Source: a virus
IMG/VR virus record: IMGVR_UViG_3300042563_000114
Span: 1 to 37,168 of that record
Reading direction: 5' to 3' (one strand)
DNA length: 37,168 bases
Shown: piece by piece, positions 1 through 37,168 of the stretch
How the letters are laid out: the number at the start of each line of letters is the position of its first letter
How positions within the stretch are numbered: the stretch's first letter is position 1
Translations under genes and position numbers: made by a program
The notes under the pieces: model-generated
Seen by the model: the letters and a program-made list of their open reading frames with translations, nothing else
Told to the model about the DNA's origin: nothing
Databases searched by the model: none

Positions 1-76
1 TGTCTTTCTGTAGAAAGGCAAAGTAAAGGGGGGTTATAAGGTTGCTAAAACACAACAAAGCGTTTAATATAAAAAA
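1..76. other. Non-coding left end, probable packaging-site flank
   Basis: No gene fits here. The stretch begins with a small hairpin (CTTTC-TGTA-GAAAG, bases 4-17), continues through a G-rich run (GGGGGG, 28-33) and ends in an A-rich tract before the small terminase gene. Joined to the last 48 bases of the window it gives a spacer of about 124 bases between the HNH endonuclease gene and the terminase genes, which is where HK97-like phages carry cos. The window's last bases (CTTGAAAG) plus its first (TGTCTTTC) form a short inverted repeat across the junction, which would suit a circular or concatemeric genome. No cos sequence can be named from this alone. Confidence 0.5.
42..70 (+). promoter_or_regulatory. 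Weak promoter-like element before the small terminase gene
   Basis: TTGCTA and TAATAT are separated by 17 bases, each matching 4 of 6 positions of the sigma-70 boxes. The expected transcription start would fall at about the ATG at 77, which would make the message leaderless. That would agree with the lack of any Shine-Dalgarno sequence before that ATG. A degenerate copy of the phage's repeated dyad (ATAAG-GTTG-CTAAA, 36-49) overlaps the -35 box. This is pattern matching only. Confidence 0.25.
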
Positions 77-448
77 ATGAAAAAAGCACCCAAACAAATT
101 ATCGGTTTTATGCGTGAACCAAGCACTTGGAACGCAGATGTTTTTGAAACCGCCATCAGGAACGAAGTAGAAAATTCAACTGGTGCATTAACTGCATCGG
201 ATGAACTGCTAGTTGGTTCTTTGGTTTTGGTGGTGGAAACTTTGGTACAGGCGCACATTGGATTATTGGAAAATGGCGCGATTTACCACTACAACGCGGG
301 GGATGCACCAAGCCCCTATTACAAGATAAGAACCGAATCAATGGACAAAGCGATAAAGATTCTTGCCGAACTAGCATTAGTGGCAAGGGGTCGCCCAAAG
401 ATAAAGAACAAGGCATCCGAAGTAGATGAGTTATTCGCAACTGCTTGA
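77..448 (+). CDS. terS: Terminase small subunit, P27-like
   Basis: A 123-residue protein that should recognise phage DNA at the packaging site and deliver it to the large terminase subunit. The call rests on position (directly before the large subunit, overlapping it by 23 bases), on size, and on the pattern typical of the P27 family: a helical N-terminal half, then a segment GDAPSPYYKIRTESMDKAIK followed by a leucine-rich helix (ILAELALVARGR) and a basic charged tail. The start ATG has no clear ribosome binding site. The next upstream gene on the joined genome would be the HNH endonuclease, the usual partner in HNH-terminase packaging machines. Confidence 0.75.
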   Translation: MKKAPKQIIGFMREPSTWNADVFETAIRNEVENSTGALTASDELLVGSLVLVVETLVQAHIGLLENGAIYHYNAGDAPSPYYKIRTESMDKAIKILAELALVARGRPKIKNKASEVDELFATA

Positions 449-2105
449 ACCCGCTTTTCAATATGCTAGGGGTGTAACCCTTGGCGACATAACCGCTTGC
501 GAAGATGTAAGGTTAGCCGCCCAACGATTCCTAGATATGGTGGAACGGCGGGATGCGCCTTATGAATTCGTACCCGAAAAAGCCGAACACATTTTAAAGT
601 TTGCCAAGTTTTGCCGCCATGTCAAAGGTGCGGAAGCGGGCAAGCCTATCCAACTGCAACCGTTTCAGATTTTGTTTCTTGCCGCTATTTATGGGTTTAG
701 GGATAGAAAAGATAAAACGATTCGTTGGGTAACAGATGTAATTTTGTTTGTGCCGCGTAAATCAGGCAAGACAACTTTAGCGTCAATCATTGCACTTTAC
801 GAATTACAGTTTGGGGATGCGGGCGCAGAGGTGTTTACCTTGGCGACCAACAGGGAACAGGCATCAATTTGCTTTGATTCATCTAAAGCCATCATTGAAA
901 ATATGGTGCATGAGTTTCAGCAAAAGTTTGTTGTTTACCGAAGCGAACTAAAGAAGGCGGGCGATTCCACTTCTACTTACCGTGCGCTATCCCGTGATAA
1001 CAGGAAAACAGGCGATGGTAAAAACCCATCGTGCGCGATGATTGATGAAGCCGCGCAGATTACAGAACGGTCATCTATTGAAGTTTTACATTCGGGTATG
1101 GGGGCGCGAAAGAACCCTTTGCGTATGTATTTAACTACGGCATCGTTTACCCGCGAAACTAAGTTCTTTGAAGATTTAAACCACTTACGCACGGTGTTAC
1201 GCGGCACGGCAGAAGATAACTACCGATGGTTTGGTTTACTGTATTCCATCGATGCGGGTGATGAATGGTCAAACGAAGAAACTTGGGCTAAAGCCAACCC
1301 TATGCTTGGCATATCGGTTACGACAGAACACATTAGGCACATGGCGCACGAAGCGCAATCTAAGCCCGCAAGCCTTAACGAATTTCTTTGTAAGCAACTG
1401 AACATCTATGTAAGCGCAAATAGCGCGTGGGTCGATAGAAGGTATTGGGATGATTCAGTTTGCCCTATGCCCGAAGATAAACCCGAATCAACTTTTATTG
1501 CGTTTGACTTGGCATATTCCCGTGACTTAAACGCCGTATGCACTTTGCACCGATATTCGGAAGAAAAGTTCTTTGCAGAATTTCAATTTTTCTTACCCGA
1601 AGAAAGTTTAGACCTAATCCCAAATCACTATAAATCAATCTTTCAGCAAGCCCATGCAAGTGGCATATTGCGGCTTACGCAAGGCAATGTAACCGACCTT
1701 AACGAAGTGGAAACCTACATTAAACAACAATGTATTAAGCACAATGTTAAAGAAATTGGTTACGACCCGTACAACGCCGCGTCATTGGTTGCTAATTTGT
1801 ATTCCGAGGGTTTACCCGTAAAGAAGGTTGGGCAGGGTATGGCGGTTCTATCTAACCCGTCTAAAACCGCTGAACAATTGATTCTGAAAAAAGGCATCAT
1901 GCACGATGGCAACCCGTTTGTTGGTTGGCAACTGGCAAACGCGGAGGTTTACACGGATGTAAACGGAAATGTCAAAGTTCGTAAGAATGAAGCCGATACA
2001 TCCGCAAAAGTTGACGGAATTATTGCAATGATTATGGCTTTGCATTGCCATCTAGACAATGTTTTTATTTCTGATACATTTGGATTTAGAAGTTTTGAAT
2101 GGTAA
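426..2105 (+). CDS. terL: Terminase large subunit (ATPase and nuclease)
   Basis: 559 residues, normal length for the HK97/P27-associated terminase family. It is the packaging motor that cuts concatemeric DNA and pumps it into the prohead. The ATPase half shows a Walker A motif PRKSGKTT (residues 110-117) and a Walker B CAMIDEAA with D207 and E208. The C-terminal RNase H-like nuclease half shows the expected acidic residues in FIAFDLAYSRD (D361), IGYDPYNA (D447) and AKVDGIIAM (D530). The gene overlaps the small subunit and is followed after 24 bases by the portal gene, the standard order. No frameshift or missing motif was seen. Confidence 0.95.
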   Translation: MSYSQLLEPAFQYARGVTLGDITACEDVRLAAQRFLDMVERRDAPYEFVPEKAEHILKFAKFCRHVKGAEAGKPIQLQPFQILFLAAIYGFRDRKDKTIRWVTDVILFVPRKSGKTTLASIIALYELQFGDAGAEVFTLATNREQASICFDSSKAIIENMVHEFQQKFVVYRSELKKAGDSTSTYRALSRDNRKTGDGKNPSCAMIDEAAQITERSSIEVLHSGMGARKNPLRMYLTTASFTRETKFFEDLNHLRTVLRGTAEDNYRWFGLLYSIDAGDEWSNEETWAKANPMLGISVTTEHIRHMAHEAQSKPASLNEFLCKQLNIYVSANSAWVDRRYWDDSVCPMPEDKPESTFIAFDLAYSRDLNAVCTLHRYSEEKFFAEFQFFLPEESLDLIPNHYKSIFQQAHASGILRLTQGNVTDLNEVETYIKQQCIKHNVKEIGYDPYNAASLVANLYSEGLPVKKVGQGMAVLSNPSKTAEQLILKKGIMHDGNPFVGWQLANAEVYTDVNGNVKVRKNEADTSAKVDGIIAMIMALHCHLDNVFISDTFGFRSFEW

Positions 2106-2129
2106 ACCATCAAGAAATTGGGTAAAAAC

Positions 2130-3527
2130 ATGGCTATTTTCGACATTTTCAAGCGCAATAAAGACCAAAAAAACGAATCTAATACGCTATTTGGGCAATC
2201 TGCGTTAGGTAATAACATCGTTTATCAAGGCGATAATAAGAACCCTAATGTCAATACTCAGATTCTTTATGTAACCACAGGCGCGACCAATAACGCGGGT
2301 CGCCCCGTGGATATGTCATTGCTTACGCGCAATAGCACAATCATGGCTTGCGTTGCCGCAAAAGCCCGCGCCCTATCCCAATTGCCTATTCGCGTGGTTA
2401 GCCAATCAGAAGATGGTACTTATGTCGATGCCATCAAATCGCCGCTAGTTGGCGCACGGGATAAGGCTAAAGCCAAGCAAGTAGCAAACCTTTTGGCGCA
2501 ACCTAACCAATTCCAAAGTACCTACGAATTTTGGTATCAATGGCTAATGTGGTACGAACTTGCGGGCGAAGCATTTACCCTTTGGTGGAGAAAAGACCAA
2601 GAAAGCACAACGGAAACCCCGTTAGAAATGTACTTGCTTGATTCAACTTTGATTGCCGTAACAATCACCCCTGCGCGTTACCCATCGTATCGTTTAAGTA
2701 CGCCCGCCTACGGTTTTAACCGTGATAAACCGCTGAACTTTAACCAAGTGATGCACATTAAGGAAATGAACTGGCAAGGTTCTGCGGGTTTTAACAAAGG
2801 CATTTTGGCGGCAGAACTGGTATCACTTGACCAAGATATTGACCTTTACGCAAACTACATCATGCAGAACGGCGCAAAGCCAAGCGGGATGTTTACTACC
2901 GAAAGTGTTATTCCTGATGGCAAATACAAAGAAATTGCCGCCCGCTTGAAAGAAGCATGGTCGGCAATGGTTTCTAGCCGCCCAAGCGACCCAAGTAAGG
3001 CGGGTCAGGGTATGTTGCTAGACCAAGGCATGAAGTACACCCCGTTAGATATGTTGACCCTGCAAGATACCGATGCGGCTAAGTTAAAAGAACAAACCAT
3101 GAAACGAATTTGCGGTTTGTTTGGCGTTCCCGCGGCAATGATTGGTATCGGGGATTCCAAGTACAACAATACCCAAACAATGATGGATGAATTCTATAAA
3201 TCCACAATGTACCCAACTTTAATTAACATTCAGCAGAAATTAAAACAACATTTGTTTGTTGGCTACCCTAATTTGTGCATTGAATTTGATACGCGCAATT
3301 TCTTAAAAGGCGCACCGTTAGACCAAATGAATTTTGCTACCGCAGGTGTTTCAAACGGGATAATGACCCCCAACGAAGCGCGTGAATACTTGGGGATGCC
3401 CAATATTGACGGGGCAAACGAATTGATTGATAAAGGTGGGAAAGATAAACCGATTGTAGGAACATCCCCGCAAGATACGGGCGGGGGCGGTGGAAACCAA
3501 ACCCGAAAAATGAATATCGGCAAGTGA
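2130..3527 (+). CDS. Portal protein, HK97 family
   Basis: 465 residues from the ATG chosen here; a TTG twelve bases upstream is in frame but less likely. Portal proteins form the dodecameric ring at one capsid vertex through which DNA passes and to which the neck attaches. Family marks include an N-terminal segment NSTIMACVAAKARALSQLPI, a central WYQWLMWYELAGEAFTLWWR, VMHIKEMNWQGSAGFNKG, and the late FGVPAAMIGIGDSKYNNTQT typical of HK97-type portals. The C-terminus ends in a glycine-rich tail (GGGGGNQTRK), probably disordered. Its place between the large terminase and the prohead protease supports the call. Confidence 0.93.
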   Translation: MAIFDIFKRNKDQKNESNTLFGQSALGNNIVYQGDNKNPNVNTQILYVTTGATNNAGRPVDMSLLTRNSTIMACVAAKARALSQLPIRVVSQSEDGTYVDAIKSPLVGARDKAKAKQVANLLAQPNQFQSTYEFWYQWLMWYELAGEAFTLWWRKDQESTTETPLEMYLLDSTLIAVTITPARYPSYRLSTPAYGFNRDKPLNFNQVMHIKEMNWQGSAGFNKGILAAELVSLDQDIDLYANYIMQNGAKPSGMFTTESVIPDGKYKEIAARLKEAWSAMVSSRPSDPSKAGQGMLLDQGMKYTPLDMLTLQDTDAAKLKEQTMKRICGLFGVPAAMIGIGDSKYNNTQTMMDEFYKSTMYPTLINIQQKLKQHLFVGYPNLCIEFDTRNFLKGAPLDQMNFATAGVSNGIMTPNEAREYLGMPNIDGANELIDKGGKDKPIVGTSPQDTGGGGGNQTRKMNIGK

Positions 3528-3534
3528 AAATAAA

Positions 3535-3747
3535 TTGTCCACTATTTTTAAATTAGTGATAGCATCCTTGGCAACATATAAGCCAAATACAGAACCGCCC
3601 CCCAAAAGAGGGCGACCCCCTAAAACAATATATGACATCGACCGAACTAAAATCGATGAGGTAATCTATGACCGTAAAAAACCTGATGATGGTTTGCGAA
3701 GCCAAATTAGTTTTGGAAAAGCAAGGCGCAACGACAGGAAAAATTGA
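3535..3747 (+). CDS. Possible small basic protein with an AT-hook-like motif
   Basis: A 70-codon frame lies in the gap between portal and protease and runs 80 bases into the protease gene. It has no ATG; TTG at 3535 or an internal GTG would have to serve. The product is rich in Lys, Arg and Pro and contains PPPKRGRPPK, whose GRP core resembles an AT-hook, a minor-groove DNA-binding motif. I do not recognise a family for the rest. Without it there would be about 140 non-coding bases in an otherwise tight operon, which favours a real gene. The poor start codon and the overlap argue against. Confidence 0.35.
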   Translation: MSTIFKLVIASLATYKPNTEPPPKRGRPPKTIYDIDRTKIDEVIYDRKKPDDGLRSQISFGKARRNDRKN

Positions 3748-4447
3748 AGCAACCGTAACTACTTGGGGTGCGCGTGAAGGCGCAGATGGTAGGCGGTTTA
3801 ATTATCAGCCTGAAGGGTTTATGAAATGGGCAGAAGATTTTTCTGCATCAGGTCGCCCACTACCCATGTTTGTAAATCACGATGCGGATGCAATCCCCGT
3901 TGGTCAATGGGATGCGTTTGAGTTTGACGATACAGGAATGAAAGCCGAAGGGCGTTTGTTTGTCAATACTACGATGGGTTCTGACCTTTACAAAGTAATG
4001 CAAGAAAGCCCCGCTATGTTTGGCGGCGTTTCCGTTGGCGCATACGCCGAAGAATATCAAATGGTCAATTCTGAAGGCGAACCCGACCAATCTGATGAAG
4101 CATATTTCCAAATCACTAAAGGCGGCTTACGCGAAGTATCCGTAGTGATGTATCCCAACAACCCACAAGCAGAAGTTAGCAGATTGGAATATTTCCGACC
4201 TGATGGTTCTGCGGATTTAAAAGTTTTAGAACAAGCCTTGCGTGAAGTTGGGCTATCTAAAAAGGATGCGGTAGCCGCCGCATCTACATTCAAAAAGGTG
4301 TTGGAATTGCGTGATGTAAAACCCGCACTTATTGAAATTGCGCCTATTCTGAGTGAATCAGATGCGGAGGCTACCGAAGCGGAAATTCTCGCGGCTTTAG
4401 AAACCCGTGAACTTCTTAAAATTCTTGATACCAAAATTAAAGGTTAA
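3668..4447 (+). CDS. Prohead protease, HK97 (U35-like) family
   Basis: 259 residues. The enzyme should cleave the N-terminal delta (scaffold) domain of the capsid protein during prohead maturation. Visible family marks are PEGFMKWAEDF, a histidine in FVNHDADAIPVGQWD and the serine in the FGGVSVGAY motif, then a third element GGLREVSVVMYPNNPQAEV. These fit the Ser-His catalytic arrangement of caudoviral serine proteases. After about residue 180 comes a charged helical tail that may assist assembly. A GAGG sequence stands at suitable distance before the start. The gene lies four bases before the capsid gene. Confidence 0.9.
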   Translation: MTVKNLMMVCEAKLVLEKQGATTGKIEATVTTWGAREGADGRRFNYQPEGFMKWAEDFSASGRPLPMFVNHDADAIPVGQWDAFEFDDTGMKAEGRLFVNTTMGSDLYKVMQESPAMFGGVSVGAYAEEYQMVNSEGEPDQSDEAYFQITKGGLREVSVVMYPNNPQAEVSRLEYFRPDGSADLKVLEQALREVGLSKKDAVAAASTFKKVLELRDVKPALIEIAPILSESDAEATEAEILAALETRELLKILDTKIKG

Positions 4448-4450
4448 ATC

Positions 4451-5791
4451 ATGTCACAAGCAATTATTGAAAAACTGGATGCTATTGAAGCCAAGCAAAG
4501 CGAAAGCATTGCCGCAGTAGAAGCAAAAATTCCCGCCGCTGTTGAGGCAATTAAAAACGAAATGCAAGAAACCATTGCCGCTTTGGAAGCCAAAGTAGCA
4601 TCGATTCAAGCACCCGCAATCGTCAAGCCCGCTACAACCGTGCGTGGTGATGTAAACCGTTCTGTTAAAGAACAACTTTCTACTTTCTACAAAGGTAACA
4701 ACCGTGTAGAAAAAGAACTGCAAATTTTTGCTGACGAATCACAAATGCAAGCGTATTTAAAAGAGGCATCAGCATTGACCGCAGGCGGCGATGGCAAAGG
4801 TGGTCGCACCGCCTATGACCCCGTGTTTGCCGCTTTGCGTTTGGCTAATCCCTTGCGCGGCGTGTCACGCACAGTAGCAACCGATGGTTCTTCATATCAA
4901 TTTCGTGTCAAAACTGGTAATGCGGGCGCGGCATGGGGCTATGCGATTCAAAACAACGGTGCTGATACAACTGAAAACACAAGCATTTGGCAATTAGTTT
5001 TGCAAGACTTGAATGTTCAGTTTCCAATTCGTACCGCGGCATTGGATGACATTGATGGTTTGGAAGCCAATGTTGTTGACGATATGTTGGCCGAGTTTAG
5101 TCAGGCCGAAGCCTTATCAATGATTCAAAACAATGACCAAGGTGCAACATCATTGCCATACGGCGGAAGCAACGGTTTGCGTGGCCTTGACCAATACGCA
5201 GGTTCTAATGCTACCTATGCAGGTGGTACTTGCTCTACAGCGGCTTTTGGTTCTACTGGTACAGGTTCTTCAAGCGGCTTGCATAGCCTTGCTACTTACG
5301 ACCAAACAACCACTAACGCGGCAACAGTTGGCGCAAACAACATCACCTATACCGATGTAGTTAACTTTATCTATCAATTGCCACAACAATACTGGACTGC
5401 AAACGCTAAGTTTGTGATTAGCCCAATCTTGTTGAACGCAATTCGTGCATTGAAAGACAACAACGGCGCACCTATCTTTAACCGTAACGAAGGTTTGTCG
5501 GTTGAAGGCATCGTTGGTCAGTTGATGGGCTTTGATGTTGTCGTTAACAAGTATTGCGATACACCATCACAAACAACAGCAGGTTCAGCAGGTACAAATT
5601 CTTTGTATCCAATGTTCTTTGCTGATTGGTCACGTTTCCACACAATCGTTGACCGTTTAAACATGGTTATGCGCCGCTACGACCAGACGGCCCCAGGATT
5701 TATAACATTTTTTGGGGAAAAACGCCTTTGCACAAGTGTTCGCGACCCATTCGCAGGTGTTCGTTATCGCTCGACAGGCACAGCGACCTAA
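4451..5791 (+). CDS. Major capsid protein, HK97 fold, with delta domain
   Basis: 446 residues. Residues 1-55 form a predicted coiled coil rich in Ala, Glu and Lys (EKLDAIEAKQSESIAAVEAK), as in the removable delta domain of HK97 gp5. The mature part seems to begin near residue 100 (KEASALTAGGDGKGG) and carries AALRLANPLRGVSR, TSIWQL, FPIRTAALDDI, MIQNNDQ, SNGLRGL, and an end block GEKRLCTSVRDPFAGVRY. It should build the icosahedral shell. It follows the protease directly, and an intrinsic terminator ends it. The next gene encodes a clear paralogue lacking the coiled coil. Codon use resembles the neighbours. Confidence 0.92.
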   Translation: MSQAIIEKLDAIEAKQSESIAAVEAKIPAAVEAIKNEMQETIAALEAKVASIQAPAIVKPATTVRGDVNRSVKEQLSTFYKGNNRVEKELQIFADESQMQAYLKEASALTAGGDGKGGRTAYDPVFAALRLANPLRGVSRTVATDGSSYQFRVKTGNAGAAWGYAIQNNGADTTENTSIWQLVLQDLNVQFPIRTAALDDIDGLEANVVDDMLAEFSQAEALSMIQNNDQGATSLPYGGSNGLRGLDQYAGSNATYAGGTCSTAAFGSTGTGSSSGLHSLATYDQTTTNAATVGANNITYTDVVNFIYQLPQQYWTANAKFVISPILLNAIRALKDNNGAPIFNRNEGLSVEGIVGQLMGFDVVVNKYCDTPSQTTAGSAGTNSLYPMFFADWSRFHTIVDRLNMVMRRYDQTAPGFITFFGEKRLCTSVRDPFAGVRYRSTGTAT

Positions 5792-5808
5792 TCATTGCGT
5801 TGCCATTA

Positions 5809-5837
5809 GCGGGGGGCGAAAATCCCCCGCTTTTTTT
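5809..5837 (+). terminator. Intrinsic terminator after the major capsid gene
   Basis: A seven-pair GC stem (GCGGGGG with CCCCCGC) and an eight-base loop are followed by seven T residues. This is a textbook rho-independent terminator, placed 18 bases after the capsid stop and 14 before the second capsid-like gene. In the middle of a head operon it would lower downstream expression, so the capsid protein could be made in excess over the paralogue and neck proteins. Alternatively it may protect the 3' end of the capsid message. Confidence 0.85.
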
Positions 5838-5850
5838 AAAAGGAATCACC

Positions 5851-6879
5851 ATGACCGTAACCCAAAAAATCCTATCCGCAATTCAAGAAACTATCCAAAC
5901 AGGCGAACGCGTATCAATTGATTTGCGCGAAGCATCTGCGCTTACGGGTTCGGGTAATGGCATTGGTGGTCGAACTTATTTTGATGATGCGTTTGCGGCT
6001 TTGCGTTTTGCAAATCCCGTTAGACAACTTTCCCGCGTAATTTCCGCATCAGGTTCAAGCGTTCAATTTGTTGCTAAGACAGGTAACGCGGCTAATCAAA
6101 CAAACCCGTTTGGTTACACATTCACACCTGACAGCGGAACACCAAATACAAATACATCGATTTGGCAATTGCCTACGCGTGTAATCACAGCGCAATTACC
6201 AATTCGAACTGCGGTTCTTTCAGATGTTAATTATTTAAACGAAACCATTGTTGAAGATTTAATGCTTGAGTTCGCCAATATTGAAGGCGCATCAATGGTT
6301 TTGAACAATGACCAAGCGGGTTCAACAACTACAGTAAACGGCGGCACAAGCGGTTTGCGTGGTTTAAATATGTACACTAGCGCGGCATCATCTGCTTTTG
6401 GTACAAGTGGAACAGCAATTACAAATGGTATTCATTCAATTGCTACATACACGCAAGCGGCGGCGGCAGTTACTTATTCAGATATTACTGATATGGCTCG
6501 TTTATTCCCTGCTCAATATTGGAATTTACCCAATACAGCATGGATGATGCACCCACAAACAATTCACGAATTACGCAACTTAGGCAGTGGAACAACAATC
6601 AAACAATTTGCTGAAACTGGTGATGATGATGGCGGTGCTGTTGTCAATATCTTTGGTTTCCCTGTAATTGCCAATCCAAATATGCAAACAACAGGCGCGG
6701 GAAAATTTAACATTTACTTGGCTAATTGGCCTAGATTTGTAACTGTTGCTGATGTTGAGGAAATGACTATACAGGCAATGGAACAAACACAAGCAGGCTT
6801 CATAACCCTGTTTGCAGAAAAACGTCTTGTAAGCACCGTGCGCGACCCGTTTGCGGGTATTCGTTTGGTCGGCGTATAA
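5851..6879 (+). CDS. Second capsid-like protein, paralogue lacking the delta domain
   Basis: 342 residues from the ATG at 5851, which has AAAAGGA at good spacing; a longer frame back to 5728 would run through the terminator and is rejected. The sequence aligns with the preceding capsid protein from LREASALTGSGNGIGGRT (residue 25) to the last block EKRLVSTVRDPFAGIRLVGV, sharing FANPVRQLSR, TSIWQLP, LPIRTAVL and SGLRGL. About 78 N-terminal residues, including the coiled coil, are absent. It could be a minor shell component such as a vertex (pentamer) protein, as T4 gp24 is to gp23, or a diverged duplicate. The role is inferred; the homology is seen directly. Confidence 0.88.
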   Translation: MTVTQKILSAIQETIQTGERVSIDLREASALTGSGNGIGGRTYFDDAFAALRFANPVRQLSRVISASGSSVQFVAKTGNAANQTNPFGYTFTPDSGTPNTNTSIWQLPTRVITAQLPIRTAVLSDVNYLNETIVEDLMLEFANIEGASMVLNNDQAGSTTTVNGGTSGLRGLNMYTSAASSAFGTSGTAITNGIHSIATYTQAAAAVTYSDITDMARLFPAQYWNLPNTAWMMHPQTIHELRNLGSGTTIKQFAETGDDDGGAVVNIFGFPVIANPNMQTTGAGKFNIYLANWPRFVTVADVEEMTIQAMEQTQAGFITLFAEKRLVSTVRDPFAGIRLVGV

Positions 6880-6891
6880 CAAGGGGCTTAA

Positions 6892-7563
6892 ATGTCTGTA
6901 GATAGCCAACTACTAGGTGCGCCCTACGGGGCGGCTACACGCAATCCGTTTAACTATGTAAAGTTTGAACAGATTGGGCGCGATGTTGTTACGCCTTGGT
7001 TAACTTTAAGTGAAATCACCAATCAAATTAACTTATTTGAAGATGAATCACAAGATGGCTATTTGCAAGCATTAGAACTAGCCGTTCGCCAAGCAATTGA
7101 AGATTACTTAGGCTTGTCTATTTTTTCAGTTACATACCGTGTTTGGTACGGTGCTGAAAACTTAGCCAGTTCGCCTGTGTGTTTAGATTTGCCAGAAGTA
7201 TCTCAAAACCAATACCCTAATCAAGCGGGCGTAACGGTTAACCGAGTTGCATATTGGAACAACAGCACACCGCCTGTTTTGACTGTGATTGCCACAAATC
7301 AATATTATTACGACCCAAGTGGTAACAAAGTTATCATTCAATCATTGCCTACAAGCATCAATAGCGAGATGACAGCACCGATTATTTGCGAGTACACGAC
7401 CGCACCTAATCCGTTGCAAACATACCCCGTCATTAAACAAGCGGGCTTGTTGTTGTTCACGCACTTGTATAACAACCGTAGCAACACAACTGATAACCAA
7501 CTAAAAGAAATACCTTTTGGTGTGGCTACCTTGTTACGCCCATACAAACCTTTGGTGATGTAA
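6892..7563 (+). CDS. Head-tail connector, phiE125 gp8 / HK97 gp6-like
   Basis: 223 residues. It should form the ring that extends the portal channel at the neck. The segment DVVTPWLTLSEITNQINLFEDESQDGYL followed by LELAVRQAIEDYLGLSIF matches the usual opening of gp6-like connectors (a helix pair preceding a beta domain), and the closing block VIKQAGLLLFTHLYNNR...LKEIPFGVATLLRPYK is typical of the phiE125 gp8 group. Position after the capsid genes and directly before a head-closure protein agrees. Its stop codon touches the next start. Confidence 0.82.
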   Translation: MSVDSQLLGAPYGAATRNPFNYVKFEQIGRDVVTPWLTLSEITNQINLFEDESQDGYLQALELAVRQAIEDYLGLSIFSVTYRVWYGAENLASSPVCLDLPEVSQNQYPNQAGVTVNRVAYWNNSTPPVLTVIATNQYYYDPSGNKVIIQSLPTSINSEMTAPIICEYTTAPNPLQTYPVIKQAGLLLFTHLYNNRSNTTDNQLKEIPFGVATLLRPYKPLVM

Positions 7564-7908
7564 ATGGCAATTGCACGGTTTGAACAAATTACGGTAAACA
7601 ATCTAGCGTTTGCTAAAAGTGATTTTGGCGAACAAAGTACCGCGCAAACTACTTGGTTTCGCACCCGTGCGCGTGTTCAATCCGTTGCCAACAGTTTAAA
7701 GATTTCGGAAAAGTATCGCCTTTATCAAGATGTAGTTAATTTTATTTTGAACTACACGCCAAACACAAGAACAATGGTTCGCAATCAAAATCTTTATTCA
7801 ATCAATTACAACGGTTACGATTGGCGCATTGATAACATCCGCGAATCTGACGATAAGATGACCGTGGTTATCTTGGCGTACAGAAATGACCCAGTAACGG
7901 CGGTGTAA
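7564..7908 (+). CDS. Head closure / head-tail adaptor, SPP1 gp16-like
   Basis: 114 residues, the usual size for this family. The protein should seal the filled head and give the tail its docking surface. Supporting marks are an early TTWFRTRARVQSVANSLKISEKYRLYQDVVNFILNYT segment and the ending YNGYDWRIDNIRESDDKMTVVILAYRND, matching the 'site of ligation, x-I..I.......' pattern of head-tail joining proteins. It starts right after the connector stop and ends against the next start, with no spacer on either side. The fold assignment is by pattern, so a neighbouring neck role is possible. Confidence 0.72.
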   Translation: MAIARFEQITVNNLAFAKSDFGEQSTAQTTWFRTRARVQSVANSLKISEKYRLYQDVVNFILNYTPNTRTMVRNQNLYSINYNGYDWRIDNIRESDDKMTVVILAYRNDPVTAV

Positions 7909-8328
7909 ATGGCAACCCAACAAAATCCAGTTCAATACGGCAAAGCGATTCAGTTTCAACTGCAAAGCATTGTTACGCCCGTACCCGTGTACGCCGCGTT
8001 TAACCGTAATTTTGCAACTGAACCTAAGTTTATTGTTTGGATGCTAAGAAATGTCCATCAGGATGTTTATACAGGGCCAGTTCAATCGGTTAAAGGCATT
8101 GACCGCCCAACATTTCAGATAAGTATTTTTACGCAAGTTATAGAAGAAGGTTTCACTATTTCCAATCAGATACTACAATCGCTACACGGATATAGTGGTT
8201 TGTTTGGCGGTGCAACTAATGGTTTTCAGATTGCTAAAGCAGATGTTTTTTGGCTTTACAACACCTATGACAATGATGAAAAGTTAGCCCAAATTTTTCT
8301 TGATTGCACCCTAGATATTCCAACATAA
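7909..8328 (+). CDS. Tail terminator / tail completion protein, DUF3168-like
   Basis: 139 residues. Proteins of this type cap the tail tube at the end joined to the head. The middle block KGIDRPTFQISIFTQVIEEG and then NQILQSLHGYSG follow the DUF3168 pattern of a beta strand carrying an R.xxxQI element followed by a helix with regularly spaced hydrophobics. Gene order (connector, head closure, terminator, tail tube) is the classical one. The first codon abuts the stop of the previous gene. The assignment leans on order as much as on motif. Confidence 0.6.
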   Translation: MATQQNPVQYGKAIQFQLQSIVTPVPVYAAFNRNFATEPKFIVWMLRNVHQDVYTGPVQSVKGIDRPTFQISIFTQVIEEGFTISNQILQSLHGYSGLFGGATNGFQIAKADVFWLYNTYDNDEKLAQIFLDCTLDIPT

Positions 8329-8361
8329 GACAACCCAACAACTTTTGAAGGAACTTTTAAA

Positions 8362-8856
8362 ATGGCACTACCAAACAAAATAATGGCGGGTTTTAGCGCG
8401 GCGTTGTATGCCCAATCAGGCGCGACACCAACCGCACTAACACTTACCCAACTTTCAACCCTTGGAAATGTTGCACCTATTGCAGTTATAGGTAATCTAA
8501 TTCCAGTAGAAGCAGTACCCGCTTTTGGGCAAGATGATGCCGTTGCTAGTTTTGGTGTAGCGGGTTCGCGTCAATCTGACAAAATCCCAACGCAATCCGC
8601 ACCAACATCACTTAGCGTTACCGCCGCTTGGAATCCTAGCGACACAATGCTTTTGCTGATGCGCGGCGATGCCTATAGCGGCGTTATTGACCGTACTTTT
8701 GTAGTTAGTGCTACCGAAGGGTCAAACATTGTTTATTACGCCTTTAACGCCCGCGTAAGCCAGTTTACGATTGATGCAAGCCCTAGTGCTGAAGCCAAAT
8801 GCAATTTCACCATTCACCCCCGTGGAAATCTCTACGGTTGGTCTAACAACGCCTAA
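8362..8856 (+). CDS. Major tail tube protein, copy 1
   Basis: 164 residues, a plausible length for a tail tube subunit that stacks as hexamers along the tape measure. The sequence is beta-rich with few charges and contains VEAVPAFGQDDAVASFGVAG, SRQSDKIPTQSAPTSLS and the end block AEAKCNFTIHPRGNLYGWSNN. The next gene is a close paralogue. AAGGAA stands before the start at suitable spacing. I do not recognise a named domain family, so the tube role comes from position after the tail terminator, size, and the tandem relation. It could instead be a tube plus decoration pair. Confidence 0.65.
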   Translation: MALPNKIMAGFSAALYAQSGATPTALTLTQLSTLGNVAPIAVIGNLIPVEAVPAFGQDDAVASFGVAGSRQSDKIPTQSAPTSLSVTAAWNPSDTMLLLMRGDAYSGVIDRTFVVSATEGSNIVYYAFNARVSQFTIDASPSAEAKCNFTIHPRGNLYGWSNNA

Positions 8857-8865
8857 AGGAATATC

Positions 8866-9387
8866 ATGGCTATACCAAATAAAGTTTTAGCGGGTTTTAG
8901 CGCATCGTTGTATATGCAAAGCGCGGCAACGCCTACGCCACTTACAACGGCAAACCTTTCCGTATGGACAGGGCAAGTTACAACCATCGTAGGCACGGCG
9001 GCTAATGGTACTGGCGGCGCGGGTGTTTTGTTGCCCGTGGAAGCCGTACCCGCTTTTGGTCAGGATGATGCGGTTGCATCTTTTGGCGTTGCGGGTTCAC
9101 GCCAAAGCGATAAGATTCCTACGCAATCTGCGCCTACATCGTTAAGCATTACCGCGGCTTGGAATCCAAGCGACACCGCGTTATTGCAAATCCGCGCTGA
9201 TGCCTATAGCGGTACTGTTGACCGTACTTTTGTGGTTGCCGCGGTTGACGGTGCTAATACGGTTGCGTATGCGTTCAACGGTCGCGTTTCACAATTCACA
9301 ATTGATTCAAGCCCAAGCGCAGAAGCAAAATGCAATTTTACAATTCATCCGAGGGGCAACCAATACGGTTGGTCTAATAACACATGA
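8866..9387 (+). CDS. Major tail tube protein, copy 2 (tandem paralogue)
   Basis: 173 residues, nine bases after copy 1 with its own AAAGGAA site. N-terminus (MAIPNKVLAGFSASLYMQSAATPTPLT) and C-terminus (CNFTIHPRGNQYGWSNN) match copy 1, and 37 consecutive residues starting at residue 58 are identical to residues 49-85 of copy 1. The main difference is a roughly nine-residue insertion (GTAANGTGG region) in the N-terminal third. In the identical block 21 of 37 codons differ synonymously, so the pair is old and both proteins are under selection, or sequence identity has been avoided. It may alternate with, or replace, copy 1 in the tube. Confidence 0.65.
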   Translation: MAIPNKVLAGFSASLYMQSAATPTPLTTANLSVWTGQVTTIVGTAANGTGGAGVLLPVEAVPAFGQDDAVASFGVAGSRQSDKIPTQSAPTSLSITAAWNPSDTALLQIRADAYSGTVDRTFVVAAVDGANTVAYAFNGRVSQFTIDSSPSAEAKCNFTIHPRGNQYGWSNNT

Positions 9388-9557
9388 TGACCGTAGAAGA
9401 AGCCTTAGAAGTTCTAAGCACTACCTACCAATCACTTGATGCGGTTGCACAAGGGATGGTAGTAGATGCTGAAGAACTAGAAGATGCCATTGCCGCCGCT
9501 GATGCGGATTCTGTAGAAGCGGTATGTTTAAAAGTTCTAAGTAAATACAATACATAA
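9384..9557 (+). CDS. Small acidic protein in the tail operon
   Basis: A 57-codon gene opening MMTVEEALEVLSTTYQSL and closing VCLKVLSKYNT, very rich in Ala, Asp and Glu. The start ATG overlaps the stop of the second tail tube gene as ATGA, the coupling seen throughout this genome, and that is the main reason to accept it. No family is recognised. The gap between it and the next gene is one base. It may be a tail assembly factor or only a spacer gene. Confidence 0.6.
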   Translation: MMTVEEALEVLSTTYQSLDAVAQGMVVDAEELEDAIAAADADSVEAVCLKVLSKYNT

Positions 9558-9558
9558 T

Positions 9559-9786
9559 ATGCAAACGACAATAAAAGACAGTAACGATTTGTTGAACTTT
9601 CTAGTAGCCCAATCCGATTCGCGTAAGGATTGGTTTGGGTTTACCGCACAAAAATTAACTGCAATTTCTTTGGCGCATGACATTGCCGCAAACCATGCGG
9701 ATAAGTTTACGCCCGATGAAATCGTTGATTATGTGCATACGCTAAACAACGCGTTGTACCAAAAGATTATTAAGCCAATGGGTTAA
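9559..9786 (+). CDS. Small conserved-type protein of unknown role
   Basis: 75 residues, mainly helical, with the segment FTAQKLTAISLAHDIAANHADKFTPDEIVDYVHTLNNALY. No signal peptide or membrane segment is visible and I do not recognise a family. It lies one base after the small acidic gene and two bases before the HK97 gp10-like gene, so it is part of the tail operon and is probably a structural or assembly accessory. There is no strong Shine-Dalgarno; coupling to the upstream stop is likely. Confidence 0.65.
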   Translation: MQTTIKDSNDLLNFLVAQSDSRKDWFGFTAQKLTAISLAHDIAANHADKFTPDEIVDYVHTLNNALYQKIIKPMG

Positions 9787-9788
9787 TT

Positions 9789-10349
9789 ATGTCGGGCGTT
9801 ACCTACAAAATCGAAGGCTTGAAAAGTGTACTAGCCGCGTTTGAGGAACTAGCATCTGAGATTGGCGACAAGAAAGCACGAAGTTCTATTTTAGTACCCG
9901 CCGCACGGGAAGCAATGAAACCCGTGTTAACAATGGCGCAAATGAACGCGCCTAAAGATACTGGCGATTTATCTAGGACAATGCAAATAGAAGCCCGCCG
10001 CCCAACCAAGCGCGATATTCGTTCTAAATACATCACCGAAAACGATACAGTAATTGCTTTGGTAACAACTAAAGCGTTTAAGAAAAAACTTAAAAAAGAG
10101 TTTTACGAAAAAAATGCGGCGTTGTACAAATCAGATAAAGCGCAATACGACCGAGATTTAAAAGAAGCAAAGCGGCAAGAAGGCGTTTTATCGGATGCCC
10201 GTGCCATAGCACAAGAATTCGGCACGGCTAGAAATGGCGCACAACCGTTTTTACGCCCTGCTTTGGAATCCCAAGCCAATGAAACCGCCAAGCGGCTAGG
10301 GGAAATTTTAGCAAGGCGAATCAGTAAATACAGGATAAAAAATAAATGA
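9789..10349 (+). CDS. HK97 gp10-like neck/tail completion protein
   Basis: 186 residues. The pattern VPAAREAMKPVLTMAQMNAPKDTGDLSRTM near the N-terminus and the C-terminal EFGTARNGAQPFLRPALES are the two conserved parts of the HK97 gp10 family, where P-xDTG-L and G....PFLRPA recur. Such proteins sit at the head-tail junction. The middle carries a lysine-rich helical insertion (KAFKKKLKKEFYEKNAALYKSDKAQ). Its place after the tube genes differs from HK97, where gp10 comes before them. The stop overlaps the next start as ATGA. Confidence 0.82.
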   Translation: MSGVTYKIEGLKSVLAAFEELASEIGDKKARSSILVPAAREAMKPVLTMAQMNAPKDTGDLSRTMQIEARRPTKRDIRSKYITENDTVIALVTTKAFKKKLKKEFYEKNAALYKSDKAQYDRDLKEAKRQEGVLSDARAIAQEFGTARNGAQPFLRPALESQANETAKRLGEILARRISKYRIKNK

Positions 10350-10828
10350 CAAAACTAAGTTCGGCATTTGGTGAAAAGTACCAAGCAAAACGAAAAGACC
10401 TTTTAACCCGTTCGTTTGTATTGAATGGGCATACCTTTAAGGTTCGCATCCCTTTGGTTATTGAATCAGATGCAATCTATAAAAAGGTTTCAAATCCCGA
10501 TGAAGAAACGGTAGAAAAAATCTATCAAGAAATCACCGTTCCTTTGCGGCAGTTTGAAGGCAATCAAAACGAAGATTTTGAATTTACTGATACAGATATT
10601 TTGGTTGAAAAGCGTTCAATGCGCGAAGCCGCTAGAAACAAAGCGATTACCGAAGCCCGCATTACCGAATTCTTTAAATTACTAGTTCCTGAAATGGAAG
10701 GCGTAACCCTTGAAGATTTGACCTATGCCGACATTGAAGAAGAATTCCCTATTGCCGTGCAAATGCTAATCGTAGAAAAGATTGGCGAAGTAATTAGCCC
10801 AACCTACAGGGAAGCGCGGGGAAACTAA
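10346..10828 (+). CDS. Tail assembly chaperone, gpG-like (zero-frame product)
   Basis: 160 residues. It occupies the position just before the tape measure where lambda gpG lies. The protein is mixed charged and helical (LTRSFVLNGHTFKVRIP, then ARITEFFKLLVPEMEG). Chaperones of this type bind the tape measure and the tube subunit during assembly and are absent from virions. Its reading ends at a TAA directly after the slippery heptamer GGGAAAC, so a share of ribosomes should continue in the -1 frame. No sequence family was recognised; the call rests on order, size and the frameshift architecture. Confidence 0.8.
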   Translation: MTKLSSAFGEKYQAKRKDLLTRSFVLNGHTFKVRIPLVIESDAIYKKVSNPDEETVEKIYQEITVPLRQFEGNQNEDFEFTDTDILVEKRSMREAARNKAITEARITEFFKLLVPEMEGVTLEDLTYADIEEEFPIAVQMLIVEKIGEVISPTYREARGN

Positions 10829-11190
10829 TAGGCTCGTTGAAAAGCCAATGCCTAGCCGCAATGATTTTCAACGGGCATACCTTAGAAACAATTGAAGAAT
10901 TAGACGATGTAACCTTGGCAAACATTCAAACAATGTATGCCGATGGAATGGTTGGAAATTATGGCGTTCTTACGCAAATAGCAACCCTGACAAACGGGGT
11001 GTTTAATTACATGAGAACAGCAAATTCGCCCCCATATAAACTAGCCAACATTTTGGGTAGTGCGTATGATTACATCTACCCGCCTTTATCTGCTGATAAG
11101 CAAAAGGCGGCAGTAAATGATAGCCTTTTAGCATTTATGCAACAGGCGCAAGGATTTGATAAAACATTGTTTGGGGTAAAAGATGGCTAA
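10346..11190 (+). CDS. Tail assembly chaperone fusion, gpG-T-like, made by -1 frameshift
   Basis: After -1 slippage at GGGAAAC the frame reads on as CTA ATA GGC TCG TTG, giving a product of about 281 residues. The second part (AAMIFNGHTLETIEELDDVTLANIQTMYADG, then a tyrosine-rich end) has no good start of its own: the only candidate is a TTG at 10837 lacking a ribosome site, and its frame is open back to the slippery site. In lambda the equivalent G-T protein recruits the tube subunit to the tape measure through its T domain. The last three codons overlap the tape measure start. Confidence 0.82.
10819..10825 (+). promoter_or_regulatory. -1 programmed frameshift site GGGAAAC
   Basis: The heptamer is phased as G-GGA-AAC in the zero frame, the X-XXY-YYZ form needed for simultaneous slippage of both tRNAs, and the zero-frame stop TAA follows at once. 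Lambda uses GGGAAAG at the same place. I did not find a strong stimulating hairpin within the next 30 bases, so efficiency cannot be judged. Confidence 0.82.
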
Positions 11191-13195
11191 TATGATTGCC
11201 CGCCTTGGTGTAGCCCTAGGCATAGATACCGCGGAATTCAATAGAGGTATTGATGCCGCGGGTAAAAAGTTAGAAAAATTTAGCGAAGCCGCCGAAAAAT
11301 TTGGGAAGATGGGTGCGGTTGCATTGCTTGCCGCTAGTGCCGCCGCACTTAAATACGCCGATGAATTAGCCGATGTAGCCGAAGCCAACGAAGTAGCCAT
11401 AGGCACGGTTTTACAGTTATCCAACGCCCTTGCAAATTCAGGTGGTCAAGCCGACAACGCGGGCAAGATGCTATCCGCGTTTGCCAAGTTTATTGATGAA
11501 GCCGCGGGCGGTTCTGATAAGGCGCAAAAAACTGCGGCGGCTTTGGGCGTTACCTTAAAAGATTTAGGCAAACTTTCCCAAGAAGAATTGCTAAATAAGT
11601 TGGTTGCCAACTTAGCCCAAATTGAAGACCCGATTACGCGCAACGCCAAGGCAATGGAAATATTTTCCAAAGCCGCTAAAGGCGTTGATATGGTTGGATT
11701 TGCCGACCAAATGGCAAGGGCAAACCCGCTTATTCAAGAACAAGAAAAAGCAATTCAAGCCGCCGCTGAAACTTATGATTTGTTAGCACAAACATCGCGT
11801 AATGTAATGCTTACATTGGCTACACAACTTGGGCCAGTTTTAAAAGCAAGCATTGATTACATGAAAGATTTGGCGGGTGAAACAAATATTTTAGGCCCAA
11901 TATTTAAAACGGTTTTTCAAACAATAGCAATATCTATTGCGGATGTTTCGTTTGTTTTGGGCGGTTTGCTTAGACAAATGCAATTAACGGCAACAATCTT
12001 TAAAAGTTTTATTCCATCTTATAATGATAAAGATTTTGAAAATGTATTTGGCAAAAAAGAAATAGCCGATATTATTGCGCGGCAAGACCTTGATAGGTTT
12101 GTAAATAAAGTAATGGGTGTTAGCGAATATGGTAATTCCATTGATGCCTTAAGCAAAAAAGGCGGCGCAACAACACAGGCGGGAAGTGGCGGGCGTAAAG
12201 TTTCCGAATCTAAAGAAGCGGAACAAGCCCGAAAAAGGCAAATGCAACTGTACGCACAAGGTGCGGCTAATGCACAAAAATCCGCGGAAGAAGATGCAAA
12301 AGCACGGGCTGAATTTTTTGCAATGTACGACAAAGGAAATGCCGCGGTTGCTGAACGCCAAAGATTGATGGGCATTGCCCTTAACAATGAAAAAGAAATG
12401 ATGCTACTTGAAATGAAATCATCAAGTATGCGTCAAGAAGATTTTGCATTAGAACGCGAAAAATTGCAGATTCGGCAACAGTTAGCCGCAAATTTAGAAG
12501 AACTTGATAATCGTAGAGATTTAACGGCAACTGCCCGCGCAGAAGCGGAAGCCCGCGAAGTAGCATTATCAGAAAAAGCATTGTCAATAGCGCATCAGCG
12601 TTATCAATTAACTTTGCAATCGCGCCAAGGTTCATACGAAGAAGGCTTTGCAAAAAGCGCAATGCGTTTTATTCGTGATATGCCAACAGAATTAGAACAA
12701 GGTGCAAAAGCATTTGATTCATTGATGGGCAACATGGAATCGGCTATTGACCGTTTTGTTAAAACAGGCAAGATTGGTTTTAAAGATTTGGCGCGTAGCA
12801 TCATTCAAGATATGTTGGCAATGCAAATAAAAGCCGCGGCATCGGGCTTTTTAAGTTCTTTGTTTGGGTCTATGTTTGGCATGAAATCAAACCCTTATCA
12901 ACCCGCCGCGGTAATGGGTTTTGCAGGGTATGCTGATGGTGGTAGCCCTGCCGTAGGACAACCCGCAATTGTTGGTGAACGCGGGCCTGAAATCTTTGTA
13001 CCCCGTACCGCGGGAACAATTATTCCAAACCATGCGTTAGGCGGCATGGGCGGCACTACGATGGTTACAAACAATTACATTAACGCTATTGATACCAAAT
13101 CGTTTGAGGATAGATTGCTTGGTAGTCCTAACGCTATCTGGGCGGCAAATCAATATGCAGGTAAATCTTTGGCTGTGAATCGAGGTCGAGCATGA
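11183..13195 (+). CDS. Tape measure protein
   Basis: 670 residues, the longest gene before the tail tip. It fixes tail length and probably escorts DNA during ejection. The N-terminus (RLGVALGIDTAEFNRGIDAAGKKL) matches the typical opening of lambda-like tape measures; there is an Ala-rich hydrophobic segment (GAVALLAASAAALKYADELAD), long helical and charged stretches around residues 340-480 (EAEQARKRQMQLYAQGAAN onward), and a C-terminal lambda H-like block (FVKTGKIGFKDLARSIIQDMLAMQ, then GYADGGSPAVGQPAIVGERGPE). By the lambda rule of about 0.15 nm per residue, the tail would be near 100 nm. Confidence 0.93.
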   Translation: MANMIARLGVALGIDTAEFNRGIDAAGKKLEKFSEAAEKFGKMGAVALLAASAAALKYADELADVAEANEVAIGTVLQLSNALANSGGQADNAGKMLSAFAKFIDEAAGGSDKAQKTAAALGVTLKDLGKLSQEELLNKLVANLAQIEDPITRNAKAMEIFSKAAKGVDMVGFADQMARANPLIQEQEKAIQAAAETYDLLAQTSRNVMLTLATQLGPVLKASIDYMKDLAGETNILGPIFKTVFQTIAISIADVSFVLGGLLRQMQLTATIFKSFIPSYNDKDFENVFGKKEIADIIARQDLDRFVNKVMGVSEYGNSIDALSKKGGATTQAGSGGRKVSESKEAEQARKRQMQLYAQGAANAQKSAEEDAKARAEFFAMYDKGNAAVAERQRLMGIALNNEKEMMLLEMKSSSMRQEDFALEREKLQIRQQLAANLEELDNRRDLTATARAEAEAREVALSEKALSIAHQRYQLTLQSRQGSYEEGFAKSAMRFIRDMPTELEQGAKAFDSLMGNMESAIDRFVKTGKIGFKDLARSIIQDMLAMQIKAAASGFLSSLFGSMFGMKSNPYQPAAVMGFAGYADGGSPAVGQPAIVGERGPEIFVPRTAGTIIPNHALGGMGGTTMVTNNYINAIDTKSFEDRLLGSPNAIWAANQYAGKSLAVNRGRA

Positions 13196-13827
13196 GTTTC
13201 CAAACAATCTTTGAAATCCAACAATCAATGACGGTAAATAACCGCCGCATGGTTGGACAACAAGTAGCCCGTTCAGGTTACATTACCGTGGCGCAATACC
13301 TAACCGCCGTGCCTTGGGTGTTTACGATACAACCCCATGCGTACCTGTACTATCCACAGGTTAGGTCTGTTATCCAAGCGATTGACAATAAAGACCGCCA
13401 GTTGCCAGAGAACATTTTTTTCCAGAGTTCTAACTTATCGTGGTTTATGGCTTACCAAGGCGATATACCCTCTGCCAGTTTTGCTAGTGTGGTTTTGGCT
13501 AGTACCCCATCGGCTAACACTCAAACGCTGTCTGTAACCGTTCCTACGGGGTCTGGTTTTGCTTTTAAAGCGGGTGACTTTATTATGGTTGGCGGCTACA
13601 CCTACAAAGTAACTGCTGATGTAGCGCGGGCAAGTACGCCTGTATCGGTAGGAATTCACCGCCCGTTGATTGGCTTGCCTACAAGCGGTACGCAAGTTTT
13701 TATTGGCAATGATTGCGTGATTCAAGTTGTTGCAGAAGCGTGTCCTACATATACTTTAAACCCAATGACAAGCGGTGCGTTTGTTCAATGGGATGCGCCA
13801 TTTGTGTTTAGGGAATACATCACATGA
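13192..13827 (+). CDS. Tail protein, possible distal tail / minor tail component
   Basis: 211 residues, overlapping the tape measure stop as ATGA and the next gene by four bases. The product is beta-rich with few charges; segments include VRSVIQAIDNKDRQLPENIFFQSSN and a middle part (GFAFKAGDFIMVGGYTYKV) that looks like a small OB- or SH3-like beta unit seen in tail tip proteins. I do not recognise a family with certainty. Position between tape measure and a hub-like protein suggests the distal tail ring or an adaptor comparable to lambda gpM. Confidence 0.6.
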   Translation: MSFQTIFEIQQSMTVNNRRMVGQQVARSGYITVAQYLTAVPWVFTIQPHAYLYYPQVRSVIQAIDNKDRQLPENIFFQSSNLSWFMAYQGDIPSASFASVVLASTPSANTQTLSVTVPTGSGFAFKAGDFIMVGGYTYKVTADVARASTPVSVGIHRPLIGLPTSGTQVFIGNDCVIQVVAEACPTYTLNPMTSGAFVQWDAPFVFREYIT

Positions 13828-14477
13828 CAACTATTAACGCCGTAACAGGCTCACAGATTAACCATGCGGAATTTGTAAAACTAACTGTTGGGACTGCGGC
13901 AACTGTTTATACATTTTGCAATGCCGCCGCACCTATTACGGTTGGTGGAATTACATTTACAAACCTTGGCGCATTGCTTAACGTCAGCGATGTTCAGCGC
14001 GATATTAAGGCGACTTCTGACGATATGACGATTGCTTTAACGGGCATCGCATCAGCAAATATATCTTTAATTCTATCTAGCGATATTAAAGGTTCTTTGG
14101 TAGAAGTGTGGCGCGGGTTCTTTGATTCCAACAATCAGATTATTACAACGCCTACAACGCAGTTTTTTAAACGCTATCAAGGCATTATCAATAGCGTAGC
14201 GATTACTGAGGATTTTAATTCTGAAGCGCGAACACGGATTGCAACTTGTTCTATTTCATGTTCGTCAATGCGTCGTATCTTGGAAAACAGATTGTCAGGC
14301 GTTAAGACAAACAAAAGTAATTGGCAATTTATCTACGGTGTAAATGAAACATCAATGAACCGCGTTGCTGAAATATCCAATACATTTTTTGACTTTGGCG
14401 CACCGCCTAAGACACAAACACAGGCAAGCGAAACTACATTAACTCAAACAGATGCCGGTTACGAACCGAACCCATAA
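13824..14477 (+). CDS. Tail tip/hub-like protein, possibly DUF2163-related
   Basis: 217 residues. Strands such as LTVGTAATVYTFCNAAAPITVGGITFTNLG followed by VSDVQRDIKATSDDMTIALTG resemble the opening of small hub proteins comparable to lambda gpL or the DUF2163 group, in which a short wrapped substrate-like strand precedes a repeated beta unit. The closing part (CSISCSSMRRILENRL, then NWQFIYGVNETSMNRVAEI) has several cysteines but no clean metal motif. It lies between the distal tail candidate and the GNAT-like gene. The family call is a resemblance, not a match. Confidence 0.5.
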   Translation: MTTINAVTGSQINHAEFVKLTVGTAATVYTFCNAAAPITVGGITFTNLGALLNVSDVQRDIKATSDDMTIALTGIASANISLILSSDIKGSLVEVWRGFFDSNNQIITTPTTQFFKRYQGIINSVAITEDFNSEARTRIATCSISCSSMRRILENRLSGVKTNKSNWQFIYGVNETSMNRVAEISNTFFDFGAPPKTQTQASETTLTQTDAGYEPNP

Positions 14478-14924
14478 ATGATAAGACAAGCGACAAGATA
14501 CGATATACCCAGACTGTTAGAAATTGTGGAGGCTTACGCTTATGAAAACCCTATTAAAAAACTTGGTCAATCGCATAACCACTTTCCCCGTTATGTTGAA
14601 GAACTACTGTTTAGCATCATGCAAGGTCGTGGGTTCATTTTTGTGGACACGCATTTTAGAGGTGCAATCGTGGCTTACAAAACTTCTAACATTTGGTCAC
14701 CCAAAGTGAAAGAGTTAAACGAACTTCTGTGGTGGGTTGAACCTGAACACAGAAATGGAACGGTTGGCGGTAGGCTTTGGAAAGCGTTTGATGAACAGGC
14801 AAAAGCGATGCTGAAAGCGGGCGATGTGGATATTGTTTGCACATCAATTTCGGCTAACGGGCCATTGATTGATTACACGCGCAGGGGTTATAAACCACTT
14901 GGCGCAACTTTCTTTAGGGAATAA
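14478..14924 (+). CDS. GNAT-like acetyltransferase fold protein
   Basis: 148 residues. The opening IRQATRYDIPRLLEIVEAYAYEN is a typical GNAT first strand and helix; ELLWWVEPEHRNGTVGGRLWKAFDEQAKAM corresponds to strand 4, the acetyl-CoA binding R/Q-x-x-G-x-G/A turn (here RNGTVGG) and helix 3; DVDIVCTSISANGPLIDYTRRGYKPLGATFFRE fits the last strands. Substrate is unknown. It sits two bases before the large tip gene in the tail tip cluster, where GNAT-like genes are sometimes found in other phages. It may modify a tip protein, or be a structural use of the fold. Confidence 0.75.
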   Translation: MIRQATRYDIPRLLEIVEAYAYENPIKKLGQSHNHFPRYVEELLFSIMQGRGFIFVDTHFRGAIVAYKTSNIWSPKVKELNELLWWVEPEHRNGTVGGRLWKAFDEQAKAMLKAGDVDIVCTSISANGPLIDYTRRGYKPLGATFFRE

Positions 14925-14926
14925 AA

Positions 14927-17900
14927 ATGGTAGCGACACTTATTGCGGCGGGCGCAAATTATTTAGTTACGGCTTTTGGCGTAAGTTTTACGGCGGCAAC
15001 ATTCGCTGTTAGTTTTGCATTGTCGCAAGTTGTTTCCCGCATCTTTGCTGAGAATCCTGAAACGCAACAAGACATGGGTGTTCGTCAGCAAGTACCGCCA
15101 AGTCAAGTTAACGCTATTCCTATTGTCTATGGCGATGCCTATATGGGCGGCACGTTTGTAGATGCGGTTCTGACGACAGACCAAAAAACAATGTATTACG
15201 TATTGGCTATCTCAAGCATTAGTCAAGCCAATGCAACGCTAGGAACGGCGGCGGGTGTGTTTAACTTTGACACAACCAAGATGTACTACGGCGACCGCTT
15301 AATTACTTTTGATGGCTCAGACCTAACCAAAGTTGTTAGCCTTACCGATGAAGCGGGTAATGTTGACACAAAGATTAGTGGCAATCTGTACATTAACCTT
15401 TACAAATCTAGTAACGCAGGTGTAATTACCTCTGCAAATGGTGCGTCTGCGCCTAGTTCCGTAATGGGCGGCTCAGACATTGCCGTTGGTCAAAGATGGC
15501 CCGCCACAAACAGACAAATGAACAACTTGGGGTTTGCGATTGTCAAACTTGTTTACAACCGCGATGCAGACACAACACAACTAAACCCAATTACTTTTAA
15601 GGTAAGCCATTATCCTAACGGTGCAAGCGTAGCAAAACCCGCAGATGTATGGCTTGATTACATTACAAACGAATCCTATGGAGGCGCAGTTGACCCTGCT
15701 TTTGTAGATACAACTTGCGTGGCTACGTTAAACGCATATTCAGACGCAACAATTACTTATACGCCATCTGGCGGTGGTTCACCCGTCACACAGGCGCGTT
15801 ATCGCATTAACGGAGTGCTAGACGCAGGGCAAACTGTTCTGTCTAACCTAGACCGTATTATGTCATCGTGCGATTCGTGGATGATGTATAACGCGGCACT
15901 TGGTCAATGGTCAGTAGTCATTAACAAAGCGGAAACTGCCGCCTACGCCTTTACGGATAACAACATCATTGGCGACATTCGCGTTGGTGCAATGGACATT
16001 ACAAGTTCAATCAATCAAGTTGAAGCGCGATTCCCGTTTAAAGATAACCGAGACCAAGCGGCGTTTGTTAATTTAGAAACCCCTGTTGGTTTGTTGTACC
16101 CTAACGAACCTATTAACAAGTATTCAATTACTTATGATTTAGTAAACGATTCTGTGCAAGCGCAGTACCTTGCTAACCGATTGTTAGAACAAGCGCGAGA
16201 GGATTTAATTGTTTCGTTCAGCACAACCTATTACGGTATTCAAGTTGATGCGGGCAATGTTGTTAGCGTTACTAATTCTGACTACGGTTGGAACGCAAAA
16301 CTTTTCCGCGTAATGAAAGTAAATGAGGCTTCTTTGCCTGATGGGTCACTTGGTGCAAAACTAGAATTAAACGAATACAGCGCGGCGGTTTACGATGACC
16401 AAGATGTTACGCAATACGCGCCTGTTGCAAATTCTAACCTAGCATCACCCGCATACTTTTCTGCGTTATCTGCACCAACAGTTACAGCAACATACCCGTC
16501 TGCAAGCATCCCATCGTTTGATGTAACGGTGACAGTACCGACAACAGGTCGAGTGACGTTTGGCACTTTGTATTACACAACTACTCCTGCCACTCCGACA
16601 AGTTATTTAGTGTTAGATGTTGCAAATTCTGCAAACAATATTCCTGTTGTTAACGGAACAACATACACTTTTGCAAACATTACATTACCTGCGGCAACAT
16701 ATTACTTTGCTTTTACCGTAGGCAATGAAACTGCTACATCTGCAAAAAGCGCAAACAGTTCTGCGTTTGTTTGGAATCCTGTAGGTATGGTTGGCCCAAC
16801 TGGTGATTCAGGATTAAGCGCAATCACCGCGTACAGGTCGCAAAGCCAAACGTCTGCCGCGCCCGCTACGCCCTCAAATACCATAGGTGCTACTGCCCCT
16901 GCGGGATGGTCTTTGACTGCGCCTAGCGTTGTTGTAGGCAATGTTCTTTGGTACTCTTTTGGACAATACAACTCTAGCGGCTCAACAATTAGCGGAATCC
17001 CTGCGGGACAAACGCAATGGGGCGCACCTACTGCGGTTAGTGTTTTCCAAGACATTCGTTCTGATAACTGGAATGGTGGAACACCGCCAACATCAGGGCC
17101 GTACTCGCCTTTAGGAACAGCAGGTTATTACATACAGCAAGCAACAGGCAATATGTATTTAAACAGCATCTATGGACAAGGTGTTATTCGATTTGATGGA
17201 AACAATACGGTCAGCGGAGGAAATGCGGCGGCTGTTTTTAATCAAAGTTTGGCTTCCAAATACGCTGTTTTTGGAACAACAAATGTTACTGGTGCAACAA
17301 TTTACGCATCAAATACTAGCACAGGAACACAGTCATACGCTGTTCAAGGGCAAAACACAAGTACCACTAGCGCGGCTGTCTATGGTTATAACTATGCGGC
17401 AAGCGGTGGTATAGGTGTTTATGGTGAGGCCGTTAGTGCTTCATCTACGGGTGTTTATGGCGCGGGTTCTTCTATCGGTGTTCGTGGCGATGCAACGACA
17501 GGCGTTGGGGTTCGCGGATTTTCTTTAATTGGCGGTATTGGCGTTGAATGTGTTGGTAGTTTTAAATGGGGAAGTTATACATACGCCGCGCCATCAGGCT
17601 CAACAAGTACGTTTTTGAGAAATGATGGTTCTTGGGCTACACCTAGTGGCGGTTCAGGGACTGTTACATCTGTAAGTGGTACAGGTTCAGTATCAGGCAT
17701 AAGTTTAAGTGGAACAGTTACTACATCAGGTAATTTGTCTCTTGGCGGTTCACTATCTTTGACCACATCAAATCTAACTGCAACCGCACCTAGTGCGGGA
17801 GTTTATTTATCAGGAACAGGTTGGAATACATTAGACCCTGTAATGACTTCGGCAAGTACAAATAGCGGCACAGCAACTGTTTCAGGAAATGTTCTTGCTA

Positions 17901-18304
17901 TTCTTGGTTCTGCTACAACTGGTATTGCAGGGGCTTATGTTGGCACTTCAGGCTCAGGTAACACGGTCACATTAACTGTTCAAACAAGTAGCCCGTCTGA
18001 CCCTAGACTAAAAAAAGACATACAAGATAGTGACCTTGGGTTAGATTTTGTTAAAGGCTTAATTCCTAAAAAGTATCGTTTGATACACGACCCTAAAGAA
18101 CAATTTGGTTATGGATTTTTGACTACGGATGTAGAAAAACTTATACCCAAGGGCAGTTCGCTTGTATATCACGAACCTAATTTGATGGCGGGTGATGAAA
18201 AAGGTTTTGATGTTGTTCATTACCCGTCATACATTGCAGTTTTAACTAAAGCGATTCAGGAATTGACTGCTAAAGTTGAGGCATTAGAGGCTAAAATTAA
18301 ATAA
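14927..18304 (+). CDS. Tail tip / fibre protein with C-terminal S74 self-cleaving chaperone
   Basis: 1,125 residues. The N-terminal 480 residues look like a J-type tip protein: a hydrophobic start, then VPPSQVNAIPIVYGDAYMGG, VDTKISGNLYINLYKS, and a hub-like middle (NQVEARFPFKDNRDQAAFVN). Fibronectin-like beta material follows (TVTATYPSASIPSFDVTVTV), then short Gly-rich repeats of the type GVYG/GVRG around residues 835-870, suggesting a beta-helix. The end is a peptidase S74 intramolecular chaperone: S1024-D-P-R-L-K1029 is the S-D-x-R-x-K active motif, and GFLTTDVEKLIP and a final coiled coil (LTAKVEALEAKIK) complete it. It should drive trimer folding, then cut itself off. Confidence 0.88.
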   Translation: MVATLIAAGANYLVTAFGVSFTAATFAVSFALSQVVSRIFAENPETQQDMGVRQQVPPSQVNAIPIVYGDAYMGGTFVDAVLTTDQKTMYYVLAISSISQANATLGTAAGVFNFDTTKMYYGDRLITFDGSDLTKVVSLTDEAGNVDTKISGNLYINLYKSSNAGVITSANGASAPSSVMGGSDIAVGQRWPATNRQMNNLGFAIVKLVYNRDADTTQLNPITFKVSHYPNGASVAKPADVWLDYITNESYGGAVDPAFVDTTCVATLNAYSDATITYTPSGGGSPVTQARYRINGVLDAGQTVLSNLDRIMSSCDSWMMYNAALGQWSVVINKAETAAYAFTDNNIIGDIRVGAMDITSSINQVEARFPFKDNRDQAAFVNLETPVGLLYPNEPINKYSITYDLVNDSVQAQYLANRLLEQAREDLIVSFSTTYYGIQVDAGNVVSVTNSDYGWNAKLFRVMKVNEASLPDGSLGAKLELNEYSAAVYDDQDVTQYAPVANSNLASPAYFSALSAPTVTATYPSASIPSFDVTVTVPTTGRVTFGTLYYTTTPATPTSYLVLDVANSANNIPVVNGTTYTFANITLPAATYYFAFTVGNETATSAKSANSSAFVWNPVGMVGPTGDSGLSAITAYRSQSQTSAAPATPSNTIGATAPAGWSLTAPSVVVGNVLWYSFGQYNSSGSTISGIPAGQTQWGAPTAVSVFQDIRSDNWNGGTPPTSGPYSPLGTAGYYIQQATGNMYLNSIYGQGVIRFDGNNTVSGGNAAAVFNQSLASKYAVFGTTNVTGATIYASNTSTGTQSYAVQGQNTSTTSAAVYGYNYAASGGIGVYGEAVSASSTGVYGAGSSIGVRGDATTGVGVRGFSLIGGIGVECVGSFKWGSYTYAAPSGSTSTFLRNDGSWATPSGGSGTVTSVSGTGSVSGISLSGTVTTSGNLSLGGSLSLTTSNLTATAPSAGVYLSGTGWNTLDPVMTSASTNSGTATVSGNVLAILGSATTGIAGAYVGTSGSGNTVTLTVQTSSPSDPRLKKDIQDSDLGLDFVKGLIPKKYRLIHDPKEQFGYGFLTTDVEKLIPKGSSLVYHEPNLMAGDEKGFDVVHYPSYIAVLTKAIQELTAKVEALEAKIK

Positions 18305-18333
18305 TTGATTTGTTAAAAAAACCTTGATAAAAT
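18305..18333 (+). promoter_or_regulatory. Sigma-70-like promoter for the fibre genes
   Basis: TTGATT and TAAAAT are separated by exactly 17 bases, matching 4 and 5 of 6 consensus positions, in an AT-rich gap directly after the tip protein stop. The predicted start near 18340 leaves a leader of about 60 bases ahead of the next gene. It would let the adhesin genes be expressed apart from the long tail operon. It lacks the dyad found in the early promoters. Confidence 0.55.
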
Positions 18334-18360
18334 AAACGAACAAGATAAGACACCATTAGC

Positions 18361-18375
18361 CCGCAAGAGTTGCGG
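18361..18375 (+). other. Leader hairpin before the fibre genes
   Basis: CCGCAA-GAG-TTGCGG is a perfect six-pair stem with a three-base loop, in the leader of the message from the promoter just upstream. No T-run follows, so it is not a simple terminator. The same stem bases (CCGCAA/TTGCGG) are used by one of the early leader hairpins at 29667-29683, though flanks differ. It may stabilise the message or bind a protein. Confidence 0.5.
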
Positions 18376-18402
18376 TAGTTCTAACTGAGTACAGGGAACG
18401 CT

Positions 18403-18891
18403 ATGGCGATTTTCAACAAAAATACACTCGCACAGGTAAGTGGGTTTGACAACCCTATTCTTGCGGGCGAACTGGTTTATAACCAAAACACCTATTGGAA
18501 TCTGTCGTTCACAAATTCCAATACAAGCCTACCTATCAATTTGACAGGTGCAACAATTAACGCACAGATTGTTCGTAGGCAAGTAACAAACATCATTGAC
18601 ACTCGCAATGGTCTAACTTTTGACATTGCAGACTACAGCCCGACACCGACCGCTATTCCGCTGACCGTATCTAACATTGTGGCGGCTTCAGGCACTTGCA
18701 CATTGGTAATTGACTCGACCACTTGGGGACTGCTAACGACAGATGCCCAACTGGATATTAACGCGGCAAGTTGCGTTGGTTATTCAGGTCGAGTTAAGGT
18801 TTCATTTCCTGCAAGTGGCTCAACGCCCGCTGATGACCAAATCATATTCTTGTTGTTCTTGATACGTTCTGACGGAATCGTGGTTATATGA
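18403..18891 (+). CDS. Fibre-module structural protein of unknown class
   Basis: 162 residues, beta-rich, with an N-terminal part around LAGELVYNQNTYWNLSFTNSNTSLPINLTGATINAQIVRR that resembles the N-terminal beta-sandwich of baseplate-upper-protein-like components (BppU type). The final residues IIFLLFLIRSDGIVVI are hydrophobic but follow a strand pattern rather than a membrane helix. It overlaps the giant fibre gene by four bases. It probably anchors the fibre to the tip. No close family is recognised. Confidence 0.65.
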   Translation: MAIFNKNTLAQVSGFDNPILAGELVYNQNTYWNLSFTNSNTSLPINLTGATINAQIVRRQVTNIIDTRNGLTFDIADYSPTPTAIPLTVSNIVAASGTCTLVIDSTTWGLLTTDAQLDINAASCVGYSGRVKVSFPASGSTPADDQIIFLLFLIRSDGIVVI

Positions 18892-21800
18892 CGCAGGGCA
18901 TTATTGTTTCCCCCGCTAATAGGGGCGTACAGGTCGTTGTAACAGACGAGAACAACGTACAACTTTTGGTTGATAGCAACCGAGGTGTTAGCCTTGAAAT
19001 CGTGCCACAGCCCCGCATTGAGGTTTTGGTCGATAAGGGTGTAGAGGGCGCACAAGGGCCAGTAGGCCCACAAGGGCCACAAGGCCCGCAGGGAACGGCG
19101 GCTACTGTAGCGGCAGGAACTACGACTACGGGGTTAGCGGGTACTAACGCCATCGTTACAAACTCAGGCACATCAAGCGCGGCAGTCTTTGATTTCACCA
19201 TTCCAAGGGGTGACACAGGGGCTACGGGCGCAACAGGCGCGGGGGTCGCTGTAGGCGGCACTACGGGTCAAGTATTAGTTAAAGCAAGCGGCGTTAACTA
19301 CGACACCACTTGGGCAACCATCACAGGCACTTTGGTCTATCAAGGGTCGTGGAACGCGGCAACGAATACGCCTACGCTTACATCTAGCGTGGGAACAAAC
19401 GGTTATTACTACGTTGTTGGCACAAGCGGCTCTACTAACCTGAACGGCATTACCGATTGGGTAGTAGGCGATTGGGCAATCTTTAACGGCACTATTTGGC
19501 AAAAGATTGACAACACCGACCTAGTGTCATCTGTTAACGGTCAAACGGGCGTGGTGGTACTTACAGCATCTAGCGTGGGTGCATTGGCTATTGCTAATAA
19601 CCTGTCTGATTTAACTAGCAACGCTACGGCTAGAACTAACTTAGGTTTGGGTTCTATTGCTACGCAGAACGCGAACGCAGTAGCCATCACAGGCGGCACG
19701 ATAGACAACACAGTCATTGGCGGCACAACCCCTGCGGCTGGTACGTTTACTACGCTTACTGCTACTGGACAGACATCTTTAGGTGGTGCAACAGGGTCTG
19801 AATCAGTAAGAATTTTAAGTCCTGTCGCTACTGGCTCTTTTGTTCAGATTCAATCTTCAACCGATTCATTTGTTGAGTTTAGAGCGGCTGGAACTACCTC
19901 AAGTAATAACAGTCTTGGTTTTATTTCTCGTGGAACTGGAGCAATTGGTTTTTTTACAAACAATTCAACTTCAACACAACAATTTAGAGTTGCTCCTACC
20001 GCATCAGCAGTCAATTACGTTCAGGTGACTGGTGCGGCTACTGGTGGCAACCCAAATATTTCTGCTCAAGGTTCTGATTCATCAATTTCAGTTAACTTGA
20101 CATCAAAAGGTGCTGGTGACGTAAGGCTTATTACTGGCGGTTCTACAGGATGGGTTCGTTTATTCCCTAACGGAACTGAAGTTGTTAGGGCTACAGGTGT
20201 TGCAAGCGGTGTTAACTACATCAACTTTACTGGCTCTGTTGCTGGCACATCGCCTTCAATGGCTTCCGCTGGCTCAGACACCAACATAGACCTAAACCTG
20301 ACCCCAAAAGGAACAGGCGTAACTAAAACAAATGGCGGCGTTGCTGTTCAAAGTGGTTCTGGTACTTTCCCTTCAACAGGATACGGCCTTGAATTGTATA
20401 ACTTAGATACAGGTTCAAATTTTATTCAATCGTACAACAGAACTGCGGGTTCATATTTAAATACTGTTTACAACGCATCTGCTCATTTATTTAGAACAAG
20501 TGGTGCTGAACAACTACGAGTAAGCAACACATCCTCTGCGGTTAATTACGTTCAGGTGACTGGTGCGGCTACTGGCGGACACCCAACAATTAGTTCACAG
20601 GGTTCAGATTCAAATGCTCGTTTGATTCTTAATGCAAAAGGCACATCAAGCGGTATTGATTTACTGATGAACAATGCAAGGCAAATGTTCATTGGAGCAA
20701 ATGGTTTAGCAGTTAACTATTTACAAACAGGTGGTACGGTTTCTGGCATTGGTTTGGCTCTACAAGCCCAAGGCTCAGACACCAACATTGCCCAAGTATT
20801 CCAATCCAAAGGAACAGGAGCAATAGACCTAGCCGCTGGTAGTTCAGGGGTGAATATCTCTAATGGTGGTACTGTTACTGCTATTACTAGGACTGCTTCT
20901 GGTTCGGGATACACATCAGTACCATCTGCTGTAATTTCTGCGCCCACAACAGCGGGTGGAACACAGGCAACATTGTCTCCGGGAATGACTGGTTCTACAG
21001 CGACTGTTGTTGCAGGTGGCACTGGATACACAGTTGGCGACACATTAACAATTGTTGGCGCAACTGGAACAGCGTCACAACTTACTGTTGCAACTTTGTC
21101 TGGTTCTGCTGTTGCTACTGTTACTTTTGCAGTATCAGGAAACATGACTGCACTTCCAACAAACCCAGTATCTGTTACTGGTGGAACTGGAAGTGGCGCA
21201 ACATTTACCATGACTTATGCGCTTGCCGCTACACAGTCAAGTTTTACAGCAGGTAGTGGCTATGTAGAACAACCAACAGTAAGTTTCTCTGGTGGCGGTG
21301 GTAGTGGTGCGGCTGCTTATGCGACTGTGGGGTCTGGGACTGTTGTTAAAGGTCTTGGAACAAACTTTGATGTATTTACTGCTAACGCAAACCGAGCATT
21401 TCGATTTTACGATAGTAATTCCACGGGTGTTAACTACTGGTCAGCGTCAAACGGAACAACGCCCGTTTTGTATGCAACAGGTAGTTCCAATACTTCTGCC
21501 GCAATTATTACAAACGGAACTGGCTCTGTAAGTTTTCAATCCGCAGGTGGAACAACAACACAGATGCAAGTATCCCACACAGCATCTGCTGTTAACTATG
21601 TACAAGTAACGGGGGCGGCTACTGGTGGTGCGCCCAACATTTCAGTTCAAGGTAGCGATACTAATGCCGCATTGATTCTGCGTTCTAAGGGTACTTTCGC
21701 TTGTGAGTTTCAAAGTTCTGCTGGAACTGTTTTGCTTCAGGCTTTGCCCGTTGCGTCATCTGTCAACTACCTAAGAGTTTCACCAGCGGTAACAGGCGGC

Positions 21801-23321
21801 GACCCCGTACTGTCAGCCCAAGGTTCTGACACCAATATTGACCTAGTCCTACAACCAAAAGGTACTGGTGCGCTACAGGCTCAACAAACAGATTCCACAG
21901 CAACAGGTGGTAATGCTAGGGGTGCTAGAGCAGTAGATTGGCAGACAAGTAGAAGTTCTGCTTCACAGGTTGCAAGTGGTTCTTTTTCTGTTGTTGGTGG
22001 TGGTAGCGGAAATTCTGCAACTACAACTTATTCTGCGGCTTTATCAGGTTTAGCAAATACATCAAGTGGTGTTGCTAATGTTACGGCTGGTGGTCTTGTA
22101 AATGTTGGCTCTGGAATTTTTTCTGCTATTGTTGGTGGCGGATATAACACAAGTGGCGGGTGGTACAACTTTATTGGTGGTGGTTTTACTAATTCAGGAA
22201 CTGCAAATGCCGCAGTCACCACTCAGTCAGGAACAATGAACGGCACAACTGCCGTAACACTTTCTGGTAGCAATGCAAGCATTAAAGTTGGTCAAATCAT
22301 CTCAGGCACTAGCATTGGTGACGACACCTATGTAGCGGCTATCAGTGGCACATCACTTACGCTGTCTAAGGTAGCAAGCGGTTCATCAACATCAACCCTA
22401 TCCTTTTTTACACCACACGGAGTAGTAGTAGGCGGTGGTAACAATCAGGCAACTGGAAGTTACAGTTTCATCGGTGGTGGTGGTGATGCTGGTACTGCGT
22501 CTAATCGTAATGTTGCCTCTGGAGATTGGAGTTCGGTTGTAGGTGGTCTTGCTACTAGAGCAACGGGTAAATGGTCAACTGCTGGCGGTGGTGTTGGAAA
22601 CTTAGCATCAGGTGAAGGTTCTGTAGTTGCTGGTGGTGGTTCTTATGGCGGGGGTGGTGCGGGTAATACAGCGTCATCAGTTTCAACTTTTGTTGGTGCT
22701 GGATATTTTAATACTGCTGCTGGATATTGTTCATCGGTTGTTGGTGGTGTTGGTAATGTTACAAGTAACAATTTTTCTTTTGTAGGCGGTGGCACAGGAA
22801 ACTCTGCAAATACCGCAAATACCGCTATTTTAGGTGGTGTTAACGGCACTACTAGAAGTATTGATGGTATGCAAGCGATGCCTGCTTGTAATGCCCCAAT
22901 AGCGGCAACACAAGGTTGTTCGCAAGCCGCATTACTTGTTCTTGGTGTTCAAACCACAGACGCAACCGCTACAGTCTTACGCTCAAACACATCAGCCGCA
23001 TCAGGCACAAACCAGATTATCCTACCCAACAACGCGGCTTACTATTTCAAAGGCTCTGTCATTGCTAACGTAACAGGTGGTGGTAATACAAAGGCTTGGG
23101 CAATTGAAGGTGCTATCAAACGTGGTGCAAATGCCGCTTCTACCGCTTTGGTTGGAACGCCTACAGTTACATCAGCCTATGCAGACGCAGGTGCTTCTAC
23201 ATGGGCTATAACCGCAACTGCCGATACTACCAATGGTGGATTAGCAATTACATTTACTGGTCAAGCGTCAACCACCATAAGGTGCGTAGCAAAATTGGAA
23301 ACAACAGAAGTAACTTTTTAA
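18888..23321 (+). CDS. Giant tail fibre with collagen-like, repeat and YadA-like parts
   Basis: 1,477 residues, the largest protein here. In order: an N-terminal attachment region; a collagen-like Gly-X-Y stretch (GVEGAQGPVGPQGPQGPQG, about residue 50) and a second short one (GDTGATGATGAG, about residue 107); a spacer; six repeats from about residue 375 to 985 with the theme VNYVQVTGAATGG followed by QGSDTN and SKGTG; a Gly/Thr-rich insert near 660-820; YadA-like head motifs (VVGGGxxNxAxGxxSxVGGG) about 1030-1320; and a conserved-looking C-terminal domain from QAALLVLGVQTTD. Such trimeric fibres bind the host surface. Repeats allow changes by recombination. Receptor is unknown. Confidence 0.88.
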   Translation: MTQGIIVSPANRGVQVVVTDENNVQLLVDSNRGVSLEIVPQPRIEVLVDKGVEGAQGPVGPQGPQGPQGTAATVAAGTTTTGLAGTNAIVTNSGTSSAAVFDFTIPRGDTGATGATGAGVAVGGTTGQVLVKASGVNYDTTWATITGTLVYQGSWNAATNTPTLTSSVGTNGYYYVVGTSGSTNLNGITDWVVGDWAIFNGTIWQKIDNTDLVSSVNGQTGVVVLTASSVGALAIANNLSDLTSNATARTNLGLGSIATQNANAVAITGGTIDNTVIGGTTPAAGTFTTLTATGQTSLGGATGSESVRILSPVATGSFVQIQSSTDSFVEFRAAGTTSSNNSLGFISRGTGAIGFFTNNSTSTQQFRVAPTASAVNYVQVTGAATGGNPNISAQGSDSSISVNLTSKGAGDVRLITGGSTGWVRLFPNGTEVVRATGVASGVNYINFTGSVAGTSPSMASAGSDTNIDLNLTPKGTGVTKTNGGVAVQSGSGTFPSTGYGLELYNLDTGSNFIQSYNRTAGSYLNTVYNASAHLFRTSGAEQLRVSNTSSAVNYVQVTGAATGGHPTISSQGSDSNARLILNAKGTSSGIDLLMNNARQMFIGANGLAVNYLQTGGTVSGIGLALQAQGSDTNIAQVFQSKGTGAIDLAAGSSGVNISNGGTVTAITRTASGSGYTSVPSAVISAPTTAGGTQATLSPGMTGSTATVVAGGTGYTVGDTLTIVGATGTASQLTVATLSGSAVATVTFAVSGNMTALPTNPVSVTGGTGSGATFTMTYALAATQSSFTAGSGYVEQPTVSFSGGGGSGAAAYATVGSGTVVKGLGTNFDVFTANANRAFRFYDSNSTGVNYWSASNGTTPVLYATGSSNTSAAIITNGTGSVSFQSAGGTTTQMQVSHTASAVNYVQVTGAATGGAPNISVQGSDTNAALILRSKGTFACEFQSSAGTVLLQALPVASSVNYLRVSPAVTGGDPVLSAQGSDTNIDLVLQPKGTGALQAQQTDSTATGGNARGARAVDWQTSRSSASQVASGSFSVVGGGSGNSATTTYSAALSGLANTSSGVANVTAGGLVNVGSGIFSAIVGGGYNTSGGWYNFIGGGFTNSGTANAAVTTQSGTMNGTTAVTLSGSNASIKVGQIISGTSIGDDTYVAAISGTSLTLSKVASGSSTSTLSFFTPHGVVVGGGNNQATGSYSFIGGGGDAGTASNRNVASGDWSSVVGGLATRATGKWSTAGGGVGNLASGEGSVVAGGGSYGGGGAGNTASSVSTFVGAGYFNTAAGYCSSVVGGVGNVTSNNFSFVGGGTGNSANTANTAILGGVNGTTRSIDGMQAMPACNAPIAATQGCSQAALLVLGVQTTDATATVLRSNTSAASGTNQIILPNNAAYYFKGSVIANVTGGGNTKAWAIEGAIKRGANAASTALVGTPTVTSAYADAGASTWAITATADTTNGGLAITFTGQASTTIRCVAKLETTEVTF
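20013..20575 (+). repeat. Near-identical DNA repeats inside the fibre gene
   Basis: Thirty-two bases (20013-20044 and 20544-20575) are identical and encode NYVQVTGAATGG. A third, partly diverged copy encodes the same residues near 21595-21630, and further protein-level copies lie near 20205, 20710 and 21755. Exact identity over more than 30 bases between only some copies suggests recent duplication or gene conversion, and gives homology for deletion or duplication of fibre segments. Confidence 0.8.
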
Positions 23322-23329
23322 GGACTGAT

Positions 23330-23599
23330 ATGGCTCTCAAGATAACCGCAGTAAATTCGACAAACGGACAGCCTGAAACTCAGGCTTACGCTAGGATTAC
23401 CAACTTCTTTGGTACAAAAGACCAAATCCAAGTTCAAGTGGAAATCCATGCAACAGAAGAAGCCCGTAAAGCGGGATGGCCTTCTATCCAACAACAGGCC
23501 CATTACGTGAATATGGAAGACCTAGAGGGTGATTTAATCCCCGCTATGTATGGTGTTCTGAAGACTTTTACTCAATATCAAGGTGCAACAGACGTATGA
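23330..23599 (+). CDS. Small protein downstream of the fibre
   Basis: 89 residues from the ATG at 23330, preceded by AAGGA at good distance; a longer frame upstream would overlap the fibre gene and is not needed. The product (KITAVNSTNGQPETQAYARITNFFGTKDQI, then VEIHATEEARKAGW) is a mixed alpha-beta domain with no membrane segment. Its place after the fibre suggests a fibre assembly or tip accessory protein. No family recognised. Its stop overlaps the next start as ATGA. Confidence 0.7.
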   Translation: MALKITAVNSTNGQPETQAYARITNFFGTKDQIQVQVEIHATEEARKAGWPSIQQQAHYVNMEDLEGDLIPAMYGVLKTFTQYQGATDV

Positions 23600-23736
23600 C
23601 ACTAGAACTAAGCAACGATGAAGTCCAATACTTAATGAACTTGTTGGGTGAACAACCTACAAAAACAGGCGCATGGATAGTATTGCAAAACATCACTCAA
23701 CAAGTGCAAAAGCAACAAGGGGAAGAAAATGTCTGA
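23596..23736 (+). CDS. Small helical protein, 46 residues
   Basis: MTLELSNDEVQYLMNLLG followed by EQPTKTGAWIVLQNITQQVQKQQ and an acidic end. It is coupled by ATGA to the preceding gene and overlaps the following start by eight bases, where GGGGAAG serves as ribosome site for that next gene. No membrane segment or signal is visible. Composition fits a short helix-turn-helix bundle partner of a fibre or tape component. I do not recognise a family. Confidence 0.65.
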   Translation: MTLELSNDEVQYLMNLLGEQPTKTGAWIVLQNITQQVQKQQGEENV

Positions 23737-24037
23737 AGGTTACAACTGGACAATTAACAGTCTGCAAGTGATGAATACGCCTGAACCGCAAACTGTAGTT
23801 ATGAGCAATTTCACGATTGCCAAAGACGGTCAACAGGTCAACTACTCGGTCAACTTGCTACCTGCAAATCCCGATGACTTTACCCCGTTTGACCAAATCA
23901 CACAGGAACAAGCCCTTGCGTGGACACAAGCCGCACTTGGCCCTGAACGTGTTACCAATATGGAAACAGAAGTTGATTTCCTGATTGCACAAGCCGCTGT
24001 TCCTACGCCACAACCTGCGCCGTTGCCTTGGGGTTAA
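23729..24037 (+). CDS. Tail-associated protein, DUF7936-like pattern
   Basis: 102 residues. It opens GYNWTINSLQVMN, continues through VVMSNFTIAKDGQQVNYSVNLLP, then FTPFDQITQEQALAWTQAALGPERVTNMETEVDFLIAQAA and ends in a Pro-rich PQPAPLPWG. From memory, this order (WTI-x-x-x opening, F.P...LT..QV..WV..ALG, Pro-rich W-G end) is shared by a small phage protein family next to tail fibre genes; the specific name is uncertain. It probably aids fibre assembly or host recognition. It is the last gene before the membrane-protein block. Confidence 0.6.
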   Translation: MSEGYNWTINSLQVMNTPEPQTVVMSNFTIAKDGQQVNYSVNLLPANPDDFTPFDQITQEQALAWTQAALGPERVTNMETEVDFLIAQAAVPTPQPAPLPWG

Positions 24038-24077
24038 AGTGTTTGTACATTTATCAATGCTAACCAATGGTTAATAT

Positions 24078-24248
24078 ATGAACGAAGTAGAAGCAAGGCT
24101 AAACAGTCACGAACAAGTTTGTACCTTGCGCTACGAAATGCTTTGTGCGCGTATTAAACGCTTGGAAGGTATTTTGATAAAGGCTTGCGGTGCAATGCTA
24201 ATGGGGATGATTGGCGTAATTTATACGTCATTGATTCACATGAGATGA
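24078..24248 (+). CDS. Small membrane protein, XhlA/holin-accessory-like
   Basis: 56 residues: an amphipathic charged helix (MNEVEARLNSHEQVCTLRYE, then ARIKRLEG) followed by one hydrophobic segment (AMLMGMIGVIYTSLI). This helix-then-membrane order and the RL..HE...AR...LE spacing resemble hemolysin XhlA-type proteins that assist phage lysis. It opens the membrane and lysis cluster after a 40-base gap holding a small hairpin (TAACC-AAT-GGTTA). It is coupled to the next gene by ATGA. Confidence 0.6.
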   Translation: MNEVEARLNSHEQVCTLRYEMLCARIKRLEGILIKACGAMLMGMIGVIYTSLIHMR

Positions 24249-24337
24249 AAGATTGGACAGAAGCATTTATTGCCGCCGTGTGTGTGGCGATATTTGTTGT
24301 TTGGTGTACCGCAATCATTGCTATGTATTGGGGATAG
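24245..24337 (+). CDS. Single-pass membrane peptide, 30 residues
   Basis: MKDWTEAFIAAVCVAIFVVW followed by CTAIIAMYWG. Almost the whole peptide after residue 6 is a hydrophobic helix, so it should insert in the inner membrane. The start overlaps the previous stop as ATGA and the stop lies three bases before the next start. Its place among holin-like genes suggests a lysis timing or holin-partner role. Too short for family assignment. Confidence 0.55.
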   Translation: MKDWTEAFIAAVCVAIFVVWCTAIIAMYWG

Positions 24338-24340
24338 AAA

Positions 24341-24820
24341 ATTGACCCGCTTACCGCTTTCGCTATGGCTAGTGCCGCTTTTAAAGGGGTTAAGGCTTTG
24401 GTGTCAGCGGGGCGGGAAATTGAAGATGTTGTCGGGCAACTAGGCAAGTGGTACACAGCGGCGGCTAACTTTTATGTTGGCGTAAATAAAAAGAAAAAGC
24501 CAAAGTTATTCGGCAAATCTACTGAAGGAATGTCTGTTGAAGAAGAAGCAATGCACATTGCAGTTGCGCGTGAAACGATGCGTAAACAAGATATGCAATT
24601 GCAAAGCCTTATAAAAATGCGCTATGGGATGGACGTTTTTAAACAGATGATGGATTTGCGAATTAAACTGCAAAAGGAACGACTGCAAGAAGAAGAAGAT
24701 TTACGCAAAGCAAGGGCTAAGTTTCACAATGAACTATGGTTTGCGGCAAGCGGCATTATTGCTTTAATAATTTTCTTTTCAATCTTGTGGAACATGGCAA
24801 CGTACACGGGGAAAAAATGA
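24341..24820 (+). CDS. Coiled-coil membrane protein, probable AUU start
   Basis: 159 residues if begun at ATT 24341, or 151 from the ATG at 24365. The ATT has GGGGA six bases upstream and gives an N-terminus (I/M)DPLTAFAMASAAFKG, similar to an MxDPxTAFA opening I recall from comparable phage proteins; the ATG has no ribosome site. A charged helical middle (EEEAMHIAVARETMRKQDMQ, then IKLQKERLQEEEDLRKARAKF) is followed by one membrane segment (WFAASGIIALIIFFSILW) near the C-terminus. It is probably tail-anchored with a long cytoplasmic coiled coil. Neighbours are lysis genes. Function unknown. Confidence 0.75.
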   Translation: MDPLTAFAMASAAFKGVKALVSAGREIEDVVGQLGKWYTAAANFYVGVNKKKKPKLFGKSTEGMSVEEEAMHIAVARETMRKQDMQLQSLIKMRYGMDVFKQMMDLRIKLQKERLQEEEDLRKARAKFHNELWFAASGIIALIIFFSILWNMATYTGKK

Positions 24821-25422
24821 GCAAATCAAACGACACATTGGGCAAAGTTTTATCTTATGTAGATAGCCCGTTCAAGTTGTTTGCCTTGTTATTAATGGCG
24901 GTGTTTGCTTTTTCTGGGTACTTTGTTTGGCAGAATCAATCATTCTTGTTTGAAGCGTACAAAGAAAATAAGAAACTACCAACAATTGCAGAAGATAGGG
25001 CGGAAGATGTAGCGGCGCATTTGTTTAAAAATACCAATGCGGCAATGGTTGCCATTTTTAAAGTTAACCCTCTGTTTGGCACTCGCGTTTTGTATCGTGC
25101 CTATACCCGCGAAGGCAGGGATAGAACGCACGAAGGCTTAGACGTTGGTCTGTTTACGCAAAGTTCAGCAAATAACCGTGACGTAGTGGCTTTAATGGCT
25201 AATGATATTCCCTGTAGCGAATACGTTGTACCGCAAAGCGAAATAGGACTTTGGTATATTGACAAGGGCGTTACCTTTGGATGCCGTATTAGCGTACCGC
25301 CAGAACAAGGGCGGTTTGTAGGTCAGATTACCGTAGGTTGGGAAAAAGAACCTAGAGACTTAACCAAAGCGGTTGGGATGCTACAGATTGCAAGTAATAT
25401 GCTTAGTAAAAGTAAACAGTAA
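24817..25422 (+). CDS. Membrane-anchored protein in the lysis cluster
   Basis: 201 residues from the ATG that overlaps the previous stop (ATGA); a longer frame further upstream is rejected. One N-terminal membrane helix (PFKLFALLLMAVFAFSGYFV, residues 17-36) is followed by a soluble domain of about 160 residues, probably periplasmic, containing EDVAAHLFKNTNAAMVAIFKV and two cysteines (C134 and C154 by rough count). No known spanin or holin pattern is seen: there is no lipobox and no long coiled coil. It may regulate holin or act on the envelope, but this comes from position only. Confidence 0.7.
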   Translation: MSKSNDTLGKVLSYVDSPFKLFALLLMAVFAFSGYFVWQNQSFLFEAYKENKKLPTIAEDRAEDVAAHLFKNTNAAMVAIFKVNPLFGTRVLYRAYTREGRDRTHEGLDVGLFTQSSANNRDVVALMANDIPCSEYVVPQSEIGLWYIDKGVTFGCRISVPPEQGRFVGQITVGWEKEPRDLTKAVGMLQIASNMLSKSKQ

Positions 25423-25431
25423 AGGAACAAA

Positions 25432-25935
25432 ATGCTTTCATTATTTTCTACCCTTGGTGGCTTGCTAATTTCAGGCTTACCTAAACTATTAGATTATTTC
25501 CAAAACAAATCTGACCAATCGCACGAACTTGCTTTGGCACGGGTGCAAACAGAACGCGAACTACAATTAGCCGCCGCGGGGTTTGCCGCACAAGCAAAGG
25601 TAGAAGAAATCCGCACCGAACAAGTGATGATGCAAAGCGAAGCGCAAATGACTGAAGCGGCGTTAAAGCATGATGAAAAAGTTTTAGAACGCGCTGATAC
25701 TTGGGTTGCTAATTATGTTGGAACAGTACGCCCAACCGTTACCTATATTTTTGTGTTTGAACTAGTTGCTATCAACGCTTGGATTGCCTACTACATCTAT
25801 TCGCGCCCTAGTTTAGTAACTAGCATGAATGATTTAATTCGCGTATCAGATATTATTTTTTCTAGCGATGAAATGGCTATGCTTGGCGGCATCATTGGGT
25901 TTTGGTTTGGTTCACGCGGTTGGAATAAAAAATGA
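25432..25935 (+). CDS. Holin, 3-TM family
   Basis: 167 residues. The hydrophobic start (MLSLFSTLGGLLISGLPKLL), the charged coiled coil (HELALARVQTERELQLAAAG and on), a central pair of strongly hydrophobic segments (VTYIFVFELVAINAWIAYYIY) and the C-terminal GGIIGFWFGSRGWNKK match the holin-of-3TMs family, in which the F-W-F-G-x-R ending is characteristic. It should form inner-membrane lesions that release the lysozyme. AAAGGAA precedes the start. It overlaps the endolysin gene by four bases, as expected for a holin-endolysin pair. Confidence 0.85.
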   Translation: MLSLFSTLGGLLISGLPKLLDYFQNKSDQSHELALARVQTERELQLAAAGFAAQAKVEEIRTEQVMMQSEAQMTEAALKHDEKVLERADTWVANYVGTVRPTVTYIFVFELVAINAWIAYYIYSRPSLVTSMNDLIRVSDIIFSSDEMAMLGGIIGFWFGSRGWNKK

Positions 25936-26435
25936 AAATCAGCAAAGAAGGTGAACATTTAATGCACTTCTTTGAGGGCTACAGAACACGACCGTATCGA
26001 TGTAGTGCCGCGATTTGGACTGTAGGTTGGGGTCACGCAATGTATAGCGACCAATTAGCCTTGCCAAACATTCGTAAAGAAGGTTACACGGGTTTAATTC
26101 GTGGTGACTATCAACTAAAAGAAGGTGATAACCGTGCGTGGGAAAAATCAGAATTGGTCGATTTGTTCAAAATGGACATTGATAGTTTTGAACGCGGTGT
26201 TCTTAGACTTTCTCCCAATCTTGTTGGTCATCAAGGTAAATTTGACGCTGTGGTTTCATTTGCCTACAACGCAGGGCTTGGGAATTATCAGCGTTCTACC
26301 ATTCGCATGAAAGTAAACCGCGGCGAATGGGATGATGCCGCCCATGCTTTTTTATTGTGGACAAAAGCGGGCGGCAAAGAAGTGGCGGGGCTTGTCAGAC
26401 GAAGAAAAGCCGAACGCGCTTTGTTTCTAAATTAA
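25932..26435 (+). CDS. Endolysin, GH24 lysozyme (R21 type)
   Basis: 167 residues. It should hydrolyse the beta-1,4 bond of peptidoglycan. The catalytic E-x8-(D/C)-x5-T motif is seen as E15, C24 and T30 in FFEGYRTRPYRCSAAIWTVGWGH, the cysteine form found in many R21-like enzymes. Later conserved parts are QGKFDAVVSFAYNAGLG and GLVRRRKAERALF. There is no N-terminal signal or signal-anchor-release segment, so release should depend on the holin. The 3' end overlaps by nine bases the 3' end of the leftward operon. Confidence 0.93.
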   Translation: MKISKEGEHLMHFFEGYRTRPYRCSAAIWTVGWGHAMYSDQLALPNIRKEGYTGLIRGDYQLKEGDNRAWEKSELVDLFKMDIDSFERGVLRLSPNLVGHQGKFDAVVSFAYNAGLGNYQRSTIRMKVNRGEWDDAAHAFLLWTKAGGKEVAGLVRRRKAERALFLN

Positions 26436-26750
26436 GGGTATAGCCGCTTGCCATTCGCGTTCGTTACGCCCCGTGTTTGATTTAACGGTATTGCCAGTTA
26501 GCATTACAAGCCCCAATACGCGCATTTCATTCATGCGCCTTGCTACTTGGTTGCCATCAAGATTGGTACGCGCCGCAATACCATCTTTGCCCAACGCACC
26601 ATGCTTAATTAAACAATCTAAGATTTCTTGATGATGTTGCGAAACCGTATCTTTAATTGATTCTGCCGCTTCAAAAGAAGTTACGGGGTCATGCGCCCGA
26701 ACGCGTGGGAATTCGGGAAATATCCTGTCAAAAAACTTTTTGTAGTCCAT
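26427..26750 (-). CDS. Winged-helix DNA-binding protein
   Basis: 107 residues from the ATG that overlaps the upstream stop (TAATG) and has AGGAC in front; a longer frame to 26798 is not supported. The middle and end (HHQEILDCLIKHGALGKDGIAARTNLDGNQVARRMNEMRVLGLV) read as a winged helix: helix, helix, recognition helix with N-Q-V-A-R-R, then a beta wing containing the GNTVKSNTGR segment. The N-terminal RAHDPVTSFEAAESI is a common opening of such small phage regulators. It is the last gene of the leftward operon. Target DNA is unknown. Confidence 0.68.
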   Translation of the reverse strand: MDYKKFFDRIFPEFPRVRAHDPVTSFEAAESIKDTVSQHHQEILDCLIKHGALGKDGIAARTNLDGNQVARRMNEMRVLGLVMLTGNTVKSNTGRNEREWQAAIPLI

Positions 26751-27133
26751 TATCTTGTCCTGTTTGCAAATGTCCACCAAAGATTGATAAGTTGGCAAAG
26801 CATGGGTAAGCCCTCACCTAAATATCGCAATTTGCCTTTGTTTGTAATCTTGTATATTTTGTTGATTTGCGTTTCGTTATCTGTGTTGCCGTAGATAAGT
26901 AAAACCGTTACTTTTGGAACACGCGCCCATGCTTTTAATGCAATCTTTTGACCAAGACTAATTGTTTCATGTTCGCGTTTCCATTCACCCAAAAGAAAAT
27001 GCCCATTTCTTTCATATTGCATATCAAGGTCTGAAGGCACAACATTGGGTGCGCCTTTAATAATTCCCTTGAAATCTTTAAAATCAATATGCTTTGCGTT
27101 TGGGTTTCGCATTAATGGGGTACTTTGCCCCAT
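26750..27133 (-). CDS. PD-(D/E)XK-like nuclease
   Basis: 127 residues. The run VPSDLDMQYERNGHFLLGEWKREHETISLGQ fits a PD-(D/E)XK core: an acidic residue in SDLD, then a strand with G-E-W-K, where E and K would be catalytic, followed by a helix (IALKAWARVPKVTVLLIYG). An upstream Asp/Asn pair (NPNAKHIDFKDFKG) may complete the site. Immediately preceded by the small companion protein and the YqaJ exonuclease, it probably serves recombination or branch cleavage. A resolvase-like role is possible. Family not identified with certainty. Confidence 0.5.
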   Translation of the reverse strand: MGQSTPLMRNPNAKHIDFKDFKGIIKGAPNVVPSDLDMQYERNGHFLLGEWKREHETISLGQKIALKAWARVPKVTVLLIYGNTDNETQINKIYKITNKGKLRYLGEGLPMLCQLINLWWTFANRTR

Positions 27134-27136
27134 GCT

Positions 27137-27388
27137 TTAAAAAGGCGCATCTTCATCTACGGGCAAACCGTGATATTGCGTTTTAACATTGTCACGTGGC
27201 TTTGGGTCATTGAGGTATGCCCAACCATCCCAACCGCCTTTGACAAGCGGCATAACATCTAACTTCAGCATATCGCCGTTTTTAGTGTCAATGATAGAGC
27301 CAATTGTTTGGTATCGATTTTTCTGTTGACCGTCTTTGTTTACGTACGTGCCTTGAATGACACTAATTTCTTTAAGTATTTTTGACAT
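27137..27388 (-). CDS. Small recombination-module protein, possible ssDNA-binding
   Basis: 83 residues: a beta-rich start (KILKEISVIQGTYVNKDGQQKNRYQTIGSI), a middle KLDVMPLVKGGWDGWAYLNDP and an acidic C-terminus (LPVDEDAPF). A small beta barrel with an acidic tail that ends in F is the arrangement of single-strand binding proteins, whose tail binds partners. The gene overlaps the YqaJ exonuclease gene by 17 bases. I infer help in strand annealing, but did not match an SSB family. Confidence 0.5.
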   Translation of the reverse strand: MSKILKEISVIQGTYVNKDGQQKNRYQTIGSIIDTKNGDMLKLDVMPLVKGGWDGWAYLNDPKPRDNVKTQYHGLPVDEDAPF

Positions 27389-28010
27389 TGTTTAATCTTT
27401 CATTCAGTTTACTAATTTTGGCATCAAGTTCGGCTAAGAACTTAATCACTTCTTCTTTAAGCATTGCCACATATTCCGCATCAAATTCAACGCGCTTAAC
27501 AAACATTTGTAACCCGCTTGGTAGGCGTGGGTCAAACGATACGAAATCTGCCCATATGCGACCCGTGCATGACATTTGCCATTGCATTTGGGTTATGTAC
27601 TTTGTAGGTACTTGTTCGCTAATCAATGTATCAATGTGCGTTGCCGTGTTAGGGCATTTAATTTCCAATAAGCCAAATAGCCCTATCAAGCCATCAGGCG
27701 ATGCCCCTGCGCGTTCAATTGTTGGATGGGCGATATACCCTACTTCATCAACCAAAACATCGGCTAGGGACTCATAAGCGGCGCGGGCAAGCGGTTCGGT
27801 TTCCGTACCCCATTGCATAGCCGCATTTGTGTACGATTCTGCAACCGTATTTGTCATCCGTTCGCAAATCAATTGCGCCATGTAGTTATCGCGTGATGCC
27901 GAATAGCCGCTTTTGGTTTTGGCAATTACATCAGCAACGCGGGATGCCGTGACATTACCCAACCGTGCCGCCCACCATTCGGGCGAATATTGTTCCATTG
28001 TTTCAATCAT
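27372..28010 (-). CDS. YqaJ-like viral recombinase exonuclease
   Basis: 212 residues. It should degrade one strand of double-stranded DNA ends to leave single strands for the annealing protein. Family marks: WWAARLGNVTASRVADVIAK at the start, GTETEPLARAAYESL, the PD-(D/E)XK core AGASPDGLIG then GLLEIKCPN (D, E and K as catalytic residues), and TQMQWQMSCTGRIWADFVS. The C-terminus is a short helical tail (LDAKISKLNERLNN). Coupled by ATGA to the ERF gene, giving the classical exonuclease plus annealase pair. Confidence 0.92.
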   Translation of the reverse strand: MIETMEQYSPEWWAARLGNVTASRVADVIAKTKSGYSASRDNYMAQLICERMTNTVAESYTNAAMQWGTETEPLARAAYESLADVLVDEVGYIAHPTIERAGASPDGLIGLFGLLEIKCPNTATHIDTLISEQVPTKYITQMQWQMSCTGRIWADFVSFDPRLPSGLQMFVKRVEFDAEYVAMLKEEVIKFLAELDAKISKLNERLNNVKNT

Positions 28011-28552
28011 AGTTTTGCCTTTACTTTATCTTTGGCGGCGATAACTTTCTTTTGCCAATCAGGATTGCCATTACAAGCGGTATAGGCGGCTTTGTAGGCG
28101 TTCTTTAAACTATCTTGGTCGGTTGATGCCTCAATATCGGCTAAGTGGTCTATAAGGATTGTTTCATCAACTGTAGTTTTACGCACCGCGGCATTTCCAT
28201 CGTCATCTTCAGGGGCTTGCCCCGTAGCCGCCATCAATGAAGCCCTGCGGATATAAGTTAAGCACGACATAAAACCCTGCGGGTCATGCTTAGGTGCGGG
28301 AAAGAATAATTTGCCGCAATCTAACCGTTCGCCCGATTCATGCAAAAAACTTGTTTCACAAATGATGCCATCAATATGTTCAGAAGTGGTTTGAAACAAG
28401 AAAATGCCGTTGTTGTTTAGCGCGTCTATAACCGCTTCAACGCAAGAAGCAAGGTCAGCGTAGCGGGATTTAAAATGCGGGTTTGTAGCGGTCTTTAAAG
28501 CAGGGCCAAACGCCTTTTGTGCCTTTACCAATGCGGTTGCTAAGTTTTTCAT
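28007..28552 (-). CDS. ERF-family single-strand annealing protein
   Basis: 181 residues. It should coat single strands made by the exonuclease and anneal them, for recombination and genome circularisation. The conserved N-terminal block AFGPALKTATNPHFKSRYADLASCVEAV and the later QGFMSCLTYIRRASLMAATGQAPEDDDGN match the ERF superfamily (NP.F.SKYA.L, then T.ARRYAL...L.G....DDDG). Shorter than P22 Erf and without its separate C-terminal part. Coupled by ATGA at both ends. Confidence 0.9.
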   Translation of the reverse strand: MKNLATALVKAQKAFGPALKTATNPHFKSRYADLASCVEAVIDALNNNGIFLFQTTSEHIDGIICETSFLHESGERLDCGKLFFPAPKHDPQGFMSCLTYIRRASLMAATGQAPEDDDGNAAVRKTTVDETILIDHLADIEASTDQDSLKNAYKAAYTACNGNPDWQKKVIAAKDKVKAKL

Positions 28553-28707
28553 TGTTCAATCTTTTCTATAGGTTTTGCTACTAGCCAGTTATTACCCAAG
28601 CGGCGAACGCTACGCACCCATTGCCGTTGGTAGGAACGGATAACTTCAGGCGGTGCATCGTAGGTTGCAAACATAGCCCGAACGCGTTTAAGAAATCGTG
28701 TGTTCAT
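28549..28707 (-). CDS. Small basic protein before the annealase
   Basis: 52 residues from the ATG with GGAGAGG in front; the frame is open further upstream but that part overlaps the next small gene. It is basic, Arg- and Trp-containing (RFLKRVRAMFATYDAPP, RSYQRQWVRSVRRLGNNWL), suggesting nucleic acid binding. Stop overlaps the annealase start as ATGA, so it is translated with the recombination genes. No family recognised. Confidence 0.6.
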   Translation of the reverse strand: MNTRFLKRVRAMFATYDAPPEVIRSYQRQWVRSVRRLGNNWLVAKPIEKIEQ

Positions 28708-28709
28708 TG

Positions 28710-28802
28710 TTAGCCTCTCCAAGCCAGTAGTACACCAATGCCGCCAAAGATGATGATGGCTAATACACATTCAATTAAAGTTGTAATGATTTTGTGTTTC
28801 AT
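28710..28802 (-). CDS. Single-pass membrane peptide, 30 residues
   Basis: MKHKIITTLIECVLAIIIFG followed by GIGVLLAWRG. Positive N-terminus, one hydrophobic helix, positive C-terminus. Its stop is two bases before the next start, and the ribosome site GGAGAGG of that next gene lies within its last codons. Its own ribosome site is weak. Small membrane peptides in early phage operons often act on host membrane functions or exclusion; here nothing shows which. Confidence 0.5.
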   Translation of the reverse strand: MKHKIITTLIECVLAIIIFGGIGVLLAWRG

Positions 28803-28816
28803 GTTTTGTTTTTCGT

Positions 28817-28834
28817 TGGGGGACTAAGCCCCCG
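28817..28834 (+). terminator. G5/C5 hairpin in the gap between early genes
   Basis: GGGGG-ACTAAG-CCCCC is a strong stem with a six-base loop. Read rightward it is followed by GTTTGTTTT, so it could stop transcription coming from the left. Read leftward, in the direction of the early genes, the following bases are A-rich (AACGAAAAAC), so it should not end that operon. A nearly identical hairpin stands after the 29781 gene. It may block antisense transcription or protect messenger ends. Confidence 0.5.
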
Positions 28835-28840
28835 TTTGTT

Positions 28841-29062
28841 TTAGTTAAGAATTAAGCGACCAGTAAAACCGTAGGACTTTAAGCAATCAATTGCGTTTTG
28901 GATTGCTTCTTTACGCGTAATGCCAAAAAACACGGGCGGCACATTTGTATTTGGCAAAGCGCAATCAAATTCAACAACCCAAGCGGGCGGCACAGTAGCG
29001 CGGATGCGGGGGTTGTATTGTTCTTGTTTAAAGTAACAATCTGCTTTGAATAAATTTGTCAT
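28841..29062 (-). CDS. Small early protein
   Basis: 73 residues: MTNLFKADCYFKQEQYNPRI, then WVVEFDCALPNTNVPPVFFG and ITRKEAIQNAIDCLKSYGFTG. A beta-beta-helix pattern with the helix near the end, similar to small phage proteins of unknown role. It is the first gene after one of the repeated promoter-leader cassettes, with AGAAAG as ribosome site. The promoter would also drive the recombination genes that follow it. Confidence 0.7.
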   Translation of the reverse strand: MTNLFKADCYFKQEQYNPRIRATVPPAWVVEFDCALPNTNVPPVFFGITRKEAIQNAIDCLKSYGFTGRLILN

Positions 29063-29082
29063 TTTGGTTTCTTTCTAAAAGA

Positions 29083-29097
29083 CCCTAGAAGTTAGGG
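29083..29097 (-). other. Leader hairpin, cassette 1
   Basis: CCCTA pairs with TAGGG around a five-base loop. On the coding strand it is preceded by ATG-C and followed by GTCTTTTAGAAAG, the same frame of bases as in cassettes 2, 3 and 4, but the stem bases differ between copies while pairing is kept. It lies in the untranslated leader just before the ribosome site. Confidence 0.6.
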
Positions 29098-29106
29098 CAT
29101 GGATGA

Positions 29107-29134
29107 ATTATAAGCCAACTAATACACAGGTCAA
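29107..29134 (-). promoter_or_regulatory. Early leftward promoter 1 with overlapping dyad
   Basis: On the minus strand TTGACC and TATAAT are 16 bases apart, 11 of 12 box positions matching consensus. The dyad element ATAAGCCAACTAAT (29110-29123 on the plus strand) overlaps the -10 box and spacer, where a bound repressor would block polymerase. It drives the 73-residue early gene and the recombination genes. Confidence 0.8.
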
Positions 29135-29144
29135 CAATTATTTA

Positions 29145-29390
29145 CTAAGTATTTTCCCTAGTGTTGTTTTTTCTCAGTTTTAAAGTTTCTTTAAGACAAA
29201 TTGCGGCTTGTTCTTGCGTAAACAATCCGCGTTTTTCAAGTTGGTTAATCCCTGCTTTGATATGCGACAACGCATAATTTTTTGGGTTGCCTATAACGCG
29301 GCAAATGTTATCCCACAATTGTTCAACTGTCATATTGTTCCAAAAGTAGTTATCAGGAACTACGCGGGCATGGGTTGTTTTGTCGTACAT
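29145..29390 (-). CDS. Small early protein, helical
   Basis: 81 residues, starting after AGGGGG at good spacing. Contains MTVEQLWDNICRVIGNPKNY and INQLEKRGLFTQEQAAICLKETLKLRKN, two helical pairs with charged faces. No membrane segment, metal motif or DNA-binding pattern is convincing. It ends 11 bases before promoter 1 of the next unit. Probably an early host-interaction or regulatory protein, but the role is unknown. Confidence 0.7.
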   Translation of the reverse strand: MYDKTTHARVVPDNYFWNNMTVEQLWDNICRVIGNPKNYALSHIKAGINQLEKRGLFTQEQAAICLKETLKLRKNNTRENT

Positions 29391-29403
29391 TGCAACCCCC
29401 TAA

Positions 29404-29646
29404 TTAAGCCAACAAAGCCGCCAAATGTTCAGGCGTACCCTCACGGTACACGCCGCCAACAAACGCGTAGTAGCGAACGCCTTTGGCATTGATAAGAACA
29501 CCAACCGCGGGGTGCAAATCTGTACGGGGGGTGAACTTGGCAACCTTGGCGGCATGGGCGGCATTGGCTTTGGCAAAGCGCATTTCACTTGCATCGCGTT
29601 CGTTGCGTTTTGTTTCTACTGCTTGTTTAAATGTTAAGTTTGTCAT
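29404..29646 (-). CDS. Small early protein with helical N-terminus and beta C-terminus
   Basis: 80 residues: MTNLTFKQAVETKRNERDAS, an Ala-rich helix (FAKANAAHAAKVAKFTP) and VGVLINAKGVRYYAFVGGVYREGTPEHLAALLA. The last part looks like two strands and a helix. It follows cassette 2 with AGAAAG as ribosome site, and shares only MTNL with the 73-residue gene. The next gene starts 13 bases later. No family recognised. Confidence 0.7.
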   Translation of the reverse strand: MTNLTFKQAVETKRNERDASEMRFAKANAAHAAKVAKFTPRTDLHPAVGVLINAKGVRYYAFVGGVYREGTPEHLAALLA

Positions 29647-29666
29647 TTGCTTTGCTTTCTAAAAGA

Positions 29667-29683
29667 CCGCAAGATGTTTGCGG
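29667..29683 (-). other. Leader hairpin, cassette 2
   Basis: CCGCAA and TTGCGG form six pairs around a five-base loop. The flanks (ATG just before, GTCTTTTAGAAAGC just after) are conserved with the other cassettes while the stem bases are different, which argues that the structure itself matters. Confidence 0.65.
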
Positions 29684-29692
29684 CATGGGTAA

Positions 29693-29720
29693 ATTATAAG
29701 CCAACTAATACGGGTGTCAA
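29693..29720 (-). promoter_or_regulatory. Early leftward promoter 2, consensus sigma-70
   Basis: Perfect TTGACA and TATAAT boxes separated by 16 bases on the minus strand. The dyad ATAAGCCAACTAAT (29696-29709 plus strand) overlaps as in promoter 1. A 23-base block upstream of the -35 box (29735-29757) is repeated exactly at 30125-30147 upstream of promoter 3. Strong early expression under repressor control is expected. Confidence 0.85.
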
Positions 29721-29734
29721 CAACTTTTTAAAAT

Positions 29735-29757
29735 TATTTTGTAGGTAGTTTCCCTAA
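29735..29757. repeat. Direct repeat upstream of early promoters
   Basis: These 23 bases, with the core GTAGGTAGTTTCCC, occur again unchanged at 30125-30147; a shortened relative (ATTTTCCCTAG) stands at 29151-29161 upstream of promoter 1. In each case the block lies just behind the -35 box, as an activator site or UP element would. The whole cassettes look duplicated. Confidence 0.75.
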
Positions 29758-29758
29758 C

Positions 29759-29775
29759 GGGGGGACTAGCCCCCA
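29759..29775 (+). terminator. Second G5/C5 hairpin
   Basis: GGGGG-ACTAG-CCCCC, five strong pairs with a five-base loop. It is followed on the plus strand by ATTTGTTT. As with the copy near 28825 it stands just after the stop of a leftward gene and lacks a T-run in the leftward direction. It separates the 87-residue early gene from promoter 2. Confidence 0.5.
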
Positions 29776-29780
29776 TTTGT

Positions 29781-30044
29781 TTAAACTAAATCCAATTCTT
29801 GAATGTCTTGACCTGATGCCAACTTACCATTGGCTTGAATACTATATTCAATTTGCTCAAGTGTTGGTTTGTAACAATCTCCGTAATCTGTCCAATGACC
29901 ACATTGGCGTTCACCCTCAAACCAAATGACGTAAATGTTAAAACCAATTATTTTTGCTATTGTGTAAACTTGAGCATCTAGGTGTTCACCGCGGACAATC
30001 AATTGACCAATATAAATTTGGTTAAGTGTTAGGCGTTTTGCCAT
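29781..30044 (-). CDS. First leftward early protein
   Basis: 87 residues: MAKRLTLNQIYIGQLIVRGE, then AQVYTIAKIIGFNIYVIWFEGERQCGHWTDYGDCYKPTLEQIEY. Two cysteines, a histidine and several aromatics, with a beta-rich middle that resembles a small SH3-like barrel; no membrane helix. GGAGAAAG precedes the start. It is the first gene after promoter 3, so among the first made after infection. No family recognised. Confidence 0.7.
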   Translation of the reverse strand: MAKRLTLNQIYIGQLIVRGEHLDAQVYTIAKIIGFNIYVIWFEGERQCGHWTDYGDCYKPTLEQIEYSIQANGKLASGQDIQELDLV

Positions 30045-30063
30045 TTTGCTTTCTCCTAAAAGA

Positions 30064-30083
30064 CCCCATGCGAATTGCTAGGG
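30064..30083 (-). other. Leader hairpin, cassette 3
   Basis: On the coding strand CCCTAGC pairs with GC-A-TGGGG around AATTC: seven pairs including one G-T wobble, with one bulged A. Same flanks as cassettes 1, 2 and 4 (ATG before, GTCTTTTAG after), different stem bases. Confidence 0.55.
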
Positions 30084-30092
30084 CATGATGTA

Positions 30093-30120
30093 ATTATAAG
30101 CCAACTAATATATTTGTCAA
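30093..30120 (-). promoter_or_regulatory. Early leftward promoter 3, consensus sigma-70
   Basis: TTGACA and TATAAT on the minus strand with a 16-base spacer, and the dyad ATAAGCCAACTAAT at 30096-30109. It is the first leftward promoter of the divergent control region and would serve the role of a lambda PL. Confidence 0.85.
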
Positions 30121-30156
30121 TAACTATTTTGTAGGTAGTTTCCCTAAATTGTTGTT

Positions 30157-30170
30157 ATAAGACAACTAAT
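30157..30170. promoter_or_regulatory. Operator-like dyad without a matching promoter
   Basis: ATAAGACAACTAAT differs by one base from the three promoter-overlapping copies. No -35 box stands at the right distance on either strand, so it is best seen as an extra operator between the leftward and rightward start sites, allowing cooperative binding. Confidence 0.6.
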
Positions 30171-30189
30171 ATATTAGGGTTTGTCCCTA

Positions 30190-30218
30190 TGTACTTATCG
30201 TATAAGTTGGCTTATAAT
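30190..30218 (+). promoter_or_regulatory. Rightward promoter with symmetric operator before the Cro-like gene
   Basis: A perfect -10 TATAAT (30213-30218) stands six bases before the ATG of the Cro-like gene. The -35 region (TGTACT, 17 bases away) is poor, so activation or a weak basal level is expected. The dyad here is the most symmetric copy, ATAAG-TTGG-CTTAT (30202-30215), and overlaps the -10 box. Transcription would begin very near the start codon, giving a leaderless or almost leaderless message. Confidence 0.6.
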
Positions 30219-30223
30219 AAGGT

Positions 30224-30376
30224 ATGACAAAAAAAGAATTGTTAACCAAGGTACGCAACCAAACCGAATTAGCGGAATTGCTAGGCATCAGGCAATCCGC
30301 TATTAGCCAATGGAAAGAAATACCCAAGGCTAGGCTTTGGCAATTAAAGTTACTCAAACCTAAGTGGTTCAAATGA
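30224..30376 (+). CDS. Cro-like helix-turn-helix regulator, 50 residues
   Basis: MTKKELLTKVRNQTELAELLGIRQSAISQWKEIPKARLWQL and a basic aromatic end (KPKWFK). The segment NQTELAELLGIRQSAISQWK is a clean Cro/YdaS-type helix-turn-helix: Q and A of helix 2, the G turn, and recognition helix RQSAISQW. Lambda Cro is only slightly larger. It sits at the rightward side of the divergent early promoters and is the natural candidate to bind the ATAAG-N4-CTWAT dyads, including the one over its own promoter. It overlaps the next gene as ATGA. No larger CI-type partner is found. Confidence 0.82.
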   Translation: MTKKELLTKVRNQTELAELLGIRQSAISQWKEIPKARLWQLKLLKPKWFK

Positions 30377-30570
30377 CAAAAATAGAAAAATACCTACATC
30401 ACAAATCTTTGATGATGGAACACTTAGCATTTGCGTATGCCAATCAATCGATGCAAGATTCTTTGTACCAACTGATTTGCTACCATTTGCACAAAGATTA
30501 CACGCAAGGTTATTATTATTTTATGACTTATCAGGAACGCAAAGATTTGCAAACGATGATGGTTCTTTGA
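30373..30570 (+). CDS. Small protein after the Cro-like gene
   Basis: 65 residues from the ATG coupled to the regulator stop (ATGA). MTKIEKYLHHKSLMMEHLAF, then LYQLICYHLHKDYTQGYYYFMTYQERKD. Rich in Tyr, His and Leu; helical throughout, without a clear membrane segment. It may be a partner of the regulator. The -35 box of the small RNA promoter lies inside its last codons. Confidence 0.6.
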   Translation: MTKIEKYLHHKSLMMEHLAFAYANQSMQDSLYQLICYHLHKDYTQGYYYFMTYQERKDLQTMMVL

Positions 30571-30576
30571 TACAAT
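30547..30576 (+). promoter_or_regulatory. Promoter for the structured small RNA
   Basis: TTGCAA and TACAAT separated by 18 bases, 4 and 5 matches to the consensus boxes. The predicted start is near 30583, a few bases before the first paired element of the small RNA. The -35 box is in the end of the preceding gene. Confidence 0.6.
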
Positions 30577-30582
30577 AATTTA

Positions 30583-30690
30583 AAAGACGCTTGGCGGCGT
30601 TTCACAGTAGGGTTACACATGAAGTCTGCTGGTACTGTGCCAGTCCGCCAACATCCGCAAGGGTGAGACTTCAGGTGTAGCCCTTTTTTT
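30583..30690 (+). ncRNA. Structured small RNA resembling C4 antisense RNA
   Basis: A three-way structure is visible. The closing stem pairs 30609-30618 with 30675-30684 and 30620-30627 with 30666-30673 (18 pairs, one A-G mismatch). Inside are CTGGT-ACTGT-GCCAG (30629-30643) and CATCC-GCAA-GGGTG with a GNRA loop (30652-30665). A T-run after the closing stem makes it a terminator. The single strand CCGCCAA and the loop ACTGTG are complementary to TTGGCGG and CACAGT just upstream (30591-30597, 30603-30608), with the same five-base spacing in both. Shape, order and motifs recall the C4 antisense RNA of phages P1/P7. The family name is from memory. A 15-codon reading frame lies inside. Confidence 0.68.
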
Positions 30691-30700
30691 TAGGCTAAAA

Positions 30701-31177
30701 ATGAAAGAAAATCTTTCACATGAATTACTTACAGAAAATGTTTTTTATGATTCTGTAACTGGAACTTTTGTTTGGAACAAAAAAGGCAAAAACAGAATTG
30801 TTGGCAAAAGTATAGGAAGAAAACATTGCAAAGGTTATTTGCAAGTTTGGTTTAACGGATACTTTTACATGGCTCATAGACTTGCTTGGTTTTATGTTTA
30901 TAAAAAATGGCCTACTCAATATCTTGACCATATAAATGAAAACAAACTTGATAACAGAATTGAAAATTTAAGAGATGTTTCTCATTCTGTAAATTTGGCA
31001 AATCAAAAAAATCCACAAAAAAACAATACTTCCGGTTTCAGAGGAGTTTCATACAAAAAAAGAATTTCTAAATTTCATGCTCAAATTTTTGTTAACAAAA
31101 AATACAATTCTTTGGGATATTTTGATAGTGCAGAAGAAGCGCATAAGGCTTACTTAAAATTTAAAGAGCAAATCTGA
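30701..31177 (+). CDS. HNH homing endonuclease with AP2 domain
   Basis: 158 residues. The HNH part reads AHRLAWFYVYKKWPTQYLDHINENKLDNRIENLRDVS, with the D-H-I-N.....N.-N-L core of the HNH_3 type; the C-terminal AP2 domain (SGFRGVSYKKRISKFHAQIF, then YFDSAEEAHKAYLKF) binds DNA. Such free-standing enzymes spread by cutting related phages that lack them. The gene is clearly more AT-rich than its neighbours, with long A-runs, and lies directly behind the terminator of the small RNA, so it looks recently inserted. Its stop overlaps the replication gene start (TGATG). Confidence 0.9.
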   Translation: MKENLSHELLTENVFYDSVTGTFVWNKKGKNRIVGKSIGRKHCKGYLQVWFNGYFYMAHRLAWFYVYKKWPTQYLDHINENKLDNRIENLRDVSHSVNLANQKNPQKNNTSGFRGVSYKKRISKFHAQIFVNKKYNSLGYFDSAEEAHKAYLKFKEQI

Positions 31178-31929
31178 TGCACTACTACCAATTTCATATT
31201 GGCGACTACATAAGCCATACAAGGCATCTTTCTTTGATGGAAGATTTAGCCTATAGGCGGTTACTTGATTTCTATTTTTTGCATGAACAAGCAATTAAAC
31301 ATCGGGATGCCGCCCGACAAATTGGGATGCGCGAACATGAAGAAGATGTAATGACCGTGCTAAACGAATTCTTTATTTCTACGGAAGATGGGTTTGTTAA
31401 CCCCCGTGCGGATAAAGAAATTAAACAGTACAAAGAATTTTCAGAAGCGGGTAAACGTGGGGCGGCTAAGAGGTGGGGAACACCCCCTAATGGGGAGGCT
31501 AGTAGCCCCCCTAATGCTACCCCAATAGCAACCAATAACCATAAACCAATAACCAATAACCATAAGAAAGAACAACGCGGCTCACGCCTCGCCAATGATT
31601 TGTTTTTTCCAAAAGATTGGTGCGATTTTTTAGTTGAACAACGCCCCGAACTAAACGCACAAAAAACCTTTGACCAATTTAAAGATTATTGGATTTCACA
31701 GGCAGGGCAAAAGGGCGTTAAGTTGGATTGGTTTGCAACATGGCGCAATTGGGTAAGAAGCACAAACGCACCCAAACAAAACCATGTTGATATAGCCCGC
31801 GTAACCGTGCCAATGGACAATCGGCCCGACCCCGCGTTAGAAAAAATTAAAGAAGATTCTTTACGCGCCGTACCGCCATCATTGGAAGTATTAGCAAAGA
31901 TGGCAGCATTGCGTAAAGTAAATATATGA
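31177..31929 (+). CDS. Replication protein with DUF1376 (YdaU-like) domain
   Basis: 250 residues. The opening YYQFHIGDYISHTRHLSLMEDLAYRRLLDFYFLHEQ is the hallmark of DUF1376, found in phage replication initiation proteins. The N-terminal 90 residues are winged-helix like; a Pro/Asn-rich linker (about 100-130) follows, then a second part (LFFPKDWCDFLVEQRPELN, DYWISQAGQKGVKLDWFATWRNWVR) typical of the replisome-loading end of such proteins. It probably binds the phage origin and recruits host replication enzymes. It overlaps the methyltransferase start as ATGA. An origin could lie inside the gene, possibly in the ACCAATAACC repeats near 31530-31560. Confidence 0.8.
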   Translation: MHYYQFHIGDYISHTRHLSLMEDLAYRRLLDFYFLHEQAIKHRDAARQIGMREHEEDVMTVLNEFFISTEDGFVNPRADKEIKQYKEFSEAGKRGAAKRWGTPPNGEASSPPNATPIATNNHKPITNNHKKEQRGSRLANDLFFPKDWCDFLVEQRPELNAQKTFDQFKDYWISQAGQKGVKLDWFATWRNWVRSTNAPKQNHVDIARVTVPMDNRPDPALEKIKEDSLRAVPPSLEVLAKMAALRKVNI

Positions 31930-32696
31930 ACAAGGAGAATTTAAATGAGTTGGCTCTTTTCGCGGGTGCTGGTGGAGGAATTCTTGGGGGAAAACTTCTT
32001 GGATGGCGAACAGTTTGCGCCGTTGAATGGGAACAGTATCCCGCAAGCGTATTGTGCGCCCGACAAAATGACGGACTTCTCCCGCCTTTCCCAGTTTGGG
32101 ATGACGTACAAACCTTTGACGGAAAACCGTGGCGAGGAATTGTTGATGTTGTATCGGGGGGCTTTCCATGCCAAGATTTGTCAGCAGGAGGAGGAAGGGC
32201 GGGACTTGATGGCGAACGAAGTGGATTATGGAAAGAGATGGTCAGGATTGTTGGCGAGGTTAGACCAAGATTTGTGTTTGTGGAAAATTCCCCAATGCTC
32301 GTTAATAACGGACTCGACCGAGTGCTTACAGACCTTTCCAAATTGGGGTTCGATGCAAAATGGGGCATTGTGGGAGGCGATGCCGTTGGTGCGCCCCATA
32401 GAAGGGAAAGATTTTGGTTGGTTGCCAACGCCCATAGCCACAGATTACATGAACGGGCAAGTAAACGGGATAACTTACACAGGCAAAAGATTTGTGAGAA
32501 CAAGCAAAAAAACTGGAACGGAGTTTGGCGCGAAACTGACAAGTGCTTATCGTTTGATGACTGGAAAGCGTTTGCCCGCAAGTTTTACGGAATGGATGAT
32601 GGGATGGCCTCAAGAATGGACAGAGTTAAAGCCTGTGGAAACGGGCAAATTCCACAAGTGGCAGCAACTGCATGGAGAATGTTAAGTGACACATGA
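31926..32696 (+). CDS. Cytosine-5 DNA methyltransferase
   Basis: 256 residues, short for the family but with the key motifs: I (LALFAGAGGGILGG, residues 9-22, S-adenosylmethionine binding), IV (SGGFPCQDLS, catalytic C82), VI (FVFVENSP, E120-N121), VIII (APHRRERFWLVA) and X (CGNGQIPQVAATAW near residue 238). The target recognition part is small. The enzyme should methylate cytosine in phage DNA to evade host restriction. The start ATG is coupled to the previous stop but has no ribosome site; AAGGAG just inside is better placed for the other frame. A second long frame covers nearly the whole gene. Confidence 0.92.
   Translation: MNKENLNELALFAGAGGGILGGKLLGWRTVCAVEWEQYPASVLCARQNDGLLPPFPVWDDVQTFDGKPWRGIVDVVSGGFPCQDLSAGGGRAGLDGERSGLWKEMVRIVGEVRPRFVFVENSPMLVNNGLDRVLTDLSKLGFDAKWGIVGGDAVGAPHRRERFWLVANAHSHRLHERASKRDNLHRQKICENKQKNWNGVWRETDKCLSFDDWKAFARKFYGMDDGMASRMDRVKACGNGQIPQVAATAWRMLSDT
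31945..32685 (+). CDS. Overprinted reading frame within the methyltransferase gene
   Basis: A 246-codon frame, +1 relative to the methyltransferase and covering almost all of it. AAGGAG lies seven bases before its ATG, the best ribosome site in this neighbourhood, and its stop is immediately followed by the GTG of the next gene (TAAGTG). The product is protein-like: it contains FGMTYKPLTENRGEELLM, WKIPQCSL, FPNWGSMQNG, WLPTPIATDY and a Trp-rich end (FTEWMMGWPQEWTELKP, ETGKFHKWQQLHG). From memory, proteins with such WPTP and MGWP..W motifs are annotated in other phages near methyltransferases. Function unknown. Caution: a minus-strand frame here is also long. Confidence 0.55.
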   Translation: MSWLFSRVLVEEFLGENFLDGEQFAPLNGNSIPQAYCAPDKMTDFSRLSQFGMTYKPLTENRGEELLMLYRGAFHAKICQQEEEGRDLMANEVDYGKRWSGLLARLDQDLCLWKIPQCSLITDSTECLQTFPNWGSMQNGALWEAMPLVRPIEGKDFGWLPTPIATDYMNGQVNGITYTGKRFVRTSKKTGTEFGAKLTSAYRLMTGKRLPASFTEWMMGWPQEWTELKPVETGKFHKWQQLHGEC

Positions 32697-32808
32697 AATG
32701 GCGATGCGAATATTGGACAGGGTGCGCGATGGGGTTAGTTACCCACAATGGGTAATCCGTAAAGCCTTGGAACTAACTGGCGACATTGATGGACATGGAA
32801 CACTTTAA
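32686..32808 (+). CDS. Small protein, 40 residues, GTG start
   Basis: (V/M)THEMAMRILDRVRDGVSY then PQWVIRKALELTGDIDGHGTL. GGAG stands eight bases before the GTG, which follows directly on the stop of the overprinted frame. The pattern of an N-terminal helix, PxxxIxxALxxTGD and a short end resembles small phage proteins with an ALxxTGDL ending. No enzymatic motif. It overlaps the following gene. Confidence 0.6.
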   Translation: MTHEMAMRILDRVRDGVSYPQWVIRKALELTGDIDGHGTL

Positions 32809-33001
32809 GGATTGCGAAGCGCGGGAATGGGTTGCCCGTTTTCGTAAAAAACAAATGGAAGAAGGTAGAGGGGAAGCGGTCGAATGGTGGGCAAAGATTA
32901 TTAAAGACATTGCAACCAAACGCGGGCAAGCCGCCGCTGATGAATTAAAGCAAAGAATGAATACAGTAAAGGATAAAAATGCGATACGCCGCAAGGGTTG
33001 A
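32789..33001 (+). CDS. Small charged helical protein
   Basis: 70 residues from the ATG at 32789; the next ATG six bases later is an equal choice. MDMEHFKDCEAREWVARFRKK, then GEAVEWWAKIIKDIATKRGQAAADELKQRMN. Highly charged, all helical, with the KRG..AA..L pattern seen in a small phage protein family of unknown role. It overlaps both neighbours, consistent with coupling. The last 23 bases overlap the nuclease gene. Confidence 0.7.
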   Translation: MDMEHFKDCEAREWVARFRKKQMEEGRGEAVEWWAKIIKDIATKRGQAAADELKQRMNTVKDKNAIRRKG

Positions 33002-33242
33002 TGCAAACCAAACACAAATCGTTAGTGCCTTACGCGCCGCGGGTGCATCAGTATGGATTATTGGCTTACCTGTTGACTTGTTGGTTGGCTATCACGGTCA
33101 CACATTCTTAGTTGAAATTAAAAGCACCAATAAAGCCCGTTTGACGGGGTTACAAGCCGACTTCTTTGAAACTTGGCACGGTGGGACACTTTGCCGCATC
33201 GATAGCCCTGAAGCCGCACTACGAATGATTGGAGTTATCTAA
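32979..33242 (+). CDS. VRR-NUC-like PD-(D/E)XK nuclease
   Basis: 87 residues, the size of small phage VRR-NUC proteins. RVDANQTQIVSALRAAGASVWIIGLPVDLLVGYHGHTFLVEIKST carries the core: Q for helix 1, then GLPVDLLVG (catalytic D) and FLVEIK (E and K). LTGLQADFFETWHGGTLCRIDS completes it with the conserved Q and the last strand. Such enzymes cut branched or modified DNA and are common in phage replication modules. One base links it with the next gene. Confidence 0.8.
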   Translation: MRYAARVDANQTQIVSALRAAGASVWIIGLPVDLLVGYHGHTFLVEIKSTNKARLTGLQADFFETWHGGTLCRIDSPEAALRMIGVI

Positions 33243-33574
33243 TGTCAATACCTTACAAAGCGATTGATTACATCATCCAAAACGCACCAAAATTTGCCGC
33301 GGCAAAAGGTCAACGGGTGTACTTGGAAAACTTTTTACGCACAAAAAAGGCGTTGCTGATGAAAGATGCTATGCAAGCGGGTTTTGAAAGTGCCGCCGCA
33401 CAAGAACGCGAAGCCTACGCGCATCCTGAATATCAAGAATTGTTAAAAGGTTTAGCCGCGGCTACGGAAACGGAAGAAACCCTAAAGTTTATGCTTATTG
33501 CGGCACAATTAAAATCGGAAATATGGCGCACCGAATCGGCTAATGAACGAAGTGGCATAAAAGCAACTGAGTAA
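33242..33574 (+). CDS. Conserved phage protein with helical pattern
   Basis: 110 residues. RVYLENFLRTKKALLMKDAMQAG, then AAAQEREAYAHPEYQELLKGL and EETLKFMLIAAQLKSEIWR make a protein of several helices. I recall a similar small protein in other phages (QEREAYAHPEYxxLLxGL) next to VRR-NUC genes, function unknown. It ends the first part of the rightward operon; promoter 4 follows. Confidence 0.75.
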   Translation: MSIPYKAIDYIIQNAPKFAAAKGQRVYLENFLRTKKALLMKDAMQAGFESAAAQEREAYAHPEYQELLKGLAAATETEETLKFMLIAAQLKSEIWRTESANERSGIKATE

Positions 33575-33582
33575 ACAATTTG

Positions 33583-33612
33583 TTGAAACACGGGTATTAG
33601 TAATCTTATAAT
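33583..33612 (+). promoter_or_regulatory. Early rightward promoter 4 with dyad
   Basis: TTGAAA and TATAAT are separated by 18 bases on the plus strand, -10 perfect. ATTAG-TAAT-CTTAT (33596-33609), a diverged form of the early dyad, overlaps the -10 box in the same register as in promoters 1-3. It would add transcription for the distal early genes. Confidence 0.75.
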
Positions 33613-33621
33613 TTAACTATG

Positions 33622-33635
33622 CCGTTACATCACGG
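33622..33635 (+). other. Leader hairpin, cassette 4
   Basis: CCGT-TACATC-ACGG. Flanks ATG before and GTCTTTTAGAAAGC after are the same as in cassettes 1-3, with a fourth set of stem bases. The AGAAAG serves as ribosome site for the 30-residue gene. Confidence 0.6.
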
Positions 33636-33653
33636 TCTTTTAGAAAGCAAACA

Positions 33654-33746
33654 ATGTGGCCCTTTCCCCCGTTTCCAAACCCAAAAGATAAGGGGCGTAA
33701 AGCCCCCAAGTTCAACCCTGATAACTTTGAGGATTCGCCCGTATGA
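33654..33746 (+). CDS. Small proline-rich peptide, 30 residues
   Basis: MWPFPPFPNPKDKGRKAPKF then [10 protein letters not shown]. It follows promoter 4 and its leader directly with AGAAAG at proper spacing, and overlaps the next start as ATGA, so it is the first product of that message. Proline- and aromatic-rich, no membrane segment. It could be a functional peptide or a leader setting translation of the next gene. Confidence 0.6.
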   Translation: MWPFPPFPNPKDKGRKAPKFNPDNFEDSPV

Positions 33747-34453
33747 CGCCTTTAATACGTGAAGCAATTAAAATGGCTTTTGATGGCGGCATAGACCCTA
33801 CAGAAATCCAATGGTTTGACTTGTCGGGTTATGTTGACGATAGAAGCCAAGCGGTAACAGAACCTTTAATGAAATATCGCCCGCCTTTTGAAAAAAACAT
33901 TGTTGTTTGGCGCGGCAAAACAAAAAGCCATGCGTCATTTGACACAATCTTTATGGTAGTTGGTACTGACCCTAATGAAGGTATTGTCATATCAACTTGG
34001 AAGGGCGTAACAGGGCGTATGCCGACTAAATTTCCATCAATGGTTTATTTAATTGAAGGCAATATGTTGCGATATGGCCCTATAGATGATGGCGCGGAAA
34101 TATCTAAAGAAATGGCAGAAACAATGCTTGCGTTTTGTGGTAATTGGCTTGAATCTTTAACGCAATCAGTTCAAGCGCATAAACCAATTGTCAAAGTTAG
34201 TTTTACCAATCAGCGCAAAATTAAAGATGGCAAGATGCCCACTTACGATTGGACTACGGTAATTGTTGAGGCCGCAAAGCCTAAAAATGAGTATCAAGGC
34301 GGTACACACGCAAGCCCTAGATTGCATGACCGCAGGGGGCATTTAAGGCGGCTTAAAACGGGTCAAACTTGTTGGGTTAAAGCCCACAAAGTTGGCGATA
34401 TAACAAAAGGTATTGTTTTTCACGATTATGTAATTCAAAAAGGTCAAATATGA
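33743..34453 (+). CDS. Conserved phage protein of unknown function
   Basis: 236 residues. N-terminal part [25 protein letters not shown], a beta-rich middle ([23 protein letters not shown]), and a characteristic basic end [33 protein letters not shown], which I recall from many phage hypothetical proteins (G..ASPR.H.RRGH.R). The basic C-terminus suggests nucleic acid contact. No catalytic motif is evident. Overlaps both neighbours by four bases. Confidence 0.72.
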
Positions 34454-34695
34454 GAGATTACGAATTTACTTTTAACGCTACAACAGGCGGCGGCGGCGAA
34501 ACCGTTACTTGCAAAATGACTTATGAACGCGATGAATACGGCACATTTGCCGAAAACATTGAATCCGTAATATTTGAGGGTGTAGAAGTCATTGCTTTGC
34601 TATCTGAAGAACAATTTGCTGAATTGGAAACAGATGGCGTGATGAAGTTGGCTACGCATTTAAAAGAAGAAAAAGACAGGGCGCAAGAACCATGA
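34450..34695 (+). CDS. Small acidic protein
   Basis: 81 residues: [45 protein letters not shown], then [32 protein letters not shown]. The N-terminal half looks beta-rich and the C-terminal half helical and acidic. No family is recognised. Coupled by ATGA on both sides. Confidence 0.65.
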
Positions 34696-34781
34696 GCAAC
34701 AAGTTAGTTTTTACGGCGTTGTTTGTAATGCTGATTGGTTTTTGGTCATGGATTTATTGGTACACATGGGGGTTATTTTGA
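34692..34781 (+). CDS. Single-pass membrane peptide, 29 residues
   Basis: [20 protein letters not shown] then IYWYTWGLF. One hydrophobic helix covers residues 5-25, with many aromatic residues. The start overlaps the previous stop as ATGA and the stop overlaps the best start of the next gene (TTGA). A third such tiny membrane peptide in the genome. Confidence 0.55.
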
Positions 34782-35218
34782 ATAAAGATGAAGCATTACG
34801 CCTTGCATTGGAAGCGTTGAAAAACGCATATTGGCCTATTGATTCAAATTTATTGCCAGCGCACAACATCAAAGAATGTGCAGAAGCCATCACTGCAATT
34901 AAAGCCGCATTAGAAGCGAAGGATGAGCCTGAACAAATGGCGAAACTTGGATGGCAAGTAATTGATTGTCCTATTTGCGGTGGAGGAGCAAGAGCGTTTC
35001 CTAAGCAAGAAGCGAAGGATGAGCCTTGGGAAAAGTTCTGCGATTCAAATTGCGTATGGACTGACCACCATCCTGATTGCAAGTTAGCACAGCGCACATG
35101 GGTAGGGCTGACTCTTACAGAAATAGAGCTTTTATTTATTGAACACACAACCCCAAAATCAACAGCAATAGATTTTGCCAGAGCTATTGAATCCAAATTT
35201 AAGGAAAAGAACGGATGA
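34778..35218 (+). CDS. Protein with cysteine motif and a repeated EAKDEP linker
   Basis: 146 residues from TTG 34778, which overlaps the previous stop and has GGGGG in front; ATG 34768 is the alternative and adds a few residues. [15 protein letters not shown] and AEAITAIKAALEAKDEP form an N-terminal helical unit common in phage proteins; then a DCPICGGGARAF zinc-type knuckle, a second EAKDEP, a cysteine pair (FCDSNCVW) and WVGLTLTEIELLF. EAKDEP repeated on both sides of the CPICGG looks like an internal duplication. Possible nucleic acid-binding protein. Confidence 0.65.
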   Translation: MNKDEALRLALEALKNAYWPIDSNLLPAHNIKECAEAITAIKAALEAKDEPEQMAKLGWQVIDCPICGGGARAFPKQEAKDEPWEKFCDSNCVWTDHHPDCKLAQRTWVGLTLTEIELLFIEHTTPKSTAIDFARAIESKFKEKNG

Positions 35219-35397
35219 TGCCGCAAATAGACATTGGCGCACGGTTTGCCAATCACAAGTTCAAACTTTGCACTAAATGCCACATAAGCAAACCGCCCGA
35301 AGGCGGCATAGAAATGGGCATTAAGTGGATTTGCCAATCATGTTGGAATAAGCGCATTACAGGCAAATACCTAAGACAGAATAATAAAAATGCGTAA
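35215..35397 (+). CDS. Small zinc-ribbon protein
   Basis: 60 residues with two CxxC pairs, LCTKCHISKPP and ICQSCWNK, spaced by about 22 residues, the arrangement of a zinc ribbon. N-terminal MMPQIDIGARFANHKFK and a basic tail (RITGKYLRQNNKNA) support nucleic acid or protein binding. Starts on ATGATG coupled to the previous stop; overlaps the next gene by eight bases. Confidence 0.7.
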   Translation: MMPQIDIGARFANHKFKLCTKCHISKPPEGGIEMGIKWICQSCWNKRITGKYLRQNNKNA

Positions 35398-35848
35398 ACA
35401 TACTAAACGCAAATTTTGGGCATTGATTGACCCAATCGCGCATGGAATTATTGGCGCGGCTATTACGCCAAGGCAAACATTAGATAAATTGCGTTTAACC
35501 GAATATGCCGCTTTGGAATCAATTACCAAGGGCAATGGCACGATACAGGATTGGCGAACCCTAGTAGATGTGCTAAACCTTTCGGAAATGATGGCTAAAA
35601 ACGGCATCGGCCCTGAAGTGTTGCCCGTGTGTCAAAAAGCCCAAGAAAGCCTACACAAAGCCGCCATACGCTACCAAACAACCTTAAAGATGGGGTTAGA
35701 TGGCGTTGGCATACAGGCAATTCGGGAATTACTGGAATATGCTGATTTGCAACAGGGAAGCATTACCCGCGCAGAATTTGAACGCTATGTGCAAAAAACA
35801 AGAAATTACATAAAATCAAACGGTAATTTAGTAGTTGAAATTGAATGA
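35390..35848 (+). CDS. Conserved phage protein of unknown function
   Basis: 152 residues. RKFWALIDPIAHGIIGAAITPRQTLDKLRLTEYAALESITKGNGTIQDWRTLVDVLNLSEMM is a pattern I recall from many betaproteobacterial phage proteins (xxDPxxHVLxGxxP, then A...L..G.A...D...L....N.AE.L). All helical from there on (ALELL and ADLQQGSITRAEFERYVQK). No motif shows an activity. Overlaps the nuclease gene by four bases. Confidence 0.7.
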   Translation: MRKHTKRKFWALIDPIAHGIIGAAITPRQTLDKLRLTEYAALESITKGNGTIQDWRTLVDVLNLSEMMAKNGIGPEVLPVCQKAQESLHKAAIRYQTTLKMGLDGVGIQAIRELLEYADLQQGSITRAEFERYVQKTRNYIKSNGNLVVEIE

Positions 35849-36171
35849 GATTCCCAAAACACCAATACATCCGTAGCCAAACCCTGCTTCGAAACGCCCG
35901 TGAAATTCCGTGCCAATATTGCGGTGCTGACGATGGTACGGTGGTAGCGGCTCATGCAAATTGGGGTGGTGGTCGCGGTCGGGGAATTAAGGCTGATGAC
36001 AACCTAATTGCAAGTTTATGCCATGCTTGTCATATGGAAATAGACCAAGGTAAAGGGCTAACCAAAGAAGAACGCCAAAAGATTTGGCTTTACGCACATA
36101 AGGAAACGGTGCGAAAATTACAGATATACGGGCTTTGGCCTGACAATGTTCCACTACCCGAAGGACTATGA
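35845..36171 (+). CDS. YbcO/DUF1364-like nuclease
   Basis: 108 residues. IPCQYCGADDGTVVAAHANWGGGRGRGIKADDNLIASLCHACHMEIDQG gives cysteines C23, C26, C59 and C62 around H37, and the AHAN.....G.G.K..D..... pattern of DUF1364, a HNH-like fold described for E. coli prophage YbcO. Probably a metal-dependent DNA endonuclease used in recombination. The C-terminal helix (EERQKIWLYAHKETVRKL) is typical. Coupled by ATGA at both ends. Confidence 0.82.
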   Translation: MRFPKHQYIRSQTLLRNAREIPCQYCGADDGTVVAAHANWGGGRGRGIKADDNLIASLCHACHMEIDQGKGLTKEERQKIWLYAHKETVRKLQIYGLWPDNVPLPEGL

Positions 36172-36566
36172 TGGTTAAATTCCGCGCAGAAGCCGCCCAA
36201 AGCGACCCCGTAATGCAGTTTGTACAATGCCTATTGCATAGCGTAACCAACGCCCACATCCTACATTTCCAAACGCCTAGTTTTTCCGAACACATGGCGT
36301 TAGGTGCTTTTTACAATGAAGTTGGCGAATTGGTCGATAACTTTGTAGAGGCGTTTCAAGGCAAATACGGATTACTTACCAAGTACCAAGCCGAATACGA
36401 ACTACCCGCAACCGACCCCGTTGTTTACCTAACCTACCTAAAAGATGAAGTGGCAACCCTGCGCCGTGCGCCTAATTTCCCACAGGATAGCGAACTACAG
36501 AACGAAGTAGATAACATTGCTAACCTTATCAATAGCACCCTTTACAAACTACGATTCCTAAGTTGA
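36168..36566 (+). CDS. DUF5856-like helical protein
   Basis: 132 residues. The segment AHILHFQTPSFSEHMALGAFYNEVGELVDNFVEAFQGKYGLL matches, from memory, DUF5856: H....Q..SYA.H.AL..FYD...DL.D...E..QG..G. The repeated His, Glu and Asp give the look of a ferritin/Dps-like four-helix bundle, but whether metal is bound is not known. It is the last early-type gene before the packaging end. One base separates it from the next gene. Confidence 0.72.
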   Translation: MMVKFRAEAAQSDPVMQFVQCLLHSVTNAHILHFQTPSFSEHMALGAFYNEVGELVDNFVEAFQGKYGLLTKYQAEYELPATDPVVYLTYLKDEVATLRRAPNFPQDSELQNEVDNIANLINSTLYKLRFLS

Positions 36567-36567
36567 T

Positions 36568-36744
36568 ATGCCTATACGCAAGACACAACAGGGATGGTAT
36601 TGGGGCAGTAAAGGGCCATTCCCCACAAAGGCAAAGGCACTACAAGTAGCCCGTGCCGCACACGCATCAGGATTTATAGACCATGCCAACGATGCCATCA
36701 AACCCAAAGTGTTCAGAGTTGGGATGCAAAAACCCAAGAACTAG
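36568..36744 (+). CDS. Small basic protein of a common phage type
   Basis: 58 residues: MPIRKTQQGWYWGSKGPFPT, then KAKALQVARAAHASGFIDHAN and a C-terminal stretch that runs into the next gene. The pattern G-W/Y-x-WG..G.....KA.A..QARA..ASG.. is recurrent in small phage proteins next to packaging genes. It begins one base after the previous stop and overlaps the HNH gene by 62 bases in another frame. Function unknown. Confidence 0.65.
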   Translation: MPIRKTQQGWYWGSKGPFPTKAKALQVARAAHASGFIDHANDAIKPKVFRVGMQKPKN

Positions 36745-37120
36745 GCTTAACACCTACTGCCTTAAACACGGGGGCTTAGACAACATGGCTACCCGTGAAA
36801 CAGATAGCGCATACCAAACGCCATTATGGAAAACAATTAGGGCAGTACAAATAAGTAAGCAACCACTATGTCAAGGTTGCCTAACACGCGGCATAGTGGC
36901 ATCAGCAAAGCATATAGACCATCTGTTTGCATGGAAGCACATAGGTAGCCATGCGTTTAGCCGTAACATATTCCAATCGCTTTGCCACAATTGCCATAGC
37001 CAAAAATCAGGGCTAGAAAAGCAGGGAATCTACAGGCACTACGCCCAAGATGGTGCAAAAGACTACACAAAGAACGACTACGCATATATGTTGCATCAAT
37101 ACAACACGCGTGTAGAATAG
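36683..37120 (+). CDS. HNH endonuclease of the packaging module
   Basis: 145 residues. An N-terminal zinc element (CSELGCKNPRTRLNTYCLKHGG) precedes the HNH core: PLCQGCLTRG, then HIDHLFAWKHIGSHAFSRNIFQSLCHNCHSQKSG, with D-H as catalytic pair and CxxC...CxxC holding zinc. Enzymes of this type work with terminase to cut at cos in HK97-like phages; the terminase genes stand next to it across the window ends. ATG 36692 is an alternative start. It closes the rightward operon. Confidence 0.9.
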   Translation: MPTMPSNPKCSELGCKNPRTRLNTYCLKHGGLDNMATRETDSAYQTPLWKTIRAVQISKQPLCQGCLTRGIVASAKHIDHLFAWKHIGSHAFSRNIFQSLCHNCHSQKSGLEKQGIYRHYAQDGAKDYTKNDYAYMLHQYNTRVE

Positions 37121-37168
37121 TAATGCTTTTGCGTTCATAAACTAAAAAACTTTGGGTTTGCTTGAAAG
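37121..37168. other. Non-coding right end, probable packaging-site flank
   Basis: Forty-eight bases after the HNH stop, AT-rich, no gene and no clear terminator. Together with the first 76 bases it is the only longer non-coding stretch between the HNH and terminase genes. Its last eight bases pair with the first bases of the window when joined. Confidence 0.45.

Follow-up and report, generated by a model that had tools for sequence, protein, structure and literature searches.

A conserved pair of tandem HK97-type capsid genes in small freshwater phages and a possible vertex role for the second

Two HK97-type capsid genes in one head module

Why would a small phage encode two shell proteins of the same family side by side, and what might the second one do? 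The question is raised by virus record IMGVR_UViG_3300042563_000114, a stretch of 37,168 bases that we analyzed as a whole (hereafter the window). From position 426 its head module encodes, in order, the terminase large subunit, portal, prohead protease, two capsid proteins (MCP1 and MCP2) and a head-tail adaptor. The prohead (head maturation) protease, a Peptidase_S78 (3668..4447, + strand; Pfam PF04586, 1.1e-11; phrog_80, 4.1e-14), lies immediately upstream of MCP1 (4451..5791, + strand), a major capsid protein of 446 aa with an N-terminal delta region that matches Pfam PF05065 (8.7e-30) and phrog_10 (8.2e-26). MCP2 (5851..6879, + strand; 342 aa; PF05065, 1.1e-19) is directly followed by the adaptor gene (6892-7563). 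Both proteins score well above the curated cut-off of PF05065 (104.5 and 71.4 bits against 24.2), and they align with each other at 40% identity over 341 columns (BLASTP, 237 bits, 4e-79). The first-pass annotation of 4451-6879 as two tandem capsid genes, the second homologous to the first across its shell domain, is thus confirmed: MCP1 and MCP2 are HK97-type capsid paralogs. PF05065 is the only family that MCP2 matches at E <= 0.1; the T4 capsid proteins have a separate Pfam family of their own, and MCP2 showed no match to it at that threshold. The two best viral-library matches to MCP2 are capsid proteins of uncultured phages (one of 414 aa, 42% identical; the other of 435 aa, 40%).

A mechanical open reading frame for MCP2 begins at TTG 5728 and overlaps MCP1; we rejected this start. 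ATG 5851 is preferred because it is preceded by a ribosome-binding-like AAGGA (5840..5844, + strand, read from the sequence) and because relatives align with its product from the first residue onward.

Structure prediction of both proteins, which had been proposed as a check, was informative for MCP2 and failed for MCP1. The AF2 model of MCP2 (mean pLDDT 67.9, pTM 0.69) finds its best solved match in the RcGTA capsid protein (Rcc01687; 6tb9_A5; VIA-align Z 22.2, rmsd 4.2 over 260 residues; Foldseek 6e-16) and indicates that the HK97 fold is retained. T4 gp24 chains are absent among the best 50 structure matches listed for this model, which is uninformative either way. For MCP1, the mean pLDDT of 54.1 is too poor for comparing hexamer and pentamer surfaces; its predicted HK97 fold comes from the profile match, with which the Foldseek list is consistent. 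By profile, the RcGTA protein ranks first for both (MCP1 4.6e-11, MCP2 1.1e-05), so that 6tb9 is the closest solved capsid by profile for the pair and by fold for the MCP2 model.

The second capsid protein lacks the delta coil

The alignment pairs residue 103 of MCP1 with residue 25 of MCP2, an offset that reproduces the approximately 78 N-terminal residues noted as missing at first pass. About 25 residues therefore precede the shared domain in MCP2 versus 103 in MCP1, a shortening that would be expected of a vertex paralog. The delta coiled coil occupies approximately residues 1-52 of MCP1 (4451..4606, + strand), where ILVMF residues fill 53% of heptad positions a/d versus 20% elsewhere (86 representatives; best of seven registers) and where the low-confidence AF2 model draws a single helix from residue 3 to 51. 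This region belongs to MCP1 only, and the coil is missing from MCP2 throughout the aligned representatives, in line with the initial claim. The rest of the MCP1 pro-region (residues 53-103; 4607..4759, + strand) extends to the residue at which the MCP2 alignment begins. By analogy with the family, the protease would trim the delta region off MCP1.

Near its N-terminus MCP2 does retain a conserved helix of roughly 17 residues (residues 3-17; 5857..5901, + strand), visible in the alignment of relatives and in the AF2 model (pLDDT about 70-74). The suggestion that MCP2 is independent of processing is unproven, because this helix is kept and because T4 gp24 and Ccm, a capsid paralog of the satellite SaPIbov5, are both cleaved. 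In the P19250A branch (L181, L173, L183 and others), the linker after the helix is longer by about 6-14 residues, and this added stretch is rich in Lys and Glu.

A conserved hairpin separates the two genes

A terminator-like hairpin with a T-run lies between the capsid genes (5808..5837, + strand). Seven of the 9 pairs in its stem (5808-5831) are G-C, and T6 follows. The hairpin is the sole strong + strand terminator of the window under a rule of at least 7 stem pairs, at least 6 G-C pairs and at least 5 T. The strong terminator read at first pass is thus real, and it is widespread: terminator-like hairpins occur in 159 of 161 distinct MCP1-MCP2 spacers (from 273 loci; 38-348 nt, median 58), as opposed to 238 of 3220 dinucleotide shuffles. 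Even the two misses (L202 and L251) have the hairpin, with a T count that is too low. Hybrid stems, built by swapping arms among 75 distinct inner 7-pair stems, had 70% of their positions paired, and 6.8% of them paired throughout, versus 100% for own arms, a value fixed by how the stems were picked; this poor pairing of swapped arms means that the stems vary yet preserve pairing.

Four loci (L251, L281, L283 and L286) carry an extra open reading frame between the hairpin and MCP2, and the hairpin remains at the MCP1 end. It is therefore an attribute of the MCP1 3' end. The extra frame has about 100 codons (L251:1326-1616; about 4250-4540 in the other three); that of L251, tested as 97 aa, matches phrog_2859, a family of unknown function.

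How might MCP2 then be expressed? Promoter-like sites between 3500 and 9000 number 10, no excess over the shuffle mean of 10.0. This, together with the short spacers, disfavours a dedicated MCP2 promoter and leads us to prefer read-through, although a promoter within MCP1 that drives MCP2 is still conceivable. C-ending codons of Phe, Tyr, Ile and Asn mark highly expressed genes. Their mean share is 0.57 in MCP1 and 0.40 in MCP2, and MCP1 leads in 172 of 189 loci, as it does in 83 of 86 representatives; the genes upstream and downstream of the pair average 0.39 (n=165) and 0.40 (n=173). The contrast is slight when the window is taken by itself, since portal and adaptor match MCP1 in these codons. 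Codon bias and hairpin together indirectly suggest an abundant MCP1 and a scarce MCP2. The idea that the terminator makes MCP2 scarcer therefore stands in part: the hairpin is conserved and codon bias agrees, but a structure tied to MCP1 should lower all genes downstream rather than MCP2 alone.

The pair is old, widespread and under selection

Scans of viral_contigs, which overlap, confirmed 315 relatives of MCP2, 574 of MCP1, 59 of the MCP1 of phage P19250A and 256 of a fragment of locus L227. Each scan contributed no more than its 80 best matches, which weights the sample towards close relatives, and some contigs occur twice. MCP1 is followed by MCP2 in 286 of the 306 retrieved loci (153/161, 56/65 and 77/80, the set of 161 including the window's own locus twice and P19250A). 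Nineteen of the other 20 end, with their contig, inside or beside one capsid gene. The last, L227 (L227:1-7144), is a doubtful exception: behind the MCP1 end and hairpin it encodes, where MCP2 is expected, a protein of 158 aa and then the beginning of a tail gene. It resembles L228, a locus with MCP2, only as far as just past the hairpin, and may be a recombinant, a single-capsid relative or an assembly chimera. Beyond this foreign phage gene pair, L227 carries opposite-strand frames that look bacterial by eye.

The carriers, small phages from freshwater with genomes of ordinary size, form a large group. All six relatives found in genome_contigs sit in metagenome-assembled genomes, and their hosts are therefore unsure. 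Three of them (L225, L223 and L224) were binned with archaeal, alphaproteobacterial and gammaproteobacterial genomes, respectively, which probably reflects binning errors or varied hosts.

Both capsid genes are under purifying selection. Among 600 sampled pairs with MCP1 88-98.5% identical, 489 had usable dS, and median dN/dS was 0.107 for MCP1 and 0.105 for MCP2 (maximum for MCP2, 0.27). In 207 records, near-copies included, both genes are complete. On these values we rejected MCP2 as a pseudogene or annotation artefact. We built a tree from 45 MCP1 and 45 MCP2 sequences (from 45 of the 86 representatives, P19250A included); one branch with 100/100 support, present in 200/200 bootstrap trees, splits the paralogs into clean clades, and the duplication therefore predates the whole group.

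MCP2 can nevertheless differ sharply between close relatives. Between L233 and L237, for example, the flanks are about 94-100% identical and MCP2 is 52-73% identical (200-base steps). In this pair (L233:4271-5284) and in L042/L153 and L073/L156, MCP2 appears replaced by a version 48-79% identical (nucleotides, 200-base steps), with borders near the gene ends; segment identity adds L096/L010, L164/L175 and L064/L063 as divergent pairs. Nucleotides 500-750 of MCP2 fall below 80% identity in 14 of 148 close pairs, the highest count of all windows (0-8 in the others). Where both flanks are at least 90% identical, MCP2 is below 80% in 9 of 97 pairs, versus 5 of 120 in upstream controls (mostly MCP1) and 1 of 116 downstream. 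We tone down a reading of MCP2 as an exchanged cassette because these controls soften the contrast and the pairs are not independent. A single MCP1 can at least pair with markedly different MCP2 proteins, since variants that are mutually 61-68% identical accompany near-identical MCP1.

A probable pentamer protein

We consider it reasonably probable, largely by analogy, that MCP2 is a scarce specialised shell subunit and most likely the pentamer protein. This reading draws on T4 gp24 and Ccm, both described as capsid paralogs with shortened pro-regions that form pentamers, and on the tandem retention, the selection on both genes, the conserved hairpin, the codon contrast and the HK97 fold. MCP2 would be an ancient copy that lost its delta coil. 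MCP1, with its coil, would drive procapsid assembly and fill the hexamers; partial terminator read-through would yield smaller amounts of MCP2, which would borrow scaffolding from the delta regions of MCP1 in the procapsid and, as pentamers, occupy the eleven vertices that lack the portal. The protease would trim MCP1, and MCP2 would be present at the vertices of the virion. A T=7 head, as described for Peru-2 (PMC13320782), is built of 415 subunits arranged in 60 hexamers and 11 pentamers. We infer such heads for these phages of 37-39 kb, in which case 55 copies of MCP2 and 360 of MCP1 are predicted.

Several observations weaken the case. The two shell domains share 40% identity, and taken by itself the sequence gives no fivefold signal. 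The C-terminal part of the MCP2 A domain, which would make the fivefold contacts (residues 201-300; 6451..6750, + strand), is the least conserved shell segment, with a mean pairwise identity of 0.53 versus 0.63-0.69 in the other shell segments (86 representatives; segment borders set by us from the HK97-like model). L227 may, moreover, be a relative without MCP2. Finally, the fold does not require a separate penton, since RcGTA builds both capsomers from one protein.

A more particular role is conceivable, although we think it unlikely: MCP2 would be a penton protein whose outward A domain, or whole gene, swaps among close relatives as the hexamer protein stays constant. The vertices would then be a fast-changing identity tag on an otherwise constant shell, a variety that might be maintained by satellites that pirate capsids, by competing phages or by host defences that sense the capsid.

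Among the alternatives to a pentamer protein, the one that survives best, still with a small share of our confidence, is that MCP2 mixes as a minor subunit into hexamers and pentamers alike, tuning curvature, stability or surface from no fixed position. The 40% identity and the conservation of the N-arm, spine-helix and C-terminal segments are compatible with this, and the tolerance of a near-identical MCP1 for divergent MCP2 variants fits a loosely fitted partner. Against it, in both HK97-fold precedents (gp24 and Ccm) the paralog is described as confined to pentamers.

Two further possibilities appear improbable to a similar degree. In one, the action of MCP2 is confined to a special site, for example the ring of subunits surrounding the portal, and helps to start assembly; its location among head genes and an expected expression as low as that of its low-codon-bias neighbours would suit such a role, but the literature examined holds no HK97-type example, and in RcGTA the portal-surrounding subunits are described as the ordinary capsid protein with an altered N-arm (PMC7296036). 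In the other, MCP2 is conditional and redirects capsid size, spoils the capsids of satellites or rivals, or serves as a decoy for capsid-sensing host defence. Ccm is an example of a paralog that changes the size of the capsid (PMC8569155), and MCP2 is the commonest site of local divergence; its near-universal retention and strong purifying selection nevertheless better fit a core virion part.

That MCP2 is a leftover duplicate, with the hairpin as no more than the customary terminator of a major capsid gene, agrees with the hairpin's place at the MCP1 3' end and is hardly credible given the dN/dS, the 207 records complete for both genes, the lack of degraded copies among the relatives examined and a split that predates the group.

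If MCP2 is indeed the penton protein, capsids would have arrived repeatedly at a division of labour between hexamers and pentamers by duplicating a gene and shedding the scaffold arm of one copy, and the conserved hairpin would be a simple gene-dosage device setting the stoichiometry of the two. The isolate P19250A, itself within the 37-39 kb range, would make the question directly testable.

Comparison with known capsid systems

The first-pass annotation likened the pair to T4 gp23/gp24, and the parallel is apt. T4 gp24 is described as a minor vertex protein present in 55 copies that forms pentamers (PMC9958956, PMC5694885), and it loses 10 N-terminal residues where gp23 loses 65 (PMC9958956). 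In both systems one of two capsid paralogs has a much shorter pro-region, and MCP2, like gp24, is encoded in the same head module as its major partner. In T4 the head is large and prolate and the scaffold is made of separate proteins, whereas here the scaffold lies inside MCP1, as in the HK97/GTA type. Furthermore, gp24 is about 20% identical to gp23 as compared with 40% for the pair described here, and the pentamer position of MCP2 is a prediction.

Ccm of SaPIbov5, which the first-pass annotation did not name, is a closer precedent than gp24 for MCP2. According to the account in PMC8569155, Ccm works alongside the capsid protein of phage phi12 and takes pentamer positions only, has a delta domain of 87 versus 128 residues, builds no shells by itself and shifts the head from prolate to isometric. 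It is without the long N-arm that joins hexamers at the threefold axes, an absence thought to block threefold hexamer contacts, and the short N-terminus of MCP2 fits this logic. Both cases involve an HK97-type system with an in-built delta domain and a paralog in which that domain is shortened or missing. Ccm, however, is satellite-encoded and still has a delta domain, whereas MCP2 is without the delta coil and belongs to the phage's own operon, where its gene is flanked by MCP1 and the head-tail adaptor.

RcGTA provides the contrasting case, in which one capsid protein forms both hexamers and pentamers of an oblate head derived from T=3 (PMC7296036). The proteins called minor capsid proteins in Milano (PMC10491603) and Peru-2 (PMC13320782) are described as having jellyroll-like and Ig-like folds, on which ground we rejected them as parallels.

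The sole phage record matching at 1e-5, and the only isolate found, is Methylophilaceae phage P19250A (KX815270). It has the same gene order and a hairpin in the spacer, and its MCP1 and MCP2 are about 61% and 56% identical to those of the window. Its record labels MCP1 as 'gene transfer agent capsid protein' and MCP2 as 'hypothetical protein', and gives no function for the pair. Phage Venkman has been called syntenic with P19250A (PMC8163748); we rejected it as a relative, since its genome (MT375522, L162) encodes one major capsid protein and a scaffolding protein and has no match to MCP1 or MCP2. Our search of largely open-access literature found no published description of this tandem pair. 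Overall, capsid paralogs acting as pentons are known from T4 and from a satellite; the pair in this lineage appears new, and a penton role for it is a proposal.

Follow-up and report, generated by a model that had tools for sequence, protein, structure and literature searches.

The window analysed here, the whole 37,168-nt stretch of viral DNA, carries four promoter-leader cassettes, three on the minus strand near 30120, 29720 and 29134 (C1–C3) and one on the plus strand at 33583-33656 (C4). Direct reading of the sequence bore out the stems proposed for them by an earlier sequence-only reading and a layout common to all four: a promoter with its overlapping dyad, A(T)G where transcription is predicted to begin, and then hairpin, TCTTTTAG, ribosome site and gene. 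We give roughly even odds (a probability of about 0.5), judging from sequence comparisons, to the view that the hairpins are generic 5'-terminal stem-loops protecting early mRNA and keeping the ribosome site open, the cassette being a movable unit with two separable controls. The strong evidence for the hairpin is comparative and comes from the leaders of related viruses.

Promoters, operators and the Cro-like regulator

The near-consensus promoters noted previously are indeed present (11 or 12 of the 12 consensus bases; Table 1) and constitute the four best promoter matches in the window, although with 14 matches in all the window has fewer than the mean of 21.4 obtained in shuffles. The string GTCTTTTAGAAAG is exact in three of the four cassettes and has two bases changed in the remaining one (30052-30064).

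Table 1. Coordinates of the cassettes, putative operators and Cro-like gene in the window
Feature	Position	Strand	Description
C1 promoter	30093..30120	minus	TTGACA-16 nt-TATAAT; 12/12 consensus bases
C1 putative operator	30096..30109		ATWAG-N4-CTWAT
C1 leader	30056..30086	minus	predicted start A 30086, AUG, hairpin 30083-30064 (CCCTAGC...GCATGGGG), TCTTTTAG; model E 3.9e-6, fold
C1 gene	29781-30044		downstream of C1 leader
C2 promoter	29693..29720	minus	TTGACA-16 nt-TATAAT; 12/12 consensus bases
C2 putative operator	29696..29709		ATWAG-N4-CTWAT
C2 leader	29659..29686	minus	AUG, hairpin 29683-29667 (CCGCAA/TTGCGG), TCTTTTAG; model E 1.8e-8
C2 gene	29404-29646		downstream of C2 leader
C3 promoter	29107..29134	minus	TTGACC-16 nt-TATAAT; 11/12 consensus bases
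C3 putative operator	29110..29123		ATWAG-N4-CTWAT
C3 leader	29075..29100	minus	AUG, hairpin 29097-29083 (CCCTA/TAGGG), TCTTTTAG; model E 1.2e-7
C3 gene	28841-29062		downstream of C3 leader
C4 promoter	33583..33612	plus	TTGAAA-18 nt-TATAAT; 11/12 consensus bases
C4 operator-like site, doubtful	33596..33609		TATTAGTAATCTTATAAT; ATWAG-N4-CTWAT
C4 leader	33619..33643	plus	AUG, hairpin 33622-33635 (CCGT/ACGG), TCTTTTAG; model E 1.3e-7
C4 gene, 30 aa	from 33654	plus	downstream of C4 leader
Additional putative operator	30157..30170		between divergent promoters; ATWAG-N4-CTWAT
Putative operator of Cro-like gene	30202..30215		on the gene's promoter, just upstream of the gene; perfect dyad ATAAG-N4-CTTAT
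Cro-like regulator, 50 aa	30224..30376	plus	Pfam P22_Cro match

The dyad ATWAG-N4-CTWAT occurs at seven places in the window, six of which lie within early promoter regions (the four cassette promoters, 30157-30170 and 30202-30215) and one of which is a stray (2236-2249). As far as sequence allows, these dyads fit a P22-type Cro as putative operators. The candidate regulator, a 50-aa protein, matches Pfam P22_Cro (PF14549) with 35.6 bits, above the cut-off of 30.2, and the P22 Cro structure 1rzs with an E value of 1.2e-8 using the family profile; its C-terminal part is divergent from that of P22 Cro. When genomes were scanned with the Cro profile, nine loci were returned, the best being an alphaproteobacterial MAG at 49%. 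No CI-type partner was recognised among the proteins checked. Since its ATG follows TATAAT by only 5 nt, the Cro-like mRNA is predicted to be leaderless. An unclassified pseudoknotted RNA was also noted at 30585-30687; its P2 and P3 arms were picked by best match, a procedure that favours pairing.

In nine contigs a different small regulator, a 60-aa protein in the L053 type, occupies the place of Cro. Leftward operators are absent from all nine, their leftward promoters retaining at most six of the eight operator letters, while the hairpin is kept in 9/9. The plus-strand type of site persists, and since TATTAGTAATCTTATAAT recurs in the same form in contigs where Cro was not found, the role of the C4 site as a Cro operator is doubtful, even though overlapping dyads are present at all four promoters as originally described. 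The loss of the leftward operator together with Cro, along with the P22_Cro match, supports the proposal of a shared DNA-binding regulator. The further suggestion of one regulon under a shared RNA-level control holds only in part: a common regulator and a common leader structure are both indicated, but the hairpins persist without Cro and its operator, and so the RNA part does not depend on that regulator. On this comparison, control at the DNA level can be separated from the RNA hairpin.

Comparative evidence for the leader hairpin

Stems differ in all four cassettes of the window and in six out of six on one contig; the loops in the window read ACTTC, ACATC or AATTC, and the stem likewise varies within one genome. 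As many contiguous outer pairs were rare in same-letter shuffles (P = 0.008, 0.0007, 0.003 and 0.011 for the four leaders). Hairpin energy alone is not rare, because downstream folds of -5.0 kcal/mol or better are found at 18 of the 145 other -10-like sites in the window, and the C4 stem is short (four pairs, -2.6 kcal/mol alone). The stem-loops of the window are single and 14-20 nt long, and there was no Rfam match at the gathering threshold.

A covariance model recovered all four window cassettes (E 2e-8 to 4e-6) and, in the records of ten relatives, 1-7 copies each (E <= 0.01). When IMG/VR was scanned with patterns blind to the stem, the arms were paired in 37/37 and 18/18 matches. In an alignment of 21 leaders, all 83 cells pair and each of the four pairs has changed on both sides, whereas sliding the alignment by one column reduces pairing to 58%. 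These 21 were taken from 37 collected leaders by omitting near-duplicates and internal-loop types; the set of 37 was itself gathered by eye and omitted leaders with a different beginning (such as L189, L203, L041 and one in L050) as well as groups B and C. The motif search in related phages advocated by the sequence-only reading yielded cassettes with no unpaired stems among the 37 and 18 matches, and its claim of selection for leader structure is supported by these counts and by the alignment. More distant phages display the same layout with unrelated stems, one of which begins at the predicted first base.

In 66 of the 72 contexts examined the stem lies 9 nt past the -10 box, whereas its distance to the start codon is variable, which places the hairpin with the predicted 5' end of the mRNA. 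A leader of fixed reading frame, as envisaged earlier, was not borne out. The leader ATG opens AUG-CCC-UAG in C1 and AUG-CCC-UAA in C3; in C2 it opens 19 codons in a frame other than that of the gene, and in C4 47 codons, so that no peptide is common to the leaders. Moreover, the AUG present in the four window leaders and most close relatives is replaced by ACG, ACC or AUC in relatives whose cassettes are intact in other respects. A leader peptide was consequently ruled out.

Stem sequence may matter too, given that CC/GG forms the first two pairs in 36 of the 37 collected close-relative leaders, a count partly selected by the search pattern: in the loci of one scan, pairs 1-2 were partly chosen because the pattern was ATGCC plus GTCTTTTAG. 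No stem occurred twice in one contig (0/99 within-contig pairs versus 6.2 expected by dealing), and the same was true of leftward cassettes only (20 of 31 contigs typed, at least two cassettes each; 0/59 versus 4.5; 18 of 5000 deals as low). However, with order along the operon controlled, 477 of 5000 deals were equally low, and the rule that no genome repeats a stem was dropped, since stems follow position. The core scan gave at least 93 cores, many of them chance matches, and chance promoter matches are also among the 80 non-Cro stretches from which leaders were collected. Among the matches listed in a scan with GGTCTTTTAGAAAG only, 108 distinct contexts were examined and nearly all look like chance; by reading, the cassette or its hairpin is present in four of those listed (L154, L160, L180, L183), and the other inverted repeats flagged look like chance as well.

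Possible protection of the 5' end and competing readings

Our model builds on what is directly seen, namely layout, covariation, the fixed place relative to the promoter, the absence of the operator along with the regulator and the survival of the hairpin. Each cassette would be a movable unit of expression, in line with the 85 cassettes that precede 24 gene clusters, and would carry two controls that can be separated. Its strong sigma70 promoter holds a putative operator, TWAG-N4-CTTA, between -35 and -10, at which the P22-type Cro-like protein, itself under this operator and made from an mRNA predicted to be leaderless, would block RNA polymerase and so shut the early promoters as a group. 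The predicted start of transcription is the A seven bases past the -10 box, giving an mRNA that would begin with A(U)G, followed by 0-3 unpaired nucleotides and a short stem-loop in which pairing is kept while the letters can largely vary. Such a stem-loop would most likely deny RppH and RNase E the 5' end and so prolong the life of early mRNA, and would leave the Shine-Dalgarno site and the U-rich stretch that follow single-stranded for ribosomes. According to excerpts of PMC3997798, both enzymes require a 5' end that is single-stranded, and mRNA is stabilised by structure there; RppH requires two unpaired nucleotides and prefers three or more (PMC10667835, in excerpt). Two or three unpaired 5' bases may still admit RppH, and the host may decay its mRNA by a route other than RppH and RNase E.

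A rather unlikely alternative, though one that may hold alongside 5'-end protection, is that the hairpin acts as a structural insulator, folding the first transcribed bases upon themselves and away from the ribosome site so that each gene is translated at an equal rate, with mRNA stability secondary. Free letters in a fixed shape would suit this role, as would the U-rich and purine ribosome site directly after the hairpin, the SD-like string within 20 nt in 71/72 contexts and the 24 gene clusters preceded by the 85 cassettes (in gene cluster 1, the short C4 gene is kept in nine cassettes). The place of the hairpin, however, is tied to the promoter and not to the start codon, which better suits a function at the 5' end. 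If a phage or host RNA-binding protein recognised the hairpin and governed translation or mRNA decay for all cassette genes, the several copies per genome would make a post-transcriptional regulon; we regard this as improbable, as no candidate protein was seen, and with stem and loop varying within one genome such a protein would have to recognise the shape.

With TCTTTT behind it, the hairpin also resembles an attenuator, and might control transcription near the promoter as a weak terminator, a pause site or a put-like antiterminator. The put RNA of phage HK022 is likewise a structured RNA close to an early promoter, putL lying just downstream of it, but in the available part of PMC9378689 put RNAs are about 70 nt long with two stem-loops, as against single stem-loops of 14-20 nt in the window and 14-24 nt in the close group. 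Because the U run also decays in relatives (TCTTAAAG, TCTATAAG, ACTACTAG), this reading appears marginally less probable still. The 5'-terminal AUG, presented by the hairpin, could recruit ribosomes in the manner of E. coli ptrB, since AUGs in this position can bind ribosomes and influence expression of the gene that follows (PMC4965119, in excerpt); its replacement in relatives makes this very unlikely. Least plausible of all is a second operator formed in the DNA by the hairpin arms, which do make a dyad next to the promoter, for a sequence-specific protein would hardly tolerate different, symmetrically changed stems coexisting in a genome.

Known systems and implications

The 5'-terminal stem-loop of E. 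coli ompA is a familiar stabilising element. Those of E. coli papA and of bla with an added hairpin (excerpts of PMC3997798) combine a 5'-end stem-loop with an open ribosome site behind it, as predicted for the present leaders, but belong to single host genes, whereas here one movable, covarying unit is repeated and stabilisation is predicted. PeSLs (promoter early stem-loops) of T4-type phages are also repeated early promoter and stem-loop units beside changing gene sets; in the citing paper (PMC4503421, in excerpt) the cited title calls the stem-loop a terminator, whereas here it would be transcribed first, at the head of the mRNA made from its own promoter. Nor is the genome of T4 type, the record being 37 kb long and its terminase best matched in a 38.7-kb Methylophilaceae phage. 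The SAS/ESAS elements of cluster K mycobacteriophages share a repeated ribosome-site motif with an upstream inverted repeat before different genes, but the ESAS repeats are imperfect, 17 bp long and have a subcluster consensus (PMC3203893, in excerpt), whereas the present stems vary within one genome and lie at a fixed distance behind a sigma70 promoter; by reading, the SAS motif GGGATAGGAGCCC also differs from TCTTTTAG(A)GAAAG. A single regulator with many genomic sites recalls dispersed phage operators, except that here each of the sites is contained in a promoter to which a hairpin leader is joined. Such operators include phiC31 CIR and the P1 c1 sites. Mycobacteriophage stoperators are a further case (PMC9283540, in excerpt).

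No cultured relative with the cassette was found. The terminase shares 60.6% identity with its counterpart in Methylophilaceae phage P19250A, in whose genome reading revealed no such cassette, and none was found in chosen early stretches of two Manatee Spring phages and one Pseudomonas phage with related genes. There was no meaningful match of C3 cassette DNA to phage records, of the C1 cassette to plasmids or of the C2 gene product to phages. Subscription papers and preprints aside, the literature yielded no description of the cassette.

It is possible, at somewhat less than even odds, that in a family of uncultured phages the leader represents an RNA 'cap' almost free of sequence constraint, a short stem-loop fixed where transcription begins: a standard part of early promoters, set before new genes and kept through repressor and operator exchange, that would serve as a general device against 5'-end-dependent decay in the host, the regulator's own leaderless mRNA being without it. 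Post-transcriptional design is rarely this plain in small phage genomes. Natural variation supplies many compensating stem changes, together with a swap of the DNA regulator that leaves the RNA part in place and so makes the DNA and RNA layers separately testable. If the hairpin guards early mRNA, it would constitute a compact, gene-independent stabilising leader, and the way in which phages cope with mRNA decay by the host during the first minutes of infection would become testable.

Pairing and portability of the leader hairpins

Read along the sense strand, all four promoter-leader cassettes of the window, a virus record of 37,168 bases, have the same order: promoter, TATAAT, six bases, ATGCC, hairpin, TCTTTTAG, purine ribosome site and start codon. 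The A of the leader ATG is the seventh base past the -10 box, where sigma70 promoters normally begin transcription, and is directly preceded by a pyrimidine. Each of the four stems was improbable in shuffles of its own letters (0.0007 to 0.011); the downstream hairpin energy as such is not rare, -5.0 kcal/mol being reached by 18 of 145 other -10-like sites in the window. The main weight of the evidence for the hairpins lies with the relatives, which are metagenome records, some of them partial. The Cro-like protein used as a query matched 42 viral loci, a scan with the cassette pattern 24 stretches, and a scan by operator-promoter alone 43 stretches. Searches of phage and plasmid collections turned up no cultured phage that carries the cassette; the terminase is closest to that of Methylophilaceae phage P19250A (60.6%).

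Features of the window and of related records (L053, L065)
Feature	Coordinates	Strand	Remarks
YqaJ-type exonuclease	27372-28010	-	leftward early gene
Erf-like annealing protein	28007-28552	-	leftward early gene
TAGGG-TTTGT-CCCTA dyad	30173-30187		between divergent promoters
Cro-like protein, 50 aa	30224-30376	+	first rightward gene
Structured RNA, ~105 nt	30585-30687	+	P1 hairpin and crossing helices, preceded by a promoter-like hexamer; terminator-like end
Endonuclease-like ORF	30701-31177	+	between structured RNA and replication genes
DUF1376 primosomal-type protein	31177-31929	+	among rightward genes
Replacement regulator	L053:5461-5640	-	weakly YdaS-like; in Cro place
Replacement regulator	L065:5638-5829	-	weakly YdaS-like; in Cro place; seven more records likewise

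A covariance model built on 21 leaders recovered all four window cassettes (E 1.8e-8 to 3.9e-6), the best window match beyond them having an E of 0.14. At E ≤0.01 the model gave 1–7 matches per record in ten records of related phages (L004, L008, L009, L020, L022, L015, L014, L018, L048 and L051) and none in four further ones (L029, L026, L041 and L097). The sequence-only reading had held that the stems keep pairing while their letters change, and the relatives bear this out. All 83 cells of a 21-row alignment were paired, with changes on both sides at every pair; sliding the partner by one column as a control lowered pairing to 58%. The cleanest test of covariation is provided by two IMG/VR scans in which the stem letters were left open. 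The whole shorter arm was paired in 37/37 matches of the first (26 stretches, nine stem types) and pairing was found in 18/18 matches of the second, from a distant group in which a double change, ATCGC/GCGAT to ATCAC/GTGAT, occurs among the open pairs; since many of these sequences are kin, the 37 and 18 matches do not amount to 55 independent events. The stems of L051 and L367, which have the same downstream gene, differ by paired changes only (CCCCGA/TTGGGG versus TTCCAA/TTGGAA).

Judged from sequence, the cassette is a portable unit. Cassettes with an open frame number 85 and lie ahead of 24 gene clusters; different stems stand before one gene family (clusters 3, 4, 9 and 11), and one stem stands before different families (clusters 4, 5, 11 and 12). 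Stems track position along the operon, and, with up to two mismatches, a TAGGGAAA-TACCTA-like stretch lies upstream in 48 of 72 contexts.

Position and predicted role of the hairpin

Spacing was analysed in 72 distinct contexts, anchored on the stem with both flanking distances open. The distance from the -10 box to the stem is exactly 9 bases in 66 of them (range 8–16) and that from stem to start codon varies from 14 to 37, which ties the stem to the predicted transcript start. In phages with a Cro ∼64% identical the leader begins AUCCCGC and forms a two-step hairpin, and in those with a Cro ∼56% identical the hairpin begins at the predicted first base; what stays constant is therefore not the 5' AUG. 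The predicted overhang before the stem is 0–3 bases across groups. In L231 and L237, from the 56% group, the first hairpin is followed by a second small one (ACCC-AAACA-GGGT and ACCT-CAACA-AGGT, respectively), which also seems to covary. Six contigs of another phage type (L204, L207 and four more) carry the same operator-promoter string with a leader hairpin, CCGAGG-TAGAT-CCTCGG, standing after an AGAAAGG string and not before it.

The preferred reading of the RNA layer is a generic stem-loop at the 5' terminus with a predicted role in protecting early mRNA, which would fit the freedom of the stem letters, the fixed place, the shortness of the overhang and the open ribosome site. PMC3997798 describes RppH and RNase E as working on single-stranded 5' termini and mRNA as stabilised by 5' structure; PMC10667835 states that RppH needs two unpaired nucleotides and prefers three or more. 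The main rival, an insulator acting by shape only, is compatible with the stem-loop reading, and both can hold. Decay of the U run among relatives speaks against attenuation by the leader hairpin, and the presence of different stems in one genome against a second DNA operator in the hairpin arms.

A second structured RNA

Window positions 30580-30690 fold well beyond shuffles (z -4.7). An IMG/VR pattern scan for the core of this RNA returned at least 119 stretches and at least 124 matches; among the matches listed, 95 distinct forms have the TTGGCGG loop and enough flank, three matches being without that loop. Among these listed forms pairing is full in 95/95 for P1, 84/95 for P2 (27 stem types, never more than one mismatch) and 92/95 for P3, pointing to strong covariation in phage contigs, and all 95 have a -10-like hexamer just upstream (two mismatches allowed). 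The crossing of P2 and P3, together with potential pairing between TTGGCGG and a conserved CCGCCAA, makes the RNA look pseudoknotted. A U run forms its end, and among the matches listed a gene starting MHYYQF, MKIKNW or MRIKNW often follows closely. Rfam 15 gave no gathering-level match in the window or in eight loci with other members, and the RNA is possibly a new phage family before replication genes. Parts of the adjoining endonuclease-like ORF share 80% DNA identity with phage HK022 and 74% with homing endonuclease genes of enterobacterial phages, which suggests its recent arrival.

Operators and regulators

The DNA layer would consist of a small Cro that controls its own gene and acts at dispersed operators (its membership of the family was tested, binding is predicted); AAG-N4-CTT is presumably the core of P22 operators too. 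A dyad similar to that between the divergent promoters (TAGGG/CCCTA) occupies the same place in L033–L039. The regulator genes themselves are without a hairpin leader. Taking the best hexamer with at least 4 of 6 letters, a -10-like box ends 5–7 bases before the ATG in 35/35 Cro genes examined (in 18, all of the close group, an exact TATAAT ends 5 bases before it), as expected of a leaderless mRNA.

At least 7 of the 8 operator letters are present in 79 of 87 distinct cassettes; the other eight sit on L051, L053, L059, L065, L154, L160, L183 and L227. A profile search found no Cro in 8/8 low-operator records searched (L048 counted, L227 not among them), and a different protein of 59–64 aa occupies the Cro slot. 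This replacement regulator is weakly YdaS-like (22.0 and 28.8 bits, cut-off 30), and its likeness to the Cro of the window is marginal (36% over 50 positions, E 5e-4 in a single comparison). It is present in 9/16 records searched, all of the low-operator kind, and in 0/7 Cro records; its ATG lies ∼6 nt past a -10-like hexamer, and its mRNA is predicted to be leaderless as well. The plus-strand-type site TATTAGTAATCTTATAAT occurs in the window, where Cro is present, and also in L048, L051, L053 and L059, where Cro was not found, so that C4, the plus-strand cassette, is perhaps no Cro site. For L051 and the L048 record the leftward operator is reduced to a CTTA half, overlapping the -10 box, plus chance letters. 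None of the nine replacement-regulator records has more than 6 of 8 operator letters in its leftward promoter, and all nine retain the hairpin leader there; the predicted DNA operator layer and the predicted RNA hairpin layer are separable.

Follow-up and report, generated by a model that had tools for sequence, protein, structure and literature searches.

A putative C4/CI-like leader RNA that unites antisense elements, target, and terminator ahead of phage replication genes

What does a C4-like antisense RNA act on when no antirepressor gene follows it? C4 and CI RNAs are the lysogeny-immunity RNAs of phages P1, P7, and P4. An RNA of this kind was proposed in an earlier note for positions 30583 to 30690 of a viral DNA of 37,168 nucleotides (IMG/VR record IMGVR_UViG_3300042563_000114, here called the window), where it precedes an HNH-AP2 endonuclease gene. 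The locus was read as an immunity switch that might have lost or exchanged its target. We examined the fold of the RNA, its relatives in other phages, and the genes behind it.

The leader RNA carries its own target

The promoter-like element, the T-run terminator, and the three-way junction with two inner hairpins, one of them closed by a GNRA loop, were all borne out (Table 1). The predicted fold of the 108-nt strand consists of a 5′ hairpin followed by the three-way junction, with a folding energy of −47.1 kcal/mol (z = −4.9) that none of 200 shuffles equaled. The closing stem, stem P1, had been described as 18 pairs long; it does span 18 positions, but one is a mismatch, which leaves 17 pairs. 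Two exposed segments, a′ in the loop of hairpin P2 and b′ in the junction strand, are complementary to the upstream elements a and b. The pairs a/a′ (CACAGT/ACTGTG) and b/b′ (TTGGCGG/CCGCCAA) are in register, with the same 5-nt spacing on both sides, as first described, and b is displayed in the loop of the conserved 5′ hairpin. Taken together, the promoter, 5′ hairpin, junction, terminator, and in-register pairs between 30547 and 30691 are confirmed as real and far above chance.

The position of the promoter places the putative start of the RNA near 30583. The matched target therefore exists as claimed, but it does not lie just upstream of the RNA; it is part of the RNA itself, within its first ~26 nt. 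Since the target of the RNA is its own leader, no target has been lost.

Table 1. Positions of the leader RNA, its parts, and the neighboring genes in the window
Feature	Positions	Strand	Remarks
Cro-like repressor gene, upstream	30224..30376	+	PF14549 P22_Cro
Sigma-70-type promoter, TTGCAA-18-TACAAT	30547..30576	+	overlaps 3′ end of small ORF 30373-30570
Small leader RNA, inferred start to end of T-run	30583..30691	+	about 108 nt
5′ (alpha) hairpin, loop displays junction target	30586..30601	+	three inner pairs in 183/183, with compensatory changes
Target element b, TTGGCGG	30591..30597	+	exact complement of b′ in 183/185 distinct relatives
Target element a, CACAGT	30603..30608	+	adjoins terminator stem with zero linker
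Closing stem P1 = terminator stem	30609..30684 (30609-30626 with 30667-30684)	+	compensatory changes, 17/17 counted pairs
P2 hairpin, GCTGG-TACTGTG-CCAGT	30628..30644	+	antisense a′ (ACTGTG, 30634-30639) in loop
Antisense element b′, CCGCCAA, junction strand	30645..30651	+	complementary to b
P3 hairpin, GCAA loop	30652..30665	+	predicted fold
T-run of intrinsic terminator, eight T	30684..30691	+	sequence
HNH-AP2 homing-type endonuclease gene, between leader and replication gene	30701..31177	+	PF13392, PF00847; phrog_99
DUF1376 primosomal/replication-initiation-like gene	31177..31929	+	PF07120, phrog_3992; usual gene behind the RNA

A widespread RNA family in front of replication genes

No Rfam family was found for the RNA in the window, either at the gathering score or at E ≤ 10; the family is absent from Rfam 15, and no named relative appeared in the literature searched. 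Members were gathered by pattern scans of viral contigs, with a detection script that relied on P2, the long stem, and the T-run alone. This yielded 256 contigs, each with one RNA, so that the family numbers at least 256, and 185 distinct RNAs. In 183 of the 185, the junction strand has a perfect 7-nt complement upstream. Four b/b′ types occur: TTGGCGG/CCGCCAA (137 RNAs), TTGACGG/CCGTCAA (35), TTGGAGG/CCTCCAA (10), and TTGGTGG/CCACCAA (1). Among the 183 distinct RNAs analyzed further, 74 loci had first been named by b + b′ patterns and 108 otherwise.

Pairing between a and a′ was counted with a separate script, because MAFFT places part of the a′ loop wrongly where loops are of unequal length. 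The loop pairs over at least 5 bp with the stretch just before the stem in 180/183 RNAs, or in 168/171 once members found by the pattern that named a are excluded. When each distinct a′ loop was taken once, 37/40 paired over at least 5 bp, compared with 11 on average and at most 19 in 1,000 swaps. Conserved pairing in relatives, on which the earlier note had staked its reading, is thus present for both elements. In an alignment of 36 diverse sequences, 96.7% of paired cells were complementary, against 78.4% in shuffled alignments and 33 to 47% with slid partners; 26 of 36 pairs had undergone compensatory change, and the nested structure from RNAalifold agrees. P2 co-varies in Pseudomonas phage AH02 and others (CAGG/CCTG, CCGG/CCGG), which indicates that its invariance in one alignment (A1) was an effect of the search pattern. 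Among near-identical RNAs, a/a′ changes 3 to 6 times faster per site than stem P1 (uncorrected for relatedness).

Cultured members are phage AH02 (MZ501271; RNA at about 29521-29629), whose host is P. koreensis, and Leptolyngbya phage Lbo-JY16 and Plectonema phage Lbo240-yong2, both of L. boryana. The complete environmental genome MW202462 is also a member, and there CACAGT/ACTGTG has become CTCAGT/ACTGAG. Outside the viral contigs, a pattern scan of 84,980 bacterial genomes returned 58 matches, all resembling chance coding matches, and the RNA was not found on plasmids. A covariance model (R1) found nothing at E ≤ 0.001 in about 790 genomes of three families, in a run that had no positive control and scored few candidates per genome; two weak R1 matches (L443 and L444) resemble coding sequence and were rejected. 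These data establish a real, widespread, and so far unlisted family of structured RNAs.

Eight members (L211, L445, L446, L450, L455, L460, L463, and L481), several of them on contigs of about 61 kb, have a TATAAT-like box between the 5′ hairpin and a (GGTATAATTCTTAACAGGCC). A second promoter at this place might yield an RNA that lacks the target.

The position of the RNA relative to its neighbors is also conserved. In 195 relatives, a −10 box precedes the 5′ hairpin at a nearly constant position. At the other end, the start codon of the next gene lies a median of 18 nt (quartiles, 17 to 20) past the start of the T-run in 245/256 contigs. The ribosome site of that gene adjoins the U-tract, and another promoter would not fit between them, which leaves terminator readthrough as the only route to the gene. 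In 172 of the 245, the next gene belongs to a single replication initiation/primosomal cluster (DUF1376, O-like, Lin1244_N). In 58 more, the window among them, the replication gene stands close behind an HNH, GIY-YIG, or small ORF. Related phages thus have a replication gene first or close behind the RNA in 230/245 cases.

The earlier note saw no antirepressor gene after the RNA in the window, and none turned up in this position in the relatives that we inspected. Its suggestion that the target had been lost or exchanged was not supported; the HNH-AP2 gene is an insert between the leader and the replication gene, and its end overlaps the DUF1376 start at 31177. HNH or GIY-YIG endonucleases also stand exactly behind the terminator in L006, L007, L014, L023, L034, L064, L083, and L090. 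Their start codons keep the same spacing as that of the replication gene, which makes the site a likely insertion hotspot. The RNA occupies a different place within the early region in AH02 and the Leptolyngbya phage, where the genes that follow it have no known function.

Among 37 records tested, nearly all of at least 30 kb although some may be incomplete, a tyrosine integrase was found in one and an S24 repressor in none. The sole integrase-bearing record is L203 (integrase at L487). A crude regular expression for a Cro-like C-terminal motif just upstream matched 50/248 contigs, and we therefore do not claim that the RNA always follows cro. Transcription may also enter the leader from a promoter that precedes the Cro-like gene. 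On the minus strand of the window, two perfect TTGACA-16-TATAAT promoters (30093-30120 and 29693-29720) lie within near-identical repeats (GCCAACTAATA..TTTTGTAGGTAGTTTCCCTAA) and are probably leftward early promoters with Cro operators. Elsewhere in the window, the adjacent ORFs at 4451-5791 and 5728-6879 both match major head protein families (phrog_10), possibly through a duplication or a split.

Relation to C4, CI, and plasmid attenuators

The covariance search with the Rfam C4 model (RF01695), proposed earlier as a check, gave no match in the window (E ≤ 10) or in 16 relatives (E ≤ 1), while the same model detected its controls, C4 of phage P1 at 68.8 bits and the P4 CI RNA, which falls in the same Rfam family, at 74.9 bits. 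The c4-a1b1 model (RF03163) likewise had no match in the window at E ≤ 10 and matched phage P1. As tested, the leader RNA is not a member of RF01695. The earlier interpretation is borne out in part: the Rfam model does not recognize the RNA, but the two-part recognition grammar is there, in more detail than first described.

In both RNAs, a long closing stem bounds a three-way junction, and the antisense elements lie in one hairpin loop and in the junction strand. They share the core GCTGG-loop-CCAGTC-x-G-x-CAAC; when the phage P1 core, GCTGG-loop-CCAGTCTGTCAAC, is compared with the CCAGTCCGTCAAC type of leader RNA (e.g., L288), 1 of the 13 positions after the loop differs. In phage P1, junction strand CTGTCAA pairs with TTGACAG and hairpin loop CACTAAC pairs with GTTAGTG. 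The upstream order of the targets is the same, TTGACAG, 7 nt, and GTTAGTG in phage P1 and TTGRCGG followed by the loop complement in the leader RNA; in one member (L032), the loop complement is GTTAGT, which may be compared with the GTTAGTG of phage P1. The c4-a1b1 consensus presents TTTGGCAG in a hairpin loop, much as the 5′ hairpin of the leader RNA presents b. A G/A change is common to both families, seen as TTGGCAG/TTGACAG in C4 and as TTGGCGG/TTGACGG in the leader RNA.

The main difference in topology between the two RNAs is the order of their helices. C4 has a small hairpin, the target hairpin, and then the junction strand, whereas the leader RNA has the target hairpin, the junction strand, and then the small hairpin. 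Further, in the leader RNA the target is fused to the RNA with no spacer, and the closing stem doubles as an intrinsic terminator. No a2/b2 pair is present at the downstream ribosome site (0/245 with both elements), and replication genes follow in place of icd/ant. The phages also differ, those with the leader RNA being mostly without integrase or S24 repressor. The 5′ end of phage P1 C4 is made by RNase P, and specificity in P1 and P7 is set by a few changed bases (PMC5320573). The motifs and their order suggest that the leader RNA is a distant, rearranged homologue of C4.

The CI RNA of P4 offers a direct precedent. By pairing with seqA, which lies upstream of it, this RNA causes premature termination of transcription of the replication genes of P4 itself (PMC4825925). 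Like the leader RNA, it is an antisense RNA from the leader of a replication operon with its target upstream on the same transcript. In P4, however, the parts (seqA, CI, seqC, and a distinct terminator-like hairpin) occupy some 300 nt, and CI arises by processing of a longer transcript, whereas the leader RNA is a single terminated RNA of 108 nt from which seqC is absent. The P4 CI module allows prophage carriers, in contrast with the 1/37 integrase and 0/37 S24 repressor counts of the leader-RNA records. The seqA region of P4 (L438, 8720-8508, minus strand) matches isrK (RF01394); it presents GTGAGAA in a hairpin loop, with TTCACAGG after it, so that the two parts come in the order seen in the leader RNA.

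Antisense attenuators of the pT181/pIP501 type exert feedback on a replication gene through a terminator in its leader, with an antisense RNA made from the opposite strand. In the leader RNA, by contrast, sense leader and antisense are one molecule. By sequence and predicted fold, it appears to be a C4/CI variant that unites antisense, target, and terminator in one replication-operon leader.

A proposed attenuator and its alternatives

On balance, we lean toward autogenous attenuation of the phage replication operon by the RNA, which would derive from the C4/CI immunity RNAs or be a close relative of them. As the RNA emerges, a and b would pair with their partners a′ and b′ while the 3′ half of the long stem is still to be made. 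Since a directly adjoins the base of the stem, a:a′ pairing would be incompatible with a fully closed terminator stem; the result would be readthrough and production of the replication gene. This is a distance argument: in 183/183 RNAs, the end of a falls somewhere from 3 nt within the stem P1 duplex to 1 nt short of it, while b lies 10 to 14 nt from stem P1. With 18 positions in stem P1, 5 pairs in P2, and a standard helix rise, a:a′ pairing should require a few basal pairs to open. Rough energies, which ignore pseudoknot penalties, are about 13 kcal/mol for opening the basal stem and about −7 and −11 kcal/mol for a:a′ and b:b′, so the paired and terminator states are comparable.

A finished RNA would expose a′ and b′ and could bind both target elements of the leader being made next. 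Once a and b were captured in trans, the stem of that leader would close and transcription would stop. The outcome would be negative feedback on the replication genes, with exclusion of relatives of the same a/b type as a by-product. The faster change of a/a′ than of the P1 stem fits specificity determinants, as in phages P1 and P7. Trans action and superinfection immunity are both predicted here from sequence. Since phages of the family mostly have neither integrase nor S24 repressor, classic lysogenic immunity does not apply. A bolder version, which we hold only tentatively and think may well be wrong, is that these phages have an RNA-only system of immunity and copy control that operates without lysogeny genes. 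Terminated leaders would terminate sibling or superinfecting leaders of the same type in trans, and the 40 or more compensated a/a′ types would be immunity groups.

The most serious alternative dispenses with trans action. A purely cis-acting leader, perhaps under the influence of a protein, the ribosome, or an ion, could use a:a′ and b:b′ as intramolecular pseudoknots that set the balance between terminator and antiterminator. All of the co-varying complementarity does lie within one 108-nt RNA, and a second two-part target was found nowhere else in the window, AH02, or MW202462. However, the same two-part grammar serves trans antisense regulation in phage P1 C4 and P4 CI, and a/a′ diversifies faster than the other stems, which a structural pseudoknot would not need. 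We regard a cis-only leader as unlikely, though deserving of attention.

Its own promoter and terminator and its sRNA-like size would also suit a stand-alone trans-acting small RNA directed at host or other phage messages, with the downstream gene incidental. This is very improbable, given that the loop element changes together with its cis target in nearly every relative and that the start-codon spacing and the replication gene are conserved. Still harder to sustain is the classic action of C4, in which the RNA, whose recognition elements are indeed C4-like, would block translation by binding a further target at the ribosome site downstream. Targets for a 6-mer of the loop within 150 nt downstream are rarer than chance (5 seen; 16.6 expected), both elements together occur there in 0/245, and the downstream genes change while the RNA stays. 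A 6-mer of b alone was seen 27 times within 150 nt downstream of the T-run in the 245 relatives, where 5.7 were expected, perhaps owing to shared coding sequence. A ligand-sensing riboswitch before the replication genes, to which the highly conserved junction residues and the terminator platform might point, deserves equally little credence, since those residues make up the antisense element itself, changes in the variable loop are compensated, and the invariance of P2 stems partly from the search pattern and is broken in AH02.

In the RNA described here, the recognition grammar of C4 and CI is packed into one self-terminating leader before the gene that starts replication. The leader RNA is widespread in environmental phages that mostly lack an integrase and a CI-type repressor, and cultured test systems are at hand in a Pseudomonas phage and in Leptolyngbya phages. 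Control of replication by RNA attenuation may, these findings suggest, be general among lytic phages.

Follow-up and report, generated by a model that had tools for sequence, protein, structure and literature searches.

A cytosine-5 (C5) methyltransferase gene in a phage genome very probably encodes, judging from its sequence, the two chains of a two-subunit C5 methyltransferase in reading frames that are overprinted on each other almost completely. The gene lies in viral record IMGVR_UViG_3300042563_000114, which was analyzed over its whole length of 37,168 bases (hereafter, the window). The presence of structural genes (terminase, portal, major head, tape measure, and tail fibre) and of RecE-like and Erf-like recombination genes identifies the window as a tailed phage. 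A previous sequence-only reading had pointed to two plus-strand frames of 256 and 246 codons sharing over 740 bases, and this was confirmed. The inner frame, beta, begins 19 bases 3' of the start of the outer frame, alpha, stands in the +1 relation to it, and lies wholly inside it, taking up 246 codons against the 256 of alpha, with 741 bases common to both. The features of the locus are the following.

31177-31929, plus strand: upstream gene, DUF1376, ending in the ATGA overlap (sequence)
31926-31929, plus strand: ATGA, start codon of alpha sharing bases with the DUF1376 stop (sequence)
31926-32696, plus strand: alpha chain, cytosine-5 methyltransferase with motifs I-VIII and X but without motif IX (PF00145, phrog_363, AlphaFold2, Foldseek)
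31932-31937, plus strand: AAGGAG, putative ribosome-binding site for beta inside the alpha coding sequence (sequence; start contexts of relatives)
31945-31947, plus strand: inner ATG of beta (conserved in 102/102 relatives aligning from beta residue 1)
31945-32685, plus strand: beta chain, inner +1 frame carrying the putative motif IX block (stop counts, phrog_1008, phrog_26627, register of the loci)
32422-32433, plus strand: LPTP block of beta, with P161, T162, and P163 near-invariant, overlapping the end of alpha motif VIII (alignments)
32572-32619, plus strand: beta LPASFTEWMMGWPQEW, putative motif IX block, with E216, M219, P222, and W225 nearly invariant (hhalign)
32637-32654, plus strand: motif X of alpha, GNGQIP, with N239 invariant, overlapping the C-terminal tail of beta (alignment)

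The inner frame is open beyond chance, and selection keeps both frames. Synonymous codons of alpha were permuted with the alpha protein and codon make-up kept. In the window gene, these shuffles gave a mean of 6.1 stops in the +1 frame, where none occurs (P < 0.0005), and 16.8 stops in the +2 frame, where 21 were seen. The least biased sample comprised 80 relatives picked by the methyltransferase frame alone. In all 80, the +1 frame was open over essentially the whole gene (203 to 320 codons), and the +2 frame was never open for more than 81 codons. Stops in the inner frame of close relatives with an intact methyltransferase, which the sequence-only reading had named as evidence against a second gene, were thus found in none of the 80. 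Removal of near-copies left 59 genes, including that of the window, and the +1 frame was open in 59/59, with 0 stops against 315 expected and only 0.09 fully open genes expected; the expected stops were distributed across all parts of the gene. In a larger set, preselected for a complete beta, 152/152 genes had the +1 frame open, with 0 stops versus about 780 expected (0 versus 87 in the first 40 codons). A control family of 30 ordinary one-chain C5 methyltransferases, taken from the class of the Pseudomonas genome, had longest +1 open stretches with a median of 66 codons, covering a mean of 21% and a maximum of 49% of the gene.

On the opposite strand, the three antisense frames of the relatives carried stops at shuffle expectation (6.05 versus 6.05, 4.42 versus 4.18, and 8.56 versus 8.24), which rules out a general composition bias. 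A long minus-strand frame (31847-32581) does exist in the window, and the caution once drawn from it, that composition alone could favor open frames, was sound; the frame is not conserved, and the antisense stop counts show no sign of selection.

The start regions of the two frames differ. The AAGGAG sits seven bases 5' of the inner ATG, and the alpha ATG at 31926 has no such ribosome site, both as read earlier from the letters; the latter overlaps the stop of the DUF1376 gene as ATGA, a layout typical of translational coupling. The start region of the relatives mostly reads ATGAATGAGTTGG or a close variant, in which the inner start follows the outer start at an offset of four bases (ATGAATG) and one ribosome site is located upstream. 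In every one of the 102 relatives whose alignment begins at beta residue 1, the inner ATG was kept. Over this ATG, the Asn codon of alpha is AAT in 59/59 genes, while elsewhere AAT and AAC are used 293 to 311, and the ATG is retained where the next alpha residue departs from Glu (AATGTC, AATGGC, and AATGAC).

Third-position divergence of the methyltransferase was about halved. At 80-85% protein identity, third positions of alpha differed by about 0.20-0.26, compared to 0.42-0.56 in flanking genes of similar identity, with the exception of the partial stretch of locus L015 (0.40). Such a reduction is predicted by double coding, because the third position of alpha is the second position of beta. 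The column-wise synonymous profile, a check that the sequence-only reading had proposed, is supportive only: alpha showed 0.62 of the expected change versus 0.81 and 0.82 in two neighbors, and the third control, a small one of 8 sequences, showed 0.61. Substitutions classed by the inner wobble position did not set this gene apart from the flanking genes.

Alpha was matched by Pfam PF00145 (E value of 4.7e-30), covering profile positions 5-181 of 324 only, and by phrog_363 (2e-62). The motifs GGFPCQ, ENSP, and GAPHRRER are present and near-invariant in the alignment, and alpha carries the C5 signature (PF00145 with PCQ, ENV/ENS, and motif VIII). Motif IX and a small domain were not found within the same chain. 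The AlphaFold2 model of alpha had a mean pLDDT of 80, with residues 1-170 and 240-254 confident, residues 175-199 and 221-237 below 50, and the remainder of 175-237 at about 63-65. Foldseek matched it to M.HaeIII/M.HhaI (E value of 3e-14), with an alignment of about 170 of 327 residues that takes in roughly half of these enzymes. On sequence and model, alpha thus lacks motif IX and the small domain. Motif X of the window (GNGQIP) is on alpha, and beta ends without motif X.

Beta was matched by phrog_1008 (1.4e-18) and phrog_26627 (2.3e-11), and searches of Pfam, NCBIfam, and PDB sequences with beta, singly and as a profile, gave no usable match. Modeled alone with AlphaFold2, it reached a pLDDT of 58 and a pTM of 0.27, with residues 1-100 mostly below 55, and the fold search with this poor model had a best match no better than an E value of 3. 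The N-terminal half resembles nothing known, is missing from relatives with a short beta, and is unstructured in the model. Conserved points of beta are SWKT, PxWGxMxxG, LPTP, and the C-terminal NPxxxEWxMGWPxxWTxL; the tryptophan-rich blocks, which the sequence-only reading linked to separately annotated phage proteins, are indeed conserved in the family, and some phage annotations list inner-frame relatives as proteins in their own right.

The whole-length beta profile had no match to C5 methyltransferases; its C-terminal part alone could be aligned. By hhalign against 28 ordinary C5 methyltransferases, the end block landed on motif IX (RxLTxRExARLQGFPDxF) for 4/4 query lengths. The 32-residue block scored 17.4 versus a maximum of 15.5 in 200 column permutations (0/200 reached it); the match is short, and on its own the E value of 0.013 is weak. 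Motif IX is the best reading of the end block, and beta probably contributes to target recognition. The sequence-only reading took this block for a shifted reading of motif X; the profile alignment favors motif IX as its identity.

Between LPTP and motif IX, the length of beta varies among relatives. At L068, L077, L167, and L175, this stretch contains several WPTPxxxD repeats, most of them in L175, and it may bear on target recognition.

A tblastn search of annotated phages returned 75 records, 16 of them across most of the length at 28-46% identity. The outer frame is annotated in MW202462 and Salmonella S9-5, and the inner frame is annotated as hypothetical proteins in Vibrio 1.236, Pseudomonas phPA-G, and Mycobacterium XFactor, so that the phage database search advised by the sequence-only reading did yield separately annotated homologs. 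Scans of viral and genome contigs enlarged the set to 276 loci from phages, bacteria, and archaea, including Pseudomonadota, Bacteroidota, Verrucomicrobiota, and Patescibacteria, and 276/276 were in the +1 register. The beta profile matched 14/369 genomes of the class of Pseudomonas genome G001. In the alpha tree, the root of which is arbitrary, most short betas, which start in mid-gene, grouped apart from a large clade with full-length beta, and the short or full label required four changes.

In four loci, from a Corndog-group phage (L008), Spirochaetia (L167), Paraburkholderia (L175), and an archaeon (L193), the alpha frame terminates once motif VIII is complete, and it is beta that contains the motif IX block and, behind it, motif X (GNGQVP or GNGVCP). 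Since alpha ends before motif X, beta would have to be translated there for the enzyme to have this motif. Motif X can therefore come from either frame, and we regard this sequence pattern as the strongest single argument for beta. The absence of inner-frame homologs outside forced overlaps, which the sequence-only reading had set against its own proposal, was not observed, as the beta-type region of these loci extends past the stop of alpha.

Taken with the shuffles and the control family, the four loci support the earlier suggestion that a real second gene is overprinted on the methyltransferase. The idea of an unrelated function fits less well, and beta most likely completes the methyltransferase by supplying its missing part. 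Alpha would give the catalytic domain, with the AdoMet site, the PCQ cysteine loop, motif VIII, and motif X, and the C-terminal half of beta would supply the motif IX block, and probably part of target recognition, both missing from alpha. If both chains are translated and alpha needs beta, their association would form the active methyltransferase, which would presumably shield phage DNA from host restriction. Alpha is likely started by coupling with the upstream gene at ATGA, with beta initiating at its own AAGGAG-ATG. The paired ATGAATG starts of most relatives, behind one ribosome site, would yield both chains off one message.

Two-chain C5 methyltransferases have precedents. The beta chain of EcoHK31I has 176 codons and an internal start. 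According to Lee, Kam and Shaw in 1995, this small chain is reportedly encoded in another frame inside the gene of the large chain, which the window resembles with beta in +1 and 741 shared bases. M.EcoHK31I (YGGCCR) is made as two polypeptides, with motifs I-VIII and X on the large chain and motif IX only on the small chain (PMC3404938), the same motif layout as in alpha and beta. It differs from the window in that the overlap here is nearly complete, with beta at 246/256 codons and starting 19 bases after alpha, and in that the gene belongs to a phage and no linked endonuclease was recognized among its neighbors. In M.AquI, which likewise needs two chains for one enzyme, the split lies within the variable region and the small chain carries motif X as well as motif IX (PMC3404938). 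In contrast, the window keeps motif X (GNGQIP) on alpha and is not of the AquI type; the four loci whose motif X lies on beta are AquI-like in motif content, but their genes overlap. Genes 7 and 6 of the Corndog-group mycobacteriophage YungJamal, both annotated as methylases, share motifs I-VIII on alpha and LPTP and EWMMGWP on a +1 beta with the window, but overlap by only about 200 bases and have motif X in beta. M.HhaI, M.HaeIII, and Dcm correspond to alpha in the catalytic domain with motifs I-VIII and X and differ in that their single chain also includes the small domain and motif IX; among ordinary one-chain enzymes, no open +1 frame was present in the 30 tested.

Three other explanations were weighed against a two-chain enzyme. 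It is improbable that alpha and beta are two real but functionally separate proteins, with beta acting outside the methyltransferase as an overprinted accessory, e.g., a host restriction inhibitor or a regulator. Such a role would suit the N-terminal half of beta, with its lack of known resemblance and its absence from short-beta relatives, and the limitation of the motif IX match to the C-terminal block. It is at odds with the occurrence of beta with alpha in the same register at 276/276 loci, with the exact correspondence between the part missing from alpha and the part matched by beta, with the placement of motif X in either frame, and with the EcoHK31I precedent (PMC3404938).

Programmed frameshifting, by which a single chain would cross from alpha into beta past motif VIII and return ahead of motif X, is very improbable. 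Two shifts could in principle join motifs I-VIII (alpha), IX (beta), and X (alpha), and one metagenome contig (L015, the same as L199) runs alpha straight into beta via an indel. However, beta has its own conserved ATG and ribosome site and is open along the whole gene, none of which a shift product needs, two shifts within one short gene are unlikely, and EcoHK31I consists of two polypeptides (PMC3404938).

The main alternative, that the methyltransferase alone is real and that its protein and codon usage force the inner frame open, agrees with the strong conservation of the overlapped alpha protein, a G+C content of about 50%, the lack of Pfam, NCBIfam, and PDB matches to beta, and the outcome of the inner-wobble class test, but it was rejected as scarcely credible on the alpha-preserving shuffles (315 stops given, 0 seen), the ordinary C5 methyltransferases without an open +1 frame, and the four loci with motifs IX and X in beta only, past the end of alpha, and it conflicts with the persistence of the inner ATG where alpha changes.

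The two-chain enzyme of the window is set apart from known overlapped C5 methyltransferases by the near-complete overlap, the paired starts, and the very wide occurrence. In a literature search of open-access scope, no description of such an overlap in phages came up. We hold it to be an evenly balanced proposition that these genes form a widespread, largely unrecognized family in which both subunits of a heterodimer are overwritten along the whole gene, with paired ATGs behind one ribosome site, and in which the N-terminal half of beta, over alpha motifs I-IV, was added later and is under selection for a function of its own, by which the clade moved from partly to fully double-coded.

Long overlaps on one strand are a contested subject in prokaryotes, and only a few have gained acceptance. 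In the present case, hundreds of diverged sequences and a matched control family support the overlap, and a likely function links the two frames in a single enzyme. The overlap implies that a motif missing from an enzyme can be encoded in a different frame of its gene, and double coding would explain why databases usually list one frame or the other, often as a hypothetical protein. Methyltransferases of phages and bacteria annotated from one frame may be inactive if cloned or expressed without the partner. The loci also provide a large natural data set on the evolution of two proteins in one stretch of DNA.

Several loci depart from the common arrangement. Three picked by the beta profile (L128, L134, and L161) have an in-frame stop inside alpha with beta open, and could be decaying prophages, sequence errors, or cases of beta outliving alpha. 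In L015, the indel at about 3160-3250 fuses the alpha N terminus to the beta frame and leaves alpha broken, possibly through an assembly error in the metagenome contig. In the AT-rich locus of the uncultured phage KM23-C739 (L011, 1866-2791), the N terminus of alpha occupies one frame and the remainder another, and C-terminal beta has no interruption, either by sequence error or as a further variant.

At the 3' end, the stop of beta (TAA, 32683-32685) directly abuts GTG at 32686, the TAAGTG junction noticed earlier, and this GTG opens only a 40-codon frame. The frame at 32686-32808 has 38-40 codons, with an ATG (32692-32694 region) that overlaps the stop of alpha as ATGA and the alternative GTG adjoining the stop of beta. 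The ATGA at the alpha stop is also found in many relatives, and for this reason alpha and the gene after it may be coupled. An HNH endonuclease of the homing type with an AP2 DNA-binding domain (HNH_3, 2e-11; AP2, 2e-8) is encoded at 30701-31177, two genes upstream of the methyltransferase.
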